The notes under the pieces were generated by a model that had not been told where the DNA came from, did no database searches, and was given only the letters and a program-made list of their open reading frames with translations. 64,000 nucleotides of DNA from Sphingosinicella microcystinivorans. Its GTDB lineage: Bacteria; Pseudomonadota; Alphaproteobacteria; Sphingomonadales; Sphingomonadaceae. The DNA is taken from assembly GCF_027941835.1 (NCBI RefSeq), contig NZ_CP116005.1, forward strand, positions 3,425,501 to 3,489,500. The letters run 5' to 3'. Of the stretch, positions 1-64,000 are shown one piece after another; the stretch's first letter is position 1, and each line of letters opens with the position of its first letter. Both the position numbers and the translations under genes were made by a program.

Positions 1-514
1 AGAGCCGGTCCGGGAACAGGCGTTGCAGCACATCGGCATAGGCGTTTGCCGCATCCGCCTGCCCCTCGGCGAGCAACCGTGCGAGCGCGCCGTCCGGCCC
101 GGCCGTGAGCGCGATCAGCCCCTCCGTCAGCCCTTCTAGCCCGGCAAGCGGCACGTTCGGCCCGTCGACGGGATCGGAGTCGAGGTGCGCGCGGGAAACG
201 ATGCGGATGAGGTTCTTGTAACCGGTCTCGTCCTGCGCGAGCAGCGCCAGCCAATTCTGCGCGGGCTTGCTGCCGGCCTGCGGCGTGCCGGGCCGTGCGA
301 CCGCGAGCAACGTGCCGATGATCGGCTGCACACCCGCCTCCGCCAGCTTGTCCGAAAATTCCATCGCCGCGAACAGGTTGTTCCTGTCGGTGACGGCGGC
401 GGCGGGCATCCCGTGCTTGAGGCACGCCTTGGCGATGTCCTTCGCATGAACCGCGCCTTCCAGCATCGAATAGGGCGACTGGATGCGGAGGTGGACGAAA
501 CGCGATTCGGGCAT
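1..514 (-). CDS. dnaE: DNA polymerase III alpha subunit, N-terminal part (runs off the window)
   Basis: Reading leftward from the ATG at 514, the first 171 codons are present and the gene continues past base 1. The protein opens MPESRFVHLRIQSPYSMLEG and continues with AAAVTDRNNLFAAMEF, which matches the PHP domain at the start of bacterial replicative polymerase alpha subunits (HLH-type metal motif, here HLRIQSPYS). DnaE is the catalytic subunit of the chromosomal replicase. It lies 3 bp after the acetyltransferase gene and ends the proS-lolC-lolD-GNAT-dnaE run. From memory, proS-lolCD-dnaE is the usual alphaproteobacterial context of the replicative DnaE rather than mutagenic DnaE2, but the missing C-terminus prevents a direct check. 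Confidence 0.92.
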   Translation of the reverse strand, partial: MPESRFVHLRIQSPYSMLEGAVHAKDIAKACLKHGMPAAAVTDRNNLFAAMEFSDKLAEAGVQPIIGTLLAVARPGTPQAGSKPAQNWLALLAQDETGYKNLIRIVSRAHLDSDPVDGPNVPLAGLEGLTEGLIALTAGPDGALARLLAEGQADAANAYADVLQRLFPDRL

Positions 515-517
515 GGC

Positions 518-1123
518 CTATTGTGGCGCAGGCTCGCGATGCCGCGAAAGCAGGAAATCGAGATTCCGTTTCACGCCCGCCCATTCGCCGGTGATGATGC
601 TGTAGCAGACGATGTCGCGCAGCCGCCCGTCCGTGGCGATCTGGTGGCTCCGCAGCACCCCGTCCCGCTTCGCGCCGAGCCGTTCGATCGCGCGCTGCGA
701 CGCCCGGTTGAACCAGTCCGTGCGGATCTGGACGACGTTGCAGCCCATCACCTCGAACGCGTGGCCGAGCAGCAGCAGCTTGCATTCGGTGTTCACGGCC
801 GAGCGCTGCACCGACTTCGCATAGAAGGTCGCGCCGATTTCGAGCCTGCGGTACGCCGCGTTCATGCGCAGGTAGCGCGTGGCGCCGACGACACACCCGT
901 CCATTTCGACGACATAGGGCATCGCCCGTCCCGCCGCCTTCTCGGCAAGCGCGGTTTCAAGCCATCCCTGCACGTGGTCGGGCGAAGGAACCCGCGTGTA
1001 GAACAGCTCCGACAGGCGACCGTCGCGCGAAACCTCTGCGATTCCGTCTACATCCGCCGCGTCCAGCGGACGGAGCGTGACATGGCGTCCTTCAAGCCGG
1101 ACCTGATCCCGCCACGGGTTCAT
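518..1123 (-). CDS. GNAT family N-acetyltransferase (RimJ/RimL-like)
   Basis: The 201-residue product has the RimJ/RimL type of acetyl-CoA-dependent transferase fold. It opens with [20 protein letters not shown], has a central strand region [10 protein letters not shown], and carries the later motif [20 protein letters not shown], where the N-x-x-S-x-x-A-I-x-x-L-G pattern is typical of the CoA-binding helix. The acceptor cannot be told from sequence; relatives acetylate protein N-termini or small amines. Its ATG overlaps the lolD stop by three bases (TCAT on the plus strand at 1120-1123), and dnaE starts 3 bp after its stop, so it is translated within the lol-dnaE operon. Confidence 0.85.
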
Positions 1124-1800
1124 CGCGTCTCGACCAGCTGCCCTTCGTGCAGCGCGACGATGCGGTCCATCTGCTTCGCCAGCGCGGTGTTGTGCGTGGC
1201 GATGAGCGCCGCCGAATTGTGGCTGCGAACGACGCGCAGGAACTCGGCGAGCACGCGCTGGGCCGTCGCCTCGTCGAGGTTGCCGGTGGGCTCGTCGGCG
1301 AGCACCAGGACGGGCTCGTTGGCCAGCGCACGCGCGACCGCCACGCGCTGCTGCTCGCCGCCGGAAAGCTGCGAGGGGCGATGGTCGAGGCGCTCGCCGA
1401 GGCCGAGGTCGGTGAGCAACGCCTTCGCCTTCGCCTCCGCCGAGGCCATGTCGCGCCCTGCGATCAGCTGCGGCAGCACGACGTTCTCGAGCGCGTTGAA
1501 ATCAGGGAGCAGGTGGTGGAACTGGTAGACGAAACCGAGCTTGTCGCGGCGTACATCGGTGCGTTCCTGCGCCGAGAGCTTTTCGGCCGGGCGGCCGTCG
1601 ATGACGATGGAACCCTCGAAACCGCCTTCGAGGAGGCCGATCGCCTGGAGCATGGTGGACTTGCCGGAGCCGGACGGCCCCAGCAGCGCAACGATCTCGC
1701 CGGGGCCGACGGTGAGGTCGACGCCGCGCAGCACGTCGATCACCGCCCCGCCCTGCCGGAAGCTGCGCGCGAGGCCCTTCACCGCAAGCACGTCACTCAT
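1120..1800 (-). CDS. lolD: Lipoprotein-releasing system ATP-binding protein LolD
   Basis: This 226-residue ABC ATPase has Walker [10 protein letters not shown], signature [15 protein letters not shown], and Walker [13 protein letters not shown] followed by the H-loop region LIATHN. It powers LolCE, which extracts outer-membrane lipoproteins from the inner membrane and passes them to LolA. I start it at the ATG at 1800 ([14 protein letters not shown]), not at a start 20 codons further upstream, because the extra residues are basic and unlike the family. The start lies 8 bp inside the 3' end of lolC, so the two are translationally coupled. Specificity for Lol rather than another MacB-type exporter rests on the adjacent lolC. 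Confidence 0.92.
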
Positions 1801-3040
1801 AACGCAGCACCTGCACGGGATCGGTGCTCGCCGCCTTCCACGCCGGATAGATGGTCGCAAGGAAGCTGAGCACGAGCGCGAGCGTGACGATCGCGGCGAC
1901 CTCGACCGCGTCGGTCTTGGCGGGAAGCTCGGTCAGGTAGCGGATACGCGGGTCCCAGAGGTCGACGCCGGTGATCTTCGAGACGCCGAGCACGACGTTC
2001 TGCCGGTAGTGCAGGAACAGAAAGCCGAGCGCGAGGCCGAGCAATATGCCCGCCGAGCCGATGAGCGTGCCGACGGTCACAAAAATCCGCATCAGGGCGG
2101 CGCGGCTCGCGCCCATCGTGCGCAGAATGGCGATGTCGCGCGTCTTGGCGCGCACCAGCATGATGAGGCTGGTGAGGATGTTGAACACCGCGACGAGGAT
2201 GATGAAGCCGACGACGACGAACATCACCGTGCGCTCCACCGAAAGCGCCTCGAACAGCACGCCGTTCATTTGCCGCCAGTCGATGATGATGCCGCGCCCG
2301 GCAAGCTCCGGCACCAGCGGCTGGAGGATGCGGTCGGCGCGGTCGGCGTTCGTGGTGGTGAGCGTGATCATGCCGATGTCGCCCCCCATGCGCAGGAACG
2401 TCTGCGCGCGGTCCAGCGGCATCAGCACGAAGGCCTTGTCGTAGTCGAAGATGCCGACCTCGAACACGGCCGCGATCTGGTAGGGGACGATGCGCGGCGT
2501 CGTGCCGAACGGCGTCACCTGCCCGTCCGGCGAGATCAGGCTGATCGTGTCCCCCACCCCGGCGCCGAGCGATTCGGAGAGGCGCGCGCCGATCGCGACG
2601 AAATTGCCTTCGAGCGCAAGGTCTTCGAGACGGCCCGCCTTGATGTTGTCGGCGACGAGCTTCAGCCCCCTGATGTCGTCCATCAACATGCCGCGCAGCA
2701 GCACGCCCTCGGCGCGGCTCTTGTGGGAGCCGATGAGCGGCTGCTCGATGATCGGCTCGGCCTGCACGACGCCGGGCATGGCCCGGGCTTTCGCGAGCAG
2801 CGGTTGCCAGTCCGGCAGACGGCCGCCGTAGCCCTGCACCACGGCGTGGCCGTTGAGGCCGAGAATCCGGTCGAAAAGCTCGGCGCGGAAGCCGTTCATC
2901 ACCGACATGACCGCGATCAACGCGGCGACGCCGAGCGCGACGGCCACGAGGCTGATCGAGGCGACAAGGAAGATGAACCCCTCGCCCCGCCCCGGCAGCA
3001 GGTAGCGCCGGGCGATCATGCGCTCGTAGCGCGAGATCAT
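1793..3040 (-). CDS. lolC: Lipoprotein-releasing system permease LolC/E
   Basis: The 415-residue inner-membrane permease starts [20 protein letters not shown], has a first membrane span near residues 23-48, a large periplasmic domain, and three C-terminal spans including [20 protein letters not shown]. It ends [18 protein letters not shown], the characteristic tail of LolC/LolE/MacB permeases. With LolD it sorts outer-membrane lipoproteins. Only one permease gene is present; many alphaproteobacteria use a single LolC/E-type (LolF-like) protein as a homodimer, so the symbol could equally be lolE. The start at 3040 overlaps the proS stop as ATGA. An alternative start 39 codons upstream would give an arginine-rich extension and is rejected. 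Confidence 0.92.
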
Positions 3041-4326
3041 CCCGCGAGCTTCTCCAGCGCGGAGTCGACGGAAAGCTCGTGGCGCTCGCCGGTCCTGCGG
3101 TGCTTGAGCTCGACCACGCCGGCGCTGACGCCCTTGGGGCCGACGACGAGCTGCCACGGGATACCGACGAGGTCCATGCCCGCAAACTTGGCGCCGCCGC
3201 GCTCGTCACGGTCGTCGTAGAGCGTTTCGATGCCCGCGCGCTGGAGCCTCGCGTAAAGCGCGTCGGCGGCCACGTCGCAGGCGGCGTCGCCGCTCCTGAG
3301 GTTGATGAGGCCGACCTTGAACGGCGCGATCGCCTCCGGCCAGATGATGCCGTCCTCGTCGTGGCACGCCTCGATCACCGCGCCGACGAGCCGCGACACG
3401 CCGATGCCGTAGCTGCCCATCTGCGGCGTGACGGGCTTGCCGTCCTGCCCCTGCACGCTGAGGCCCATCGAGGCCGAGTATTTGGTGCCGAAGAAGAAGA
3501 TATGCCCGACCTCGATACCGCGGCGGCTGAGCAGGCGCTCCGCAGGCACCGGGCAGTTCGTCACCTTCTCGTGCTCCTCGGCTTCCATCGCGTAGACGGA
3601 GGAGAGCTTCGAAACGGCCTCGGGATCGGTGACGTCGACGTTTTCGAGCGCCGAATCGTAGAAAATCTCGCTCTCGCCGGTTTCGGCGAGGATGTGGAAT
3701 TCGTGGCTCATGTCGCCGCCGATGGGGCCGGTCGGCGCGCGTACCGGCACCGCTTTCAGGCCCATCGCCGCGAACGTGCGCAGGTACGCCTCGAACATGG
3801 CGTTGTACGAAACCTTGCCGCCCGCCTCGTCGAGATCGAAGCTGTAGGCGTCCTTCATCAGGAACTCGCGGCCGCGCATCACGCCGAAGCGGGGGCGCAC
3901 CTCGTCGCGGAACTTCCACTGGATATGATAGAGCGTGCGCGGCAGGTCGCGGTAGCTGCGCACGGAATCGCGGAACAGCGCCGTGATCATTTCCTCGTTG
4001 GTCGGCCCGTAGAGCATCTCGCGCTCGTGCCGGTCCTTGAAGCGCAGCATCTCCGGCCCGTAGGCGTCGTAGCGGCCCGACTGGCGCCAGAGGTCCGCCG
4101 ACTGGATCGTCGGCATCAGCAGCTCGATGGCGCCCGCACGGTCCTGCTCGCGCCGGACGATGTCGGCGATCTTGTCGAGGACGCGCAGGCCGACCGGCAG
4201 CCAGGCGTAAATGCCGGCCGAGGTCTGGCGGACGAGACCGGCCCGCAGCATCAGCTGGTGGCTGACGATCTGCGCGTCGGTGGGGGTTTCCTTGAGGAGC
4301 GGAAGAAAATAGCGGGAAAGGCGCAT
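3037..4326 (-). CDS. proS: Prolyl-tRNA synthetase, short alphaproteobacterial form
   Basis: This class II synthetase of 429 residues charges tRNA-Pro. Visible signatures are the N-terminal [20 protein letters not shown], motif 1 region [14 protein letters not shown], motif 2 region [20 protein letters not shown], and motif 3 region [16 protein letters not shown]. The usual bacterial enzyme has about 570 residues because of an inserted editing domain between motifs 2 and 3; here motif 2 passes into [14 protein letters not shown] without it. The short form is normal in alphaproteobacteria. The anticodon-binding domain follows ([10 protein letters not shown] to the C-terminus). It is the first gene of the lol-dnaE operon. 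Confidence 0.96.
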
Positions 4327-4335
4327 AGTGCGCGC

Positions 4336-4363
4336 TGTCTAGCACGGGCGATCAGGCGCGCAA
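4336..4363 (-). promoter_or_regulatory. Possible sigma-70 promoter of the proS operon
   Basis: On the minus strand TTGCGC (plus 4358-4363) and TAGACA (plus 4336-4341) are separated by 16 bp. Transcription would begin within a few bases of the proS ATG at 4326, giving a very short leader. The match is by eye, and the -10 box is only moderate. Confidence 0.35.
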
Positions 4364-4490
4364 CCGGACATTCCACCTTTTGCCGTCCGGCATCGTGCCG
4401 GAAGCGTTACGACGCGCGCAGCATATTGTTGCAACATGTCCACACCTCCCGAAATTAATGTGCAGCCGACATGACACTATCTTGTCGGGA

Positions 4491-4697
4491 AGGCCGCCCG
4501 CGCCGTAACACACCACTCGTCTGATCCGGTATCGCCTGTGGGAGGGCACCAGGGTTGGGGGAGGACGCGCGACGCGACAAATGACGGCGCGCTTGCAGGG
4601 TCAAGGTCTGATGGGGGAACAGCAGACCGCGACTTTGTCGGGAGTTAAATGACTCGTCACGAGAGCGCCCGGGTTCGGAAACGACCCGGGCGTTTTT
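4491..4697 (+). ncRNA. Putative small RNA between proS and pyrG
   Basis: The spacer between the two minus-strand genes proS and pyrG holds no credible protein gene, yet ends in a strong terminator that works only in the plus direction. Upstream of it are short self-complementary segments: GGTCTG/CAGACC around 4605-4630, CGAC-TTT-GTCG, and CTCG-TCA-CGAG near 4651-4663. The 5' end is set tentatively after TATCTT (4479-4484), which lies 18 bp from TTAATG. The G-rich stretches GGGAGGG and GGGGGAGG could face C-rich targets. I could not match it to 6S, tmRNA, SRP or RNase P RNA. Both ends and the existence of the transcript are inferred. Confidence 0.35.
4666..4697 (+). terminator. Rho-independent terminator, plus strand, between proS and pyrG
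   Basis: A perfect 9-bp stem (CGCCCGGGT 4666-4674 with ACCCGGGCG 4684-4692) closes a 9-base loop and is followed directly by TTTTT (4693-4697). On the minus strand no T-run follows the stem, so it does not serve pyrG. It implies a plus-strand transcript ending here. Confidence 0.75.
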
Positions 4698-4797
4698 CGT
4701 TTGCGCCCGGTCATTCCGCAGGATGCTGCTGTGCCCTGCGCCGCGAATCGGCTCCGTAACGACTGCACGCGGCCGGCCCGACGAGCCGCGCCCGGGA

Positions 4798-6429
4798 TCA
4801 GACGAGACGGCTCTGCTTGACGGCGGCGGCGATGAAGCTGGCGAACAGCGGATGCGGATCGAACGGCTTGGACTTGAGTTCCGGGTGGAACTGCACGCCG
4901 ATGAACCACGGGTGATCGGGCCGCTCGACGATTTCGGGAAGCTCGCCGTCCGGCGACATGCCGGAGAAGACGAGACCGCCCGCCTCGAGCGCGGCCTTGT
5001 AGTGGATGTTCACCTCGTAGCGGTGGCGGTGGCGCTCGGAGATGTCGGTGGCGCCGTAGACGCTGCCGACGACGCTGTTCGCGCCGAGCTTCGCCGGGAA
5101 GGCGCCGAGCCGCATCGTGCCGCCGAGGTCGCCGCCCGCCTCGCGCTTCTGGAGGCCTTCCTCGGACATCCATTCGGTGATGAGGCCGACGACCGGCTCG
5201 TCGGTGGGGCCGAATTCCGTGGTGGAAGCGCCCGCGATGCCCGCGAGGTTCCGCGCGCCCTCGATGCAGGCCATCTGCATCCCGAGGCAGATGCCGAAGA
5301 ACGGCACGCCGCGTTCGCGCGCGAAGGCGACGCTGGCAATCTTGCCCTCGCTGCCGCGCTCGCCGAAGCCGCCGGGCACGAGGATGCCGTGCATCGGCTC
5401 CAGAAGCTGGGGCTCGGCCCCCTCGCCTTCGAACAGCTCCGCGTCGAGCCACTTGACGTTGACCTTGACGCGGTTGGCGATGCCGCCGTGCACGAGCGCC
5501 TCGTGCAGCGACTTGTAGGCGTCCTGAAGCCCGACATACTTGCCGACGACGCCGATGGTAACTTCGCCCTCGGGGTTTTCGAGGCGGTCGACGATGTCCG
5601 TCCAGCGCGAGAGGTCAGGCGACTCCTTCGCCTCGATGCCGAAGGCGCGCAGCACTTCCCGATCCAGCCCCTCGGCATGGTACTGGAGCGGCACGGCGTA
5701 GATGCTCTTCGCGTCGAGCGCCGGGATCACGGCTTCCTTGCGGACGTTGCAGAACAGCGCGATCTTGGCGCGGTCGCTGTCCGGCACCGGCTTCTCGCAG
5801 CGGCAGACGAGCACCTGCGGCTGGATGCCGAGGCTGGTGAGTTCGCGTACGCTGTGCTGCGTCGGTTTCGTCTTCAGCTCGCCCGCCGCCGCGATGAACG
5901 GAATGAGAGTGACGTGGACGAAGCAGACGTTCTCGGCGCCGATGTCGTTCCGAAGCTGGCGGATCGCCTCGATGAACGGCAGCGATTCGATGTCGCCGAC
6001 CGTGCCGCCGATCTCGCAGAGCACGAAATCGAGATCCTCGGTGTCGGCGAGCGCGAACGCCTTGATGGCGTCCGTCACGTGCGGGATCACCTGCACGGTC
6101 GCGCCGAGGAAGTCGCCGCGGCGCTCCTTCGCGATGATCTGCTGGTAGATGCGGCCCGAGGTGACGTTGTCGGACTGCCGCGAGGGCACGCCCGTGAACC
6201 GCTCGTAGTGGCCGAGGTCGAGGTCGGTCTCCGCACCGTCGTCGGTGACGTAGACCTCGCCGTGCTGATAGGGCGACATGGTTCCGGGATCGACGTTCAG
6301 ATACGGGTCGAACTTGCGGATGCGCACCGTGTAGCCGCGCGCCTGCAGGAGCGCGGCGAGGCTCGCCGCCATGAGACCTTTTCCGAGCGAGGAAACCACG
6401 CCGCCGGTGATGAAAATGTACCGCGCCAT
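4798..6429 (-). CDS. pyrG: CTP synthase
   Basis: The 543-residue enzyme makes CTP from UTP, ATP and glutamine. The amidoligase domain opens [20 protein letters not shown], with a phosphate-binding loop, and contains [19 protein letters not shown]. The C-terminal class I glutaminase domain has the nucleophile elbow [11 protein letters not shown] and the closing FHPELKSKP. The length matches the family norm. I start at the ATG at 6429 because [10 protein letters not shown] is the canonical N-terminus; a TTG eight codons upstream is possible but no better supported. It lies downstream of secG on the same strand and probably shares its transcript. Confidence 0.97.
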
Positions 6430-6510
6430 GGGAGGAAACCTATAGGCGAGCAAAGGGTTGGACCGCCACCCGATTCGGGGCGGCGGCAGGACTTTTTTCT
6501 GTGGATGACT

Positions 6511-6912
6511 TTATTGCGCGGTCGGAATGTCGTCGCTGGCGGGCGCGGGCGGCAGCGCCATCGGCAGCGCATCGTCTGCCGGCGCGTTGCTGCCGGGCAG
6601 CGCCGTCGGCAAGCCATCGGCAGGAGCAGCCGGCGCTTCGGCCTGCACCAGCGAGGTGTCGATCGAGGTCGGCGCCTTGGCGAGGCTCGCCAGCACGGCG
6701 AGCAGGATGCTGGTGCCGAGGAACAGCGCGGCGAGGATGCCGGTGGACCTCGTGAGCAGGTTGCCCGCGCCGCGCGCGGTCAGCAGTCCGCCGGGCCCGC
6801 CGCCGATGCCGAGCGCCCCGCCCTCGCTGCGCTGAAGCAGGATCACCGCGACGAGCGCGACCGCGATCAGCGAATGGACGACAAGGACGAAGTGCATCAG
6901 CGCGGTGGACAT
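6511..6912 (-). CDS. secG: Preprotein translocase subunit SecG
   Basis: The 133-residue protein has two membrane spans: residues about 5-22 (HFVLVVHSLIAVALVAVILL) and about 52-72 (GILAALFLGTSILLAVLASL). Between them lies the SecG signature LLQRSEGGALGIGGG. SecG is the small subunit of the SecYEG channel. The tail after residue 80 is long, rich in alanine and proline, and of low complexity, as is common in alphaproteobacterial SecG. The start at 6912 (MSTALMHFVLV) places the first span correctly; frames extending further upstream are basic and not membrane-like. Confidence 0.93.
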   Translation of the reverse strand: MSTALMHFVLVVHSLIAVALVAVILLQRSEGGALGIGGGPGGLLTARGAGNLLTRSTGILAALFLGTSILLAVLASLAKAPTSIDTSLVQAEAPAAPADGLPTALPGSNAPADDALPMALPPAPASDDIPTAQ

Positions 6913-6949
6913 GCGGGACCGATCATTTTCCGGTGGAATAGCGAGAGGC

Positions 6950-6978
6950 CACATAACGACGCAGGCGCGCGAGTTCAA
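6950..6978 (-). promoter_or_regulatory. Probable sigma-70 promoter of secG-pyrG
   Basis: On the minus strand TTGAAC (plus 6973-6978) and TATGTG (plus 6950-6955) are separated by exactly 17 bp. The site lies 38 bp before the secG start, after the end of pldA (6999). Confidence 0.5.
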
Positions 6979-6998
6979 GCATTGGGAGGCAAGCGACC

Positions 6999-8054
6999 CT
7001 ACCGCACGATGCCGATACCGAGGCGCAAACGGGTGTTGCGCTCGTCGTAGTCGATGAGCGCTTCGCCGTAGCCCGTGTAGAGCTGGCTGTAGAGATAGAG
7101 GTTGAGCCCGGTCCAGCGGCGCAGCGAATAGCTGGCGTCCACCTCGGCGCTGCCGCGTCCGCCTTCGAGGTTGCCTTGCACGAAGGCGCGGATGCCGAAG
7201 CCGTCGGTCTGCTTGAGATTGAGCGTCAGGCCCGTGTAGCCGCGATAGCGGGCGATGCGCTCGTTGCCTTCCTTGCTGCCGACATAGGCCCAGAGGCGCG
7301 GCGCGGCGGTGAGCGTCCAGCCGCTTCCGAGGCCGAAGCCTACGGACGGCTCGACGTAGAGCGTGTTGTAGCTGCGGGACTCCGCGCCGTCCTTGCCGTT
7401 CGACTGGTGGCGGAGCCCCGCCTGGATGCCGAGCATCGGCGCGCCGACGCTCGGGGTGCCGGGCGAAACGGCACGCAGGAACAGCTCCGGGCTGAAGGTG
7501 ATGTCGTACATCGGGATCGACTCTTCGGAGAGATCCCAGAACATGCGCTGCGTGTACCCGAAATAGAGCCCCGCGCGCCACTGGCGGCTGCCGTCGCCGG
7601 TGGTGAATTCGCGCGGCTGATGGCCGAAGACACGGTAGCGGAAGCTGAGCTGGAGCTTGGCGTCCGACGGGCCCGCGCCGATCACCGCGTACATCGGCTC
7701 GTAGGTTTCGAAGCGGCCGAGGCCCGCGGACTCCGCTTCCTGCGGCGTTGCGGTGGTGGTTGCGACGGCCACCTGAGGGGCCGCTGCCGCCTGCGTCGTG
7801 CCGAGACGGTAGCTGACACGTGCGAAGCCGCCGGGCGCGATCTCCGCGGGTGCGGGACCGTCCAGCGTCGCCTCGCCTTCAGCGACCATGATCGTCGCGG
7901 GCGCATCGAGCTTTGCCGCCGCCGCGTCGTCGTTGAGGAAGATCACCTCGAACGTGCCGGTGCGCGGCGCGCTCGCCTCCGGCACAACGATCCGTACCTC
8001 CGCCGCCGCAGGCAGGGAGACCAGCAGCGCGGCGGCGAAGGCGGTGGCGCGCAC
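6999..8054 (-). CDS. pldA: Outer-membrane phospholipase A (OMPLA)
   Basis: This 351-residue beta-barrel enzyme hydrolyses phospholipids in the outer leaflet of the outer membrane. A signal peptide (residues 1-18, ending LPAAA) is followed by an N-terminal extension, then the barrel domain from about residue 120. The catalytic signature RHQSNGKDGAESRSYNTLY places His216, Ser218 and Asn230 at the same spacing as the His142, Ser144 and Asn156 triad of the Escherichia coli enzyme. Alternating-residue strands such as LTLNLKQTDGFGIRAFVQG follow. The roughly 100-residue N-terminal extension is longer than in the enteric enzyme. It ends 86 bp before secG and starts 3 bp after the tpiA stop. Confidence 0.9.
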   Translation of the reverse strand: MRATAFAAALLVSLPAAAEVRIVVPEASAPRTGTFEVIFLNDDAAAAKLDAPATIMVAEGEATLDGPAPAEIAPGGFARVSYRLGTTQAAAAPQVAVATTTATPQEAESAGLGRFETYEPMYAVIGAGPSDAKLQLSFRYRVFGHQPREFTTGDGSRQWRAGLYFGYTQRMFWDLSEESIPMYDITFSPELFLRAVSPGTPSVGAPMLGIQAGLRHQSNGKDGAESRSYNTLYVEPSVGFGLGSGWTLTAAPRLWAYVGSKEGNERIARYRGYTGLTLNLKQTDGFGIRAFVQGNLEGGRGSAEVDASYSLRRWTGLNLYLYSQLYTGYGEALIDYDERNTRLRLGIGIVR

Positions 8055-8057
8055 CGA

Positions 8058-8801
8058 TCAGGCCGCCGCGATGATGGGCAGGAAGTCCGCGGCCTTGAGG
8101 CTGGCGCCGCCGACGAGCGCGCCGCCCACTTCCGCCACCGCGAACAGCTCGGCCGCGTTCGACGGCTTCACCGAGCCGCCGTACAGAATGAGGATGCGGC
8201 GTCCGTCCTCGCCGTAGCGGGCGACGAGGCGCGTGCGGATGGCGCTGTGCATCTCGTCGACATCGCCCGCGAGCGGCGTGCGGCCCGTGCCGATCGCCCA
8301 GACGGGCTCGTAGGCGATGACGACGCTCGCCGGGTCTGTATCCGGCAGCGAGCCATCCAGCTGCGCGCCGACGACGTCGAGGTGGCGCCCGGCGTCGCGC
8401 TCGGCCTCCGTCTCGCCCACGCAGATGATGGCCCGCAGGCCCGCGCCGATCGCGGCGGTCGCCTTCGCCTTCACGTCCGCGTCGGTCTCGCCGTTGTCGG
8501 TGCGGCGCTCGCTGTGGCCGACGATCACGAAGTCGCAGCCGAGATCGGCAAGCATCGGCGCGGCGATGCAGCCGGTGTGCGCGCCCGAGGGGTTCGCGTG
8601 GCAATCCTGCCCGCCGATGCGGAGACGCGAGCCCGCCGCCGCGTCCTTCGCGAGCGCGGCGAGCGTGAACGGCGGCGCGACGGCAACCTCAACGCGGGAC
8701 GGCGCGGCGTCAGCCGCGCGCGCGATCGCTTCCACCTCGGCAAGCGCGGCCTTCAGCCCGTTCATCTTCCAGTTGCCCGCAACCAGCATCGGCTTTTCCA
8801 T
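8058..8801 (-). CDS. tpiA: Triosephosphate isomerase
   Basis: The 247-residue enzyme interconverts dihydroxyacetone phosphate and glyceraldehyde 3-phosphate. It opens [15 protein letters not shown] (catalytic Lys in NWKMN), has VIVGHSERR (electrophilic His) and [14 protein letters not shown] (catalytic Glu), and ends with the phosphate-binding [10 protein letters not shown] and [10 protein letters not shown] choose the ATG at 8801 over one six codons upstream because AAGGAG sits 6 bp before it. It is divergent from the ppiD-trp operon. Other glycolytic genes of the window (gap, pgk, fba) are about 52 kb away. Confidence 0.97.
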
Positions 8802-8866
8802 CAAACTCTCCTTGTGCATTTGCCGGAGGCCTTAGCAACGCACGGACAGACAAGCCAAGGGCGCGC

Positions 8867-8895
8867 TTGCCGCGCCTGCCGCAGCTACCTATAAA
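8867..8895 (+). promoter_or_regulatory. Probable sigma-70 promoter of the ppiD-trpEGDC operon
   Basis: TTGCCG (8867-8872) and TATAAA (8890-8895) are separated by exactly 17 bp, 50 bp before the ppiD-like start at 8946. No trp leader peptide or attenuator was found between here and trpE. Confidence 0.6.
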
Positions 8896-8945
8896 CCGGG
8901 CGCTATTTTGAATGCCGAACGCGCACGAAAGGCCAAAGGCTCCCG

Positions 8946-10874
8946 ATGATCAGCTTTTTCCGCAAGGCCCTCTCCTCCTGGATCGTCCTTGCACTCCTCG
9001 GCCTCGTGCTCGTCGCCTTCATCATCACCGGCATCGGCGACCCGTTCGGCGGCGGCCCGGCGGCGACCACGGTCGCCGAGGTCGCGAAAGACGACATTTC
9101 CGACGCGCAGCTTTCCAGCCAGTTCGACCGGCAGCTCGCGACGGTCCGGCAGGAGCAGCCCGGCATCACCGCGGCGCAGGCCGTGCGCGGCGGGATGCTG
9201 GAAGGAGTGCTCGAACGCCTGATCGGCTCGCAGGCACTGACCGCGATGGGCGGGAAGCTGGGGCTCGGGCCGAGCAAGCGGCAGGTGGACGCCGAGATCG
9301 CCTCGATCGCCGCGTTCCGCGGGCCCGACGGGCGCTTCTCGGAAGACGTATACCGGCGGACGATCGGCGCGCAGGGACTGACCGAGGACATGGTGCGCCG
9401 CGAGATCGGCGGCGACGTCGTGCGCCGCCAGTTGCTCGGCCTCGTCGATTCGATCCCGATGACGCCGCGCAAGCTCGCCGAGCCGTTCACCGCGCTCCAA
9501 CTGGAGCAGCGCACGATCGACATCGGTGCGGTTCCCGCCCAGTCGTTCCCCGCGCCCACGCTCAGCGACGCCGACATCGAGGCCTTCTACAAGAAGAACA
9601 TTGCCAACTACACGGTGCCGGAGCGCCGCCGCCTCACCTACGCGCTGATCGACAGCGCCGAGATCGCCAAGACGGTGCAGGTGACGGACGCTGCGCTCGC
9701 CGACTACTACAAGCGCCACGCCGACGAATTCACCGCGAGCGAGACACGCACGCTGCGGCAGGTGGTGGTGCAGGACAAGGCGCAGGCCGACACGATCGCG
9801 AAGCGCGTGAACGCCGGCGAGGATTTCGCCGCCGTCGCACAGGAGGTCGCGGGCTACAGCGAAACCGACATGGAGCTCGGCACGCTCTCCAGGGGTACGC
9901 TTGCCGGCCAGACGGCCGAAGCCGTGGCCGATGCTGCGTTCAAGGCCGCGTCCGGCAAGGTCGCAGGGCCGGTGCAGAGCGAATTCGGCTGGCATGTCGT
10001 CCACGTCGATGCCGTCGTGGCGAAGCCCGCGCGGACCCTCGCGGAGGTGAAGGACGAGATCCGCCCGGCGGTCGAGGCCGAACTCGCCCAGAACGCCGTC
10101 GCGGACGTCGTCGAGAAGGCCGACGAGGCGCTTGCCGAAGGCGCCAGCGTCGCCGAGGTCGCGAAGGATCTCGGCCTCACCCTCGTGCGCGTGCCGCCGG
10201 TGACGAGCGAGGGCCTGACGCTCGGCGAATCCGGCCTCCAGCTCGACCAGCGCATCCGCCCGCTCATCGAGCGCGCCTTCGCGACCGAGGAGAGCGACGA
10301 GCCGACCGTCGAGGACATTTCCGACACGCTGCACGCGCTGATGGATGTCGAGGAGGTCGTGCCGCCGACGCCGGTGCCGCTTGCCGAGATCAAGCCGCAG
10401 GTGACTGCGGCGCTCACCTTCGAGCGCCGGATGGAGGCCGCGAAGGCGGTCGCCGACAAGGTTGTCGCGGGCCTGAAGGCCGGCAAGACGCTCGCCGCGC
10501 TGCTCGCCGAGAACAAGCTGCCGCCGGCGCAGAGCTTCACGGCGCGCCGCATCGAGATCGCCGCGCGCCGCGAGCCGGTGCCGCCGCCGATCAGCCTCGG
10601 CTTCGCGCTGGCGAAGGGCGATGTGCGGGCGCTCGCGCAGCCGCGGAACGCCGCGTGGTTCGTCGTTCATGTCGCCGACGTGAAGCCGGGCAACCTCGCC
10701 GAGGCCCCTGCCTTCCTCGACCAGATGCGCGGGCAGATGCAGACGGCCGCGACCAACGAGTACGCGCAGAACTTCGTCGCCGCGATCATGGCGGACGTCG
10801 GCGTTAGGCGGAACCCGAAGGCGCTCGAGCGGCTGAAGCAGCGCTATCTGGGCACCGCCGACCAGCCCCAGTGA
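8946..10874 (+). CDS. SurA/PpiD-type membrane-anchored peptidyl-prolyl isomerase
   Basis: The 642-residue protein has one N-terminal span (about residues 11-30, SWIVLALLGLVLVAFIIT), a SurA_N-like chaperone region (about 40-190), and a parvulin domain (about 265-355) with LRQVVVQDK, FAAVAQEVAGYSET and EFGWHVVHV. This layout is that of PpiD, an inner-membrane foldase that helps newly exported proteins in the periplasm. A second rotamase-like half may lie in the C-terminal 270 residues (PPPISLGFALAKGDV). It stands immediately before trpE (22 bp). That linkage recurs in sphingomonads as I remember them; the functional reason is unclear. The symbol is withheld because PpiD and related SurA-like proteins are hard to separate by eye. 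Confidence 0.85.
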   Translation: MISFFRKALSSWIVLALLGLVLVAFIITGIGDPFGGGPAATTVAEVAKDDISDAQLSSQFDRQLATVRQEQPGITAAQAVRGGMLEGVLERLIGSQALTAMGGKLGLGPSKRQVDAEIASIAAFRGPDGRFSEDVYRRTIGAQGLTEDMVRREIGGDVVRRQLLGLVDSIPMTPRKLAEPFTALQLEQRTIDIGAVPAQSFPAPTLSDADIEAFYKKNIANYTVPERRRLTYALIDSAEIAKTVQVTDAALADYYKRHADEFTASETRTLRQVVVQDKAQADTIAKRVNAGEDFAAVAQEVAGYSETDMELGTLSRGTLAGQTAEAVADAAFKAASGKVAGPVQSEFGWHVVHVDAVVAKPARTLAEVKDEIRPAVEAELAQNAVADVVEKADEALAEGASVAEVAKDLGLTLVRVPPVTSEGLTLGESGLQLDQRIRPLIERAFATEESDEPTVEDISDTLHALMDVEEVVPPTPVPLAEIKPQVTAALTFERRMEAAKAVADKVVAGLKAGKTLAALLAENKLPPAQSFTARRIEIAARREPVPPPISLGFALAKGDVRALAQPRNAAWFVVHVADVKPGNLAEAPAFLDQMRGQMQTAATNEYAQNFVAAIMADVGVRRNPKALERLKQRYLGTADQPQ

Positions 10875-10896
10875 TCATCTCAGTGATCAGGCTGCA

Positions 10897-12405
10897 ATGA
10901 TCGCCCCCGAGGCCGCGGACTTCGCGCGGGTCTACGAGGCCGGGAAGCCCCAGCTCGTCTGGACGCGGCGCATCGCCGACACGGAAACGCCGGTTTCCGC
11001 GATGCTGAAGCTCGGCAAGGCGGGATCGGGCGCGTTCGTGCTCGAATCCGTCGAGGGCGGCACGGTGCGCGGGCGCTATTCGCTGCTCGGCTTCGCGCCC
11101 GACCTCGTGTTCCGCGTGCGGGGCAAGCAGGCGGAGGTCAACGACCGCTTCGCCTCTGCGCCCGGCGCGTTCACGCCCGTCGACGCCGCGCCGCTCGATG
11201 CGCTCCGCGCCCTCGTCGCCGGGTGCCGCATGGATTTGCCGCCGGACCTGCCGCCCGCCTTCGCCTGCCTCGTCGGCTACATGGGATACGAGACGATCGG
11301 GCTCGTCGAGCCGGTGCCGACGCCGGAGAGCGACCCGCTCGGCCTTCCCGACATGCTGTTCGTGCGTCCGTCGTTGCTGCTGGCGTTCGACCGGCTGAAG
11401 GACGAACTGTTCATCGCCGCGCCGGTGTTCCCGAACGACCTTCCAGCCGACAAGGCGCTTGCGGCCGCGATCGAGCGGATCGAAACCGCCGAGGCGCGTC
11501 TGGCAGGAGCGCTTCCGCAGGGTCCGCGCGAAACCGCGCTTCCCGCCTCCTCCGACGTGACCCACCACACGGACCCGGCGCGCTATGCGGAGATGGTGCG
11601 GCGCGCGCAGGACTATATCGTCGCGGGCGACATCTTTCAGGTGGTGCTGGCGCAGCGCTTCTCGATCCCGTTCGCGCTGCCGCCGTTCAGCCTCTATCGC
11701 TCGCTGCGGCGCATCAATCCGTCGCCGTTCCTCTACATGCTCGACCTGCCGGGCTTCGCACTGATCGGCTCCAGCCCCGAGATCCTCGTGCGCGTGCGCG
11801 GCGGCGAGGTGACGGTGCGCCCGATCGCGGGCACGCGGCCGCGCGGCGCGAACGCCGTCGAGGATGCCGCGAACCGCGACAGCCTGCTCGCCGATCCCAA
11901 GGAGCTTGCCGAGCATCTGATGCTGCTCGACCTCGGCCGCAACGACGTCGGCCGCGTCTCCGCCGAGGGCAGCGTTTCGGTGACGGAGCGCAACACGGTG
12001 GAGTTCTACAGCCACGTCATGCACATCGTCTCCAACGTGCGCGGCGACCTCGCGAAGGACAAGGACGCCATCGACGCGCTGATGGCGGGCTTCCCGGCGG
12101 GCACGGTCTCGGGCGCCCCCAAGGTGCGCGCCATGCAGATCATCGCCGAGCTGGAGGCCGAAAAGCGCGGCGCCTACGCGGGCGGCGTCGGCTACTTCTC
12201 GCCCGACGGCTCGATGGACAGCTGCATCGTGCTCCGCACGGCGGTGGTGAAGGACGGCACCATGCACATCCAGGCGGGCGCCGGCATCGTCGCGGACTCG
12301 ACCCCCGCCTACGAGCAGCGCGAGTGCGAGGCGAAATCGGGCGCCCTCATCGCCGCCGCGCGCGACGCCATCGCCCGCGCCGGAGAGCCGGGCTACGGGC
12401 AATAA
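10897..12405 (+). CDS. trpE: Anthranilate synthase component I
   Basis: The 502-residue protein converts chorismate to anthranilate with ammonia supplied by TrpG. The N-terminal region contains FVLESVEGGTVRGRYSLLG, which includes the LES-type tryptophan feedback site. The C-terminal chorismate-binding domain has IAGTRPRG, EHLMLLDLGRNDVGRV, MAGFPAGTVSGAPKVRAM and QAGAGIVADSTPAYE. The length is typical. Component I is separate from component II, unlike the fused TrpEG of some rhizobia. It is the second gene of the ppiD-trp operon; trpG follows 39 bp later. Confidence 0.96.
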   Translation: MIAPEAADFARVYEAGKPQLVWTRRIADTETPVSAMLKLGKAGSGAFVLESVEGGTVRGRYSLLGFAPDLVFRVRGKQAEVNDRFASAPGAFTPVDAAPLDALRALVAGCRMDLPPDLPPAFACLVGYMGYETIGLVEPVPTPESDPLGLPDMLFVRPSLLLAFDRLKDELFIAAPVFPNDLPADKALAAAIERIETAEARLAGALPQGPRETALPASSDVTHHTDPARYAEMVRRAQDYIVAGDIFQVVLAQRFSIPFALPPFSLYRSLRRINPSPFLYMLDLPGFALIGSSPEILVRVRGGEVTVRPIAGTRPRGANAVEDAANRDSLLADPKELAEHLMLLDLGRNDVGRVSAEGSVSVTERNTVEFYSHVMHIVSNVRGDLAKDKDAIDALMAGFPAGTVSGAPKVRAMQIIAELEAEKRGAYAGGVGYFSPDGSMDSCIVLRTAVVKDGTMHIQAGAGIVADSTPAYEQRECEAKSGALIAAARDAIARAGEPGYGQ

Positions 12406-12444
12406 CTTGCCCTCTGCCCGTCCCTTGATTAGGGCGGTCGCGCC

Positions 12445-13038
12445 ATGATCCTCGTCATCGACAACTATGACAGCTTCACCTGGAACCTCGTCCATTACCT
12501 GATGGAGCTGGGCGCGGAGGTGGAGGTCGTGCGCAACGATGCGATCTCGGCAGGTCAGGCGCTGTCGAGCGGCGCGCGGGCGTTCCTGATCTCGCCCGGC
12601 CCCTGCACCCCCAACGAGGCGGGGATCAGCCTCGACATGGTCGCGGCGTGCGCCGACAGCGGAAAGCCGCTGCTCGGCGTCTGCCTCGGTCATCAGGCGA
12701 TCGGCCAGCATTTCGGCGGCAGGGTCGTGCGCGGGCACCTGATGCACGGCAAGACCTCGCCCGTCAGCCACGACGGCACGGGCCTGTTCGCGGGGCTACC
12801 CTCGCCGTTCATCGCGACGCGCTATCATTCGCTGATCGTCGAGGACATTCCCGACGACCTCGTCGTGAACGCATGGTCCGATGACGAGGCGGTGATGGGC
12901 TTCCGCCATGTGAGCTTGCCGATCCACGGCGTGCAGTTCCACCCCGAGAGCATCGCGACCGAGCACGGCCACGACATGCTCGCCAACTTCATGCGGATCG
13001 CGGGAATGACCCCGCGTCCGCGCGATCTCGCCGCGTGA
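12445..13038 (+). CDS. trpG: Anthranilate synthase component II (glutamine amidotransferase)
   Basis: The 197-residue class I glutaminase supplies ammonia to TrpE. It opens [19 protein letters not shown], has the nucleophile elbow [12 protein letters not shown] with Cys80, and the His166/Glu168 pair in [18 protein letters not shown] is typical of the TrpG/PabA group, so the protein may also serve p-aminobenzoate synthesis, as in organisms with a single amphibolic subunit; no other pab gene is in the window. Its stop overlaps the trpD start (GTGA at 13035-13038). Confidence 0.95.
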
Positions 13039-14024
13039 AGCATCTGCCGGGCACGGACACGCCGCTCGGCGAGGCGGAGGCGCGTGCGGCGTTCGATGCC
13101 ATTCTGGACGCGGACGTCGAGGACGCGGAGATCGCGCGCTTCCTGACCGGCCTTGCCGAGCGTGGCGAGACCGTGGACGAGATCGTGGCGGCAGCGCGGG
13201 TGCTGCGAGACCGGATGCGCCCGGTCGCGGCGCCCGAAGGCGCCATCGACGTGTGCGGCACCGGCGGCGACGGCGCGCATACGCTCAACATCTCGACCGC
13301 GGTGGCCATCGTCGTCGCGTCCTGCGGCGTGCCGGTCGCCAAGCACGGCAACCGCGCCGCGTCTTCGAAATCCGGCGCGGCGGATGTGCTCTCCGCGCTC
13401 GGGCTGGATCTCGACCTTGCCTCGGACACGGTGGAGCGCTCGCTCGCCGAGATCGGCATCGGCTTCCTGTTTGCCGCGAAGCATCACCCGGTGATGGCGC
13501 GTGTCGCGGGCGTGCGGCGGGCGATCGGGCGACGCACGATCTTCAACATGATCGGCCCGCTCGCGAACCCGGCGGGCGTGAAGCGGCAACTCGTCGGCGT
13601 GCCGGGGCGGCAATGGGTGCTCCCCATCGCCGAGGCGCTTGGGCGGCTCGGCGCCGACGCGGCCATGATCGTCCACGGCAGCGACGGGCTCGACGAGTTG
13701 ACGGTGACGGGGCCGACGACTTGCGCGCGCCTGACCGGGGGACGCATCGAAACCGGCGAGGTTTCGCCCGAAACAGCCGACCTCGTGCGGCACGGACCGA
13801 AGGCGATCCGCGGCGGGACGCCGGAGGAAAACGCGGCGGCGCTGCTCGGGCTGCTGAAGGGCACACGCGGCGGATACCGCGACATCGTCTGCCTGAACGC
13901 TGCGGGAGCGCTGATCGTCGCGGGCAAGGCGCAGGACTGGACCACGGGCGCGGTGCTGGCGGCGGCGGCACTCGACGACGGGCGGGCGCGGGACCTGCTC
14001 GAACGCTGGAAGGCCTTTCGATGA
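13035..14024 (+). CDS. trpD: Anthranilate phosphoribosyltransferase
   Basis: The 329-residue enzyme joins anthranilate to phosphoribosyl pyrophosphate. Signatures are [20 protein letters not shown] (the CGTGGD diphosphate loop), [17 protein letters not shown] (the N-R-A-x-S-S-x-x-G-x-A-D motif), and [15 protein letters not shown]. The start is a GTG at 13035 that overlaps the trpG stop; no better ATG keeps the N-terminal helices. The trpC ATG overlaps its stop, so trpG-trpD-trpC are tightly coupled. Confidence 0.96.
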
Positions 14025-14815
14025 GCGATGTGCTGGCGGAAATCTGCGACCACAAGCGCGGCGTCGTCGCGGCGCGCAAGGCGGAGCGGTCGTTCCATGA
14101 CATCGAGGCGCTCGCTAGCGTCGCGGGGCCGGTGCGCGGGTTCAAGGCTGCGCTGGACCTCGCGAAGAGCGAGGGGCGCTTCGGGCTGATCGCCGAGATC
14201 AAGAAGGCCTCGCCGAGCAAGGGCGTGATCCGCGCGGACTTCGATCCGCCTGCGCTGGCGCAGGCCTATTTCGCGGGCGGCGCCTCATGCCTGTCGGTGC
14301 TGACCGAGGAGCACTGGTTCGAGGGCAGCGACGACACGCTGATCGCGGCGCGCGGTGCCGTGCCGCTGCCGGTGCTACGCAAGGACTTCATGGTCGATCC
14401 GTACCAGGTGGCGGAAGCGCGGGCGATCGGGGCGGACACCATCCTCATCATCGTGGCGGCGATCGACATCGGGCTGGCGAAGGAGCTGGAGGCGGCGGCG
14501 TTCGGGTGGGGGATGGACGTTCTTGTCGAAGTTCACGATGTTATCGAGCGCGACCTTGCGCTCGCGCAGCTCAAGTCCCGGCTTCTGGGCGTGAACAACC
14601 GCAATCTCAAGACGTTGCATGTCGATATTGAGACATCCGTCGAGCTTTCGGGCGGCGTGCCCGACGGCTACACGCTGGTCGGCGAAAGCGGGCTTCGCAC
14701 GCGCGCCGACCTCGACAGGCTGGCCGCGCACGGCATCAGCAGCTTCCTTGTCGGGGAATCGCTGATGGCGCAGGATGACGTCACCGCCGCGACAAAACGG
14801 CTGCTGGAAGGCTGA
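14021..14815 (+). CDS. trpC: Indole-3-glycerol phosphate synthase
   Basis: The 264-residue TIM-barrel enzyme closes the indole ring. It has [20 protein letters not shown] (catalytic Lys in [10 protein letters not shown]), [41 protein letters not shown] and LVGESGL near the C-terminus. The start at 14021 overlaps the trpD stop (ATGA). The frame is open further upstream, but that part lies antiphase within trpD. Genes for the last two tryptophan steps (trpF, trpB, trpA) are not in the window, so the pathway is split on the chromosome. Confidence 0.96.
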
Positions 14816-14817
14816 AC

Positions 14818-15297
14818 ATGGCGCTCACCCACATCGACGCGGCCGGCAAGGCCCGCATGGTCGACATCTCGGGCAAGGCCGCGACGGCGCGCACCGCGCT
14901 TGCCGAGGGCCGCATCAGCATGTCCGCGGACGCGCTCGCCGCCGTCCGCGACGCGAGCGCGGCCAAGGGCGACGTGCTCGCGGTGGCGCGCATCGCGGGC
15001 ATCACCGCCGCCAAGAAGACCGCCGACCTCATCCCGCTCTGCCACCCGCTGCCGCTCACCGCCGTCGCGGTGGACTTCACGCTGGAGGACGGCGGCGTGC
15101 GCGTGGCGGCGACGGCTTCGACGACATGGGGCACGGGCGTGGAAATGGAAGCGATGACAGCCGCTTCCGTCGCGCTGCTCACGATCTACGACATGGTGAA
15201 GGCCGTCGACAAGGCGATGGTGATCTCGGGCGTGCGCCTGCTGAAGAAGAGCGGCGGCAAGTCCGGCGACTGGAGCGCGCCACATGCTGAGCTATGA
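14818..15297 (+). CDS. moaC: Cyclic pyranopterin monophosphate synthase
   Basis: The 159-residue protein acts with MoaA in the first step of molybdenum cofactor synthesis, turning 3',8-cyclo-7,8-dihydro-GTP into cyclic pyranopterin monophosphate. Family signatures are [18 protein letters not shown] near the start, [16 protein letters not shown] and [20 protein letters not shown]. It begins 2 bp after the trpC stop and its end overlaps the moeA start by 14 bp, so trp and molybdopterin genes form one transcription unit. Confidence 0.96.
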
Positions 15298-16474
15298 GGA
15301 CGCCGTGGCGCGGCTGCTGGCGGCCTCGGCGCCGGTGGCCCCCGTCGAGGTAGCGGTCGGCGACGCGGCGGGCCTGACGCTCGCCGGGGACCTCGCCGCG
15401 CGCCTGACGCAGCCGCCCTTCCCGGCTTCGGCGATGGACGGCTACGCGATCCGCTGGGCCGACATGCCGGGGCCGTGGCGCATTATCGGGGAAAGCGCCG
15501 CGGGGCGCGGCCTTGCCGGGCGCGTGGGCGCGGGCGAAGCCTCGCGGATCTTCACGGGCGCGCCGGTTCCGGAGGGCGCCGACACGGTGATCGTGCAGGA
15601 AGAGGTGCGCCGCGAGGGCGACGCGCTGACGATGACGGGCGAAGGCCCGCCGCGCGAAGGCGCGCACATCCGCACGGCGGGCAAGGATTTCCGCGCGGGC
15701 GACCGGCTGATCGCGGCGGGCACGCGGCTTTCCCCGCAGCATATCGGACTCGCGGCGGCGGGCGGGTACGGCCGCCTCGCCGTGCGGCGGCCGCGCGTGA
15801 CGCTCATCGCCACGGGCGACGAACTGGTGCCGCCGGGCACCATGCCGGCAGCCGACCAGATCGTCGGTTCGAACGGCGTGATGCTCGCCGCGCTGCTGCG
15901 CGCCGCCGGGGCGGAGGTTTCCGACCTCGGCATCTTTCCGGACGATCCCGCCGCCATCGGCAAGGGGCTGGAGGCGGCGAAGGACGCGGACCTCGTCGTC
16001 ACCATCGGCGGCGCGTCGGTGGGCGACCACGATCTCGTGCAGGCGGCGCTGAAGGACGCGGGCGCGGCGCTCGATTTCTGGAAGGTCGCCATCAAGCCCG
16101 GCAAGCCGCTGATCGCGGGCGCGCTCGGCGAGGCGCGCGTGCTCGGCCTGCCGGGAAACCCGGTCTCGGCGTTCATCTGCGCGGTGCTGTTCGCGCTGCC
16201 GGTGCTGAGGCGCATGGCCGGACGCCCGGAGGCCGACGCCATGACCACCGCGCGCCTCCTCACGCCGCTCCCCGCCAACGGCGGCCGCCGCGACCACCAG
16301 CGCGGGCGGCTGACGCCGGAGGGCGTCAGCGCGTTCGAATCGCAGGATTCCGCGATGCTCGGCGTGCTCGCGCGCGCGAACGCGCTCATCATCCGTCCCC
16401 CCGGCGCACCGGCCGCGCCCGCCGGCGCCGAGGTTCCCGTGCTTGCGCTTGACAGGATTCTCGGCACCCCCTAA
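15284..16474 (+). CDS. moeA: Molybdopterin molybdenumtransferase
   Basis: The 396-residue MoeA inserts molybdate into adenylylated molybdopterin. Visible signatures are the N-terminal [37 protein letters not shown], the molybdopterin-binding domain [14 protein letters not shown] and [23 protein letters not shown], and [18 protein letters not shown]. Size and domain order are normal. The start at 15284 lies inside the moaC 3' end, a coupled arrangement. The lexA promoter is embedded in its last 25 bp and just beyond. Confidence 0.95.
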
Positions 16475-16491
16475 ATGTTCCCTATTCGTTC
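16449..16491 (+). promoter_or_regulatory. lexA promoter with alphaproteobacterial SOS box
   Basis: TTGACA (16449-16454) and TAAATG (16472-16477) are separated by 17 bp. The direct repeat GTTC-N7-GTTC at 16477-16491 is the known alphaproteobacterial LexA operator and overlaps the end of the -10 box and the expected start site, so LexA bound here would block its own gene. The -35 lies inside the moeA 3' end. A GAAC at 16502-16505 could extend the site. Confidence 0.8.
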
Positions 16492-16562
16492 ACGAAAACC
16501 GGAACATCTTGTGCCGGGACATCTGTTGGGCGAGTCGTGAAACACGGGAGGCGGAACCGGAC

Positions 16563-17222
16563 ATGCTGACGCGCAAGCAACACGAACTGCTGATGTTCAT
16601 CAACGAGCGGCTGCAGGCGGGCGGCGTCTCGCCGTCGTTCGAGGAGATGAAGGACGCGCTCGACCTCAAGTCCAAGTCGGGCGTGCACCGGCTGGTGAAC
16701 GCGCTCGAGGAACGCCAGTTCATCCGGCGGCTTCCGAACCGCGCGCGCGCGCTCGAAGTGCTGCGCTTCCCCGAAACGGGCGCGGCGAAGGCCACGGCGC
16801 GGCAGACGCCGGTCGTTCCGGCTGCGAACGATGACGTCATCACGCTTCCGCTCCACGGCAAGATCGCGGCGGGTATGCCGATCGAGGCGCTGGAAAGCGA
16901 CCGCAGCCTCTCGGTGCCCGCGGCCCTGCTCGGCGGCGGGGCCGGCGAACATTTCGCGCTCGAGGTCTCCGGCGACTCCATGATCGAGGCGGGCATCCTC
17001 GACGGCGACTATGCGCTCGTCCAGAAGTGCGACACGGCGCGCGACGGCGAGATCGTCGTGGCGCTGGTCGACGACGACGAGGCGACGCTCAAGTACCTGC
17101 GCCGCGACAAGGGCGAAATCCGCCTCGACCCCGCGAACAGCGCCTACACGGCGCAGCGCTATGCGCCGCACCGGGTGCGCGTGCAGGGCAAGCTGGTGGG
17201 GCTGCTGCGCCGCTACAACTGA
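16563..17222 (+). CDS. lexA: SOS response repressor LexA
   Basis: The 219-residue protein represses DNA-damage genes and self-cleaves on RecA filaments. The winged-helix DNA-binding region is residues 1-65 ([37 protein letters not shown]). The peptidase domain holds the Ala103-Gly104 cleavage bond in KIAAGMPIE, Ser139 in [10 protein letters not shown], and Lys177 in [10 protein letters not shown] start at the ATG at 16563 because the 40 residues upstream are antiphase to promoter DNA and unlike the family. GGGAGG lies 11-16 bp before it. It has its own SOS-box promoter. Confidence 0.96.
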
Positions 17223-17318
17223 GACGCGGCGGTCACGCGGTTTCCTGTTCCGCCTTTTTCTTCGGGGTGGAGGCGCCGGGGTTCGTGCCCCTGTTCGAAC
17301 GTGACATCGGGCTGAGCT

Positions 17319-17348
17319 GCCCCACCCCAAACCCCTCTCCTGAAGAGG
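17319..17348 (+). repeat. REP-like palindrome, left half, interrupted
   Basis: GCCCCACCCC, then CCCCTCTCCTGAAGAGG, matches the copies at 21869-21906 and 21941-21977. The matching right half (AGGGG) is displaced to 20570-20574 by the inserted element. The preceding stretch 17223-17318 after lexA shows nothing recognisable. Confidence 0.65.
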
Positions 17349-17396
17349 CGACTATGGAGTTTGCAAACCCTCTGTTCGATGATCGTTTTCAACCAC

Positions 17397-17424
17397 TTGC
17401 GGACATTCAACTGTCTCGTAAGAT
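17397..17424 (+). promoter_or_regulatory. Possible promoter of the interrupted gene
   Basis: TTGCGG (17397-17402) and TAAGAT (17419-17424) are 16 bp apart. The expected start site falls at or next to the ATG at 17431, which has no ribosome-binding site, so the message could be leaderless. Confidence 0.4.
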
Positions 17425-17731
17425 TGGACAATGATAGGTCGCCGATCAATTTTCGCCATTATCGCTATTCTGATCATCGCCATATGTGTGATCGCAGTGA
17501 CAATGGTTCGCAAAGAACGAGAGCGAAGATGGCTGGATAGGATGATGCACGGGATCCCCGTGGGAGTGGTTACTTACAGGTGCAGTAGCCAATCTGAAAC
17601 AGTCGATTTCAATCCGCAAAAGGCAGGCCCAATCGAGCTGAAGCTCATCGCCGAAAGGAATTCAGGGAAATCCATCATATGGAGCGTGCAAATGCCAAGC
17701 GCGCAGCCTGTTCGCGCTTCTACGTTTGAGG

Positions 17732-17739
17732 TAGACAGC
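17732..17739. repeat. Left target-site duplication of the IS21-family element
   Basis: TAGACAGC abuts the left end of the element and is repeated exactly at 20263-20270 at the right end. Eight base pairs is within the range known for IS21 relatives. Confidence 0.85.
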
Positions 17740-17791
17740 TGTCAAACGGCGTTCAAAAGGGACCCCCGATCGGCGTCGAAGAGGGACCCCC
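17740..17791. repeat. IS21-family left end repeats
   Basis: The outer repeat (17740-17767, ending GGGACCCCC) and inner repeat (17768-17791, also ending GGGACCCCC) lie in tandem and are probable transposase-binding sites. Confidence 0.75.
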
Positions 17792-17917
17792 TTTTCGGAT
17801 AATATGATGCTGGTTTGTTGAAGATGGCCTTGCGCTGCGTGCGGCGGAGGGCGGGCGTAGCCCGACCGGAGGCGCGCGCAGCGCAAGATAGATTTTTGAA
17901 GGCGCCGAAGGTGGCTG

Positions 17918-18646
17918 TCAGCTGCGGTTTTTGAAGCGCCAGCTGTCGTTGCCCGTCTCGACGATATCGCAGTGGTGGGTGACGCGGTCGAGCAGCGCCG
18001 TGGTCATCTTGGGATCGCCGAACACGGTCGGCCATTCGCCGAAGGCGAGGTTCGTGGTGATGATGACGCTGGTCCGCTCATAAAGCTTGCTGATGAGGTG
18101 GAACAGCAACTGCCCTCCCGAGCGGGCGAACGGCAGATAACCGAGCTCGTCGAGCACGATCAGGTCGAGCCGCGACAGCTGCGCCGCCAGGGTCCCGCCT
18201 TTGCCGATCCGGGTCTCCTCTTCGAGGCGTGTCACCAGATCGACGGTGTTGAAGTAGCGGGCGCGAGCGCCCCTTCGCACGACATTGGCGGTGATCGCGA
18301 TGGCGAGGTGGGTCTTGCCTGTCCCCGTGCCGCCGACCAGCACGATATTGCGGCGAGGCGGGAGGAAGGAGCCATCGTGAAGGGAGCGGATCATCTCCTC
18401 ATTGATCGGTGTGCCCTCGAAGCTGAACCGCTCCAGGTCCTTCACCACGGGCAGCCTCGCAGCCGTCATCCGATAGCGGATGGAGGCTGCATCCCGGTGG
18501 GTCGCCTCAGCACGGAGCAGGTCGGTCAGTATCTCCATGGTGGTGCGCTTGCGCTGGAGGCCGGTGGTGACCGCCTCGTCGAACGCCGCCGCCATGCCCT
18601 TGAGTCCGAGGCCGCGCATCGTGTCGATCATATCATGCCGCTGCAT
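17918..18646 (-). CDS. istB: IS21-family ATP-binding helper protein IstB
   Basis: The 242-residue AAA+ ATPase assists IstA in target choice and strand transfer. Walker A is [13 protein letters not shown], Walker [13 protein letters not shown], and [13 protein letters not shown] follows as sensor 1 region. It is related to DnaC. Upstream ATGs exist; I prefer the one at 18646 ([20 protein letters not shown]) because GAGG lies 5 bp before it. The gene overlaps the istA 3' end by 14 bp, the usual coupled arrangement in IS21. It appears full length. Confidence 0.93.
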
Positions 18647-20147
18647 CATAGCCTCGCAGCAGATCATAGCGGGCACAGTCGGCGAGCGGAGGATGCTGCA
18701 GCATCCGGTCTTCCGAAGTGACGATGCTGTGGGGTGTCGCCGGCTCGCGGCGCCGGGAGAGGATGTTGAGGATCAGCTCGTCGCTGGCCGTTCCGTTCGC
18801 CAACGCTTCGCGCACGGCAGCCTCTACCGGCTCCAGGCCATCGGTGAGCACCGCCGAGAGGACCCGCACGAACCTGCGATCGGCCTCGTCCCCGGTGCCG
18901 AGCCTTCGCCGTAATCGGTGCAGGGCGGGCGGCAGATCCCAGTCCTGGAACGGTGCGCCGTTACGCAGCGCGCCGGGCTTGTGCGCGAGGACCGGCAGAT
19001 AATGCCAGGGATCGTATATCGTGCGGTTCCGACCGAAGTGGCGCTCATGCTCCCCGACGATCGCATCGCCGCAGCGTATGACGATGCGATCGGCATAGGA
19101 GCGCACCTGAACGGTCCGGCGTGCGGCCGTCGACATGACCGAGTAGCGGTTGCGATCGAAGCTGATGAGGCAGGTGCCGGTGACGGCATGCTCGCTCTCA
19201 TGGAAGCCGTCGAACGGTGCCAGGATCGGCTGCAGGGCCGGTCGCTCCATATCCAGCGCCTCGGCGACGGTAATATCCCCGCGTTCGGGATGGGCATGAT
19301 GCTCGGCCCAGCGCCGGCACTCGGCCTCCAGCCACCCGTTGAGCTCGGCCAGGCTGGCGAACCGGAGTCGCGGCTGGAAGAAGCGGCCTCGGATCGTCTG
19401 GACCTGCTGCTCGACCTGGCCCTTCTCCCATCCCGCCGCCGGCGAGCAGGCGGTCGGCTCGACCATGTAATGATCGGTCATGATCAGGAAGCGGCGGTTG
19501 AACACACGCTCCTTGCCGGTGAACACGGCCGTCACCGCCGTCTTCATATTATCGTAGATACCGCGTCGCGGCACACCGCCGAAGAACGCGAACGCCCGGG
19601 CATGGGCATCGAACAGCATCTCCTGGCCCTCGCGCGGATAGGCCCGGACATAGGGTGCGCGCGAGTCGCAGAGACGCATATGCGCCACCTTCACCCGCAT
19701 CGGCTTGCCGGCGATCTCCACATCCTCGTGGCTCCAGTCGAACTGGTAGGCCTCACCCGGCTGGAAGGTCATCGGGATGAACGCCGGTGCGCCTTCGCCA
19801 GCATCCTTCCGCCGCGCAGCACGCCAGCGCGCCGCATAGCGGCGCACCGCATCATAGGATCCATCGAACCCCTCGCGCACCAGCAGGTCATGGATACGCG
19901 TCATCCGTAGCCGATCGCGGCGGCCGCGACCTTCGTTCTCCTCAAGCAGCGCATCGAGACGATCCTGATAAGGACCGATCCGCGGCAGCGGCTGGACTTT
20001 GCGCTGATAGTTGAACGCCGCCTCCGGCGACCGGATCGCTTTGCGGACGACCTTCCGCGACAAACGAAGGTCACGAGCGATCGCCTTGATCGCCTTACCC
20101 GCTGCATGCTCACGCCGAATCCGAACCACTGTCTCCACGATCAACAT
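18633..20147 (-). CDS. istA: IS21-family transposase IstA
   Basis: The 504-residue transposase begins with a helix-turn-helix region (residues about 15-40, [20 protein letters not shown]) and has an RNase H-like DDE core: Asp137 in YQFDWSHED, Asp199 in [11 protein letters not shown], and a Glu in [11 protein letters not shown] (239-249). A C-terminal beta-barrel region follows ([10 protein letters not shown]). No frameshift or internal stop was seen. It starts 115 bp inside the right end of the element and overlaps istB. Confidence 0.93.
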
Positions 20148-20200
20148 CCCGTTCTCGCCAACTGATCAAAACCAGTCGGCCGACTAAATCCCCGGGATGA

Positions 20201-20262
20201 AGGGGTCCTTTTTGCACGCCGATCACCCCACGAAGGGGGTGCCTATTGCACGCTGATCCTCA
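20201..20262. repeat. IS21-family right end repeats
   Basis: The outer repeat (20235-20262) and inner repeat (20201-20224) are inverted relative to the left-end pair and share GCGTGCAA and ACCCC cores. Confidence 0.75.
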
Positions 20263-20270
20263 TAGACAGC
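20263..20270. repeat. Right target-site duplication of the IS21-family element
   Basis: TAGACAGC, identical to 17732-17739. Coding sequence of the interrupted gene resumes at 20271. Confidence 0.85.
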
Positions 20271-20556
20271 GAAAGTATTGGAGGCTCACAGGGCCTTCAA
20301 TGGCGGACACCGAGTGGCGTTCGAGCAAAGGCAATTTTATCTTATAGCGATATTGTGGGCGAATTCGGCCCCGAAACTATTTGGGTCGATATATTTCCAA
20401 CCTTAAGGACAGTCGCCTTAGATCGCGAAATGTCCAGTAAGTCGCTCACTTGCGGTCAAGATCGAGCCAAAGACATCCAACCAGAATAGATGATCGAATG
20501 ACTGTTTCCCTCCCCAAAGCCGCCGACCGGTGCTTAGGTTTGCAAACTCCATAATC

Positions 20557-20580
20557 GCCCCTGAAGAGGAGGGGCTTTTT
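20557..20580 (+). terminator. Hairpin plus T-run at the right edge of the AT-rich unit
   Basis: GCCCCT (20557-20562) pairs with AGGGGC (20570-20575) around GAAGAGG and is followed by TTTTT (20576-20580). It is the right half of the split REP and would end plus-strand transcripts of the interrupted gene. Confidence 0.55.
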
Positions 20581-20599
20581 CCGGCTGAAACAGACGGCT

Positions 20600-21520
20600 C
20601 TAGCGCGCCTCGACGGTGAGGTGCGCGAGTTCGTGTACGGGGTGCAGGCGCTCGCGCGCGGTTTCCGCGGGGATGCCGGAGACGGAGACGATCGCGGCGT
20701 GAACGCCGGGGCCGACCTGCCAGACGTGGAGGTCGCGGATGCGGGCGTCGCCGGGCGCTTCCACGCAGTCCCGGATTTCATCGACGAGGTGCGGATCGGC
20801 GGTATCGAGCAGCACGGCGGCGGTGTCCCGCATCAGCATCCATGACCAGCGCGCGATGACGACCGCGCCGACGATGCCCATGACGGGATCGAGCCAGACC
20901 CAGCCGGCGTACCGCCCGGCGAGCAGCGCGGCGATGGCGAGCACGGACGTCAGCGCGTCGGCCAGCACGTGGAGATAGGCGGCGCGCAGGTTGTTGTCGT
21001 GATGATGGCCGTGATGATCGTGGTGATGGTCGTGGTCGTGGCTGCCGTGACCGTGATGGTGGCCGCCCGACAGCAGGGCCGCGCTGACGAGGTTCACGGC
21101 AAGCCCGATGACGGCGACGACGGTCGCCTCCCCGAACGCGACCTCGACCGGATACGCGAGACGCAGCGCCGATTCGACGGCGATGCCGAGCGCGATGACG
21201 CCGAGCACGAGCGCCGAGGCGAAGCCCGCGAGGTCGCCGACCTTGCCGGTGCCGAACGTATAGCGCGGGTTGCCGACGTTGCGGCGCGCATAGGCATAGG
21301 CGACGGCGGCGATGCCGAGCGCGCCCGCGTGCGTCGCCATGTGGAACCCGTCCGCGAGCAGCGCCATCGAGCCTGTCGCGTAACCGGCGACGATCTCGCC
21401 CACCATCATCAGCGCGGTGAGCAGCACCACCCAGCGCGTGCGCCGCGCGTTCGCATCGTGGCCCGCACCGAGGAAGTCGTGGGAATGGGCGCCGTCGGCG
21501 CTGCCGGGAAAGCCGCTCAA
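20600..21520 (-). CDS. dmeF: DmeF-like cation diffusion facilitator (Co/Ni efflux)
   Basis: The 306-residue transporter uses the proton gradient to expel divalent metals across the inner membrane. It has six predicted spans, the CDF metal site motifs LLADGFHMATH (residues 54-64) and HVLADALTS (184-192), and a histidine-rich loop at about residues 154-175 with over ten His. The phrase DFLGAGHDANARRTRWVVLL near the start is a DmeF hallmark. No ATG fits; I use the TTG at 21520, 5 bp after GGAGG. It follows dmeR by 14 bp. Cobalt and nickel are inferred from DmeF homologues and the regulator's ligand set. Confidence 0.88.
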   Translation of the reverse strand: MSGFPGSADGAHSHDFLGAGHDANARRTRWVVLLTALMMVGEIVAGYATGSMALLADGFHMATHAGALGIAAVAYAYARRNVGNPRYTFGTGKVGDLAGFASALVLGVIALGIAVESALRLAYPVEVAFGEATVVAVIGLAVNLVSAALLSGGHHHGHGSHDHDHHHDHHGHHHDNNLRAAYLHVLADALTSVLAIAALLAGRYAGWVWLDPVMGIVGAVVIARWSWMLMRDTAAVLLDTADPHLVDEIRDCVEAPGDARIRDLHVWQVGPGVHAAIVSVSGIPAETARERLHPVHELAHLTVEAR

Positions 21521-21534
21521 CTCCGCCTCCCCGC

Positions 21535-21816
21535 TCAGCGCATGTGCCGCCTGAGCACGGTGGCGAGCTCGTCGGCGCCCGCCGCGCGCTCCGCGTCCGT
21601 GAGGCCCGGCGCGGCGACGTGCGCGCGCAGATGGTCCTCGACAAGCTCGTCCATCAGCCCGGCAACGGCGCCGCGCACGGCGGCGACGAGATGCAGCGTC
21701 TCGCTGCACGGTGCCTCGCCCGCCACGGCCCGCTCGACCGCGGCGACCTGCCCGGCGATGCGACGCACGCGGGCGACGAGCCGGTCCTTGTTCTGCGATG
21801 TCGTCAGATGCGCCAT
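21535..21816 (-). CDS. dmeR: RcnR/FrmR-family metal-sensing repressor, DmeR type
   Basis: This 93-residue all-helical CsoR/RcnR/FrmR protein starts MAHLTTSQNKDRLVARVRRI. It carries His3, Cys37, His62 and His66. RcnR, the Ni/Co sensor, uses His3, Cys35, His60 and His64; the same residues appear here with a two-residue shift, which favours nickel or cobalt sensing over copper or formaldehyde. It stands directly upstream of dmeF, the known DmeRF operon arrangement, and a G-tract operator overlaps its start codon. Confidence 0.85.
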   Translation of the reverse strand: MAHLTTSQNKDRLVARVRRIAGQVAAVERAVAGEAPCSETLHLVAAVRGAVAGLMDELVEDHLRAHVAAPGLTDAERAAGADELATVLRRHMR

Positions 21817-21839
21817 AGCATAGGGGGGTATCCTATACT
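21815..21839. promoter_or_regulatory. Putative DmeR operator
   Basis: ATAG-CATAGGGGGGTATCCTATACT reads as AT-rich inverted arms around a six-G tract, the form of RcnR and FrmR sites. It touches the dmeR ATG, so binding would autoregulate dmeR-dmeF. Confidence 0.55.
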
Positions 21840-21845
21840 GATGGG

Positions 21846-24080
21846 TTACGCAATGCGCCTTCGGTAAAGCCCCTCCCTCTTCAGGGGGGGGGGTTTGGGA
21901 TGGGGCGGTGCCGTCTGCCCGGCGCCGGGCTTGTGGATGTGCCCCACCCCCGGCCCCTCCCCTGAAGAGGGAGGGGAGAAATGGGCGTCCCGAAAGACCT
22001 GATGCCGCGCCCACGGGTGCGCGCCGTCCTGCCCTGCCATCGTGCGGATGCGGGGGCGGTCCAGCCGGATCGAGACGGCGCCGGTTTCCGCGAGCCTCCG
22101 GCGGTCCAGCTTCAGCCAGCGCGGGGCGCACCAGTACGGCAGGCGGCGGTCGCTGACGATGATGTCGGCGGCGGCGCAGGCGGGCTCGAAGGCGGCGCGG
22201 TCGATGAGGAGGCCGGAGCGCGTCGCAAGCAGTGTCCATGCGCGGCCGCCCGCCACGATCCGGGCGGTGCAGGCGTCGGGCGTGCAGCGCGCCTCCGGCA
22301 GGGCGTCGAGGTCGCCGCTTGCGGCTTCGCCCGCCGCGACCGCCCACATCGAGCGCACATAGTCCCCCGCGCGCGGGCGCAGCAGCGCGACCGTTCCGTT
22401 CCGCACCACGGCGAGGTGCTTCCCCGCCCCGTCGACGATGAGATCGGGCGGCCGCGCCGCGATCATGCCCGCGGCACCGATCACGAGGGGGACGAGCGCG
22501 AGCCAGCGGCGGCGGGTCTGCCACAGGCAGAACCAGACGCCGCCGAGCATCAGCACGGCGAACGCCCAGTCCGGCGCGGCGGGGAGCCGCGAGACGGCGC
22601 CCGGCATCGCCGCCGTGACCTCCGCGATGCGGATGAGCAGGTGAAGCGCATGGCCGAGCAGCCAATCGACGGGCGCGGCGAGGCCGAACGCGCCGAGCAG
22701 CACCGACAGGCCGAGCAGCGGCAGGATCACGAAGCTGGTGAGCGGGATCGCGACGAGGTTCGCGGCGACGCCATAAAGCCCCATCCGGTTGAAATGGAAG
22801 AAGGCGATCGGCGCGAGCGCGAGCTCGGCGGCGATGCCGGTGGCGAGGAGCGCGAGGACGCCGTACCACAGGCGGGTCGCCCGGCCCGCCTCCTTCCCCG
22901 CGCTGAACCGCCGTCCGAGCGGCGACTCGTAGAGCGCGACGATCGCGGCGACGGCCGCGAAGCTGAGCTGGAAGCTCGGGCCGAGCAGGTATTCGGGGCG
23001 CACGACGAGGATGAAGAACGCGCCCGCCGCGACGAGGCGCAGCGAGATCGCCTCCCGCCCGAGCGCAAGGCCGACGAGCACGATGAGCACGGCGATGCAC
23101 GAGCGCACGGTCGGCACCTCGGCGCCCGCGACGAGCGTGTAGCCGATGCCCGCGGCGGCGGCGGCGAGCGCGGCGATCAGCTTGATGTCGGCATCGAGCG
23201 CGAGGCGTTCGCTGAGCGCCAGCAGGCGGCGCGTGCCCCACAGCACGCCGCCGACCACGACCGCGATGTGCAGGCCGGAGATCGAGATCAGGTGGGCAAG
23301 GCCGCTGTCGCGCATGGCCTCGGTGACGTCATTTGGGATGCCGCCGCGGTCGCCGGTGACGAGCGCCGCGGCGAGGCCGCCTTCCCTGCCGCCGACGCCG
23401 TCCTGCAGGCGCTTCGTGAGCGCGCTGCGGAACGCCTCGAAGCGGCGGACAAGGCCGGGCCGCTCCGGTGCGGGCGCGACGACGGTAACGTCCGACAGCG
23501 CGTAGCCGACCGCGCCGATGCCGTCGAACCACGCGCGGCGCGCGAAATGGTAGCCGCCGGGGATGTTGGGTCCGGGCGGCGGCGACAGCGAGGCGCGCAG
23601 GGCGACGCGCGCACCGGGGACGACGCCTTCCGGCGCCACGCCGCGGATGCCGACGCGGGCGGCGAGGCCGGGCGGCAGGCCGGACATTTCGGTGAGGCGC
23701 AGGCGCGTGCGCCCCTCCGCCGGGCGCGCCTCGACGGCATCGACCGTGGCCTCGAGCGTGAGCACGCGCCACGCGCGTTCGACGACCGGCGCGCGCACGG
23801 CTTCCGCGCGCAGCCATGCCGCGCCGACGCCGAGCGCGAAGAGCAGGCCGAACGCGGCAAGCGCGATGCGCGGGAGGCCGCTCGCCAGCACTCCGGCGGC
23901 GGCGAGCGCGCCGCCGAGCAGCATCGCCGCTATCCAGTCACGCGGCGTCGGCAGCACGAACCATGCCGCGATGCCGAGCCCGAGCGCGACGGGAGCGAAC
24001 AGCACGAGCTGGTGACGCTCCTCGGCGAGCCAGATTTCGGCCGCTTCGTGCAGGCGGGACAAGCGCGCGCGCGGCGACAC
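21846..24080 (-). CDS. comEC: ComEC/Rec2-family DNA-uptake channel protein
   Basis: The 744-residue membrane protein has an N-terminal DUF4131 region (about 40-200), a Competence domain with the signature [20 protein letters not shown] and multiple spans (about 230-520), and a soluble C-terminal part. ComEC forms the inner-membrane channel for transforming single-stranded DNA. The start is a GTG at 24080. The last 40 or so residues ([14 protein letters not shown], then [12 protein letters not shown]) are encoded by two REP copies, so the native tail probably ended earlier. No clear metallo-beta-lactamase nuclease motif was seen at the C-terminus. Whether the organism is transformable is unknown. 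Confidence 0.85.
21869..21906 (-). repeat. REP-like palindrome, copy in the comEC 3' end
   Basis: On the minus strand GCCCCATCCC is followed by a C-run, CCTGAAGAGG and GAGGGGC. It is inverted relative to the copy at 21941-21977, forming a BIME-like pair within translated sequence. Confidence 0.7.
21941..21977 (+). repeat. REP-like palindrome, second copy in the comEC 3' end
   Basis: GCCCCACCCC, then CCCCTCCCCTGAAGAGGG and AGGGG. Arms CCCCTCCC and GGGAGGGG flank the loop CTGAAGA. Translated on the minus strand it gives the [13 protein letters not shown] stretch. Confidence 0.75.
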
Positions 24081-24164
24081 TCCGGCCTCGACCGGCCCGG
24101 TTTGAACGGCTGGCAGCGTTATGTTAGAGCCCCCCGACTTTCTTCAGTTTCGGACAGGATCTTC

Positions 24165-25592
24165 ATGGGCGCAAGCGCCAAAACCCCGGTCGTCACCCGC
24201 TTCGCGCCGAGCCCGACCGGCTTCCTCCACATCGGCGGCGCGCGCACGGCGCTGTTCAACCTGCTGTACGCGAAAGCGACCGGCGGCACGTTCAAGCTGC
24301 GGATCGAGGACACCGACAAGGCGCGCTCCACGAAGGAGGCCATCGACGCGATCATCGACGGGCTGTCGTGGCTGGACTTCGGGTGGGACGGCGAGATCGT
24401 CTACCAGTCGGAGCGGGAGGCGCGGCACGCGGAGGTCGCGCGCGGGCTGCTGGAAAGCGGCGGCGCCTACAAGTGCTTCGCGACGCCCGAGGAACTGGAG
24501 CAGATGCGCGAGACGGCGCGCGCCGAGAAGCGCCCGATGCGCTACGACGGGCGCTGGCGCGACCGCGACCCCGCCGAGGCGCCCGAGGGCGCGCCCTACG
24601 TGATCCGCCTGAAGGCGCCGCAGGAGGGCGAAGTCACCATAAACGACGCCGTGCAGGGCGCGGTGACGGTGAAGAACGCCGAGCTCGACGACTTCGTGCT
24701 GCTGCGCTCGGACGGCACGCCGACCTACATGCTCGCCGTCGTCGTCGACGACCACGACATGGGCATCACGCACGTGATCCGCGGCGACGACCACCTCAAC
24801 AACGCCTTCCGCCAGCTCGCGCTGATCCGCGCGCTCGGTTGGCCGGAGCCGACCTACGCGCACGTGCCGCTGATCCACGGCTCGGACGGCGCGAAGCTCT
24901 CGAAGCGGCACGGCGCGCTCGGCGTCGACGCGTACCGCGACATGGGATTCCTGCCCGAAGCGCTGGAAAACTACCTGCTGCGGCTCGGCTGGGGGCACGG
25001 CGACCAGGAGTTCTTCACGCGGGAGGAAGCGGCAGCCGTCTTCACGCTGGAAGGCATCGGCCGCAACCCGGCGCGACTCGACTTCAAGAAGCTGGAGAAC
25101 GTCAACGGCCACTACCTGAGGATCGCGGACGACGCCCGTCTCGCGGGGCTGATCGAGCGCCGGATCGCGGCCATGCTGGCCCGCGACCTGACCCGCGACG
25201 AGGAGGCGTTGCTGCTCCGCACAATGCCGCATCTGAAGGTAAGAGCGAAAGATTTGAATGAGTTGGCTGCATCCAGCGCATTTCTGTTTCGGCAGCGCCC
25301 AATAACACTCGACGAAAAGGCGGAAGGGTTGCTAGACAGCGCCGGCAGGGGGCGCCTCGCGGCGCTGCGGGAGGTCGTCGCCGGGGTCGGCGAATGGTCG
25401 GCCGCAGCCATCGAAGACGCCGTGCGGGTTTTCGCCGAGCGTGAGCAGACCGGGCTCGGCAAGTTCGCGCAGCCCCTGCGCGCGGCGCTGACGGGAACGA
25501 CGACATCGCCGGGCATATTCGAGGTTCTGGAAGTGCTGGGGCGCGAGGAAAGCCTCGGCAGGATAGACGATCAGGTTGGCAAGACGGCCTAG
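24165..25592 (+). CDS. gltX: Glutamyl-tRNA synthetase
   Basis: This class I synthetase of 475 residues charges tRNA-Glu. It has the HIGH-type motif [20 protein letters not shown], the [15 protein letters not shown] segment, [13 protein letters not shown], and the KMSKS-type [13 protein letters not shown]. The anticodon-binding domain occupies roughly the last 150 residues. The ATG at 24165 gives the correct N-terminus; the long open frame upstream is antisense to comEC. It is transcribed away from comEC and followed by gltA 38 bp later. Alphaproteobacteria often have two gltX genes; this one could charge tRNA-Gln as well, which cannot be decided here. Confidence 0.95.
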
Positions 25593-25630
25593 GAAGACCG
25601 CCAACGAATAAAGAGAAGGGTGAGCGAGCC

Positions 25631-26917
<1,287 letters not shown>

Positions 26918-26941
26918 GAACGCGGCTCCTGTACCGAAACG

Positions 26942-26965
26942 AACGGGCGCCCTCGGGCGCCCGTT
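26942..26965 (+). terminator. Rho-independent terminator after gltA
   Basis: A perfect 10-bp stem (AACGGGCGCC 26942-26951, GGCGCCCGTT 26956-26965) with loop CTCG lies 25 bp after the gltA stop. The T-run is short and broken (T, CCG, TTT), so it may also act on minus-strand transcripts from the kinase gene. Confidence 0.7.
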
Positions 26966-26989
26966 TCCGTTTCAACATCATGCCTTTGG

Positions 26990-28450
<1,461 letters not shown>

Positions 28451-28455
28451 GGCCG

Positions 28456-29598
28456 CTACGCGGCGCCCTCGTTCAGATCGTCGATCGCCTGCCGAAGCCC
28501 GGCGTCGAGCTGCCAGTACTGGAGCACGCGGCGGGCGGCGGCGACATCGAGATCGTCGTGAAGCCTGAGGATTTCCGCGAGCGCCGAGGGCGGACGCGCG
28601 CGGGCGGCGTTATTGAGCTCGCCGAGCACGAGCACGAGCGACGCCGTGGCGTCGCGGCTGACGTCAACCGCCTTCGCGAGCACGATGAAGCTCTCGCCCG
28701 CCGGATCGGTGACGATCCTCCACACCGTGTTGAAGGCGATCTTTGCGCGCGCGGCAAGCGCCGCGGTGAACAGGCTGAGCCGCCCCTGACGCAGCGTGCG
28801 GAGCAGGAAGCCGTCCGTCAGCTCGCCGAGCTCGCCGAGGCGGCGCGCGAGCTGGAGCGCGCGCGACTGCACGGACTGCGTGTCGTCGTGCTCCACCATC
28901 GCGCGCTTCGCCGCGCGCTCGATCATCGGATCGAGCACGGCCTGGTCGATGACGAAGCCCTTGAGGACATGGCGGCGGAGCGCGGCCGCCACCCACCAGC
29001 AGATCTCGTGCGCGAGATCGGCGGGGAGGTCGTTCTGCGTCAGCAGCGGCTGCTGGAACTGGCCGTTGCGCTTGCTCTCGGCGACCAGAAGCTCCATCGC
29101 GCGGCGCGACAGCACGGCATCCTCGGTGCGGATCAGGCCTTCGAGCACGTCGTCCTCGCTGCCCTTGAGGCCGCGCTCGGCGAGCGCCTCGGTCAGCGGC
29201 GGCGAGACGATCTCGCGCAGCGCGATCGCCATACGGTGCTCCTCGGCGCACTGGATGACGATGTCCATCAGCGCGGGATTGCGGACCACGCCGCTGCGTT
29301 CGAGCACGGGCCGCGCCACCTCGATGCTGTCGCTCGCGAGCCGGGCTTCGAGATCGGGCTGCGACGCGGGCGAGCGGGCGAGCGCTTCGACGAGGTGCCG
29401 GCGCACCTCCATCTCGACCGTGCCAAGCAGGCGCCCGAGCACATCCGTCATCAGCGCGCGCTGCTGATCGGTGAGGCGCTGCGCGGCGGGCAGGAACAGG
29501 TCGGTGATCGCGTCCGCAAGCTGCGCCCGCGCCGCGCCGGAACGGCCGGCGGCGAGACCCAGCAGCGCCTGAACGTCGATTGGCCGATCCAGCGGCAA
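28456..29598 (-). CDS. DUF2336 domain protein
   Basis: The 380-residue protein is almost all helical, with HEAT-like repeats in its first 200 residues (LMTDVLGRLLGTVEMEVRRH, LVEALARSPASQPDLEARLA). The pattern is that of the alphaproteobacterial DUF2336 family, whose biochemical role is not established. No membrane span or signal peptide is visible. It is the promoter-proximal partner of the PAS histidine kinase (5 bp apart), so it may modulate that kinase. A CtrA-like half-perfect site lies about 60 bp upstream. Confidence 0.8.
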   Translation of the reverse strand: MPLDRPIDVQALLGLAAGRSGAARAQLADAITDLFLPAAQRLTDQQRALMTDVLGRLLGTVEMEVRRHLVEALARSPASQPDLEARLASDSIEVARPVLERSGVVRNPALMDIVIQCAEEHRMAIALREIVSPPLTEALAERGLKGSEDDVLEGLIRTEDAVLSRRAMELLVAESKRNGQFQQPLLTQNDLPADLAHEICWWVAAALRRHVLKGFVIDQAVLDPMIERAAKRAMVEHDDTQSVQSRALQLARRLGELGELTDGFLLRTLRQGRLSLFTAALAARAKIAFNTVWRIVTDPAGESFIVLAKAVDVSRDATASLVLVLGELNNAARARPPSALAEILRLHDDLDVAAARRVLQYWQLDAGLRQAIDDLNEGAA

Positions 29599-29659
29599 GG
29601 CAACCCCTCTTTGGTGCGAACCCGTGTCTTTTCTCGGAACCGAACCTAGAAGGATGCGC

Positions 29660-29675
29660 CTAAAATTGGATTAAC
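29660..29675. promoter_or_regulatory. CtrA-like box upstream of the DUF2336-kinase operon
   Basis: CTAA-N7-TTAAC differs from the CtrA consensus TTAA-N7-TTAAC at one base. It lies 62 bp before the DUF2336 start. One site matched by eye; binding is unproven. Confidence 0.3.
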
Positions 29676-29687
29676 CCTGACTGGTTC

Positions 29688-31151
29688 CTAGAAGCGGGTG
29701 CGCCAGCCGATCTCGATCGCGGTCTTCGCATCGCGGACGCCCGGCGTGTTCGGCGCGTCGGTGTCGTAGCGGGCCTCGAGGCTGATGTCGCCGAACGCGG
29801 TGGGCAGCTCGGTGCCGATCTCGAAGGCGTTGTAGGTCTCCCGGCTCAGCGAGACGTTGTTGTTGCGGAAGTTGCCGGTCTTGTTGATGTCGACGCGGCG
29901 GTAGGTGCCGTAGAAGCGGCGGTTCTTCGCGTCGGTGATCGAGAGGCCCGCGGTCCAGAGTTCGCTGTCGCCGTCGAGGCTGTGGCCGAAAGCGCGGTCG
30001 CGATAGGTGAAGCCGTCGAAGTATATGAAATTGCTGTACATCGTGCCCGGATAGCGGGCCGAACCCATGAACTTCACGGCCAGCGTGTCGGACCATTCGC
30101 CAAGCACGGTCCAGCTTGCGCCGTTGCTGCCGATCGGACCCGAAAGCGTGAGGCCCGCCATGCGCGAGAACTTGTCGATGAGGACGTTGTCCTCGTCCTC
30201 GGCTTCCCATTCCGTGTAGGCCTGAACCGCCACGTTGCCGATCATGCGCGTGTAGCTGATGTCGAACCCGGCGATCTGGTTGCCGGGCTCGTTCACGGTG
30301 CCGGTGTTGTCGGCGTCGCCGATGCCGACGACGGCGTCGAAGATGGTGCCGAGCCCGCAGGGACGGTTCTTGCCGCAGAGTTGAAGCCCGCGGTTGAGGC
30401 CGATCTCCAGCCCCGGCGCAGGCTCGAAGGACAGGCGCATCCCGGCGATGGCCGGGTTGTCATAGTCCTCGCGCTTTTCGGTGGCGATGCCCGCGAAGAT
30501 GTCGAGCCGCCACGGGCCGAACCAGCGCAGCACGGGGAAGTCGATCGGTTCGGGCACCAGCCGCTTGATGCCGACGCGCGGGATCGGGCGCGCGTTCGTG
30601 GAGAAAAGGAGCGCGCTGTCGTGGCCCGGCCCCCACCACGTGTCGACATAGCCGCCGTAAAGCGCCCAGTTGCCGACGGGGAGCGCCAGCGTCGCGGGCT
30701 CGAAATGGACGTCGCGGCCCTGCTGGCCGTCGCGCCAGCCGACGCCGTAGGAGACGTAGAGCTTGCCGACCTCGTGCTCGGCGCGGACGGTGACGTCGCC
30801 GTCCTCGCGGGCGGTGTCGCCGAAGTCGCGCACCACCGATGCCCGGTTGGTGGCGCGGGCGCGGACCTCGTAGCGGCTCTTCTGGTTGTCGCGCCCGGAA
30901 AGGATCGCGAGGCGGCGGACGGCGGCGCCGAGATGCGGCGGCAGCGCCTGCCCCTGCGCGCGCTCCAGCCCCTCGGCGACCTGCGCCCACGGCAGCGGCC
31001 ACGCGTTGACGGGGCCGCGGATGAGCCCCGCGGCCTTCAGGAGCTCGACATCGCTGCGGACCTGACGGTCGCCGGCTTCGAGCCACGGCCCGGCGGCGGC
31101 GGGAGCCGCCGACAGCAAGACCGCAGCAACGGCAGCGCCAAGAGACCTCAT
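29688..31151 (-). CDS. Wzi-family outer-membrane capsule assembly protein
   Basis: The 487-residue protein has a signal peptide (residues 1-20, LLSAAPAAA), a short helical N-terminal domain (about 21-75), and a beta-barrel rich in alternating polar and aromatic strands, ending in EIGWRTRF with the C-terminal aromatic typical of outer-membrane proteins. LRWFGPWRLDIFAGIATEKR and GGYVDTWWGPGHDSALLFS resemble the capsule assembly protein Wzi, a lectin-like barrel that anchors capsule at the cell surface. No capsule glycosyltransferase lies nearby. Its start overlaps the stop of the nucleotidyltransferase gene (ATGA), which ties it to the inositol cluster. Confidence 0.8.
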   Translation of the reverse strand: MRSLGAAVAAVLLSAAPAAAGPWLEAGDRQVRSDVELLKAAGLIRGPVNAWPLPWAQVAEGLERAQGQALPPHLGAAVRRLAILSGRDNQKSRYEVRARATNRASVVRDFGDTAREDGDVTVRAEHEVGKLYVSYGVGWRDGQQGRDVHFEPATLALPVGNWALYGGYVDTWWGPGHDSALLFSTNARPIPRVGIKRLVPEPIDFPVLRWFGPWRLDIFAGIATEKREDYDNPAIAGMRLSFEPAPGLEIGLNRGLQLCGKNRPCGLGTIFDAVVGIGDADNTGTVNEPGNQIAGFDISYTRMIGNVAVQAYTEWEAEDEDNVLIDKFSRMAGLTLSGPIGSNGASWTVLGEWSDTLAVKFMGSARYPGTMYSNFIYFDGFTYRDRAFGHSLDGDSELWTAGLSITDAKNRRFYGTYRRVDINKTGNFRNNNVSLSRETYNAFEIGTELPTAFGDISLEARYDTDAPNTPGVRDAKTAIEIGWRTRF

Positions 31152-31858
31152 GCAGCACCCTTCCCTTCCGCGCCGAGCCAGCGCTCGGCAATGCCGAGCG
31201 CCCGCGCGTCATCGACGTCGAGCCAAGCGCAATCTCCGGTTTCGACGGCGCGCGCAAGCCCCGAGGCGGCGAGCGCGGCGACGCCTTGCGACAGGCTGGG
31301 CGCGGAAAGCCCGGCGAGCGCGTCGAACAGCGGCCTTCCCACGGAAAAGACGCCGGTGTCGTAGCCGTTGAACGGGGCGAGGCCCTTGCCGATGGCGACG
31401 ATGGCGTCGCCTTCGGTCCGCACGCGGGTGACGTCCTCCTCGTCGATCCAGTCGTGGCCGATGCGGCGGTCGACGCCGAGCAGCAGCGCGCCGTCATCGG
31501 CGGGAGCCTGTGCGACAGTGCGGTAGAGCACGGGATCGACGAGGTGGTCCGCCATCACCAGCAAGGCGCGCGCCTCGATGAAGGGCGCGGCCGCCAATGC
31601 CGAGACGCCGTTCGGGAGCGCGGGGTCTGCGACCGTCACGGTGCGGACGGCAAGCGGCAGGGTCCATCCGGCCAGCGCTGCGGCGACTTCTTCCGCGCGG
31701 TGCCCCAGCACGACCGTGACGTCATCGACGCCCGCCTCGGCGAGACGCAGCAGCGTGTGCAGCAGCAGCGGCCGCCCGGCGACGAGCGCGAGCGGCTTCG
31801 ACGGCGCATGGCTGCTGAGCCGGCTGCCGAAACCGGCGGCAAGCACGATGGCCTGCAC
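31148..31858 (-). CDS. Sugar/inositol-phosphate nucleotidyltransferase
   Basis: The 236-residue protein has the NTP-transferase fold with the nucleotide loop LAAGFGSRLSS and the Lys of SKPLALVAGRPLL, followed by VLGHRAEEV and a metal-site region LLVMADHLVD. Relatives activate sugar phosphates or, in thermophiles, inositol 1-phosphate with CTP. Next to inositol-3-phosphate synthase and two CDP-alcohol phosphatidyltransferases, the likeliest substrate is inositol phosphate with CTP; that is inference from context. The start is GTG at 31858. It is separated from the synthase by a palindromic repeat and coupled to the Wzi-like gene. Confidence 0.75.
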   Translation of the reverse strand: MQAIVLAAGFGSRLSSHAPSKPLALVAGRPLLLHTLLRLAEAGVDDVTVVLGHRAEEVAAALAGWTLPLAVRTVTVADPALPNGVSALAAAPFIEARALLVMADHLVDPVLYRTVAQAPADDGALLLGVDRRIGHDWIDEEDVTRVRTEGDAIVAIGKGLAPFNGYDTGVFSVGRPLFDALAGLSAPSLSQGVAALAASGLARAVETGDCAWLDVDDARALGIAERWLGAEGKGAA

Positions 31859-31872
31859 GGGCGCCGTGTCCT

Positions 31873-31976
31873 AGAGCGGGCTGCGTGATTCCGGAATCAC
31901 GCAGCCCGCTCCACCTCTTCGTGGTCGCATCGTTCTTCGCGGAAAGCCGGTTCCCACTTTTCCGCACGATGCTCTA
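31873..31976. repeat. Palindromic intergenic repeat between nucleotidyltransferase and inositol-phosphate synthase genes
   Basis: A perfect 38-bp palindrome (31874-31911, half-site GAGCGGGCTGCGTGATTCC) is followed by a segment (31912-31976) containing TCGCATCGTTCTTCGCGG and GGTTCCCACTTTTCCGCA. The second part resembles the intergenic repeat common in alphaproteobacteria, recalled from memory. Its last bases supply the TAG stop of the synthase. The palindrome could act as a transcript stabiliser or attenuator within the operon. Confidence 0.75.
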
Positions 31977-33080
31977 GTGCAGCTTGCCGCCGCCGGCGAT
32001 GAACGCCTCCAGCGCGGCGAAGGCAAGGTCGTCGCTGGTCTGGCGCGGCGGGTGCTTGCAGAAATAGCTGGCGGCCGCGTCGATCGGCCCGGCGAGGCCG
32101 CGCTCCATCGCGAGCTTGGCGCAGCGGATCATGTCGATGGCGACGCCCGCCGAGTTGGGGCTGTCCTCGACCGACAGGCGCAGTTCGAGGTTCATCGGCA
32201 CGCCGCCGAACAGTTGGCCTTCCATGCGCAGGAAACAGACCTTGTTGTCGTTCTGCCACGCCACGTAGTCGGACGGGCCGACGTGGATGTTCTCGTCGTC
32301 CATGCGGCGCTCGGCGACCGACTGCACGGCCTCCGTCTTCGACTCCTTCTTGGAGGCGAGGCGCGAGCGGTTCAGCATGTTGAGGAAGTCGGTGTTGCCG
32401 CCGGTGTTGAGCTGGTAGGTCCGGTCGAGCTTCACGCCGCGCTTCCTGAACAGGTCCGTGAGCACGCGGTGGACGATGGTGGCGCCGAACTGCGCCTTGA
32501 TGTCGTCGCCGATGATCGGCAGGCCCGCATCCTTGAAGCGCTTCGCCCACACGGGATCGCTGGCGATGAACACCGGGATGTTGTTGACGAACGCGACCCC
32601 GGCTTCGAGCGCGCATTCGGCGTAGAACTCGGTGGCTTTCTGGCTGCCGACGGGCAGGTAGTTCATCAGCACGTCAGCGCGCGTCTCGCGCAGCACGCGG
32701 ACGACCTCGTCCTTGTCGGTCTCCGCCGCGTCCGCCACGAGGAAGGTGCGATCCTCGGGGTAGTCGGCCATGTGCTCGCCGACGCCGTCGAGAACGCGGC
32801 CCATGCGGACGGTCGCGCCGGTTTCCGGCACGTGATCGCAGAACACCGTGGTGCAGTTCGGCTTCGCGAAGATCGCCTCGGCCATGTCGAGGCCGACCTT
32901 GCGGCTGTCAACATCCCATCCGGCGACGAAACGGATGTCCTTGGGGCGATAGCCGCCCAGATCCCAGTGAAGCAGGCCGATCTGCTCGTTCGCGCCGCCG
33001 TTCTGATAGTGGGCGACGCCCTGAACAAGCGAACTCGCACAATTGCCGACACCAACGACAGCCACTCTTACTTCATACAT
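31974..33080 (-). CDS. ino1: Inositol-3-phosphate synthase
   Basis: The 368-residue enzyme turns glucose 6-phosphate into inositol phosphate, using NAD. It opens YEVRVAVVGVGNCASSLVQG (NAD-binding loop), has NYLPVGSQKATEFYAECAL, YQLNTGGNTDFLNMLNRSRL (the N-T-D-F motif with catalytic Lys residues following) and LSVEDSPNSAGVAIDMIRCA. It is the short form found in actinobacteria and archaea rather than the 500-residue eukaryotic form. Uncommon in proteobacteria, it marks this cluster as making inositol compounds. The stop codon is provided by the adjoining repeat. Upstream neighbour: the fused CDP-alcohol phosphatidyltransferase, 42 bp away. Confidence 0.92.
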   Translation of the reverse strand: MYEVRVAVVGVGNCASSLVQGVAHYQNGGANEQIGLLHWDLGGYRPKDIRFVAGWDVDSRKVGLDMAEAIFAKPNCTTVFCDHVPETGATVRMGRVLDGVGEHMADYPEDRTFLVADAAETDKDEVVRVLRETRADVLMNYLPVGSQKATEFYAECALEAGVAFVNNIPVFIASDPVWAKRFKDAGLPIIGDDIKAQFGATIVHRVLTDLFRKRGVKLDRTYQLNTGGNTDFLNMLNRSRLASKKESKTEAVQSVAERRMDDENIHVGPSDYVAWQNDNKVCFLRMEGQLFGGVPMNLELRLSVEDSPNSAGVAIDMIRCAKLAMERGLAGPIDAAASYFCKHPPRQTSDDLAFAALEAFIAGGGKLH

Positions 33081-33122
33081 CGGAAAGATCCTGAGACGCG
33101 TCTACTGCGCGGTTGAAGACGA

Positions 33123-34481
33123 TCACTTAGCGCTGCCAGCAGAATCGGGCAAGAATGTGTAGGCTGTCCTTGCGAAGTTTGCGGCGATCCGATCGCTGTT
33201 TGCGCTGCCATATTCCTGTAACCGAACGAAGAAGCGCGCCTGCATGACGAAGAAGGTGATCGTGCTGTACGCCGCGATCATCGCAAAGCCTGCATACCAC
33301 GCGCCGAACGCCGCAAACGGCAAAAGGCTCCAGAAAAACGTGTTGCGGCGGCCCGCGACGAGACGGAACCGGCGCTCGAACGCGCCGGCATCGTCGATCT
33401 GCCTGCCGGTGAAGCGGCGGAAGAACTCGCCCTGCACGGCTTCCGCGAGCGCGAAACCCACGGTGATCGCGGCGAGCGGCCACGCGCCCCCGTGTCCGAC
33501 CGAATTGAACCAGTATGCGAGCGCGGCGAACCAGCCGTACTCGACGACCTTGTCCGCGACATGTTCGAGATCGCCCCATTTCGAGAACTCGACGCGCGCG
33601 CGGGCGAGCTTGCCGTCGACGCCGTCGAGCGGCCCGATGACGAGCGCGAGGACGAGCCCCACCCAGAGATGGCCGAGCGCGAACGCCGCCATCGCGGCGA
33701 GCCCGAGCAGGAACACGCCCACCGAGATCATGTTCGGCGTCAGCGGCGTCGGCAGCAGCAGGCGGGTGAGCAGGTTCTCGACCGGCGGATGGATGAAGCG
33801 CGCCGGCCAGTCGAGGATGCCCTTCTGCGCCGCGGCCAGCGCCTCGGACGTCGCGGCGTCGGCGGATGCCGCATCGGCGGCGCGGCGCCATTGCAGCGGC
33901 ACCTCGCGCCGCCGCGACGGGCAATAGGCCGGGATGCGCGCGACCTCGACGGGCGTGTGCGGCCCCTCCCCCAGCGCCGAGCGCACCAGCGTCGCCTGCA
34001 TGTCCCAGTCGCCGAGGCGGCCCGCGACGCTGCGGACGAGGCGCCCCGGAAAGCGCGCGAGGCCCGCGAAGAACCGGTCGGAGGCGATCCGCTCCGCCGC
34101 GATCGGGCGCTCGTCCGCCTCAAGCCAGACGCCGAGCACCACGTCTCCGGATGCGCCCGCGACGGCGGCAATGGCGCGCTCGTCCGCAACCAGCCCCTCG
34201 TCGAGCGAGAGCACGTTGTCGTCGTCGCGGATCGCGCCGCGCACGCCGTCCCCGCCGTGCACGACCTCGATGCCGGGCGAGGCGCGGCGCGCGCGGTCGA
34301 GCGCGGCGGCGAGGCGCGGCGTCACGCGCTCCACCATGACGACGACGCGCTCGGCGCCCGCGCGGCGGCACTGGCGAATCTGCCGGTCCACCGAGGCGAT
34401 TCCCGTGATGCCGAGCGCGGCCACGGGCTCTTCGGCCCCGGCGCTGAAGTGATGGGCATAGAGTAGCGCCACAAGCGCCAT
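33123..34481 (-). CDS. CDP-alcohol phosphatidyltransferase fused to a degenerate nucleotidyltransferase domain
   Basis: The 452-residue protein has two parts. Residues 1-200 look like a nucleotidyltransferase fold (ITGIASVDRQIRQCRRAGAE, RVVVMVERV), but the N-terminal LLYAHHFSAG lacks the G-x-G-x-R loop and catalytic Lys. Residues 225-452 form a membrane transferase with motif DGVDGKLARARVEFSKWGDL: Asp286, Asp289, Gly290, Ala293, Arg294 and Gly303 fit the CDP-alcohol pattern, but the second Asp pair reads His307/Lys311, or Glu306/Asp310 if one residue is missing. I start at the ATG at 34481, 7 bp after GGAG. The layout recalls bifunctional inositol-phosphate cytidylyltransferase/phosphotransferases. 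The probable product is an inositol phosphodiester or lipid; this is inferred. Confidence 0.75.
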   Translation of the reverse strand: MALVALLYAHHFSAGAEEPVAALGITGIASVDRQIRQCRRAGAERVVVMVERVTPRLAAALDRARRASPGIEVVHGGDGVRGAIRDDDNVLSLDEGLVADERAIAAVAGASGDVVLGVWLEADERPIAAERIASDRFFAGLARFPGRLVRSVAGRLGDWDMQATLVRSALGEGPHTPVEVARIPAYCPSRRREVPLQWRRAADAASADAATSEALAAAQKGILDWPARFIHPPVENLLTRLLLPTPLTPNMISVGVFLLGLAAMAAFALGHLWVGLVLALVIGPLDGVDGKLARARVEFSKWGDLEHVADKVVEYGWFAALAYWFNSVGHGGAWPLAAITVGFALAEAVQGEFFRRFTGRQIDDAGAFERRFRLVAGRRNTFFWSLLPFAAFGAWYAGFAMIAAYSTITFFVMQARFFVRLQEYGSANSDRIAANFARTAYTFLPDSAGSAK

Positions 34482-34570
34482 CGACGTCTCCGGATCTGAC
34501 TGGATGGCGGACAATAGGGGCAAGCAAGCGGACTTGCCAACTCTCCCCGGAGAAGCGCACATCGCAGGCG

Positions 34571-35395
34571 ATGCATTCCACGGTCGACACGGCGGGCGGC
34601 GGACGCCCGCGCGGCATAGAGGAGCCGCTGAACCTCGCGCTTGTTCACCCGGCGTCGCGGGCGCTGCTGCCGGTCGCCGTGCGGCTCCGCGTTCCGCCGA
34701 ACGCCATTTCGATCGCCGGGATCGGCTTCGGCCTTGTCGCCGCGTGGGCCTATTTCCACTACGAACGCCCGGCGATGGCGCTCGCCGGATTCGCGGCGAT
34801 GCTGGCGTGGCACGTCCTCGACGGGCTCGACGGCATGACGGCGCGCGCGACCGGGCGGACCAGCGATTTCGGGCGCTTCCTCGACGGCTTCTGCGACTAC
34901 AGCGTGTTCATTCTCGTCTACGTGAGCCTCGCCGTCGCGGCGGGCCACGAAGCGGGGCTCGGCGTCAGCCTCGCGGCGGCGGCGCTCGCGGGCGCGGCGC
35001 ACGTCGTGCAGGCCGCGTGGTACGAGCTTCAGCGCGAGGTGTTCATCCGGCGCAGCGCGGGCAAGCCCGGCTTCGCCGCCCGCGACGCCGTGGGCGGCTT
35101 CCTGGAGGTCGGCTACAACGCGCTTCAGGCGCGGCTGATGCCCGGCGCGCAGGCGCTCGACGCCGCGCTCGGCGCGGACCCGGCGCTGCGCGTCCGCTAT
35201 GCCGAAACGCTGCGCCCGGTGCTGTCGGCCGCCGCGATCCTCGGCGCGACCGGGCGGACGCTCGCCATCTTCATCGCCTGCCTCGCAGGCAATCCGCTCT
35301 GGTACTGGCTGTGGGAGATCGTCGGGCTCAGCCTTGCGGCGCTCCTGATCGAGCGCGCCCGGCGGGTGCGCGAAGCGGCGCTCCTAGAAGGCTGA
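34571..35395 (+). CDS. CDP-alcohol phosphatidyltransferase with intact motif
   Basis: The 274-residue inner-membrane enzyme has about six spans and the complete motif D84-x2-D87-G88-x2-A91-R92-x8-G101-x3-D105-x3-D109, read from HVLDGLDGMTARATGRTSDF and GRFLDGFCDY. Such enzymes displace CMP from a CDP-activated donor with an alcohol acceptor; the pair is unknown here. It is divergent from the fused enzyme, with 89 bp between starts, so both may share a regulatory region. With the inositol genes alongside, a role in inositol phospholipid or phosphodiester synthesis is plausible. Its 3' end overlaps the Hpt gene by 12 bp on the other strand. Confidence 0.85.
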   Translation: MHSTVDTAGGGRPRGIEEPLNLALVHPASRALLPVAVRLRVPPNAISIAGIGFGLVAAWAYFHYERPAMALAGFAAMLAWHVLDGLDGMTARATGRTSDFGRFLDGFCDYSVFILVYVSLAVAAGHEAGLGVSLAAAALAGAAHVVQAAWYELQREVFIRRSAGKPGFAARDAVGGFLEVGYNALQARLMPGAQALDAALGADPALRVRYAETLRPVLSAAAILGATGRTLAIFIACLAGNPLWYWLWEIVGLSLAALLIERARRVREAALLEG

Positions 35396-35692
35396 AAACC
35401 GCGCGATCTCGGCGTCGAGACGCGCGAGCAGCGCGCTGTCGCCCGGCGCCGAAAGCTCGGCGAGCAGCGCGATCGCGGCAATGGCTTCCGCACCGATGGC
35501 CTGCGCCGCGCCCTTCAGGCGGTGCGCCGCCGCCTTCCATCCGGCACGATCCCGCGCGGCGCGCAGATCGGCCGCATAGGCGGGGAGATTCGCGCGGAAC
35601 TCCGACATCAGGTCGTCGAACAGCGCCGTGTCGCCGCCGGTGATCTCCAGCAGGCGGTGCGGCAGGAAAGCGGGGGCGGATTCGGGGTTCAT
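35384..35692 (-). CDS. Hpt-domain phosphotransfer protein
   Basis: This 102-residue single-domain protein has the helical bundle motif AAHRLKGAAQAIGAEAI, with His57 as the probable phospho-accepting residue in H-R-L-K-G-A-A. Hpt proteins relay phosphate between receiver domains of two-component systems. I start at the ATG at 35692 (MNPESAPAFL); a TTG ten codons upstream is also possible. No kinase or regulator is adjacent; the nearest kinase is the PAS enzyme at 27-28 kb. It is divergent from the coiled-coil membrane protein, whose gene starts 134 bp away. Confidence 0.82.
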   Translation of the reverse strand: MNPESAPAFLPHRLLEITGGDTALFDDLMSEFRANLPAYAADLRAARDRAGWKAAAHRLKGAAQAIGAEAIAAIALLAELSAPGDSALLARLDAEIARFSAF

Positions 35693-35825
35693 GCGGCCAT
35701 GTTCGGCGATCAATGTTAACAAACTGTCGACGAATCCCGATTGTCGGGCTGTCCTGTGCCCGAAGGCGATGATAGACAGAGGCGCGAGGGGTTATCACAC
35801 ACAGGTTTCGCGGGGGTCGTGCACC

Positions 35826-38180
35826 ATGAATCCAGTCGGTCGGCGGTCGTTTCCGGAAAAGCTTCCGCCGGACCACGCATGGCAGCAGGCGTCCGCCGCA
35901 CCCGACGCGGAGCCGGATACCGCGACGCCGATGAAGCGCCTGCGCCAGATGGACGACGAGGCCGCGGACGACCCCGTGCCGACCTTTTCGAGCCGCGTGC
36001 TGCTGGTCGCCTCGCTTGCCTCGCTCGCGTGGCTGGCGCTTGCCGCCGCGGTCGTCTGGCTGATCGCCGGTTCGGCGGGCATCGGCGCGCTGACGCTCAC
36101 CGAATGGGCGGGCGTCGCGGGCGGCGTCGCCGCGCCGCTTTCGGCGATCTGGCTGATCGCGCTGGTCGCCGCGCGCGTGTGGCCGGGGCAGCAGCGGGAA
36201 ATGCTGGCGCAGATCGAGGCCGCCGAGGAACGCTTCGCGCTCACCGCGCGCGAAACCCGCACGCAGCTTGAAAGCATCGACGCAGTGCTGGCGGCCGTGA
36301 CCGCGCGCGTCGAGGGGCTGCGCAAGGTGTTCGCCGACGAGGTCGAGGGCTTCGTCACCGCCACCGACGCCGCCGTCCACCGCACGCGCACGCTCGCCGG
36401 AACGCTCGCCGAGGACCGCGCCGCGATCGACGCCAGCGCCGCCGCGCTCGCGGAAAGCGGCGACAAGGCCCGCGCCAGCTTCGATTCGCTCGCAAGCGCC
36501 CTCCCCGAAGCCGAGGCGCAGGTGAACCGCATCGCGGGCCTGCTCGCGACGAGCGCCACGGACGCGCGCACGCAGCTCCAGGAGACCGAGGACCTGCTCG
36601 CCGCGGTGTGGACGCGGAGCGAGGAAGCCGGGGCGCAGGCGAAGGCCGCGACCGAAAGCCTCACCGGCGTCATTTCCGCCATCGCCGCTTCCGCCGCGGA
36701 CGCGGAGGGCCGTCTCGGCGCCTATGCGGCCGCGCTCGAGGCGAGCGGCGACGCCGCGCTCGCGAAGACCGGCGAGGCGCTGGAAGCGACGCGCGTCGGC
36801 GTCGAGGCGCAGACGGCGGCGCTCGCCGCCGCGATCTCGCGCACCTCGCTCGACCTCGAAGACATCGGCGGCCGCGCCATCGAGACCATCGCGGGGCGGA
36901 TCACCGCCATCGCCGAGCATGTCTCCGAGCTGAGCAGGCGCATCGCCGAGCAGGACGCGGGCAGCCGCGGCTTCCTCGACACGGTGGAGCGCGGCTTCAG
37001 CGTGCTCGACGCCAAGCTCGGCAACGCCGCCAATTCGAGCGAGAGCGTGCTCGCCAGCCTCTCCGCGCGGATCGCGCAGGTGCGCGGCGAGATCGATTCG
37101 CTCGCCGCACCGCTCGGCACGACGCGCAGCGCGGCGAAGGAGATCGGCGACGCGCTCGGCGCGGTGCGCGCGGCGACCGAAGAGGCGCTCGCGTCGCTCG
37201 CCGAGGGCGTGCCGTCGGGGGCCGAAAAGGGCCTCGGCGCCATCGACGCGCTGCGCGGCTCGGTGGCGAACCTGTCGCAGGACATCGACCGCGTGTCCGA
37301 GCGCGCCGCCGCCATCAACACGCCGATCGCAGCGGGCCGCCGCGCCATCGACGAGCTGCTCGACGGGCTGGAGGACCAGCGCGAGAGCCTCGAGGCCGTG
37401 GTCGGCAAGGTGCGCGGCGAGATCGAGACGGCGCGGGGCATCCTCGCCGGCGTCGAGCAGTCGGCGGAAAGCACGGCGCTCAGCGCGACGACGCAACTGA
37501 TCGACGCGCTCGGGCGCGTGCGCGAGGTCGCAGCGCAGACGGCGGGCACGGTGAAGAGCGCGCTCGAAGCGGTCGTCGACGAGGCGCGCGAGGCGCTGTC
37601 GAAAGCGTCGCGCGACGCCGTGCGCCAGAGCGCCATCGAGCCGGTGGAAACGCAGATCAAGGCGCTGGAAGCGGCGGGCGCGCGCAGCGCCGACGCCGCG
37701 CAGGCCGCCGCCGAGCGGCTGTCGCGCCAACTCGTGTCGGTCGCCGAGACGGCGGCCGCGATCGAGACGCGCGTCAACGAGGCGGACGCGCACCTCGACG
37801 CCGCGCTCAGGAAGGACATCGGCCGCCAGTCCGAGCTGCTCGTGGAAGCGCTCAACAGCGCCTCCATCGACATCGCCAAGGGGCTGTCGGCGGAAGTGAC
37901 GGAAACGGCGTGGAAGCAGTACCTCGCCGGCGAGCGCGGCGTGTTCTCGCGCCGCGCCGTGCAGATCCTCGCGAACCGCGACGCCAAGGAGGTCGCGCGC
38001 CGCTACAGCGAGGACGCCGAGTTCCGCGACGGCGTGCGCCGCTACATCCACGACTTCGAGGCGATGCTCCGCCGCTTCAACGCCGACCGCGACGGCAACG
38101 CGCTCTCCATGACGTTGCTGTCGTCGGACCTCGGCAAGCTCTACGTGGCGCTGGCGCAGGCGACCGAACGCCTGCGCTGA
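35826..38180 (+). CDS. Large coiled-coil membrane protein of unknown function
   Basis: The 784-residue protein has a 58-residue acidic cytoplasmic start, two hydrophobic segments (about residues 59-82, VLLVASLASLAWLALAAAVV, and about 91-115), and then over 550 residues of alanine-rich helix with heptad-like spacing of Ala, Leu, Ile and Val and many Glu/Arg, such as TARETRTQLESIDAVLAAV. A more globular C-terminus follows (KQYLAGERGVFSRRAVQILA, YIHDFEAMLRRFNADRDGNA). The general form resembles methyl-accepting or polar scaffold proteins but lacks the chemotaxis hairpin motif. I do not recognise a named family. A structural or scaffolding role is a guess. Confidence 0.85.
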   Translation: MNPVGRRSFPEKLPPDHAWQQASAAPDAEPDTATPMKRLRQMDDEAADDPVPTFSSRVLLVASLASLAWLALAAAVVWLIAGSAGIGALTLTEWAGVAGGVAAPLSAIWLIALVAARVWPGQQREMLAQIEAAEERFALTARETRTQLESIDAVLAAVTARVEGLRKVFADEVEGFVTATDAAVHRTRTLAGTLAEDRAAIDASAAALAESGDKARASFDSLASALPEAEAQVNRIAGLLATSATDARTQLQETEDLLAAVWTRSEEAGAQAKAATESLTGVISAIAASAADAEGRLGAYAAALEASGDAALAKTGEALEATRVGVEAQTAALAAAISRTSLDLEDIGGRAIETIAGRITAIAEHVSELSRRIAEQDAGSRGFLDTVERGFSVLDAKLGNAANSSESVLASLSARIAQVRGEIDSLAAPLGTTRSAAKEIGDALGAVRAATEEALASLAEGVPSGAEKGLGAIDALRGSVANLSQDIDRVSERAAAINTPIAAGRRAIDELLDGLEDQRESLEAVVGKVRGEIETARGILAGVEQSAESTALSATTQLIDALGRVREVAAQTAGTVKSALEAVVDEAREALSKASRDAVRQSAIEPVETQIKALEAAGARSADAAQAAAERLSRQLVSVAETAAAIETRVNEADAHLDAALRKDIGRQSELLVEALNSASIDIAKGLSAEVTETAWKQYLAGERGVFSRRAVQILANRDAKEVARRYSEDAEFRDGVRRYIHDFEAMLRRFNADRDGNALSMTLLSSDLGKLYVALAQATERLR

Positions 38181-38184
38181 GCCC

Positions 38185-38625
38185 TCAGCTGAGGCCCGGT
38201 TGCCAGGCCTTGAGCTGGTTGGTCGCGGTATGGACCTGCCAACCCTTGTAGAAAATCCAGCCGCCGAGCGCGATGAAGATCACGCCGATGAATATGGAAA
38301 GCAGCGGGATGCCGAGAAGAATCACGATGGCCGATAATATCAGCGGCATCGTGGTCGGCAGGTAATAATCCGCCCCGGTGGTGAGGTTCCTGAGCCCCAC
38401 GGCTTCCAGCGTGCCGTTTTTCTCCGTACCCACGGCCGCGATGCGGTCGCCGTCGCTGATCGAAGGCAATTGCCGGGTCTTGAACGAAACGGGCTTCCCA
38501 TCGAGGCGCAGGGTGAAGATCTGATTCTTGATCGCCTGCGGACCCGTCCGGCTATTGCCCCCGGTATAGGTGTAGTCCGAGCCCTGAGTGATATTGCTTG
38601 CCGTGCCCTGAATCAGTGTCGCCAT
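38185..38625 (-). CDS. Small membrane protein of unknown function
   Basis: The 146-residue protein has a soluble N-terminal half with beta-rich sequence (IFTLRLDGKPVSFKTRQLPS, DRIAAVGTEKNGTLEAVGLR), suggestive of an OB-like fold, and two hydrophobic segments near residues 92-125 (LILSAIVILLGIPLLSIFIG, VIFIALGGWIFYKGW). A strong ribosome-binding site, AGGAGGT, lies 5 bp before the ATG at 38625. The gene is convergent with the coiled-coil gene (stops 4 bp apart). I do not recognise the family. Confidence 0.75.
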   Translation of the reverse strand: MATLIQGTASNITQGSDYTYTGGNSRTGPQAIKNQIFTLRLDGKPVSFKTRQLPSISDGDRIAAVGTEKNGTLEAVGLRNLTTGADYYLPTTMPLILSAIVILLGIPLLSIFIGVIFIALGGWIFYKGWQVHTATNQLKAWQPGLS

Positions 38626-38696
38626 ATCTCACCTCCTGCCTGTCCGGAGGCTTATGGTTGCATCATTACGGACTTCAAACAACCGGTCCCGCGCGG

Positions 38697-38945
38697 CTAT
38701 TCCGGCATGAAGTCGAGGTAGCCCGCCCGGGCGAGGAACCAGAAGCCGACCATCAGCACCGCCGAGATCAGCGTCGTCCAGAGCAGCTTCTTCGCCAGCA
38801 TCGGACGCGCCGGGGCGCTGTCGGCCTGTCCCTTCACCTTGTCCTCGCCCGCCTCTTCGGCGGTGCGCACGCCGAAGGGGAGCACGGCGAACAGCGTGAC
38901 CGTCCAGATCAGGAGGTAGACGGCGAGTATCGAGCCCCAGCCCAT
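38697..38945 (-). CDS. DUF1467 family membrane protein
   Basis: The 82-residue protein has two membrane spans: residues about 6-26 (ILAVYLLIWTVTLFAVLPFG) and about 53-72 (LLWTTLISAVLMVGFWFLAR). The VRTAEEAGEDKVKGQADSAP loop with a following PARPMLAKK is characteristic of alphaproteobacterial DUF1467. Function is unknown. The start overlaps the rnj stop by one base, so it is the last gene of the nuo-birA-coaX-rnj run. Confidence 0.85.
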   Translation of the reverse strand: MGWGSILAVYLLIWTVTLFAVLPFGVRTAEEAGEDKVKGQADSAPARPMLAKKLLWTTLISAVLMVGFWFLARAGYLDFMPE

Positions 38946-40594
38946 CAGCCCTTGATCCTCGTGACCGTGACCTCGGTGATCGGCTTCTTGCCCGTCCAGT
39001 CGCGCGCCTTGCGGCGGACGGCGACGCGGATCGCCTCGGCGAGCGCGTCTTCATTGCTTCCGCGCGCCTTTGCCGCTGCCTCGCTCGCGGCAGTGACGCA
39101 GTCGTCGATGAACTCGTCGCGGTCGTCCTCGACCGGAACGCCGTGCGACTGCACCTGCGGCGGCGCGAGCAGCCGGCCCTTGCCGTCGAGGACGACGAAC
39201 ACGGCGATGAGGCCGTTGTGCATCATGCGGCGGCGGGCGAGCATGGTGGCGCCGTCCGCGGGGAGGATGACGTCGCCGTCGAGGACGAGACGGCCGACGG
39301 GCTCGTGGCTGATGATCTGCGGCTTCCCCGGCGCGAGGCGGATGGCGCTGCCGTTCACGGGCACGACCGCCTCCGGCACGCCGACGCGGCGGGCGAGGCG
39401 CGCGTGCTCCTCCATGTGGCGGCGCTCGCCGTGGACGGGGATGGAGATTTGCGGGCAGATCCAGCCGTACATCGCTTCCAGCTCCGGGATGCCGGGGTGG
39501 CCGGAGACGTGGACGTGCGCCTGACGATCCGTGATGATCTCGACGCCCGCGGCAGCAAGCGCGTTCTGCACGCGGCCGATGGCGATCTCGTTGCCGGGAA
39601 TCTGCTTCGAGGAATAGACGACGAGGTCGCCGCGTTCGAGCTTGATGTGAGAATGCTCGCCCTCGGCGATGCGGGAAAGCGCGGCGCGCGCCTCGCCCTG
39701 CGCGCCGGTGGAGACGATGAGCAGCTTGTCGCGCGGGAGGTTCATCGCCTCCTCCTGCGACACGGTGGGCGGGAAATCGGTGAGGTAGCCGACGCTTTTC
39801 GAGACTTCGAGGATGCGGTCGAGCGAACGGCCGACCACGCAGATGCGGCGGCCCGTGTCCTTCGCGACCTCGCCGAGCGTGTGCAGGCGCGCGGCGTTCG
39901 AGGCGAAGGTGGTGACGAGCACCCTGCCCTTGTGCCCGGCGATCACCTTGTCCAGCCCCTCGCGCACGCCCGTCTCGCTGCCGGACGCCTCCGGGTTGAA
40001 GACGTTGGTGGAATCGCCGACGAGCGCGAGGATGCCCTCGTCGCCGAGCGCGGTCAGCTCCTCGGCGGTGGACGGCACGCCGAGCACGGGCGCCTCGTCC
40101 AGCTTCCAGTCGCCGGTGTGGAAAATCTTGCCGTAGGGCGTTTCGATGAGGAGCGCGTTGCCTTCGGGGATCGAGTGCGCGAGCGGCACGTAGCGGCACT
40201 TGAACGGGCCGAGGTTCACCTCACCTTCCAGCGGCACGACGTTCAGCTCGACGTCGCGCTCGATGCCCTCCTCGATCAGCTTCTTGCGGATGAGGCCGGC
40301 GGTGAACGGCGTGGCGTAGAGCGGCACGTCGAAGTCGCCGACGAGATAGGGAATCGCGCCGATGTGGTCCTCGTGCCCGTGCGTGAGCACGATGCCGAGC
40401 AGGTCCTTCTGCCGGTCCTCGATGAACGACAGGTCGGGGAGCACCAGCTCGATGCCCGGCAGGTTGGGGTCGGCGAAGGTCATGCCGAGATCGACCATGA
40501 TCCACTTGCCGTTGCAGCCGTAGAGATTGACGTTCATGCCGATCTCGCCGGAGCCGCCGAGCGGCAGGAAGATCAGTTCTTTTCCAGGCTTCAA
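38945..40594 (-). CDS. rnj: Ribonuclease J
   Basis: The 549-residue metallo-beta-lactamase/beta-CASP nuclease has endonuclease and 5'-exonuclease activity in RNA maturation and decay. The zinc motif is LGIVLTHGHEDHIGAIPYLV (H-x-H-x-D-H), with FHTGDWKLDEAPV and LVGDSTNVFNPEASGSE following. The beta-CASP part includes VLVTTFASNAARLHTLGEVA and LLIVSTGAQGEARAALSRIA, and HVSGHPGIPELEAM completes the site. The length is typical. Alphaproteobacteria usually carry RNase J beside RNase E. It overlaps coaX as ATGA. Confidence 0.95.
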   Translation of the reverse strand: MKPGKELIFLPLGGSGEIGMNVNLYGCNGKWIMVDLGMTFADPNLPGIELVLPDLSFIEDRQKDLLGIVLTHGHEDHIGAIPYLVGDFDVPLYATPFTAGLIRKKLIEEGIERDVELNVVPLEGEVNLGPFKCRYVPLAHSIPEGNALLIETPYGKIFHTGDWKLDEAPVLGVPSTAEELTALGDEGILALVGDSTNVFNPEASGSETGVREGLDKVIAGHKGRVLVTTFASNAARLHTLGEVAKDTGRRICVVGRSLDRILEVSKSVGYLTDFPPTVSQEEAMNLPRDKLLIVSTGAQGEARAALSRIAEGEHSHIKLERGDLVVYSSKQIPGNEIAIGRVQNALAAAGVEIITDRQAHVHVSGHPGIPELEAMYGWICPQISIPVHGERRHMEEHARLARRVGVPEAVVPVNGSAIRLAPGKPQIISHEPVGRLVLDGDVILPADGATMLARRRMMHNGLIAVFVVLDGKGRLLAPPQVQSHGVPVEDDRDEFIDDCVTAASEAAAKARGSNEDALAEAIRVAVRRKARDWTGKKPITEVTVTRIKG

Positions 40595-41361
40595 AGCCTG
40601 TTCCTTTCATCAATAATCGTAAGGCCGCGCACCGTGAGATCGACGTCCACGACATCGATCACGCTAGTGTAGGGCTCGAACAGAACGGCGAGCCCGCCGG
40701 TCGCCAGAACCTTCATCGGCCCCGTGGCCTCCGCCTTGAGGCGGGCGACCAGTCCCTCGATCATCGCGAGATAACCGAAGAAGATGCCCGATTGCATCGC
40801 GGACACCGTATCGTAGCCTTTCGCCTTGCCGCCCTTCGGCGGCGCGACGGCAACGCGCGGCAATTGCGCGGCGGCGACATAGAGCGCCTCCGCCGACAGG
40901 TTGATGCCGGGCGCGATGATGCCGCCCGTATAGGCATTGCCGACGAAGATGTCGAATGTCGTCGCGGTGCCGAAGTCGATGATGATGAAATCGCCTTCGT
41001 GGCGGGCGCCCACCGCCACGCAATTGACGAGACGGTCCACGCCGACCTGCTCCGGATGCGCGACCTCGATGCCGACGCCGAGGTCGAGATCCTTGGTGAC
41101 GACCAGCGGATCGATGCCGAACCCCCGCCGCGCCATGCGTTCGAGATTGAACAGCGTGGTGGGAACCACGGTGGACATCACCACGCGGTGGACCTTGCGG
41201 CGGTCGACGCCGTCGATCTCCATGAGCTGGGTGAGCCAGACCATGTATTCGTCCGAGGTCCGCGACGCCTGCGTGGAAATCCGCCAGCGGTGCACGATCT
41301 CGCCGTGGTCCACCACTGCGAACATCGTATTGGTGTTGCCGACATCAATCGCGAGCAGCAT
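40591..41361 (-). CDS. coaX: Type III pantothenate kinase
   Basis: The 256-residue ASKHA-fold kinase phosphorylates pantothenate, the first step to coenzyme A. Motifs are the phosphate loop LLAIDVGNTNTMFAVVD, VDRLVNCVAVGARHEGDFII, IDFGTATTFDIFV and TGGIIAPGINLSAEAL, with VLATGGLAVLFEPY near the end. It starts at the ATG at 41361, overlapping the birA stop by one base (TGATG). It belongs to the nuo-birA-coaX-rnj run recurring in alphaproteobacteria. Confidence 0.95.
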   Translation of the reverse strand: MLLAIDVGNTNTMFAVVDHGEIVHRWRISTQASRTSDEYMVWLTQLMEIDGVDRRKVHRVVMSTVVPTTLFNLERMARRGFGIDPLVVTKDLDLGVGIEVAHPEQVGVDRLVNCVAVGARHEGDFIIIDFGTATTFDIFVGNAYTGGIIAPGINLSAEALYVAAAQLPRVAVAPPKGGKAKGYDTVSAMQSGIFFGYLAMIEGLVARLKAEATGPMKVLATGGLAVLFEPYTSVIDVVDVDLTVRGLTIIDERNRL

Positions 41362-42071
41362 CAGGCCCGATCCCCCAATGTGAACACTTCGCCCGCGTGA
41401 ATGGGGCGTAAAGCCCCGTCCGGCAAGCGCAGAAGCAGCGCGCCGTCCGCCGCCAGTCCTTCGAACGTCCCGCCGAGATCGGCGTTCCCGAGGCGCGCGA
41501 CGATGGGCTTGCCGATCCCGGCGGCAGCGCCGAGCCAGTCCGCGCGCGTCGCGGCGAAGCCCTCCTCGCGCCAGCGGCGGCGGTGCGCGGCGAAAGCCTC
41601 GGCGAGCGTTTCGCACGCCTCGCGCGCGGACGGCGGCACGATGCCCGCCGCCGCAAGGCTCGTCGCCGGGCGCTCGGTGCCTTCCGGGAAATGCGCGAGG
41701 TTGAGACCGACGCCGACGATGACGCCCTCGGCGTGGCCTTCGAGCAGGATGCCCGCGAGCTTCACGCCGTCCAGCAGCAGGTCGTTCGGCCATTTGAGCG
41801 ACAGGCGGTCCCGCGGCACCCAGCGGGCGACGGTGTCGAGCAGCGCGTTGGCGGCCACGAACGAGAGCTGCTGCGCCGCGCCCTCCCCCGGCTGCGGCAC
41901 CGCGAAGGTGCTGGCGAAGAGGTTGCCGATCTCCGACGTCCACGCCCGCGCGCGGCGGCCTCGCCCCGCCGTCTGGCGATCGGCGCGGACCCACAGCCCG
42001 TCCTCCGGGTGCTCGGCGATCCAGTCGTTGGTGCTGCCGGTCTCGGCGAGATCGACGATGCGAACGCTCAT
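41361..42071 (-). CDS. birA: Biotin--[acetyl-CoA-carboxylase] ligase
   Basis: The 236-residue enzyme makes biotinyl-AMP and attaches biotin to carboxylase carrier domains. The ATP/biotin motif is QTAGRGRRARAWTSEIGNLF, with LSLKWPNDLLLDGVKLAGIL and GVIVGVGLNLAHFP following. The N-terminal DNA-binding domain of the enteric BirA is absent, so it is a ligase only and not a repressor. Its start overlaps the nuoN stop (ATGA). Confidence 0.94.
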   Translation of the reverse strand: MSVRIVDLAETGSTNDWIAEHPEDGLWVRADRQTAGRGRRARAWTSEIGNLFASTFAVPQPGEGAAQQLSFVAANALLDTVARWVPRDRLSLKWPNDLLLDGVKLAGILLEGHAEGVIVGVGLNLAHFPEGTERPATSLAAAGIVPPSAREACETLAEAFAAHRRRWREEGFAATRADWLGAAAGIGKPIVARLGNADLGGTFEGLAADGALLLRLPDGALRPIHAGEVFTLGDRA

Positions 42072-43513
42072 CCGGTGACGATGATGCGCGCCGCCGCCGT
42101 CGCCCGCGCCACCAGCGGCGCGATGGCGAGCATCCCGACGGGCGAGCAGAACACCGCCGCCGCCGTCAGCACGATGCCGTTGACGCGGCTGTCACCGGGC
42201 GCGAGCGTGCCGACCGGCTCGTCGAAGTAGGCGAGCTTGACGATACGCAGGTAGTAATAGGCGCCGACCACGGACGTGACGACGCCGATCACCGCGAGCA
42301 CGTACATCCCGGCGTCGATGGCGGCGTTGAACACGCTGAACTTCGGCCAGAAGCCGAGCATCGGCGGGATGCCGGCGAGGCTGAACATGAACACCGCGAG
42401 CGCGGCGGCAAGGCCGGGGCGTGTCTTCGAAAGACCGGCGAAGCGCGCGAGGTCGTCGACGGGCTTGTCGTCCTTGTCGCGGAGCGCCAGCACGACGAGG
42501 AACGAGCCGACCGTCATCGCCGCATAGATGCCCATGTAGAAGAGGACGCCCGCGACGCCCGCCTCGGTGCCCGCGGCAAGGCCGATGAGCGCGAAGCCGA
42601 CGTTGTTGATCGACGAATAGGCGAGCAGGCGCTTGATGCTGGTCTGCCCGATGGCGCCGACCGCGCCGAGAATCATCGAGGCGACCGCCGCGAACGCGAC
42701 GATCTGGCGCCACTCGTCGGCGAGGCCGCCGAAGCCCTCGATGGCGACGCGGACGAGGAGGCCCATCGCGGCCACTTTCGGGGCGGAGGCGAAGAAGGCG
42801 GCGACGGGCGTCGGCGCGCCCTCGTAGACGTCCGGCGTCCACATGTGGAACGGCACGGCGCTGATCTTGAAGGCGAGGCCTGCGAAGATGAAGACGAGGC
42901 CGAAGACGACGCCGATCGACGCCTGCCCTTCAAGCTGCGTGCCAAGCGCGACGAAGTTCGTGCTGCCGACGAAGCCGTAGATGAGGCTGATGCCGTAGAG
43001 CAGGATGCCGCTCGCCAGCGCGCCGAGCACGAAATACTTGAGGCCGGCCTCCGAGGACTTCGCCTCGTTGCGGTGGAAGGCGGCGAGCACGTAGGCGGCG
43101 AGGCTCTGGAGCTCGAGGCCGACGTAGAGCGACAGCAGGTCGTTCGCCGACACCATCATGCCCATGCCGAGCGCGCCGAGCATCAGCAGCACGGGGTATT
43201 CGAACTTGTCCGAATGGGCGCGGCGCAGATACGGGATCGCGATCACCGTGCAGACGGCGGCCGCGCCGTAGACGACCGTCTTCAGATAGTCCGAGAACAG
43301 GTCGGCGACGTAGAGCCCGTCGAAGGCGAAGGCGCGCGGCGCATCGTCGATCATGAACAGGCCGGCGACGGCGTAGATGGCGACGGCGAGCCACGACAAG
43401 AGGCCGAGGCTGCGGTCGCCCCGGAACGTGCCGATCATCAGCAGCGCCATCGCGCCGAGGGCGAGGACGATTTCCGGTGCGGCGATGCCGAGCGATTGCG
43501 CGAGCGGCTGCAT
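42068..43513 (-). CDS. nuoN: NADH-quinone oxidoreductase subunit N
   Basis: The 481-residue antiporter-like membrane subunit of complex I has about 14 spans. Family segments include GMMVSANDLLSLYVGLELQS, MWTPDVYEGAPTPVAAFFAS, the conserved Lys/Glu helices, and LLAYSSINNVGFALIGLAAG. It closes the nuo operon and is joined by one-base overlap to nuoM and ATGA overlap to birA. Confidence 0.96.
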   Translation of the reverse strand: MQPLAQSLGIAAPEIVLALGAMALLMIGTFRGDRSLGLLSWLAVAIYAVAGLFMIDDAPRAFAFDGLYVADLFSDYLKTVVYGAAAVCTVIAIPYLRRAHSDKFEYPVLLMLGALGMGMMVSANDLLSLYVGLELQSLAAYVLAAFHRNEAKSSEAGLKYFVLGALASGILLYGISLIYGFVGSTNFVALGTQLEGQASIGVVFGLVFIFAGLAFKISAVPFHMWTPDVYEGAPTPVAAFFASAPKVAAMGLLVRVAIEGFGGLADEWRQIVAFAAVASMILGAVGAIGQTSIKRLLAYSSINNVGFALIGLAAGTEAGVAGVLFYMGIYAAMTVGSFLVVLALRDKDDKPVDDLARFAGLSKTRPGLAAALAVFMFSLAGIPPMLGFWPKFSVFNAAIDAGMYVLAVIGVVTSVVGAYYYLRIVKLAYFDEPVGTLAPGDSRVNGIVLTAAAVFCSPVGMLAIAPLVARATAAARIIVTG

Positions 43514-45066
43514 CAGTGGGTCTCCGCCGTATGCGTTTCAGACTGGGGTGCGGCCCTGGCCGTCTTCACGGCCGCGACCGTCTGCTGGTGCGGCGCGGTC
43601 GGCTCCAGCCGGGCGACGATCGCCGCCACCGGCGCGCGCACGGGGTCGATGAACACGTTCGGCGCGACGCCCATCCACAGCACGAACACAGCGATGGGGA
43701 CGAGGCAGAGCACCTCGCGGAAGGACAGGTCCGGCATCGCGCGCACCTCGTCCTTCGTCGCCGCGCCGAACATCACCTTGCGGTAGAGGTAGAGCATGTA
43801 GGCGGCGCCGAGGATGATGCCCGTGCAGATCACGGCGGTGGCGAAGGTGGACGTGCGGAACGCGCCGAGCATGACGAGGAACTCGCCGATGAAGCCGCTG
43901 GTGCCGGGAAGGCCGACCGAGGCCATCGTGAACAGCATGAACAGGATCGCGTAGCGCGGCATGACGGTGGCGACGCCGCCGTAGGCGTCGATGTCGCGCG
44001 TGTGCAGCCGGTCGTAGACGACGCCGACGCAAAGGAACAGCGCGCCCGAGACGAGGCCGTGGCTGAGCATCACGACGATCGAGCCCTCGAGCGCCTGCTG
44101 GTTGAAGCCGAACAGGCCCACGGTGACGAACGCCATGTGCGCGACCGACGAATAGGCGATCAGCTTCTTCATGTCGGCTTGCGCCAGCGCGACGAGCGAG
44201 GTGTAGACCACCGCGACCATCGAGAGCGCAAAGACGAGCCACATCAGCTCCGCCGAGGCCGCCGGGAACATCGGCAGCGAGAAGCGGATGAAGCCGTAGC
44301 CGCCCATCTTGAGGAGCACGCCGGCGAGGATCACCGAGCCCGCCGTCGGCGCCTGCACGTGCGCGTCCGGCAGCCACGTGTGCACCGGCCACATCGGCAT
44401 CTTCACCGCGAAGCTCGCGAAGAAGGCGAGCCACAGCCATGTCTGCACTTGCGGATCAAAATCGTGGGTAAGCAGCGCGGGGATGTAGGTCGTGCCCGCG
44501 ACGCGCGCCATGTAGAGCATGGCGAGCAGCATCAGCACCGAGCCGAGCAGCGTGTAGAGGAAGAACTTGTAGCTCGCGTAGATGCGGTCCTTGCCGCCCC
44601 AGATGCCGATGATCAGGTACATCGGGATGAGGCCGCCTTCGAAGAAGACGTAGAACAGGAACAGGTCGGTCGCCGCGAAGACGCCGATCATCAGCGATTC
44701 CATGAGCAGGAACGCCGCCATGTATTCCGGCACGCGCTTCCCGATCGAGGTCCACGAGGCGAGGATGCAGATCGGCATCAGGAACACGCTGAGCGCGATG
44801 AGCACGAGGCTGATGCCGTCGATGCCGAGCGACCACGAGAAGTACGGCTCGAACAGCGGCAGGCTCTCCGCGTACTGGAAGCTCGCCGAGCCGACATCGA
44901 AGCGTGCCCAGAGGACGATGCCGAGCACCAGCTCGGCGAGCGTGACGGCGAGCGCGCCCCAGCGCGCCGCGCGCGCCCGCGCATCCTCGTCGCCGGGGAC
45001 GAACAGCAGCAGCGTCGCCGCCGCGAGCGGCAGCAGGATCATCAGGGAAAGGATCGGGAAGTCCAT
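43513..45066 (-). CDS. nuoM: NADH-quinone oxidoreductase subunit M
   Basis: The 517-residue proton-pumping subunit has about 14 spans. FSWSLGIDGISLVLIALSVF, LFLFYVFFEGGLIPMYLIIG (with the key Glu), VKMPMWPVHTWLPDAHVQAP and KLIAYSSVAHMAFVTVGLFG are diagnostic. The start is the ATG at 45066 ([17 protein letters not shown]); the frame continuing upstream is antiphase to nuoL. One-base TAATG overlap with nuoL. Confidence 0.96.
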   Translation of the reverse strand: MDFPILSLMILLPLAAATLLLFVPGDEDARARAARWGALAVTLAELVLGIVLWARFDVGSASFQYAESLPLFEPYFSWSLGIDGISLVLIALSVFLMPICILASWTSIGKRVPEYMAAFLLMESLMIGVFAATDLFLFYVFFEGGLIPMYLIIGIWGGKDRIYASYKFFLYTLLGSVLMLLAMLYMARVAGTTYIPALLTHDFDPQVQTWLWLAFFASFAVKMPMWPVHTWLPDAHVQAPTAGSVILAGVLLKMGGYGFIRFSLPMFPAASAELMWLVFALSMVAVVYTSLVALAQADMKKLIAYSSVAHMAFVTVGLFGFNQQALEGSIVVMLSHGLVSGALFLCVGVVYDRLHTRDIDAYGGVATVMPRYAILFMLFTMASVGLPGTSGFIGEFLVMLGAFRTSTFATAVICTGIILGAAYMLYLYRKVMFGAATKDEVRAMPDLSFREVLCLVPIAVFVLWMGVAPNVFIDPVRAPVAAIVARLEPTAPHQQTVAAVKTARAAPQSETHTAETH

Positions 45067-47096
45067 TATTCGCCGCCCAGCATCTTCGGGAGGAACCACG
45101 CTGCCGCGGCGGCGAGGCCGATCAGCATCACGAACGCATAGGTGTAGAGGTAGCCGGTCTGGAGCCGCCGGGCGACGCCGGAGCCGCTGACCACCAGGGC
45201 CGCGAGGCCGTTGGGGCCGAAGCGGTCGATGGTGCCCTCGTCGCCCTTCTTCCAGAGCATACGGCCGAGCCACTTCGCCGGGCGCACGAAGACCGCGTCG
45301 TACAGTTCGTCGAAGTACCACTTGTTGAACAGGAAGGCGTGGAGACCGCGGAACATCGCGACGAAGCGCGCAGGCGCGGCCGGATCGCGGATGTAGTTGT
45401 TCCACGCGACGGCGAGGCCGAGCAGCATCACCGCGGCGGGCGACAGCTTCACCCACAGCGGCACCTCGTGCGAGGCGTGCGCGAGGTGGGCGTCGAACGC
45501 CAGCGCGCCCTTCCAGAACGCCGCGCCGCCTTCCGCGTCGATGAACGCGTGGTGGAAGAGGAAGCCCGCGAACACCGCGCCGAGCGACAGGACGCCGAGC
45601 GGGATCAACATGCTCGCCGGGCTCTCGTGCGGATGATAGCCGAGCGTGCCGTCGTCGTGGGCGTGGTGATCGTCATGCGCATGGTCATGGCCGTGGTCGC
45701 CGTGCGCGGCGTGCCGGATATGCTCGCTCTCAGACCAGCGGGCCTTTCCGAAGAAGGTGAGGAACACCAGCCGCCACGAATAGAAGCTGGTGAGCAGCGC
45801 CGCGAAGACGCCGACCGCGAAGGCGACATAGCCGGACTGCGTTCCGGCAGCAAAGGCGCTCTCGATGATCGCGTCCTTCGAATAGAAGCCCGCGAAGCCG
45901 AACACGCCGATGATGCCGACGCCGGTGATGGCGAGCGTGCCGATGGTCATCGCCCAGAAGGTGAGCGGGATGTGCTTACGCAAGGCACCGTAGTAGCGCA
46001 TGTCCTGCTCGTGGTGCATCGCGTGGATCACCGAACCGGCGCCGAGGAACAGCAGCGCTTTGAAGAAGGCGTGCGTGAACAGGTGGAACATCGCCGCGCC
46101 GTAGGCGCCGACTCCGGCAGCGAAGAACATGTAGCCGAGCTGCGAGCAGGTAGAATAGGCGATGACGCGCTTGATGTCGTGCTGCGTGGTGCCCACGGTC
46201 GCCGCGAACAGCGCCGTCGCCGCGCCCACGTAGGTGACGACGTTGAGCGCGATCTCGCTCGTCTCGAACAGCGGCGACAGGCGGCAGACCATGAACACAC
46301 CCGCCGTCACCATCGTCGCGGCGTGGATGAGCGCGGAGACCGGCGTCGGGCCTTCCATCGCGTCCGGAAGCCACGTGTGGAGGCCGAGCTGCGCCGACTT
46401 GCCCATCGCGCCGATGAACAGCAGCAGGCAAAGCGCCGTCAGCGTATCGACCTGCGCGCCGAGGAATTCGAAGGTGGAGCCCTGATAGTCCGGCGCGGCC
46501 GCAAGGATCGCCGCGATGTCCGTGGTGCCGAACACCATGAACACGCCGAAGATGCCGAGCGAGAAGCCGAAGTCGCCCACGCGGTTCACGACGAACGCCT
46601 TGACGGCGGCCGCGTTCGCGGAGGGCTTGTGATACCAGAAGCCGATGAGCAGGTAGGACGCGAGGCCAACGCCTTCCCAGCCGAAGAACATCTGCACGAG
46701 GTTGTCCGCCGTCACCAGCATCAGCATCGCGAAGGTGAACAGCGACAGGTACGAGAAGAAGCGCGGCTGATCGGGGTCTTCCGCCATGTACCCCCACGAA
46801 TAGAGGTGCACGAGCGCCGACACGGTGGTGACGACGACGAGCATGACGGCGGTGAGCGTGTCGAGCCGGAGCGACCATTCGACGACGAGGCCGCCCGAGC
46901 GGAACCATTCCATCACCGGCTGGCCCTCGACGGGCTGGCCCGACAGGACCGGGATGAAGATCGCCCACGACAACGCGCAGGCGACGAACAGGCCGCCCGT
47001 GGTGATCGCCTTGGCGGCGGTGTTGCCGATGGCGCGGTTGCCGAGGCCTGCGACGATCGCGGCCAGAAGCGGCAGGAAAACAATAGTGTGAAGCAC
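45066..47096 (-). CDS. nuoL: NADH-quinone oxidoreductase subunit L
   Basis: The 676-residue distal pumping subunit has about 16 spans, with [59 protein letters not shown] and [20 protein letters not shown], and the long lateral helix near the C-terminus. A histidine-rich stretch at about residues 463-478 ([20 protein letters not shown]) lies in a loop between spans; such an insert is seen in sphingomonad NuoL and is of unknown use. It begins 10 bp after nuoK. Confidence 0.96.
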
Positions 47097-47106
47097 GGCC
47101 CGCCCC

Positions 47107-47412
47107 TCAGCCCTTCATCATGTTGATGTCGTCGACGGCGATGGTGCCGCGGCCACGGAAATAGACGACGAGGATCGCAAGCCCGATCGCGGCCTCGCCC
47201 GCCGCGACGGTGAGCACGAACATCGCGAACACCTGCCCGACGAGATCGCCGAGGAACGCCGAGAACGCCACGAGGTTGATGTTCACCGCGAGCAGGATCA
47301 GCTCGATCGACATCAGGATGATGATGACGTTCTTGCGATTGAGGAAGATGCCGAGCACGCCGAGGACGAACAGGATCGCCGCGACGGTGAGATAGTGGGT
47401 GATGCCGATCAT
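47107..47412 (-). CDS. nuoK: NADH-quinone oxidoreductase subunit K
   Basis: The 101-residue subunit has three spans. Glu37 ([15 protein letters not shown]) and Glu73 ([13 protein letters not shown]) correspond to the membrane glutamates essential for proton transfer (Glu36 and Glu72 in E. coli). Its ATG overlaps the nuoJ stop. Confidence 0.97.
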
Positions 47413-48029
47413 TTGAGTTTCACCCCCTCGCCCACCGGGACACTGACGACATCGACCGCCTCATCCGGACGGACGGCGTTCTGGCGCGCGATGCTCTGCT
47501 TCCTGACGCCGGTGCGCTGGCGGTGCGTCAGCACGATCGCGCCGATCATGGCGGTGAGCAGCACCATGCCCGCCGCCTGGAAGATGTAGACGTATTTCGT
47601 GTAGATGAGCGCGCCGAGCGCCTCGGTGTTGGTCACGTCGCCCGCAGCCGAAACCGGCGCCGCCGCAACCGCCTGCGCGCCCGCGCCGAGCTGCCACGCC
47701 GTGCCCGCGATCACCAGCTCGGCAAGCAGCACGCCCGCGAGCATCAGCCCGAACGGCATGTAGCGCGCGAAGCCGGAACGCAGCTCCGAGAAGTCGATGT
47801 CGAGCATCATCACGACGAACAGGAACAGCACCGCGACCGCGCCCACGTAGACGATGACGAGGATCATCGCGATGAACTCGGCGCCGAGCAGCAGGAACAG
47901 GCCCGCCGCGTTGAAGAACGCGAGGATCAGCCAGAGCACGCTGTGCACCGGGTTGCGGGCGAAGATCACCGCCGTTGCCGACAGGACGATAATGCCTGCG
48001 AGCATGTAGAAGATGATGGCCTCGATCAC
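47409..48029 (-). CDS. nuoJ: NADH-quinone oxidoreductase subunit J
   Basis: The 206-residue membrane subunit has five spans, with [20 protein letters not shown] and the conserved helix [21 protein letters not shown] start at the GTG at 48029 ([12 protein letters not shown]): an AAGAGGGG-type site precedes it, and upstream residues are basic and unlike the family. It lies 34 bp after nuoI. A linker with an alanine-rich stretch at 125-145 is slightly longer than usual. Confidence 0.94.
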
Positions 48030-48063
48030 GGTTTCGCCTTGCCCCTCTTTTGCCTGCGGCCGG

Positions 48064-48552
48064 TTATCGCCACTGCGCGTCCGCCGCAAGGTTGGCGGCG
48101 ATCGCCGCTTCCCACTGCTCGCCGTTCGCCAGCAGCTTGGCCTTGTCGTAGATCAGCTCCTCGCGCGTTTCGGTCGCGAACTCGAAGTTCGGCCCCTCGA
48201 CGATGGCGTCCACCGGGCAGGCTTCCTGACAGAAGCCGCAGTAGATGCACTTCGTCATGTCGATGTCGTAGCGCGTGGTGCGGCGCGAGCCGTCCTTGCG
48301 AGGCTCGGCCTCGATGGTGATCGCCTGCGCCGGGCACACCGCCTCGCACAGTTTGCACGCGATGCAGCGTTCCTCGCCGTTCGGATAGCGGCGCAGAGCG
48401 TGCTCGCCGCGGAAGCGCGGGCTGATCGGCCCCTTCTCGAACGGGTAGTTCAGCGTCGCCTTGGGCTTGAACATGTACTTGAGCGTCAGCGCCATGCCCT
48501 GGAGCAGCTCCAGCAGCAGCAGCGACTTGGCGGCTCTGAATAGCGAGGTCAT
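48064..48552 (-). CDS. nuoI: NADH-quinone oxidoreductase subunit I
   Basis: The 162-residue subunit carries clusters N6a and N6b in two ferredoxin motifs: [17 protein letters not shown] and [17 protein letters not shown]. They pass electrons towards the quinone site. The start at 48552 ([19 protein letters not shown]) overlaps the nuoH stop (ATGA); a start 11 codons earlier would be antiphase within nuoH. Confidence 0.97.
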
Positions 48553-49595
48553 GACGCGAACCTGTCTGTGAAGAACATCAGCCAACCGGAAACGAGGGCC
48601 ACCCAGAACAGCGACAGCGGCAGGAAGACCTTCCAGCCGAGGCGCATGAGCTGGTCATAGCGGTAGCGCGGCACGGTCGCCTTCACCCATGCGAAGAGGA
48701 AGAACACGAACGCCATCTTCGCGAAAAACCAGATGAAGCCGGGGATGAGGTAAAGCGGCGCCCAGTCGACCGGCGGCAGCCAGCCGCCGAGGAACAGGAT
48801 CGACGTCATCGCGCACATCAGCAGGATGTTCGCGTACTCGCCGAGCCAGAACAGCGCGAAGCTCATCGACGAATATTCGGTCTGGTATCCCGCGACCAGC
48901 TCGGCTTCCGCCTCGGGAAGGTCGAACGGCGGGCGGTTCGTCTCGGCGAGCGCCGAGATGAAGAACACCACACCCATCGGCAGCAGCAGCGGATTGAAGA
49001 TGTTGCCGTTCAGGAACAGGATGTTGCCCTGCTGGCTCATCACGATCTCGCTGAGGTTGAACGACGAGGCGTAGAGCACGACGCTGATGATGACGAGGCC
49101 GAGCGAAACCTCATAGGAGACCATCTGCGCCGCCGAGCGCAGGCCGCCGAGGAACGGGTATTTCGAGTTCGACGCCCAGCCCGACATGATGATGCCGTAG
49201 ACGCCGAGCGAGGACACCGCGAACAGGTAGAGGATGCCGACGTTGATGTCGGCGAGCACCGCGCCCGCATCGAACGGGATCACCGCCCAGCCGATCAGCG
49301 CCAGCGTGAAGGTGATCATCGGCGCGAGCAGGAACACGCCCTTGTTGGCGCCGGACGGGATGATGGTTTCCTTGAGGAACACCTTGGCGCCGTCCGCGAA
49401 GCTCTGGAGCAGGCCCCACGGCCCCACCACGTTCGGGCCGCGCCGAAGCTGCATCGCCGCCCAGATCTTGCGGTCCGCATAGACCGCGAAGGCGACCGCG
49501 ACCATCACCGGCAGGGCGATGAGCAGGATGAGGATGAGCGTCGCGACCAGATAGCCGAGGTTCGGCCCGATCAGATCCTGAAAGAACGCCGTCAT
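48549..49595 (-). CDS. nuoH: NADH-quinone oxidoreductase subunit H
   Basis: The 348-residue subunit has eight spans and helps form the quinone chamber. Diagnostic segments are [56 protein letters not shown] and [20 protein letters not shown]. The start is the ATG at 49595, sharing one base with the nuoG stop (TAATG). Confidence 0.97.
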
Positions 49596-51628
49596 TATTC
49601 CGCCGCCTCCAGAACGGGCTCGCCGTGCAGCAGCAGCGCCGAACACTCCTGCATCACGGTGGACGCGCGCGCCACGGCGTTCGTCAGGTAGAAATCGCGC
49701 GTGACGCGGCCGATCGGCGCGGCGTCGAACTCGCCAGCCCCGGAACCCACGCTGCCGAAGTCGATCTCGCCCGAAGCCGGTGCGATGCCTTCTTCCGCCA
49801 GATGCGGCCATTCGGCGGCGATGCGGGCGCGCAGCGCCGCGAAGCTGTCGTAGGGCAGCCTGCTGCCGAGCACGTCCGAAAGCGCGCGCAGGATCGCCCA
49901 GTCCTCGCGGGCGTCGCCTGGCGCGAACACGGCGCGGTAGCTGCGCTGCACGCGGCCTTCCATGTTGACGTAGGTGCCGTCCTTCTCGGCGAAGCTCGCG
50001 GACGGCAGGATCACGTCCGCCCCGTGCGCGCCGCGGTCGCCGTGGTGGCCGATGTAGACCTTGAACACGCCGCCGAGATCGGTGTCGATCTCGTCCGCGC
50101 CGTGCACGAACAATGCCTTGAGGCCGCCGCCGAGCACCTCGCCGATGCCGCCCGCGTGCGTGAAGCCGATGTCGAGGCCGCCGACGCGCGAGGCGGCGCC
50201 GTGCAGCACGTTGAAGCCCTCGGCGCCGATCTTCGCGGCCTTCGCGATCTTGCCGAGCGCGGCGAGGATCGCGGGCGCGTCGCCGCGCGTCAGCGCCGCG
50301 GCGCCGACGACGATCGCGGGTTTCGTCGCGCTCTTCAGCGCGTCCGCCGCAGCCTTCGGCAGCTTCGCGAGGACGGAGGCGCCGTCGCCGAGCTGCGTCA
50401 CCGGGTAGGTGAGGTCGATCTCCGGCCCCACGTTGAAGACCTTCGCGCCCTTCTTCACCACGGCCTTGCGGATGCGCGTGTTGACGAGCGGGGCGTCCCA
50501 GCGCGGATCGGCGCCGACGAGCAGCACCACGTCCGCATCCTCGATACCCGCGATGCCGGTGTTGAAGCGGTAGGCGCCCGAACCGCCGCCCGGCAGCGCC
50601 ATGCCGTCCGTGCGGCACTCGAAACGGTCCGAGCCGAGCGACTTCATGAGGTCCTTGAGCGCGACCATCGACTCGACGTCGAGAAGCTCGCCCGCCACCG
50701 CGCCGATCTGGTTGCCACCGAGATCCGACAGGCCCGTCTTGATCGCGCCAAACGCTTCCGCCCACGTCGCGGGCTCCAGCTTGCCGCCGCGGCGCACATA
50801 GGGCTTGTCGAGACGGCGCTTCGCAAGCCCGAGCGGCGCGTAGCGCGTCTTGTCCGACGCCCACTCCTCGTTCACGTCGTCGTTGACGCGCGGCAGCACG
50901 CGCAGCACGGCGGGGCCGCGCGCGTCGATGCGGATGTTGGTGCCAACCGCATCCATCACGCAGATGCCGTTCGTCTTCGTCAGCTCCCACGGCCGCGCCT
51001 CGAACGCATAGGGCTTCGAGGTGAGCGCGCCGACCGGGCAGAGGTCGATGACGTTGCCGGAAAGCTCCGACTTCACGGCCTGCTCGAGATAGGACGTGAT
51101 CTGCATGTTCTCGCCGCGATAGACGGCGCCGATCTCGTCGGTGCCCGCCACCTCCTCGGCGAAGCGGATGCAGCGCGTGCAGTGGATGCAGCGGGTCATG
51201 ATCGTCTTGATGATCGGACCCATGTACTTCTCGGTGACGGCGCGCTTGTTCTCCGTGAAGCGCGAGCCGCCGCGCCCGTAGGCGATGGACTGGTCCTGAA
51301 GATCGCACTCGCCGCCCTGATCGCAGATCGGGCAATCGAGCGGGTGGTTGATGAGCAGGAACTCCATCACCCCCTCGCGCGCCTTCTTCACCATGGCGCT
51401 GTCGGTGCGGACCTCCTGCCCGTCCATCGCGGGCAGCGCGCACGACGCCTGCGGCTTCGGCGGCCCCGGCTTCACCTCGACGAGGCACATGCGGCAGTTG
51501 CCGGCGATCGACAGCCGCTCATGATAGCAGAAGCGCGGCACTTCCTTGCCCACGGCCTCGCAGGCCTGAAGCACGGTGGCCCCGGCGGGAACCTCGACCT
51601 CGATGCCGTCGACGGTGAGTTTGGGCAT
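49595..51628 (-). CDS. nuoG: NADH-quinone oxidoreductase subunit G
   Basis: The 677-residue peripheral subunit carries several iron-sulfur clusters: N1b (Cys34, Cys45, Cys48, Cys63), N5 (His95, Cys99, Cys102, Cys108 in [14 protein letters not shown]) and N4 (Cys147, Cys150, Cys153 in [10 protein letters not shown], plus a later Cys in [15 protein letters not shown]). The remainder is a molybdopterin-oxidoreductase-like domain without its cofactor role. The length is the short alphaproteobacterial and mitochondrial form. It lies 9 bp after nuoF. Confidence 0.97.
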
Positions 51629-51637
51629 CAGACTTTC

Positions 51638-52941
<1,304 letters not shown>

Positions 52942-52945
<4 letters not shown>

Positions 52946-53574
52946 GCCATGTAATCCTTGAGGCAGGTCTGCCCGCCGACGGGCGCGCTGTTCTGGCGGT
53001 CGATCTGCGGACCGGGCTTCGGCGTCCCGCCCGCGGCAAGCTCGTCGAGGATGCGCGTCATGCTGTCGTAGTCGAGGTCTTCGTAGTTGTCGTCGTTGAT
53101 CTGCACCATCGGCGCGTTGGCGCAGGTGCCCATGCACTCGACCTCGGTGAGCGTGAAGAGGCCGTCCTCCGTGGTGTGGCCCTTCGCGAGGCCCTTGTCC
53201 TTGCAGGCGCGCATCACCTCGTCGGAGCCGCGCAACATGCAGGGCGTCGTGCCGCAGACCTGAACGTGATGGCGGCCGACGGGGGCGAGGTTGTACATGG
53301 TGTAGAAGGTCGCGACCTCGAGCACGCGGATGTAGGGCATCCCCAGCATCCTCGCGACGAACTCCATCACCGGGATCGGCAGCCAGCCTTGAGTCTTCGT
53401 CTGCGCGCCGACCTGACGCTGCGCGAGATCGAGCAGCGGCATCACGGCGGACTGCCTGCGCGCCTCCGGATAGCGCGCGAGGATCACCTTCACGCGCCGC
53501 GCGTTCTCCGGCGTCCAGTCGAAGCCGTCGAACGCGTGGTGCTGTTCGGGCGTTGCGGAATGCGCGTGACTCAC
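52942..53574 (-). CDS. nuoE: NADH-quinone oxidoreductase subunit E
   Basis: The 210-residue thioredoxin-fold subunit carries the N1a [2Fe-2S] cluster with Cys residues in [13 protein letters not shown] and [37 protein letters not shown] precedes the first pair. A C-terminal tail of about 30 residues ([20 protein letters not shown]) is typical of alphaproteobacteria. Confidence 0.97.
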
Positions 53575-54779
53575 CGGTCGACCTCACCGAAAACGATGTC
53601 GAGACTGCCGAGCACGGCGGGCGCGTCGGCCAGCATGTGGCCCTTCAGGAGGAACTCCATCGCCTGGAGGTGCGAGAAGCCCGTGGGGCGGATCTTGCAG
53701 CGGTACGGCTTGTTGGTGCCGTCCGCCACCAGATAGACGCCGAGCTCGCCCTTGGGGCTTTCGGTCGCGACGTAGACCTCGCCCGCCGGAACGTGGAAGC
53801 CTTCCGTGTAGAGCTTGAAGTGGTGGATGAGCGCCTCCATCGAGCGCTTCATCTCGCCGCGCTTCGGCGGAACCACCTTGCGGTCGAGGCTGGCGATCGG
53901 GCCTTCCGGCATCTCGCGCAGGCACTGCTTGATGATCCGCAGCGACTGCTTCATTTCCTCGATGCGGACCATGAAACGGTCGTAGCAGTCCCCGGCCTTG
54001 CCGACCGGCACGTCGAACTCCATGCGGTCGTAGACGTCATAGGGCTGCGACTTGCGGAGGTCCCACGGCAGGCCCGAACCGCGGATGCAGGGGCCCGAAA
54101 AGCCCCACGCCACCGCGTCCTGCTCGCTGATCACGCCGATGTCGACGTTGCGCTGCTTGAAAATGCGGTTGTCGCAGATCAGCACCTCGAAGTCGGCGAG
54201 CGCCTTCGGGAAGGCGTCGGCCCAGTCGGCGATGTCGGCGATCAGCTTCGGCGGCAGGTCCTGATGGACGCCGCCGGGCCGGAAGTAGGCCGCGTGGAAG
54301 CGCGCGCCGGAGGCCCGCTCGTAGAAGCCGAGCAGTTCCTCGCGTTCCTCGAACATCCACAGGATCGGCGTCAGCGCGCCGACGTCCATCGCGTGCGCCG
54401 TGGTGTTGAGAAGATGGTTGGCAATGCGCGTCAACTCCGCGAACAGCACGCGGATGTACTGGGCGCGAAGCGGCACCTCGATATCGAGCAGCTTTTCGAT
54501 CGCGAGCACGTAGCTGTGCTCCATCGACATCGGCGACACGTAATCGAGCCGGTCCATGTAGGGCAGCGCCTGGAGATACGTCTTGTACTCCATCAGCTTC
54601 TCTGTGCCGCGGTGCAGCAGGCCCACATGGGGATCGCAGCGCTCGACGATCTCGCCGTCCAGCTCCATCACCAGACGAAGCACGCCGTGCGCCGCCGGGT
54701 GCTGCGGCCCGAAGTTGATCGTGTAGTTCTGGATCTCGACATCGCCGGTGACGGGCGACGCGGTTGCGACTTCGGCCAT
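53571..54779 (-). CDS. nuoD: NADH-quinone oxidoreductase subunit D
   Basis: The 402-residue subunit lines the quinone pocket. Signatures are [40 protein letters not shown] and the C-terminal [12 protein letters not shown]. It is separate from nuoC, unlike the fused form in enteric bacteria. Overlaps: one base with nuoC (TGATG) and four with nuoE. Confidence 0.97.
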
Positions 54780-55420
54780 CAGGCGGGTTTCCCTTCCGGC
54801 TTGGTTTCGGCCTTCTCATCGCCCGGCAGCACGTAGTCGGCGCCTTCCCACGGGCTCATGAAGTCGAAGCTGCGGAAATCCTGCGCCAGCTTCACGGGCT
54901 CGTAGACGACGCGCTTGTGCTCTTCGGAGTAGCGCAGCTCGACATAGCCGGTGAGCGGGAAGTCCTTGCGGAACGGGTGCCCGGTGAAGCCGTAGTCGGT
55001 GAGGATGCGGCGGTGGTCCGGGTTGCCGTCGAAGCGGACGCCGTACATGTCCCACACCTCGCGCTCCAGCCAGCCCGCCACCGGCCAGAGATCGACGACG
55101 GAGGGAACCGGGTGCTTCTCGTCGGTGAGCGTCTTCACGCGGATGCGGCGGTTCTTCGTCAGCGACAGCAGGCAGTAGTTGACCTCGAAGCGCTCAGGGC
55201 GCTCCGGATAGTCGACGCCCGTGATCTCCATGAGCTGCTGGTATTCGAGGCCCGGCGTGTCGCGCAGCGTCTCCAGCGCCTTGTAGAGATCGCGGCGGTG
55301 GACGGTGAGCGTCACCTCGAAGGCGTGCTCGGCCGCATCGACGACGAGGTCGCCGAGCGCGGCGCGCGCGGCGTCGATGACGCCTTCATCGGAGGACGTG
55401 CGGGGCGCGGGGCTTTTCAT
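54779..55420 (-). CDS. nuoC: NADH-quinone oxidoreductase subunit C
   Basis: The 213-residue subunit has the 30-kDa family signature [20 protein letters not shown] followed by [20 protein letters not shown]. It bridges the peripheral arm next to NuoD. The start at 55420 ([14 protein letters not shown]) overlaps the nuoB stop as ATGA. The C-terminal tail is charged and alanine/lysine-rich. Confidence 0.96.
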
Positions 55421-55962
55421 CGCTCGAACGTCCCCACGCGGCGGATCTTCCGCTGCAATTGCAGGATGCCGTAGAGCAGCGCCTCGGCGGTCGGCGGGCA
55501 GCCGGGCACGTAGATGTCCACGGGGACGATACGGTCGCAGCCGCGCACTACCGAATAGCTGTAGTGGTAATAGCCGCCGCCGTTGGCGCAGCTTCCCATC
55601 GAGATGACGTAGCGCGGCTCCGACATCTGGTCGTAGACGCGGCGCAGCGCCGGGGCCATCTTGTTGCAAAGCGTGCCCGCGACGATCATCACGTCCGACT
55701 GCCGCGGGCTGGCGCGCGGCGCGGCGCCGAAGCGCTCGAGATCGTAGCGCGGCATACTGGAGTGCATCATCTCGACCGCGCAGCAGGCAAGGCCGAAGGT
55801 CATCCACCACAGCGAGCCGGTGCGCGCCCAGTGGAACAGCTCCTCGGTCGAGGTGACGAGGAAGCCCTTGTTGGACACCTCGCTGTTGATGTCGTCGACG
55901 AAGCCCTGATCCGGCATGACGATACCGGAGCCGGCAGGCGCCATTCGGGTCTCTACTCCCAT
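55417..55962 (-). CDS. nuoB: NADH-quinone oxidoreductase subunit B
   Basis: The 181-residue subunit carries cluster N2, the last electron carrier before quinone: [20 protein letters not shown] supplies the tandem Cys pair, and [20 protein letters not shown] and VYVPGCPP-like [18 protein letters not shown] the other two. The start at 55962 ([15 protein letters not shown]) overlaps nuoA by 10 bp; an ATG six codons downstream (55944) is an alternative. Confidence 0.96.
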
Positions 55963-56330
55963 TCCAGCGCGCCCTTCTTCCATTCGTAGATGAAGCCGAT
56001 GGTGAGGATGCCGAGGAACACCATCATCGACGCCCAGCCGAACACGCCCGTCACGCCGAGGCTGACCGCCCACGGGAACAGGAACGCGACCTCCAGATCG
56101 AAGATGATGAACAGGATCGACACCAGGTAGAAGCGCACGTCGAACTGGCGGCGCGCGTCCTCGAACGCAGGGAAGCCGCATTCGTACTCGGCGAGCTTGT
56201 TCGGGTCCGGCTTGTTCACGCCGGTGAGGTTCGAGACGAGCACGGGCAGGCCCACGAAAGCGCCCGACAGCAGCACCGCGACGCCCAGAAACAAGAGGAT
56301 CGGCAGATACTCCGCCGCGACCGATTGCAT
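55953..56330 (-). CDS. nuoA: NADH-quinone oxidoreductase subunit A
   Basis: The 125-residue membrane subunit has three spans and the signature [20 protein letters not shown] followed by [20 protein letters not shown]. It is the first gene of the operon; 77 bp separate it from suhB, and that gap contains a good promoter. Confidence 0.97.
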
Positions 56331-56355
56331 ACGCGATTCCCTGATGTTCGCGGCG

Positions 56356-56384
56356 CTTTTAGGCGCGTGTCAGCGGGCTTGCAA
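56356..56384 (-). promoter_or_regulatory. Probable promoter of the nuo operon
   Basis: On the minus strand TTGCAA (plus 56379-56384) and TAAAAG (plus 56356-56361) are separated by exactly 17 bp. It lies after the suhB stop, 26 bp before the nuoA start. Confidence 0.6.
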
Positions 56385-56407
56385 GGCTGTAAGCCTGCCT
56401 TTTGAGC

Positions 56408-57217
56408 TCAGTTTGCTGCGCCGCGAAGCGCCCCGCCGATGAGTTTATGCAAACGACTCTGAATAGCACCATTGGACGCGATAACTTCGCGCCTTTCGAT
56501 GGGTCTGTCGCCGCCGCGATAGTCGCTGACGAAACCCCCGGCTTCACGCACGAGAAGGATGCCGGCGCCCACGTCCCATGCGTTGAGGCCCGCCTCCCAG
56601 TAGCCGTCGTAACGGCCCGCGGCGACCCATGCGAGGTCGAGCGCCGCCGACCCGAAACGCCTTATGCCTGCGACATTTGGCGCCACCGCCTGAAGGATCG
56701 AATCGAACTGCCCGAAATCGCCGTGCCCGCGGAACGGAACGCCGGTCGCGATCAGGCAGTCGCCGAGGTCCTTGCGCGCCGAGACGCGCAGGCGCTGGTT
56801 CTGAAGCCACGCGCCCCTGCCCGCTTCCGCCCAGAAGCTCTCGTCGGTGAGCGGCTGATAGACGAGGCCCGAGACGATCTGCCCGTCCTGCTCCACCGCG
56901 ATCGTGATCGCGAAGTGCGGGATGCCGTGCAGGAAGTTGGACGTGCCGTCCAAGGGATCGACGATCCAGCGCGGGCGCGAGGGATCGCCCTCGATCTCGC
57001 CGCCTTCCTCCAGCACCAGCCCCCAGTCGGGGCGGGCCTGACGGAGCACCTCGACGATGGTCTTCTCGGCGGCGCGGTCGGCGTTCGACACGAAGTCCGA
57101 CGGGCCCTTGCGGGAAACCTGGAGCTGCGACACCTCATTGAAATCACGGCGCAGCCGCGGCGCGGCCTTGCGCGCGGCCTTGTCCATGATGGTGATGAGG
57201 GCGGAATGGGCGGGCAT
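56408..57217 (-). CDS. suhB: Inositol monophosphatase family protein (SuhB-like)
   Basis: The 269-residue Mg-dependent phosphatase has EEGGEIEGDPSRPRWIVDPL with DPLDGTSNF (metal site) and YWEAGLNAWDVGAGILLVRE at the second metal site. Family members dephosphorylate inositol 1-phosphate; SuhB also acts in rRNA antitermination. An inositol-3-phosphate synthase at 32 kb makes a true inositol phosphatase role possible. It is 11 bp downstream of efp. Confidence 0.9.
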   Translation of the reverse strand: MPAHSALITIMDKAARKAAPRLRRDFNEVSQLQVSRKGPSDFVSNADRAAEKTIVEVLRQARPDWGLVLEEGGEIEGDPSRPRWIVDPLDGTSNFLHGIPHFAITIAVEQDGQIVSGLVYQPLTDESFWAEAGRGAWLQNQRLRVSARKDLGDCLIATGVPFRGHGDFGQFDSILQAVAPNVAGIRRFGSAALDLAWVAAGRYDGYWEAGLNAWDVGAGILLVREAGGFVSDYRGGDRPIERREVIASNGAIQSRLHKLIGGALRGAAN

Positions 57218-57228
57218 GAGGAAGCCGA

Positions 57229-57792
57229 TCAGTCGGCGCGGCGGACGTAGGTCTGCTCGTAGACGTCGACGACGATGCGCGTGCCCGACGCGATGTGCGG
57301 CGGCACCATGATGCGCACGCCGTTGTCGAGCACGGCGGGCTTGTAGCTGGACGAGGCGGTCTGGCCCTTCACCACGGCGTCGGCCTCCACGATGGTCGCC
57401 TCGACCTGATCGGGGAGCTGCACCGAAAGCGGCCTTTCCTCATAGAGTTCCATGACGACGTCCATGCCGTCCTGCAGGAACGCGGCGGCGTCGCCGAGCA
57501 GGTCCTGCGGCAGCGAGACCTGCTCGTAGGTCTCCTTGTCCATGAAGGTCAGCATGTCGCCTTCGGCGTAGAGGAACTGGAAGTCCTTGGTGTCGAGGCG
57601 GACGCGCTCCACCGTCTCCGACGAGCGGAAGCGGACGTTCGTCTTGCGGCCGTCGACGAGGTTCTTCAGCTCGACCTGCATGTAGGCGCCGCCCTTGCCG
57701 GGCTGCGTGTGCTGGATCTTCACGGCGCGCCACAGCCCGCCTTCATATTCGATGATGTTGCCGGGACGGATGTCCACGCCGCTGATCTTCAT
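57229..57792 (-). CDS. efp: Elongation factor P
   Basis: The 187-residue factor rescues ribosomes stalled at polyproline. It has three beta-barrel domains, with Lys33 at the loop tip in [16 protein letters not shown], the residue modified in many bacteria (Lys34 in E. coli). The C-terminal signature is [20 protein letters not shown]. No lysine-modifying enzyme gene is in the window. It lies between thiE and suhB. Confidence 0.97.
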
Positions 57793-57830
57793 GGGTTCAA
57801 TCCTGAGAAAGAAAGGTCGCGCGGCTTCTA

Positions 57831-58526
57831 TCAGCGCGCGGGCGCGGGCTCAAGGACGCTCTGAAACGCTTTCACGCCTGCCGCCGGCCCTTCGCGATGC
57901 GCCCAGACGGCGCTGGAAACAGCGAGAAAATCTGCGCCCGCCTCCACGAGCGGCCGCGCGTTCTCAGCCGTGATGCCGCCGATGGCGACGCAGGGGATTT
58001 CGCTGATCGTCGTCCACCACGACAGGATCGACAGGTCGGGGCGGTGCGTCGTCGCCTTGGTGGCGGTGGGATGGAAGGCGCCGAACGCCACGTAGTCCGC
58101 ACCCGCCTCGCCCGCTTCCATCGCGAGGTGGCGGCTGTCGTGGCAGGTGACGCCGATCTGTGCGTCGTGGCCGAGCAGGCCGCGCGCGGCGGCGACGCTG
58201 CCGTCCGTCTGGCCGAGGTGCACGCCGTCCGCGCCGAGGTCCTTCGCGAGATCGGCGCGGTCGTTCAGGATGAAGGCGACGTCATAGGCCGCGAGGATCG
58301 GCTTCAACGCCGCGCCGGCGCGCAGGATTTCCATGTCCGGCACGTCCTTCAGCCGAAGCTGGAACGCCGCCACCGGCCCGGCGTCGAGCGCCGCCTTCAG
58401 CTTTTCCGGAAAACCCGGATCGTAACGCTCCGGCGAGATCAGGTAGAGCTGGCACGGCGGCCGTGCCTCGCGCTCGAAGCGGTCGGCAAAGCCGGGGTCG
58501 AGCACCAGATCGTCTTCACTGGTCAC
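57831..58526 (-). CDS. thiE: Thiamine-phosphate synthase
   Basis: The 231-residue TIM-barrel enzyme couples the pyrimidine and thiazole halves of thiamine. [48 protein letters not shown] and [13 protein letters not shown] followed by [14 protein letters not shown] match the family. A 27-residue N-terminal extension precedes the first strand ([12 protein letters not shown]). It overlaps the preceding monooxygenase-fold gene as ATGA. No other thi gene is nearby. Confidence 0.88.
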
Positions 58527-58903
58527 AGGCCATGTCCTCCCACGGGCCGCGTCATCCGGCCATTGTCCATACCCGCGATCAACGGGCGCGCCTTCCGGAT
58601 CGCATCCTTCACGGCCGGAAGACCGAGCGAGGCGGTATGGCTCTCGGCGCTGTCCCAGACTTCCGTGATCCAGATCGCATCGGCGTCTTCCGGGTCTTCC
58701 GCCACGATGTAGCTGAGGCAGCCGGGCATGGCATCCACGCCTTCGAGCAGGATCGCGATGAGCGCATCTCTCTGGCCCGGCACCGCGGTCATGCGGCCGA
58801 TGAGGCCGTGCATGGCGCCGCGCTCGGCCGCGCCCGACGAGCCTGCACCGAGCAGCGCCGTCATCGAGCCGGCGACAAAGGTCCGCCGCCCAACCCTGCT
58901 CAT
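58523..58903 (-). CDS. Exported antibiotic-biosynthesis-monooxygenase (ABM) domain protein
   Basis: The 126-residue protein has a probable twin-arginine signal (residues 1-25, [20 protein letters not shown]) and then a single dimeric alpha+beta barrel domain: [56 protein letters not shown] proteins are small cofactor-free oxygenases or related enzymes; the substrate is unknown. The ATGA overlaps at both ends link it to the O-methyltransferase and thiE. Why such a protein would need folded export is open. Confidence 0.8.
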
Positions 58904-59568
58904 TCGCCGTCCACCACTGCGATCAGGAACCCGTCCCAGCCCTTGCTGCCGACGGTCTGGATCGCCGTTGCCGTCAGGCGGGGCTCGGCGGCGACGGCAT
59001 CGAACAGCGCGCGCGTGCCGAGAACGGCGGCATCGCCGCTCGCCGCGTCCGCCACGCGGCCTTCCCGCACCACGTTGTCGACGATGACGAGGCCGCCGGG
59101 CCGCGTCAGTGCGAGCGCGGCTTTCAGGTAAGCGACATTGTTCGGCTTGTCGGCGTCGATGAACACGAGGTCGAACGGTCCCTCGCTCTCCGCTTCCATG
59201 CGCGAAAGCGTCTCCACGGCCGGGCCGACGCGGATCTCGACCTTGTCGCCGATGCCCGCCGCATCGAGGTTGGCGCGCGCGACTTCGGCATGGTGCGGGT
59301 CGATTTCCAGCGTCACGAGGACGCCGTGGCCGGGAAGCGCGCGGGCGAGCCAGATCGTCGAATAGCCGCCAAGCGTGCCGACCTCCAGAAGCCGCCACGC
59401 GCCGATCCCGCGCGCGAGGACGTGGAGCAGCTTGCCCTGCGCCGCCGACACGTCGATGGCGGGCAGTCCTTCGGCGGCGTTGCGGGCAAGGGCCGCGTCG
59501 AGCGCCGGGTCGCCGCCGATCAGACGGTCGGCGATAAAGGCGTCAACGTCGGCCCAACCCGCCGACAC
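58900..59568 (-). CDS. SAM-dependent O-methyltransferase (catechol/caffeoyl-CoA type)
   Basis: The 222-residue class I methyltransferase has motif [41 protein letters not shown], and the metal-site region [35 protein letters not shown] completes the family-3 pattern. The acceptor is probably a catechol-like hydroxyl, not otherwise defined. The start is a GTG at 59568, with AAGGAAT eight bases upstream; no ATG fits the N-terminal helix. It follows fba by 5 bp. Confidence 0.87.
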
Positions 59569-59573
59569 GGGGC

Positions 59574-60488
59574 CTATTCCTTGCCCTTGTAGATCGCCAC
59601 CAGCTTCGCGAGCATGGCGAGCGCCTCGTCGCGCGGGCGCTGGAAGGTGTTGCGGCCGATGATCGAGCCGTTGCCGCCGCCGTCGCGGATGTCGCGCGCG
59701 TCCTGATAGACGGCGTCCGAGCCCTTCGCGGCGCCGCCCGAGAAGACGACGATGCGGCGGCCGTTGAAGCACGACTTCACGACATGCGCCACGCGCTTCG
59801 CCTGCGTGGAGGCATCCAGCTTCTCGTAGGCCTTCTGCGCGTCCTTCTGCTCGATGTGCGCGGTCGGCAGCTTCACCTTGATGATGTGCGCGCCGAGCAG
59901 CGCCGCCATGTGCGCCGCATAGGCGCCGACGTCGAGCGCAAGCTCGCCGTCCTTCGAGAGCTTGCCGCCGCGCGGATAGGACCAGATCACCGTGGCGAGG
60001 CCCACCGACTTCGCCTCGGCGGACATCTCGCGGATCTCCTCCATCATGTCGAACACGTCGTCCGCGCCCGGATAAATGGTGAAGCCGATCGCCGAGCAGC
60101 CGAGGCGCAGCGCGTCGTCCACCGTGCCGGTGACGGCCTGGTTGATCGAGGTCGCCCACGAGTTGGACGAGTTCACCTTGAGGATCGTTGGGATCTGGCC
60201 CGCGAACGTGTCGGCGCCCGCCTCGATCATGCCGAGCGGCGCGGCATAGGCGGAAAGCCCGGCGTCGATGGCGATCTGGTAATGGTAGTGCGGGTCGTAG
60301 GCTGGTTCGTTGACGGCGAAGCTGCGCGCCGGGCCGTGCTCGAAGCCCTGATCGACGGGGAGGATGATGAGCTTGCCGGTGCCGCCGAGCTGGCCCTGCA
60401 TCAGGATGCGGGCGAGGTTCGCCTTGGTGCCGGGGTTGTCGCTTTCATAGTTCGAAAGGATGGCCTTCACGGCCTTCGTCATCTTCAT
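59574..60488 (-). CDS. fbaB: Fructose-bisphosphate aldolase, class I (DhnA/FbaB type)
   Basis: The 304-residue Schiff-base aldolase cleaves fructose 1,6-bisphosphate. ILPVDQGFEHGPARSFAVNE, AGLSAYAAPLGMIEAGAD, VIWSYPRGGKLSKDG and HIIKVKLPTAHIEQKD (with the catalytic Lys in VKLPT) fit the archaeal/DhnA type, along with VVFSGGAAKGSDAVYQDARD and GNGSIIGRNTFQRPRDEAL. The start at 60488 (MKMTKAVKAILSNY) follows GAGGA by about 8 bp. It has its own promoter, about 38 bp upstream. Confidence 0.93.
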   Translation of the reverse strand: MKMTKAVKAILSNYESDNPGTKANLARILMQGQLGGTGKLIILPVDQGFEHGPARSFAVNEPAYDPHYHYQIAIDAGLSAYAAPLGMIEAGADTFAGQIPTILKVNSSNSWATSINQAVTGTVDDALRLGCSAIGFTIYPGADDVFDMMEEIREMSAEAKSVGLATVIWSYPRGGKLSKDGELALDVGAYAAHMAALLGAHIIKVKLPTAHIEQKDAQKAYEKLDASTQAKRVAHVVKSCFNGRRIVVFSGGAAKGSDAVYQDARDIRDGGGNGSIIGRNTFQRPRDEALAMLAKLVAIYKGKE

Positions 60489-60525
60489 GCGTCGTCCTCG
60501 TCGCTGGTTTGATCGGTTGCGGCGG

Positions 60526-60554
60526 GTGATACAGAAGAGGGCCGCGCATCGCAA
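60526..60554 (-). promoter_or_regulatory. Probable promoter of fba and downstream genes
   Basis: On the minus strand TTGCGA (plus 60549-60554) and TATCAC (plus 60526-60531) are 17 bp apart, between the CAP-domain gene and fba. Confidence 0.5.
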
Positions 60555-60584
60555 CGACCTCGCGCCCGATATGGGGATGTTCGG

Positions 60585-61103
60585 CTAGTTGAGTGCGGCG
60601 AGCGTGAACCCGGCCTCGCTGCGGCCGAGCACCATCGTCCAGAAGCGGCCCTTGGTGGGCGAGCAGGCATAGCCGATGCCGACATCGGTGACGTCGTCCA
60701 GCATCATGTTGTCGTGGTGGCCGGGGCTCTTGTCCCACGCGACGACCACCGCGTGCGAGGTCGGCAGGTTCCACGCGACGTTCTCGGCGCGCGGCACGCC
60801 GTCGAAGCGCGCGCGCTCGGCACGGTCGACGAAGCTGCTGCCGTCCGAGCCGCTGTGCGAAAGCTTGCCCCACCCGGCGAGATCGTCGGAATGGCGCTGC
60901 GCGGCGCGGGTGAGCGCCATGTTGACGCGCACCGGCGACAGGCCCTGCGCGCGGCGCAGGTCGTTGAGCGCGTCGACGGCCTCCGCAGGCTTCACGTCAC
61001 CCGCCGCGCACCAGCTCTGCTTCGCGACCGCAACGGTCGAGAAGCCCGCGGCCACGGCAGGCGTGGCGATCAGGAACGCGACAGTGGCGAGACGCATAAG
61101 CAT
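60585..61103 (-). CDS. Secreted CAP (SCP/PR1-like) domain protein
   Basis: The 172-residue protein has a signal peptide (residues about 1-19, LATVAFLIATPAVAAG) and one CAP domain: ALNDLRRAQGLSPVRVNMAL, RAAQRHSDDLAGWGKLSHSG, ENVAWNLPTSHAVVVAWDKS and PGHHDNMMLDDVTDVGIGYA. The two His and acidic residues of the CAP cavity are present. Bacterial members are cell-envelope proteins of mostly unknown role. A perfect CtrA-type box lies 38 bp before its start. It has no close operon partner. Confidence 0.87.
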   Translation of the reverse strand: MLMRLATVAFLIATPAVAAGFSTVAVAKQSWCAAGDVKPAEAVDALNDLRRAQGLSPVRVNMALTRAAQRHSDDLAGWGKLSHSGSDGSSFVDRAERARFDGVPRAENVAWNLPTSHAVVVAWDKSPGHHDNMMLDDVTDVGIGYACSPTKGRFWTMVLGRSEAGFTLAALN

Positions 61104-61140
61104 GGCACCGACCTTCGCCGGAAAGGCTTAAGGTCGGGTT

Positions 61141-61155
61141 TTAAGAAATGGTTAA
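61141..61155. promoter_or_regulatory. CtrA-type box upstream of the CAP-domain gene
   Basis: TTAA-N7-TTAA at 61141-61155; on the minus strand it reads TTAACCATTTCTTAA, which also contains the TTAACCAT short form. It matches the alphaproteobacterial CtrA consensus core and sits 38-52 bp before the ATG. The match is by eye only. Confidence 0.45.
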
Positions 61156-61175
61156 CGGGGCAGGTGCGCGGAACG

Positions 61176-62546
61176 TCAGAGAACAGGTGCGGCCTCCGAC
61201 GGTTCGGCTTGCGTTTCAGGGGACGGCGCCTCCGCCGGTTGCCCGGAAACTGCCTCTTCCGCTTCCGCATCGGCCGGTGCCGCAGCTTCAGCCGGTGCCG
61301 CAGGCGTCGGATCGGGCAGTCTTTCGACGCCCGCCAGATCCCAGCGGGTCATCATCTGCCCGGCGCAGGCATAGGTGGCGCCGTTCCGCAGGACGGCGAG
61401 CTTCATCGCCTCCGCAAGCACGGGCTGGCTCGTCGCCAGGGTCCGGCGGGCATCGTCCGGGAAACTCGCGTGGTTGAGGCCGTCATACCTCGCGCCGCTC
61501 GAAAGCCGGGCATTGATGTAGGGAACGAAGTCCCCGACGTAGACGACCTCGCCTTTCCCGACATGGAAGGTCGGCGCGCCGAAGCAGTTGGTGGAAAACG
61601 GCAATCCCGGCTGGCCGGGCGGCGTCATGGCGTTGATCACGTAGTCGCCGGCGGTGATGCGGTGCACCTGCACCTCGTACCCGGCCTTCTTGTCGGCGCT
61701 TTTGACGTCGAGAATGTAGGTCGTGGTGTCGCCGGTCTTTTTCGCGTCGCGGGGCCGGTAGACGATGTCCCGCTTCTCCACGTCGTAGCGGTAGAACTGG
61801 ACGCTGGCCGAACGCCCCAGGCTCGGCGCATCGACGCGGCGAAAGCCGAAGACGATCGCGCCCTCGCCTTCGTCGAGGGCCACCGGCGCCGCCGGATCGA
61901 CCTTCTTGCCGGTCCACACGACGCCCGGACCCGCGAGCGGCGCATCCAGCTTGAGGCCCGGGTCGTCCGCCTGCGTGAAGCTGTCCCGCGCGGTGATCTT
62001 GCCCTCGACCGTTTCGGCGCCGACCATCCGGTCGAAAAAGGCGCTCCGCTCGGCGTCGGCCATCGCCGCGAGCCTTGTCGAGTCCGCGGCAGGCAGTTCG
62101 ACGAGCCGCCAGCCCTTGATGAGCAGGCAGGACCGGCGATTGGCGCGGCGCTGCTCGCCTTCCACGATGGCGCTGCCGATCAGCCCGCCGAGGCCCGCCC
62201 CGATGCCCGCGGCCATCGGCGAGACGTAGGCCGGGTTGTAGACGTAGGTCGCCGTTCCCGACGGCGTGCGCGAGCCGCGCGCGATCAGGCGGCAGGTCTG
62301 CCAGTCGGCGTCGTACTCGGCGCGTGTCGCGCCCGGCTTGTTGTAGAAGCGCGTGTCCTTGAGATCGCGCGCGGCGTCCTTCGCGATCTCCTCGGGCGTG
62401 TCCTCCGGATCGGCCGGGGGCTGCTGCGCGACCGGCGGACCGCCCGTGCCCCCGATCGGCACCGGCATCACCTGATACTGCGCATATGCCGCCTGCTGCG
62501 CAGCGCCTGCGAGCAGAACCACGCCGACCGCGGCCCGTAAATGCAT
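61176..62546 (-). CDS. Exported hypothetical protein with a glycine-zipper-like segment
   Basis: The 456-residue protein has a Sec signal peptide (about residues 1-22, AAVGVVLLAGAAQQAAYA), a proline-rich stretch, a glycine-rich hydrophobic segment near residue 110 (MAAGIGAGLGGLIGSAIVEG) like those of outer-membrane glycine-zipper proteins, a beta-rich middle (IVFGFRRVDAPSLGRSASVQ, FYRYDVEKRDIVYRP), and a low-complexity alanine/proline/glutamate tail. The family is not recognised. The start at 62546 follows GGGGGGA by about 5 bp and has a promoter-like pair 48 bp upstream. Probably periplasmic or outer-membrane associated. Confidence 0.82.
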   Translation of the reverse strand: MHLRAAVGVVLLAGAAQQAAYAQYQVMPVPIGGTGGPPVAQQPPADPEDTPEEIAKDAARDLKDTRFYNKPGATRAEYDADWQTCRLIARGSRTPSGTATYVYNPAYVSPMAAGIGAGLGGLIGSAIVEGEQRRANRRSCLLIKGWRLVELPAADSTRLAAMADAERSAFFDRMVGAETVEGKITARDSFTQADDPGLKLDAPLAGPGVVWTGKKVDPAAPVALDEGEGAIVFGFRRVDAPSLGRSASVQFYRYDVEKRDIVYRPRDAKKTGDTTTYILDVKSADKKAGYEVQVHRITAGDYVINAMTPPGQPGLPFSTNCFGAPTFHVGKGEVVYVGDFVPYINARLSSGARYDGLNHASFPDDARRTLATSQPVLAEAMKLAVLRNGATYACAGQMMTRWDLAGVERLPDPTPAAPAEAAAPADAEAEEAVSGQPAEAPSPETQAEPSEAAPVL

Positions 62547-62593
62547 GAATCCCCCCAAGTTCACGACGCCCGGAACGGGCGGCGCAAACATGG

Positions 62594-62621
62594 TTATTAT
62601 CTGCCGTTACGCACCTGTAAA
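62594..62621 (-). promoter_or_regulatory. Probable promoter of the exported hypothetical gene
   Basis: On the minus strand TTTACA (plus 62616-62621) and TAATAA (plus 62594-62599) are 16 bp apart, in the AT-rich gap after pgk. Confidence 0.5.
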
Positions 62622-62646
62622 GACTGGCTTATGCGCCCGGTCGGAA

Positions 62647-63840
62647 TTACGCCCGCAGCGCCTCGACGCCCGGCAGCACCTTGCCTTCCATCCATTCGAG
62701 GAAGGCCCCGCCCGCGGTCGAGACGAAGCTGAAGCTGTCCGCCACGCCGGCGTGGTTGAGCGCCGCGACCGTGTCGCCGCCGCCTGCCACCGAGACGAGG
62801 CTTCCCGCCTCGGTGAGCGCCGCCGCCGTGCGGGCGAGCGCGACGGTCGCGGCGTCGAACGGCTCAAGCTCGAACGCACCGAGAGGGCCGTTCCACACCA
62901 ATGTGCGGCAGGTCTTGAGCGCGTCCGACAGCGCCTCGACGGCGGCGGGGCCGATGTCGAGGATCATCTCGTCCGCACCGACCTCGTGGACGTTGACGGT
63001 GCGGTTCGCGGCGTTCGCCTTGAACTCCTTCGCCACCACCACGTCGTAGGGCAGATGCACGGTGCAGCGCGCCGCGTCGGCCTTCGCGAGGATGCCGAGC
63101 GCCACGTCCCTCAGGTCGTGCTCGCAGAGCGACTTGCCCACGTCCACGCCGCGCGCGGCGAGGAAGGTGTTCGCCATGCCGCCGCCGATGATGAGGTGAT
63201 CGACCTTACCGACGAGGTTGTTGAGCACGTCGAGCTTCGACGACACTTTCGCACCGCCGACAACCGCCGCGACGGGACGCTCGGGATCGCCGAGCGCGGC
63301 TTCCAGATGTTCAAGCTCCGCCTGCATCGAGCGCCCCGCATAGGCCGGAAGCACGTGCGCCAGCCCCTCGGTCGAAGCGTGCGCGCGGTGCGCGGCGGAG
63401 AAGGCGTCGTTGACGTAGAGATCGCCGAGCTTCGCGATCTCGGCGACGAGCGCCGGATCGTTCTTCTCCTCGCCCGCCTCGAAACGGGTGTTTTCGAGAA
63501 CGGCGATCTCGCCGGGCGCCATCAGGCCCACCGCCTGCTCGGCGGGCGGGCCCTTGCACTCGGTGACGAAGCCGACCGTGCGGCCGAGCACCTTGGCGAG
63601 CGCGCTGGAGATCGGCGACAGGCTGAACTCCGCGCTTTCGCCCTTCGGACGCCCGAAGTGCGAGAGCACCAGCACGATCGCGCCCTTGTCGGCGAGCTCG
63701 GCGATGGTCGGCTGCGCGGCGCGCAGGCGGGTGTCGTCGCTGACCTTCCCCGCCTGCATCGGCACGTTGAGATCGGCGCGGACGAGGACGCGCTTGCCGG
63801 CTACGTCCCCGATGTCGTCGAGCGTCCGGAATTTCGCCAT
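62647..63840 (-). CDS. pgk: Phosphoglycerate kinase
   Basis: The 397-residue two-domain kinase makes ATP from 1,3-bisphosphoglycerate. The N-domain substrate site is [20 protein letters not shown] and [10 protein letters not shown]; the C-domain has [16 protein letters not shown] and [15 protein letters not shown] for nucleotide binding. The start at 63840 gives the canonical [10 protein letters not shown]. It begins 2 bp after the gap stop, so gap-pgk is an operon; the fructose-bisphosphate aldolase gene follows two genes later. Confidence 0.97.
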
Positions 63841-63842
63841 GA

Positions 63843-64000
63843 TCAGAGGAACGCCGCGATGGCTTTCGCGGTGTCGACCATGCGGTTCGAGAAGCCCCAC
63901 TCGTTGTCGTACCAGGAAACGACGCGCACGAGCTTGCCTTCGAGCACGGCGGTTTCGAGGCTGTCGATGGTAGAAGACGCCGGCGTGTGCTGGTAGTCGA
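63843..64000 (-). CDS. gap: Glyceraldehyde-3-phosphate dehydrogenase, C-terminal part (runs off the window)
   Basis: Only the last 51 or so codons are present. They read [20 protein letters not shown] then [20 protein letters not shown] and end FL, which is the conserved C-terminus of type I GAPDH, including the NAD-site Asn and Tyr of WYDNEWG. The enzyme feeds pgk, which lies directly downstream. Confidence 0.95.

Follow-up and report, generated by a model that had tools for sequence, protein, structure and literature searches.

A fused CDP-alcohol phosphotransferase with a conserved Glu variant of its motif in a candidate inositol-lipid cluster of Sphingosinicella microcystinivorans, and its motif-less relatives

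Introduction

What can a two-domain protein do when one domain has lost the active site of its fold and the other departs from a catalytic signature that has been called absolutely conserved (PMC4634129)? The question is raised by a gene, here FUS, in Sphingosinicella microcystinivorans, whose genome is a single contig of 4.53 Mb (NZ_CP116005.1). We analysed a window of 64,000 nucleotides (contig positions 3,425,501 to 3,489,500; coordinates below count from its first base), in which FUS occupies 33123..34481 on the minus strand. It joins a pseudo-nucleotidyltransferase domain (residues ~1-180) to a CDP-alcohol phosphotransferase domain (~225-427). The initial annotation had read it as a bifunctional cytidylyltransferase/phosphotransferase in which one activity moved to a separate gene.

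Results

FUS combines two predicted folds

The FUS frame runs from an ATG at 34481 to a stop at 33123 and encodes 452 aa; a longer in-frame ORF extends to 34562, and homologues favour the start at 34481. A promoter/terminator scan gave one promoter-like site ~30 bases upstream of this start, a weak hint, and an Rfam scan of positions 26000-42000 returned nothing over thresholds. The closest named relatives of the locus are from Sphingosinicella (93-94% identity). An AlphaFold2 model of FUS, built from 39 aligned orthologues (mean pLDDT 92.3), was aligned with VIA-align over its full length to the archaeal IPCT-DIPPS 4mnd as the top match (Z 26.1, rmsd 4.9, 375 residues) and then to AF2299 (Z 25.4, rmsd 3.5, 329 residues), which is also the best PDB sequence match. 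PIPS structures, chimeras that carry the N-domain of AF2299, reached Z 20-22. Taken alone, the N-domain of the predicted model matched GlmU, MurU and IspD with Z 17-18 over ~185-205 residues, so it is not an unrelated fold. According to the model, the N-domain has the fold of a nucleotidyltransferase but not its active site, and the C-domain adopts the six-helix CDP-alcohol phosphotransferase fold. Frame, model and motifs together bear out the fused protein described in the initial annotation, including its N-terminal domain that keeps the fold and lacks G-x-G-x-R and the following Lys. Against PF01066 FUS scored 34.7 bits, above the curated cut-off of 22; it fell far below the cut-off for NF041135, the IPCT/DIPPS fusion family (42.1 bits, cut-off 580), and below that for NF045883, phosphatidylinositol phosphate synthase (42.3 bits, cut-off 170).

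A Glu variant of the CDP-alcohol motif is invariant within one clade

The FUS motif reads D-x2-DGKLAR-x8-G-DL-E-Hx2-D, with D286, D289, G290, A293, R294 and G303 all present. It departs from the eight-residue signature D1xxD2GxxAR...GxxxD3xxxD4 in that D3 is Glu306 and the spacing from G to D3 is one residue shorter, and on these grounds we class FUS as a variant that would work like the PF01066 family, not as a standard member. Two readings of the altered second Asp pair had been put forward. Profile alignment to AF2299, with a single gap, paired E306 with its third Asp and D310 with its fourth, which upholds Glu306/Asp310 with a one-residue deletion; the pair His307/Lys311, the ungapped reading, was set aside. 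In the canonical signature, D1 to D3 bind a metal and D4 probably serves as the base (PMC4634129). By the alignment, all four positions remain acidic in FUS, one of them as Glu, and Glu306 would support catalysis.

E306, H307 and D310 are invariant in 9/9 aligned orthologues, down to 46% identity, as are D286, D289, G290, A293, R294, G303 and R378-R379-N380; R373, R378, R379 and N380 are common to 10/10 full-motif FUS proteins and 9/9 canonical paralogues. GDLEHxxDK occurs in 27/27 named loci, which were found by a contig scan with the peptide patterns AQKG[CI]LDW and PLDGVDGK, a scan that selects for the first Asp pair and not for E306/D310. With three further loci (G000, G017 and G038), Glu for the third Asp together with the one-residue deletion was present in 30/30 distinct loci keeping the first Asp pair, and this identical motif rules out a sequencing error or a pseudogene in the window genome. 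The window genome and six relatives together hold 32 PF01066 places, and in the motifs compared FUS is the sole case with a non-Asp third signature residue; one other place (L226) also fails the strict PF01066 pattern, solely through a shorter loop. The alignment suggested by the initial annotation therefore identifies Glu-Asp as a conserved variant that is standard within one clade, and no known family combining it with a known different substrate was found in a search of part of PF01066.

Sixteen of the 27 loci come from Sphingosinicella, Polymorphobacter, Glacieibacterium, Sandaracinobacter, Sandaracinobacteroides, Sandarakinorhabdus or Thermaurantiacus; two are from Novosphingobium, six are labelled just Sphingomonadales/Sphingomonadaceae and three just Alphaproteobacteria. 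We take the genera behind the 16 loci to be Sphingosinicellaceae, a placement that for part of them follows PMC12210278.

FUS lies among genes for inositol phosphate and its activation

Next to FUS on the minus strand is a predicted inositol-phosphate synthase gene (MIPS, 31974..33080; PF01658 124.8 bits; TIGR03450), whose nearest NCBIfam model, mycothiol_INO1, scored 460.6 bits, under its cut-off of 638. Beyond it lies NTP (31148..31858, minus strand), the separate intact NTP transferase that the initial annotation had recognised two genes away. G9, G11, R13, K21 and D104 of this IPCT-type cytidylyltransferase are invariant in 8/8 aligned proteins. Its profile matched the IPCT structures 2xme, 4mnd and 4jd0 best (E 5e-28, 4e-27 and 2e-22), the next being GlmU at 2e-12, and its score against NF041135 was 90.6 bits, far under the cut-off of 580. 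By its sequence, NTP retains the catalytic Arg, Lys and Asp, at positions named for IPCT in PMC12275187 and transferred to NTP by motif, and its closest solved relatives are IPCT enzymes. Divergent from FUS and starting 89 bases away is CAP (34571..35395, plus strand; PF01066 44.7 bits), a second, canonical CDP-alcohol phosphotransferase with the motif DGLDGMTAR-x8-GRFLDGFCD and a score of 34.6 bits against NF045883, below the cut-off of 170. The last gene of the inositol cluster encodes a Wzi-family outer-membrane protein (29688..31151, minus strand; PF14052 226.3 bits). The slot is flanked downstream by a frequent neighbour, a DUF2336 protein (28456..29598, minus strand; PF10098 176 bits), and by a sensor histidine kinase (26990..28450, minus strand; HATPase_c and HisKA over cut-off). 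On the other side lies C1 (35628..38180, plus strand), a large predicted coiled-coil membrane protein given as the listed ORF, scanned from 35817 and with a provisional start, for which a Pfam scan returned no family over its cut-off.

MIPS adjoins FUS in 27/27 named loci (in L104 as a 27-residue piece at the contig end), NTP is near FUS in 25/27, CAP in 26/27, and Wzi in 15/27, two of these on the opposite strand; linkage within one clade counts as one event, and linked genes are not independent observations. Elsewhere in the window's own genome, we observed a canonical FUS paralogue, possibly CpgA-like (3810013-3810705 of G000:C1; L121 8669-9775), and a second, weaker IPCT-like nucleotidyltransferase (G000:C1:4490610-4491083; 81 bits), perhaps CpgD-like.

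The initial interpretation stood in part. The fusion with a dead domain, the intact IPCT-like enzyme nearby and a pathway that would logically use both agree with it: the G-x-G-x-R...K site is missing from 10/10 full-motif FUS proteins and present, with Lys-Pro, in 8/8 separate NTP proteins. An originally bifunctional FUS and the relocation of one activity were not supported. Of 289 class genomes searched for FUS relatives, 14 had matches with E no higher than 1e-20, and nine proteins of two paralogue groups (C and D) were used for comparison. They have canonical Asp motifs, and their N-parts, several of which are homologous to the FUS N-domain by BLAST (L083 and L078, for example, over nearly the full length), likewise lack G-x-G-x-R in 9/9 cases. 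Accordingly, the decay of the N-domain may be older than the FUS gene, judging from these sequences, and a relocation could not be traced. When the profiles of FUS and the neighbouring NTP were compared, they matched just in part, over residues 22-111 of FUS at a probability of 72, so we do not argue for the origin of one from the other.

Most relatives have lost the transferase motif

A profile of 25 motif-less orthologues matched 111/119 family genomes, and one protein was taken per genome; G099, which has just a paralogue, and G007, whose match falls in two frames, were excluded. Among the resulting 109 proteins, 10 carry the full motif and 99 have lost it: none of the four acidic positions is kept in 79 of these, one in 18 and two in 2, and beyond the full-motif members none retains both D286 and D289. 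The letters G-x-G-x-R occur within the first 60 residues of 11 of the 99, never then followed by Lys-Pro. No stop lies inside the match in 107/109 (G048 and G102 have one in-frame stop each), and the gene is present in most genera sampled (tally 90/96). C1 is found in the stretch around 101/109 FUS genes and the histidine kinase around 87/109; such shared neighbours and the single full-length match per genome rule out that the motif-less forms are a different, non-orthologous gene. CAP accompanies 9/10 full-motif genes and 0/99 motif-less ones, NTP 8/10 versus 0/99, MIPS 9/10 versus 1/99 and Wzi 7/10 versus 2/99, where 69 of the 99 motif-less loci were read in 5-8 kb stretches only. The predicted model of a motif-less representative (pLDDT 92.4) retained the domain and helices, with 4mnd and AF2299 as best structure matches. 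On its sequence, motif-less FUS is a widespread, retained double pseudoenzyme.

As a side observation, the DUF2336 and histidine kinase genes (26990-29598 in the window) and C1 (35628-38180) often stay at the slot despite motif loss. In two loci, L048 (G056) and L049 (G052), Wzi is adjacent to a motif-less FUS, with two related ~175 aa ORFs upstream and a ~700 aa ORF downstream.

A quick tree was drawn with the motif columns removed and rooted on paralogue C; many of its forks are open, and it carries no bootstrap. In it, a single clade (SH-aLRT 99) holds 94 of the motif-less proteins, and G012, G040, G052 and G056 (SH-aLRT 90) and G063 (88) are placed among full-motif proteins. The motif was apparently lost three times on the drawn tree, of which the starred branches alone force two; a firm count of at least three losses is weakened accordingly.

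Constraint lies mainly on the dead domain in motif-less proteins

In 32/32 disjoint motif-less sister pairs (31 from the large clade and one, G052/G056, from outside it; some rest on weak forks), the dN of the N-domain was below that of the membrane domain. Over the 21 unsaturated pairs, the median dN/dS by a simple Nei-Gojobori count, in which many pairs are saturated, was 0.34 for the N-domain and 0.57 for the C-domain; the N-domain was lower in 20 of them, and the C-domain value was below 1 in 18 and not below 1 in 3. Mean pairwise identity is 0.40 (N) and 0.64 (C) in the full-motif clade and 0.33 and 0.55 in paralogue C, and the order is reversed in the motif-less clade (0.315 and 0.19). 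Among full-motif sister pairs (n=3), dN was lower in the C-domain in two and slightly lower in the N-domain in G000/G085. Constraint has flipped onto the dead N-domain in the motif-less forms, hinting at a non-catalytic job.

The reading of motif-less forms as decaying, functionless pseudogenes, whose family-wide retention would mean little, could draw on their long branches and fast-evolving membrane half, with its dN/dS not below 1 in 3/21 unsaturated pairs, and on the split frame of G007 and the in-frame stops of G048 and G102. We regard it as very improbable, given the uninterrupted match in nearly all members, the lower N-domain dN in every pair with medians under 1 for both domains, the confident full-fold model and the retention across genera. 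A search of an open-licence library turned up no paper on a pseudoenzyme of such kind, which is no proof of absence elsewhere.

The MIPS-NTP-CAP trio and FUS do not always travel together

With 196 bits or more taken as a strong NTP match, 15/119 family genomes have one, and in every one of them CAP and MIPS are present too; 18 further genomes give weak matches of 75-102 bits. Full-motif FUS occurs in nine of the 15; in the tenth full-motif genome, G097, the contig ends inside MIPS. G072 carries these genes at three separate sites and lacks none of them. Four genomes (G002, G008, G036 and G078) have the trio elsewhere, with another PF01066 place of intact canonical motif beside CAP; three of these extra genes were read, and their products, of 364-420 aa, are extended at the N-terminus. 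Next to the clusters of G036 (L196) and G078 (L198) stand glycosyltransferase genes, with ABC transporter genes at G078, and similar-looking ORFs, judged by eye, lie near those of G008 (L197) and G002 (L199). Together with Wzi in the window cluster, the flanking glycosyltransferase and ABC transporter genes point to the cell envelope. These clusters apart from FUS (L196-L199) possibly serve an inositol-linked surface polysaccharide.

In G040, MIPS, NTP and CAP are kept and the FUS motif is lost, with 4 PF01066 places and none with a fusion-sized frame; G010 (89% complete) likewise has the trio and a motif-less FUS, with 3 PF01066 places. In neither genome was a second transferase like those of G002, G008, G036 and G078 seen. 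Active FUS is therefore not always needed with the trio, and strict coupling of an intact motif to the presence of the trio is contradicted by G040, G010, G036, G008, G078 and G002. MIPS occurs in 32 genomes, 17 of them without a strong NTP match, from which it follows that MIPS has other uses in the family. In L201 (G010) and L206 (G017), MIPS genes apart from FUS stand beside ORFs that resemble NAD-dependent epimerases by eye, another possible use of inositol phosphate.

Discussion

From the gene families and the linkage of FUS, MIPS, NTP and CAP we infer a CDP-inositol lipid pathway, with its substrates, step order and product, and FUS is probably part of a pathway making inositol-containing lipids. 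MIPS would make inositol phosphate, the separate IPCT-like NTP would activate it to CDP-inositol, and the two transferases, FUS and CAP, would either transfer phospho-inositol or attach a lipid phosphate to inositol phosphate, yielding an inositol-containing envelope lipid. The metal site of FUS would consist of D286, D289 and Glu306, with Asp310 as the base, and its N-domain would be a dead cytidylyltransferase retained for a structural role or to bind a partner. Most of the relatives examined lack the cluster at the slot and have lost the transferase motif, the gene persisting as a double pseudoenzyme. No phosphatase gene was seen in the cluster, which counts against the pathway. On balance we favour, with moderate confidence, FUS as a membrane phosphotransferase in an in trans inositol-lipid pathway with its dead N-domain kept, and most relatives as double pseudoenzymes under selection mainly on the N-domain.

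FUS could already be a pseudoenzyme in the window genome, a regulatory or scaffold subunit with an inactive Glu variant, CAP alone transferring phospho-inositol; on this view FUS would have the kind of role that its motif-less relatives must have. The replaced third Asp with its shortened spacing would fit, as would the two genomes that keep the trio beside a motif-less FUS; a dead site, however, is not expected to keep its residues invariant in all aligned orthologues, nor the transferase domain to be the more conserved one in the full-motif clade, and we think this unlikely. The product might instead be di-inositol phosphate, a soluble solute, with FUS as a DIPP synthase that has become separated from its cytidylyltransferase. 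NF041135 is the lowest-E NCBIfam match of both NTP and FUS (for FUS tied with the PIPS model), and MIPS lies within the cluster. Two different CDP-alcohol transferases and the Wzi protein suggest an envelope component, however, as do the glycosyltransferase and transporter genes beside the unlinked clusters of relatives and a FUS paralogue of another alphaproteobacterium in a sphingolipid-type cluster, and a solute seems improbable to us. We give as little credence to a head group other than inositol, be it glycerate or a further phospho-alcohol, on the model of the CpgD/CpgA sphingolipid pathway. A canonical FUS paralogue does lie in a cluster resembling the Caulobacter CC_1152-CC_1168 region, and CpgD itself resembles IPCT (PMC12275187), but MIPS adjoins FUS at every named locus and the NTP profile prefers IPCT structures, there being no CpgD structure among the matches to compare.

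Returning to the favoured inositol-lipid reading, we extend it tentatively, and with more doubt than belief: most sphingomonads would keep at one slot a protein with both domains dead, under selection mainly on a cytidylyltransferase domain with a role of its own, possibly in signalling, nucleotide sensing or the building of complexes and perhaps together with DUF2336 and the histidine kinase, and the Sphingosinicellaceae would keep the ancestral inositol-lipid cluster with its Glu-type transferase. The inositol-lipid pathway so far missing from Sphingomonadales would then be encoded by clusters of this type. According to the available text of a 2022 study, Novosphingobium acidiphilum makes an inositol-like sphingolipid and neither known cluster was found there (PMC9246714). 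The locus offers concrete candidate genes for inositol lipids in Sphingomonadales and a natural, invariant Asp-to-Glu variant of a signature called absolutely conserved (PMC4634129). It also presents a gene that is retained although its transferase site has gone, apparently in three lineages, with selection shifting to an already dead domain, and a non-catalytic role of cytidylyltransferase-like domains becomes testable by simple deletion.

Among known systems, the CDP-alcohol phosphotransferase AF2299 of Archaeoglobus (PDB 4o6m, 4o6n, 4q7c), with its cytidylyltransferase-like N-domain, has the same domain order and full-length fold as FUS. It carries the canonical Asp signature in the matched stretch, whereas FUS has Glu at D3 and one residue fewer, at ~20% identity in the structural alignment. 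IPCT-DIPPS (4mnd; NF041135) resembles FUS in fusion and fold, and the neighbouring NTP is an IPCT homologue, but FUS itself lacks the IPCT signature and scores far under the family cut-off.

The paralogues of groups C and D resemble FUS in joining an N-domain without signature to a transferase and in sharing R373, R378, R379 and N380. One of these paralogues (L125) is accompanied by genes for an AMP ligase, an epimerase-type reductase, an acyl carrier protein, an aminotransferase, a phosphoesterase, two LptF/G proteins, a GNAT protein and an NTP transferase, content that matches the description of the Caulobacter CC_1152-CC_1168 region (PMC11324152), and by this content paralogue C would be the CC_1159/CpgA equivalent. 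With an NTP transferase nearby, L125 gives the pairing of a fusion with a separate cytidylyltransferase a likely precedent, and a dead N-domain is not peculiar to FUS. In the Caulobacter CPG2 sphingolipid pathway, CC_1159/CpgA is served by a separate cytidylyltransferase, CpgD, much as NTP stands beside FUS (PMC11324152, PMC12275187). CpgA has the canonical DD..DD motif and lies in a sphingolipid cluster, and phosphoglycerate, not inositol, is concerned, with no MIPS noted for that region in the available text of these papers; FUS, in contrast, has the Glu motif and lies in an inositol cluster. Closest in gene content is the alternative inositol-lipid cluster of Bacteroides/Prevotella, which, like the FUS cluster, combines MIPS, an NTP transferase and a CDP-alcohol transferase, with CDP-inositol as the proposed donor (PMC9246714). 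As far as that source describes it, the Bacteroides/Prevotella cluster, from a different phylum, has a HAD hydrolase, of which none was recognised beside FUS, whereas the FUS cluster has two CDP-alcohol transferases, one of them fused.
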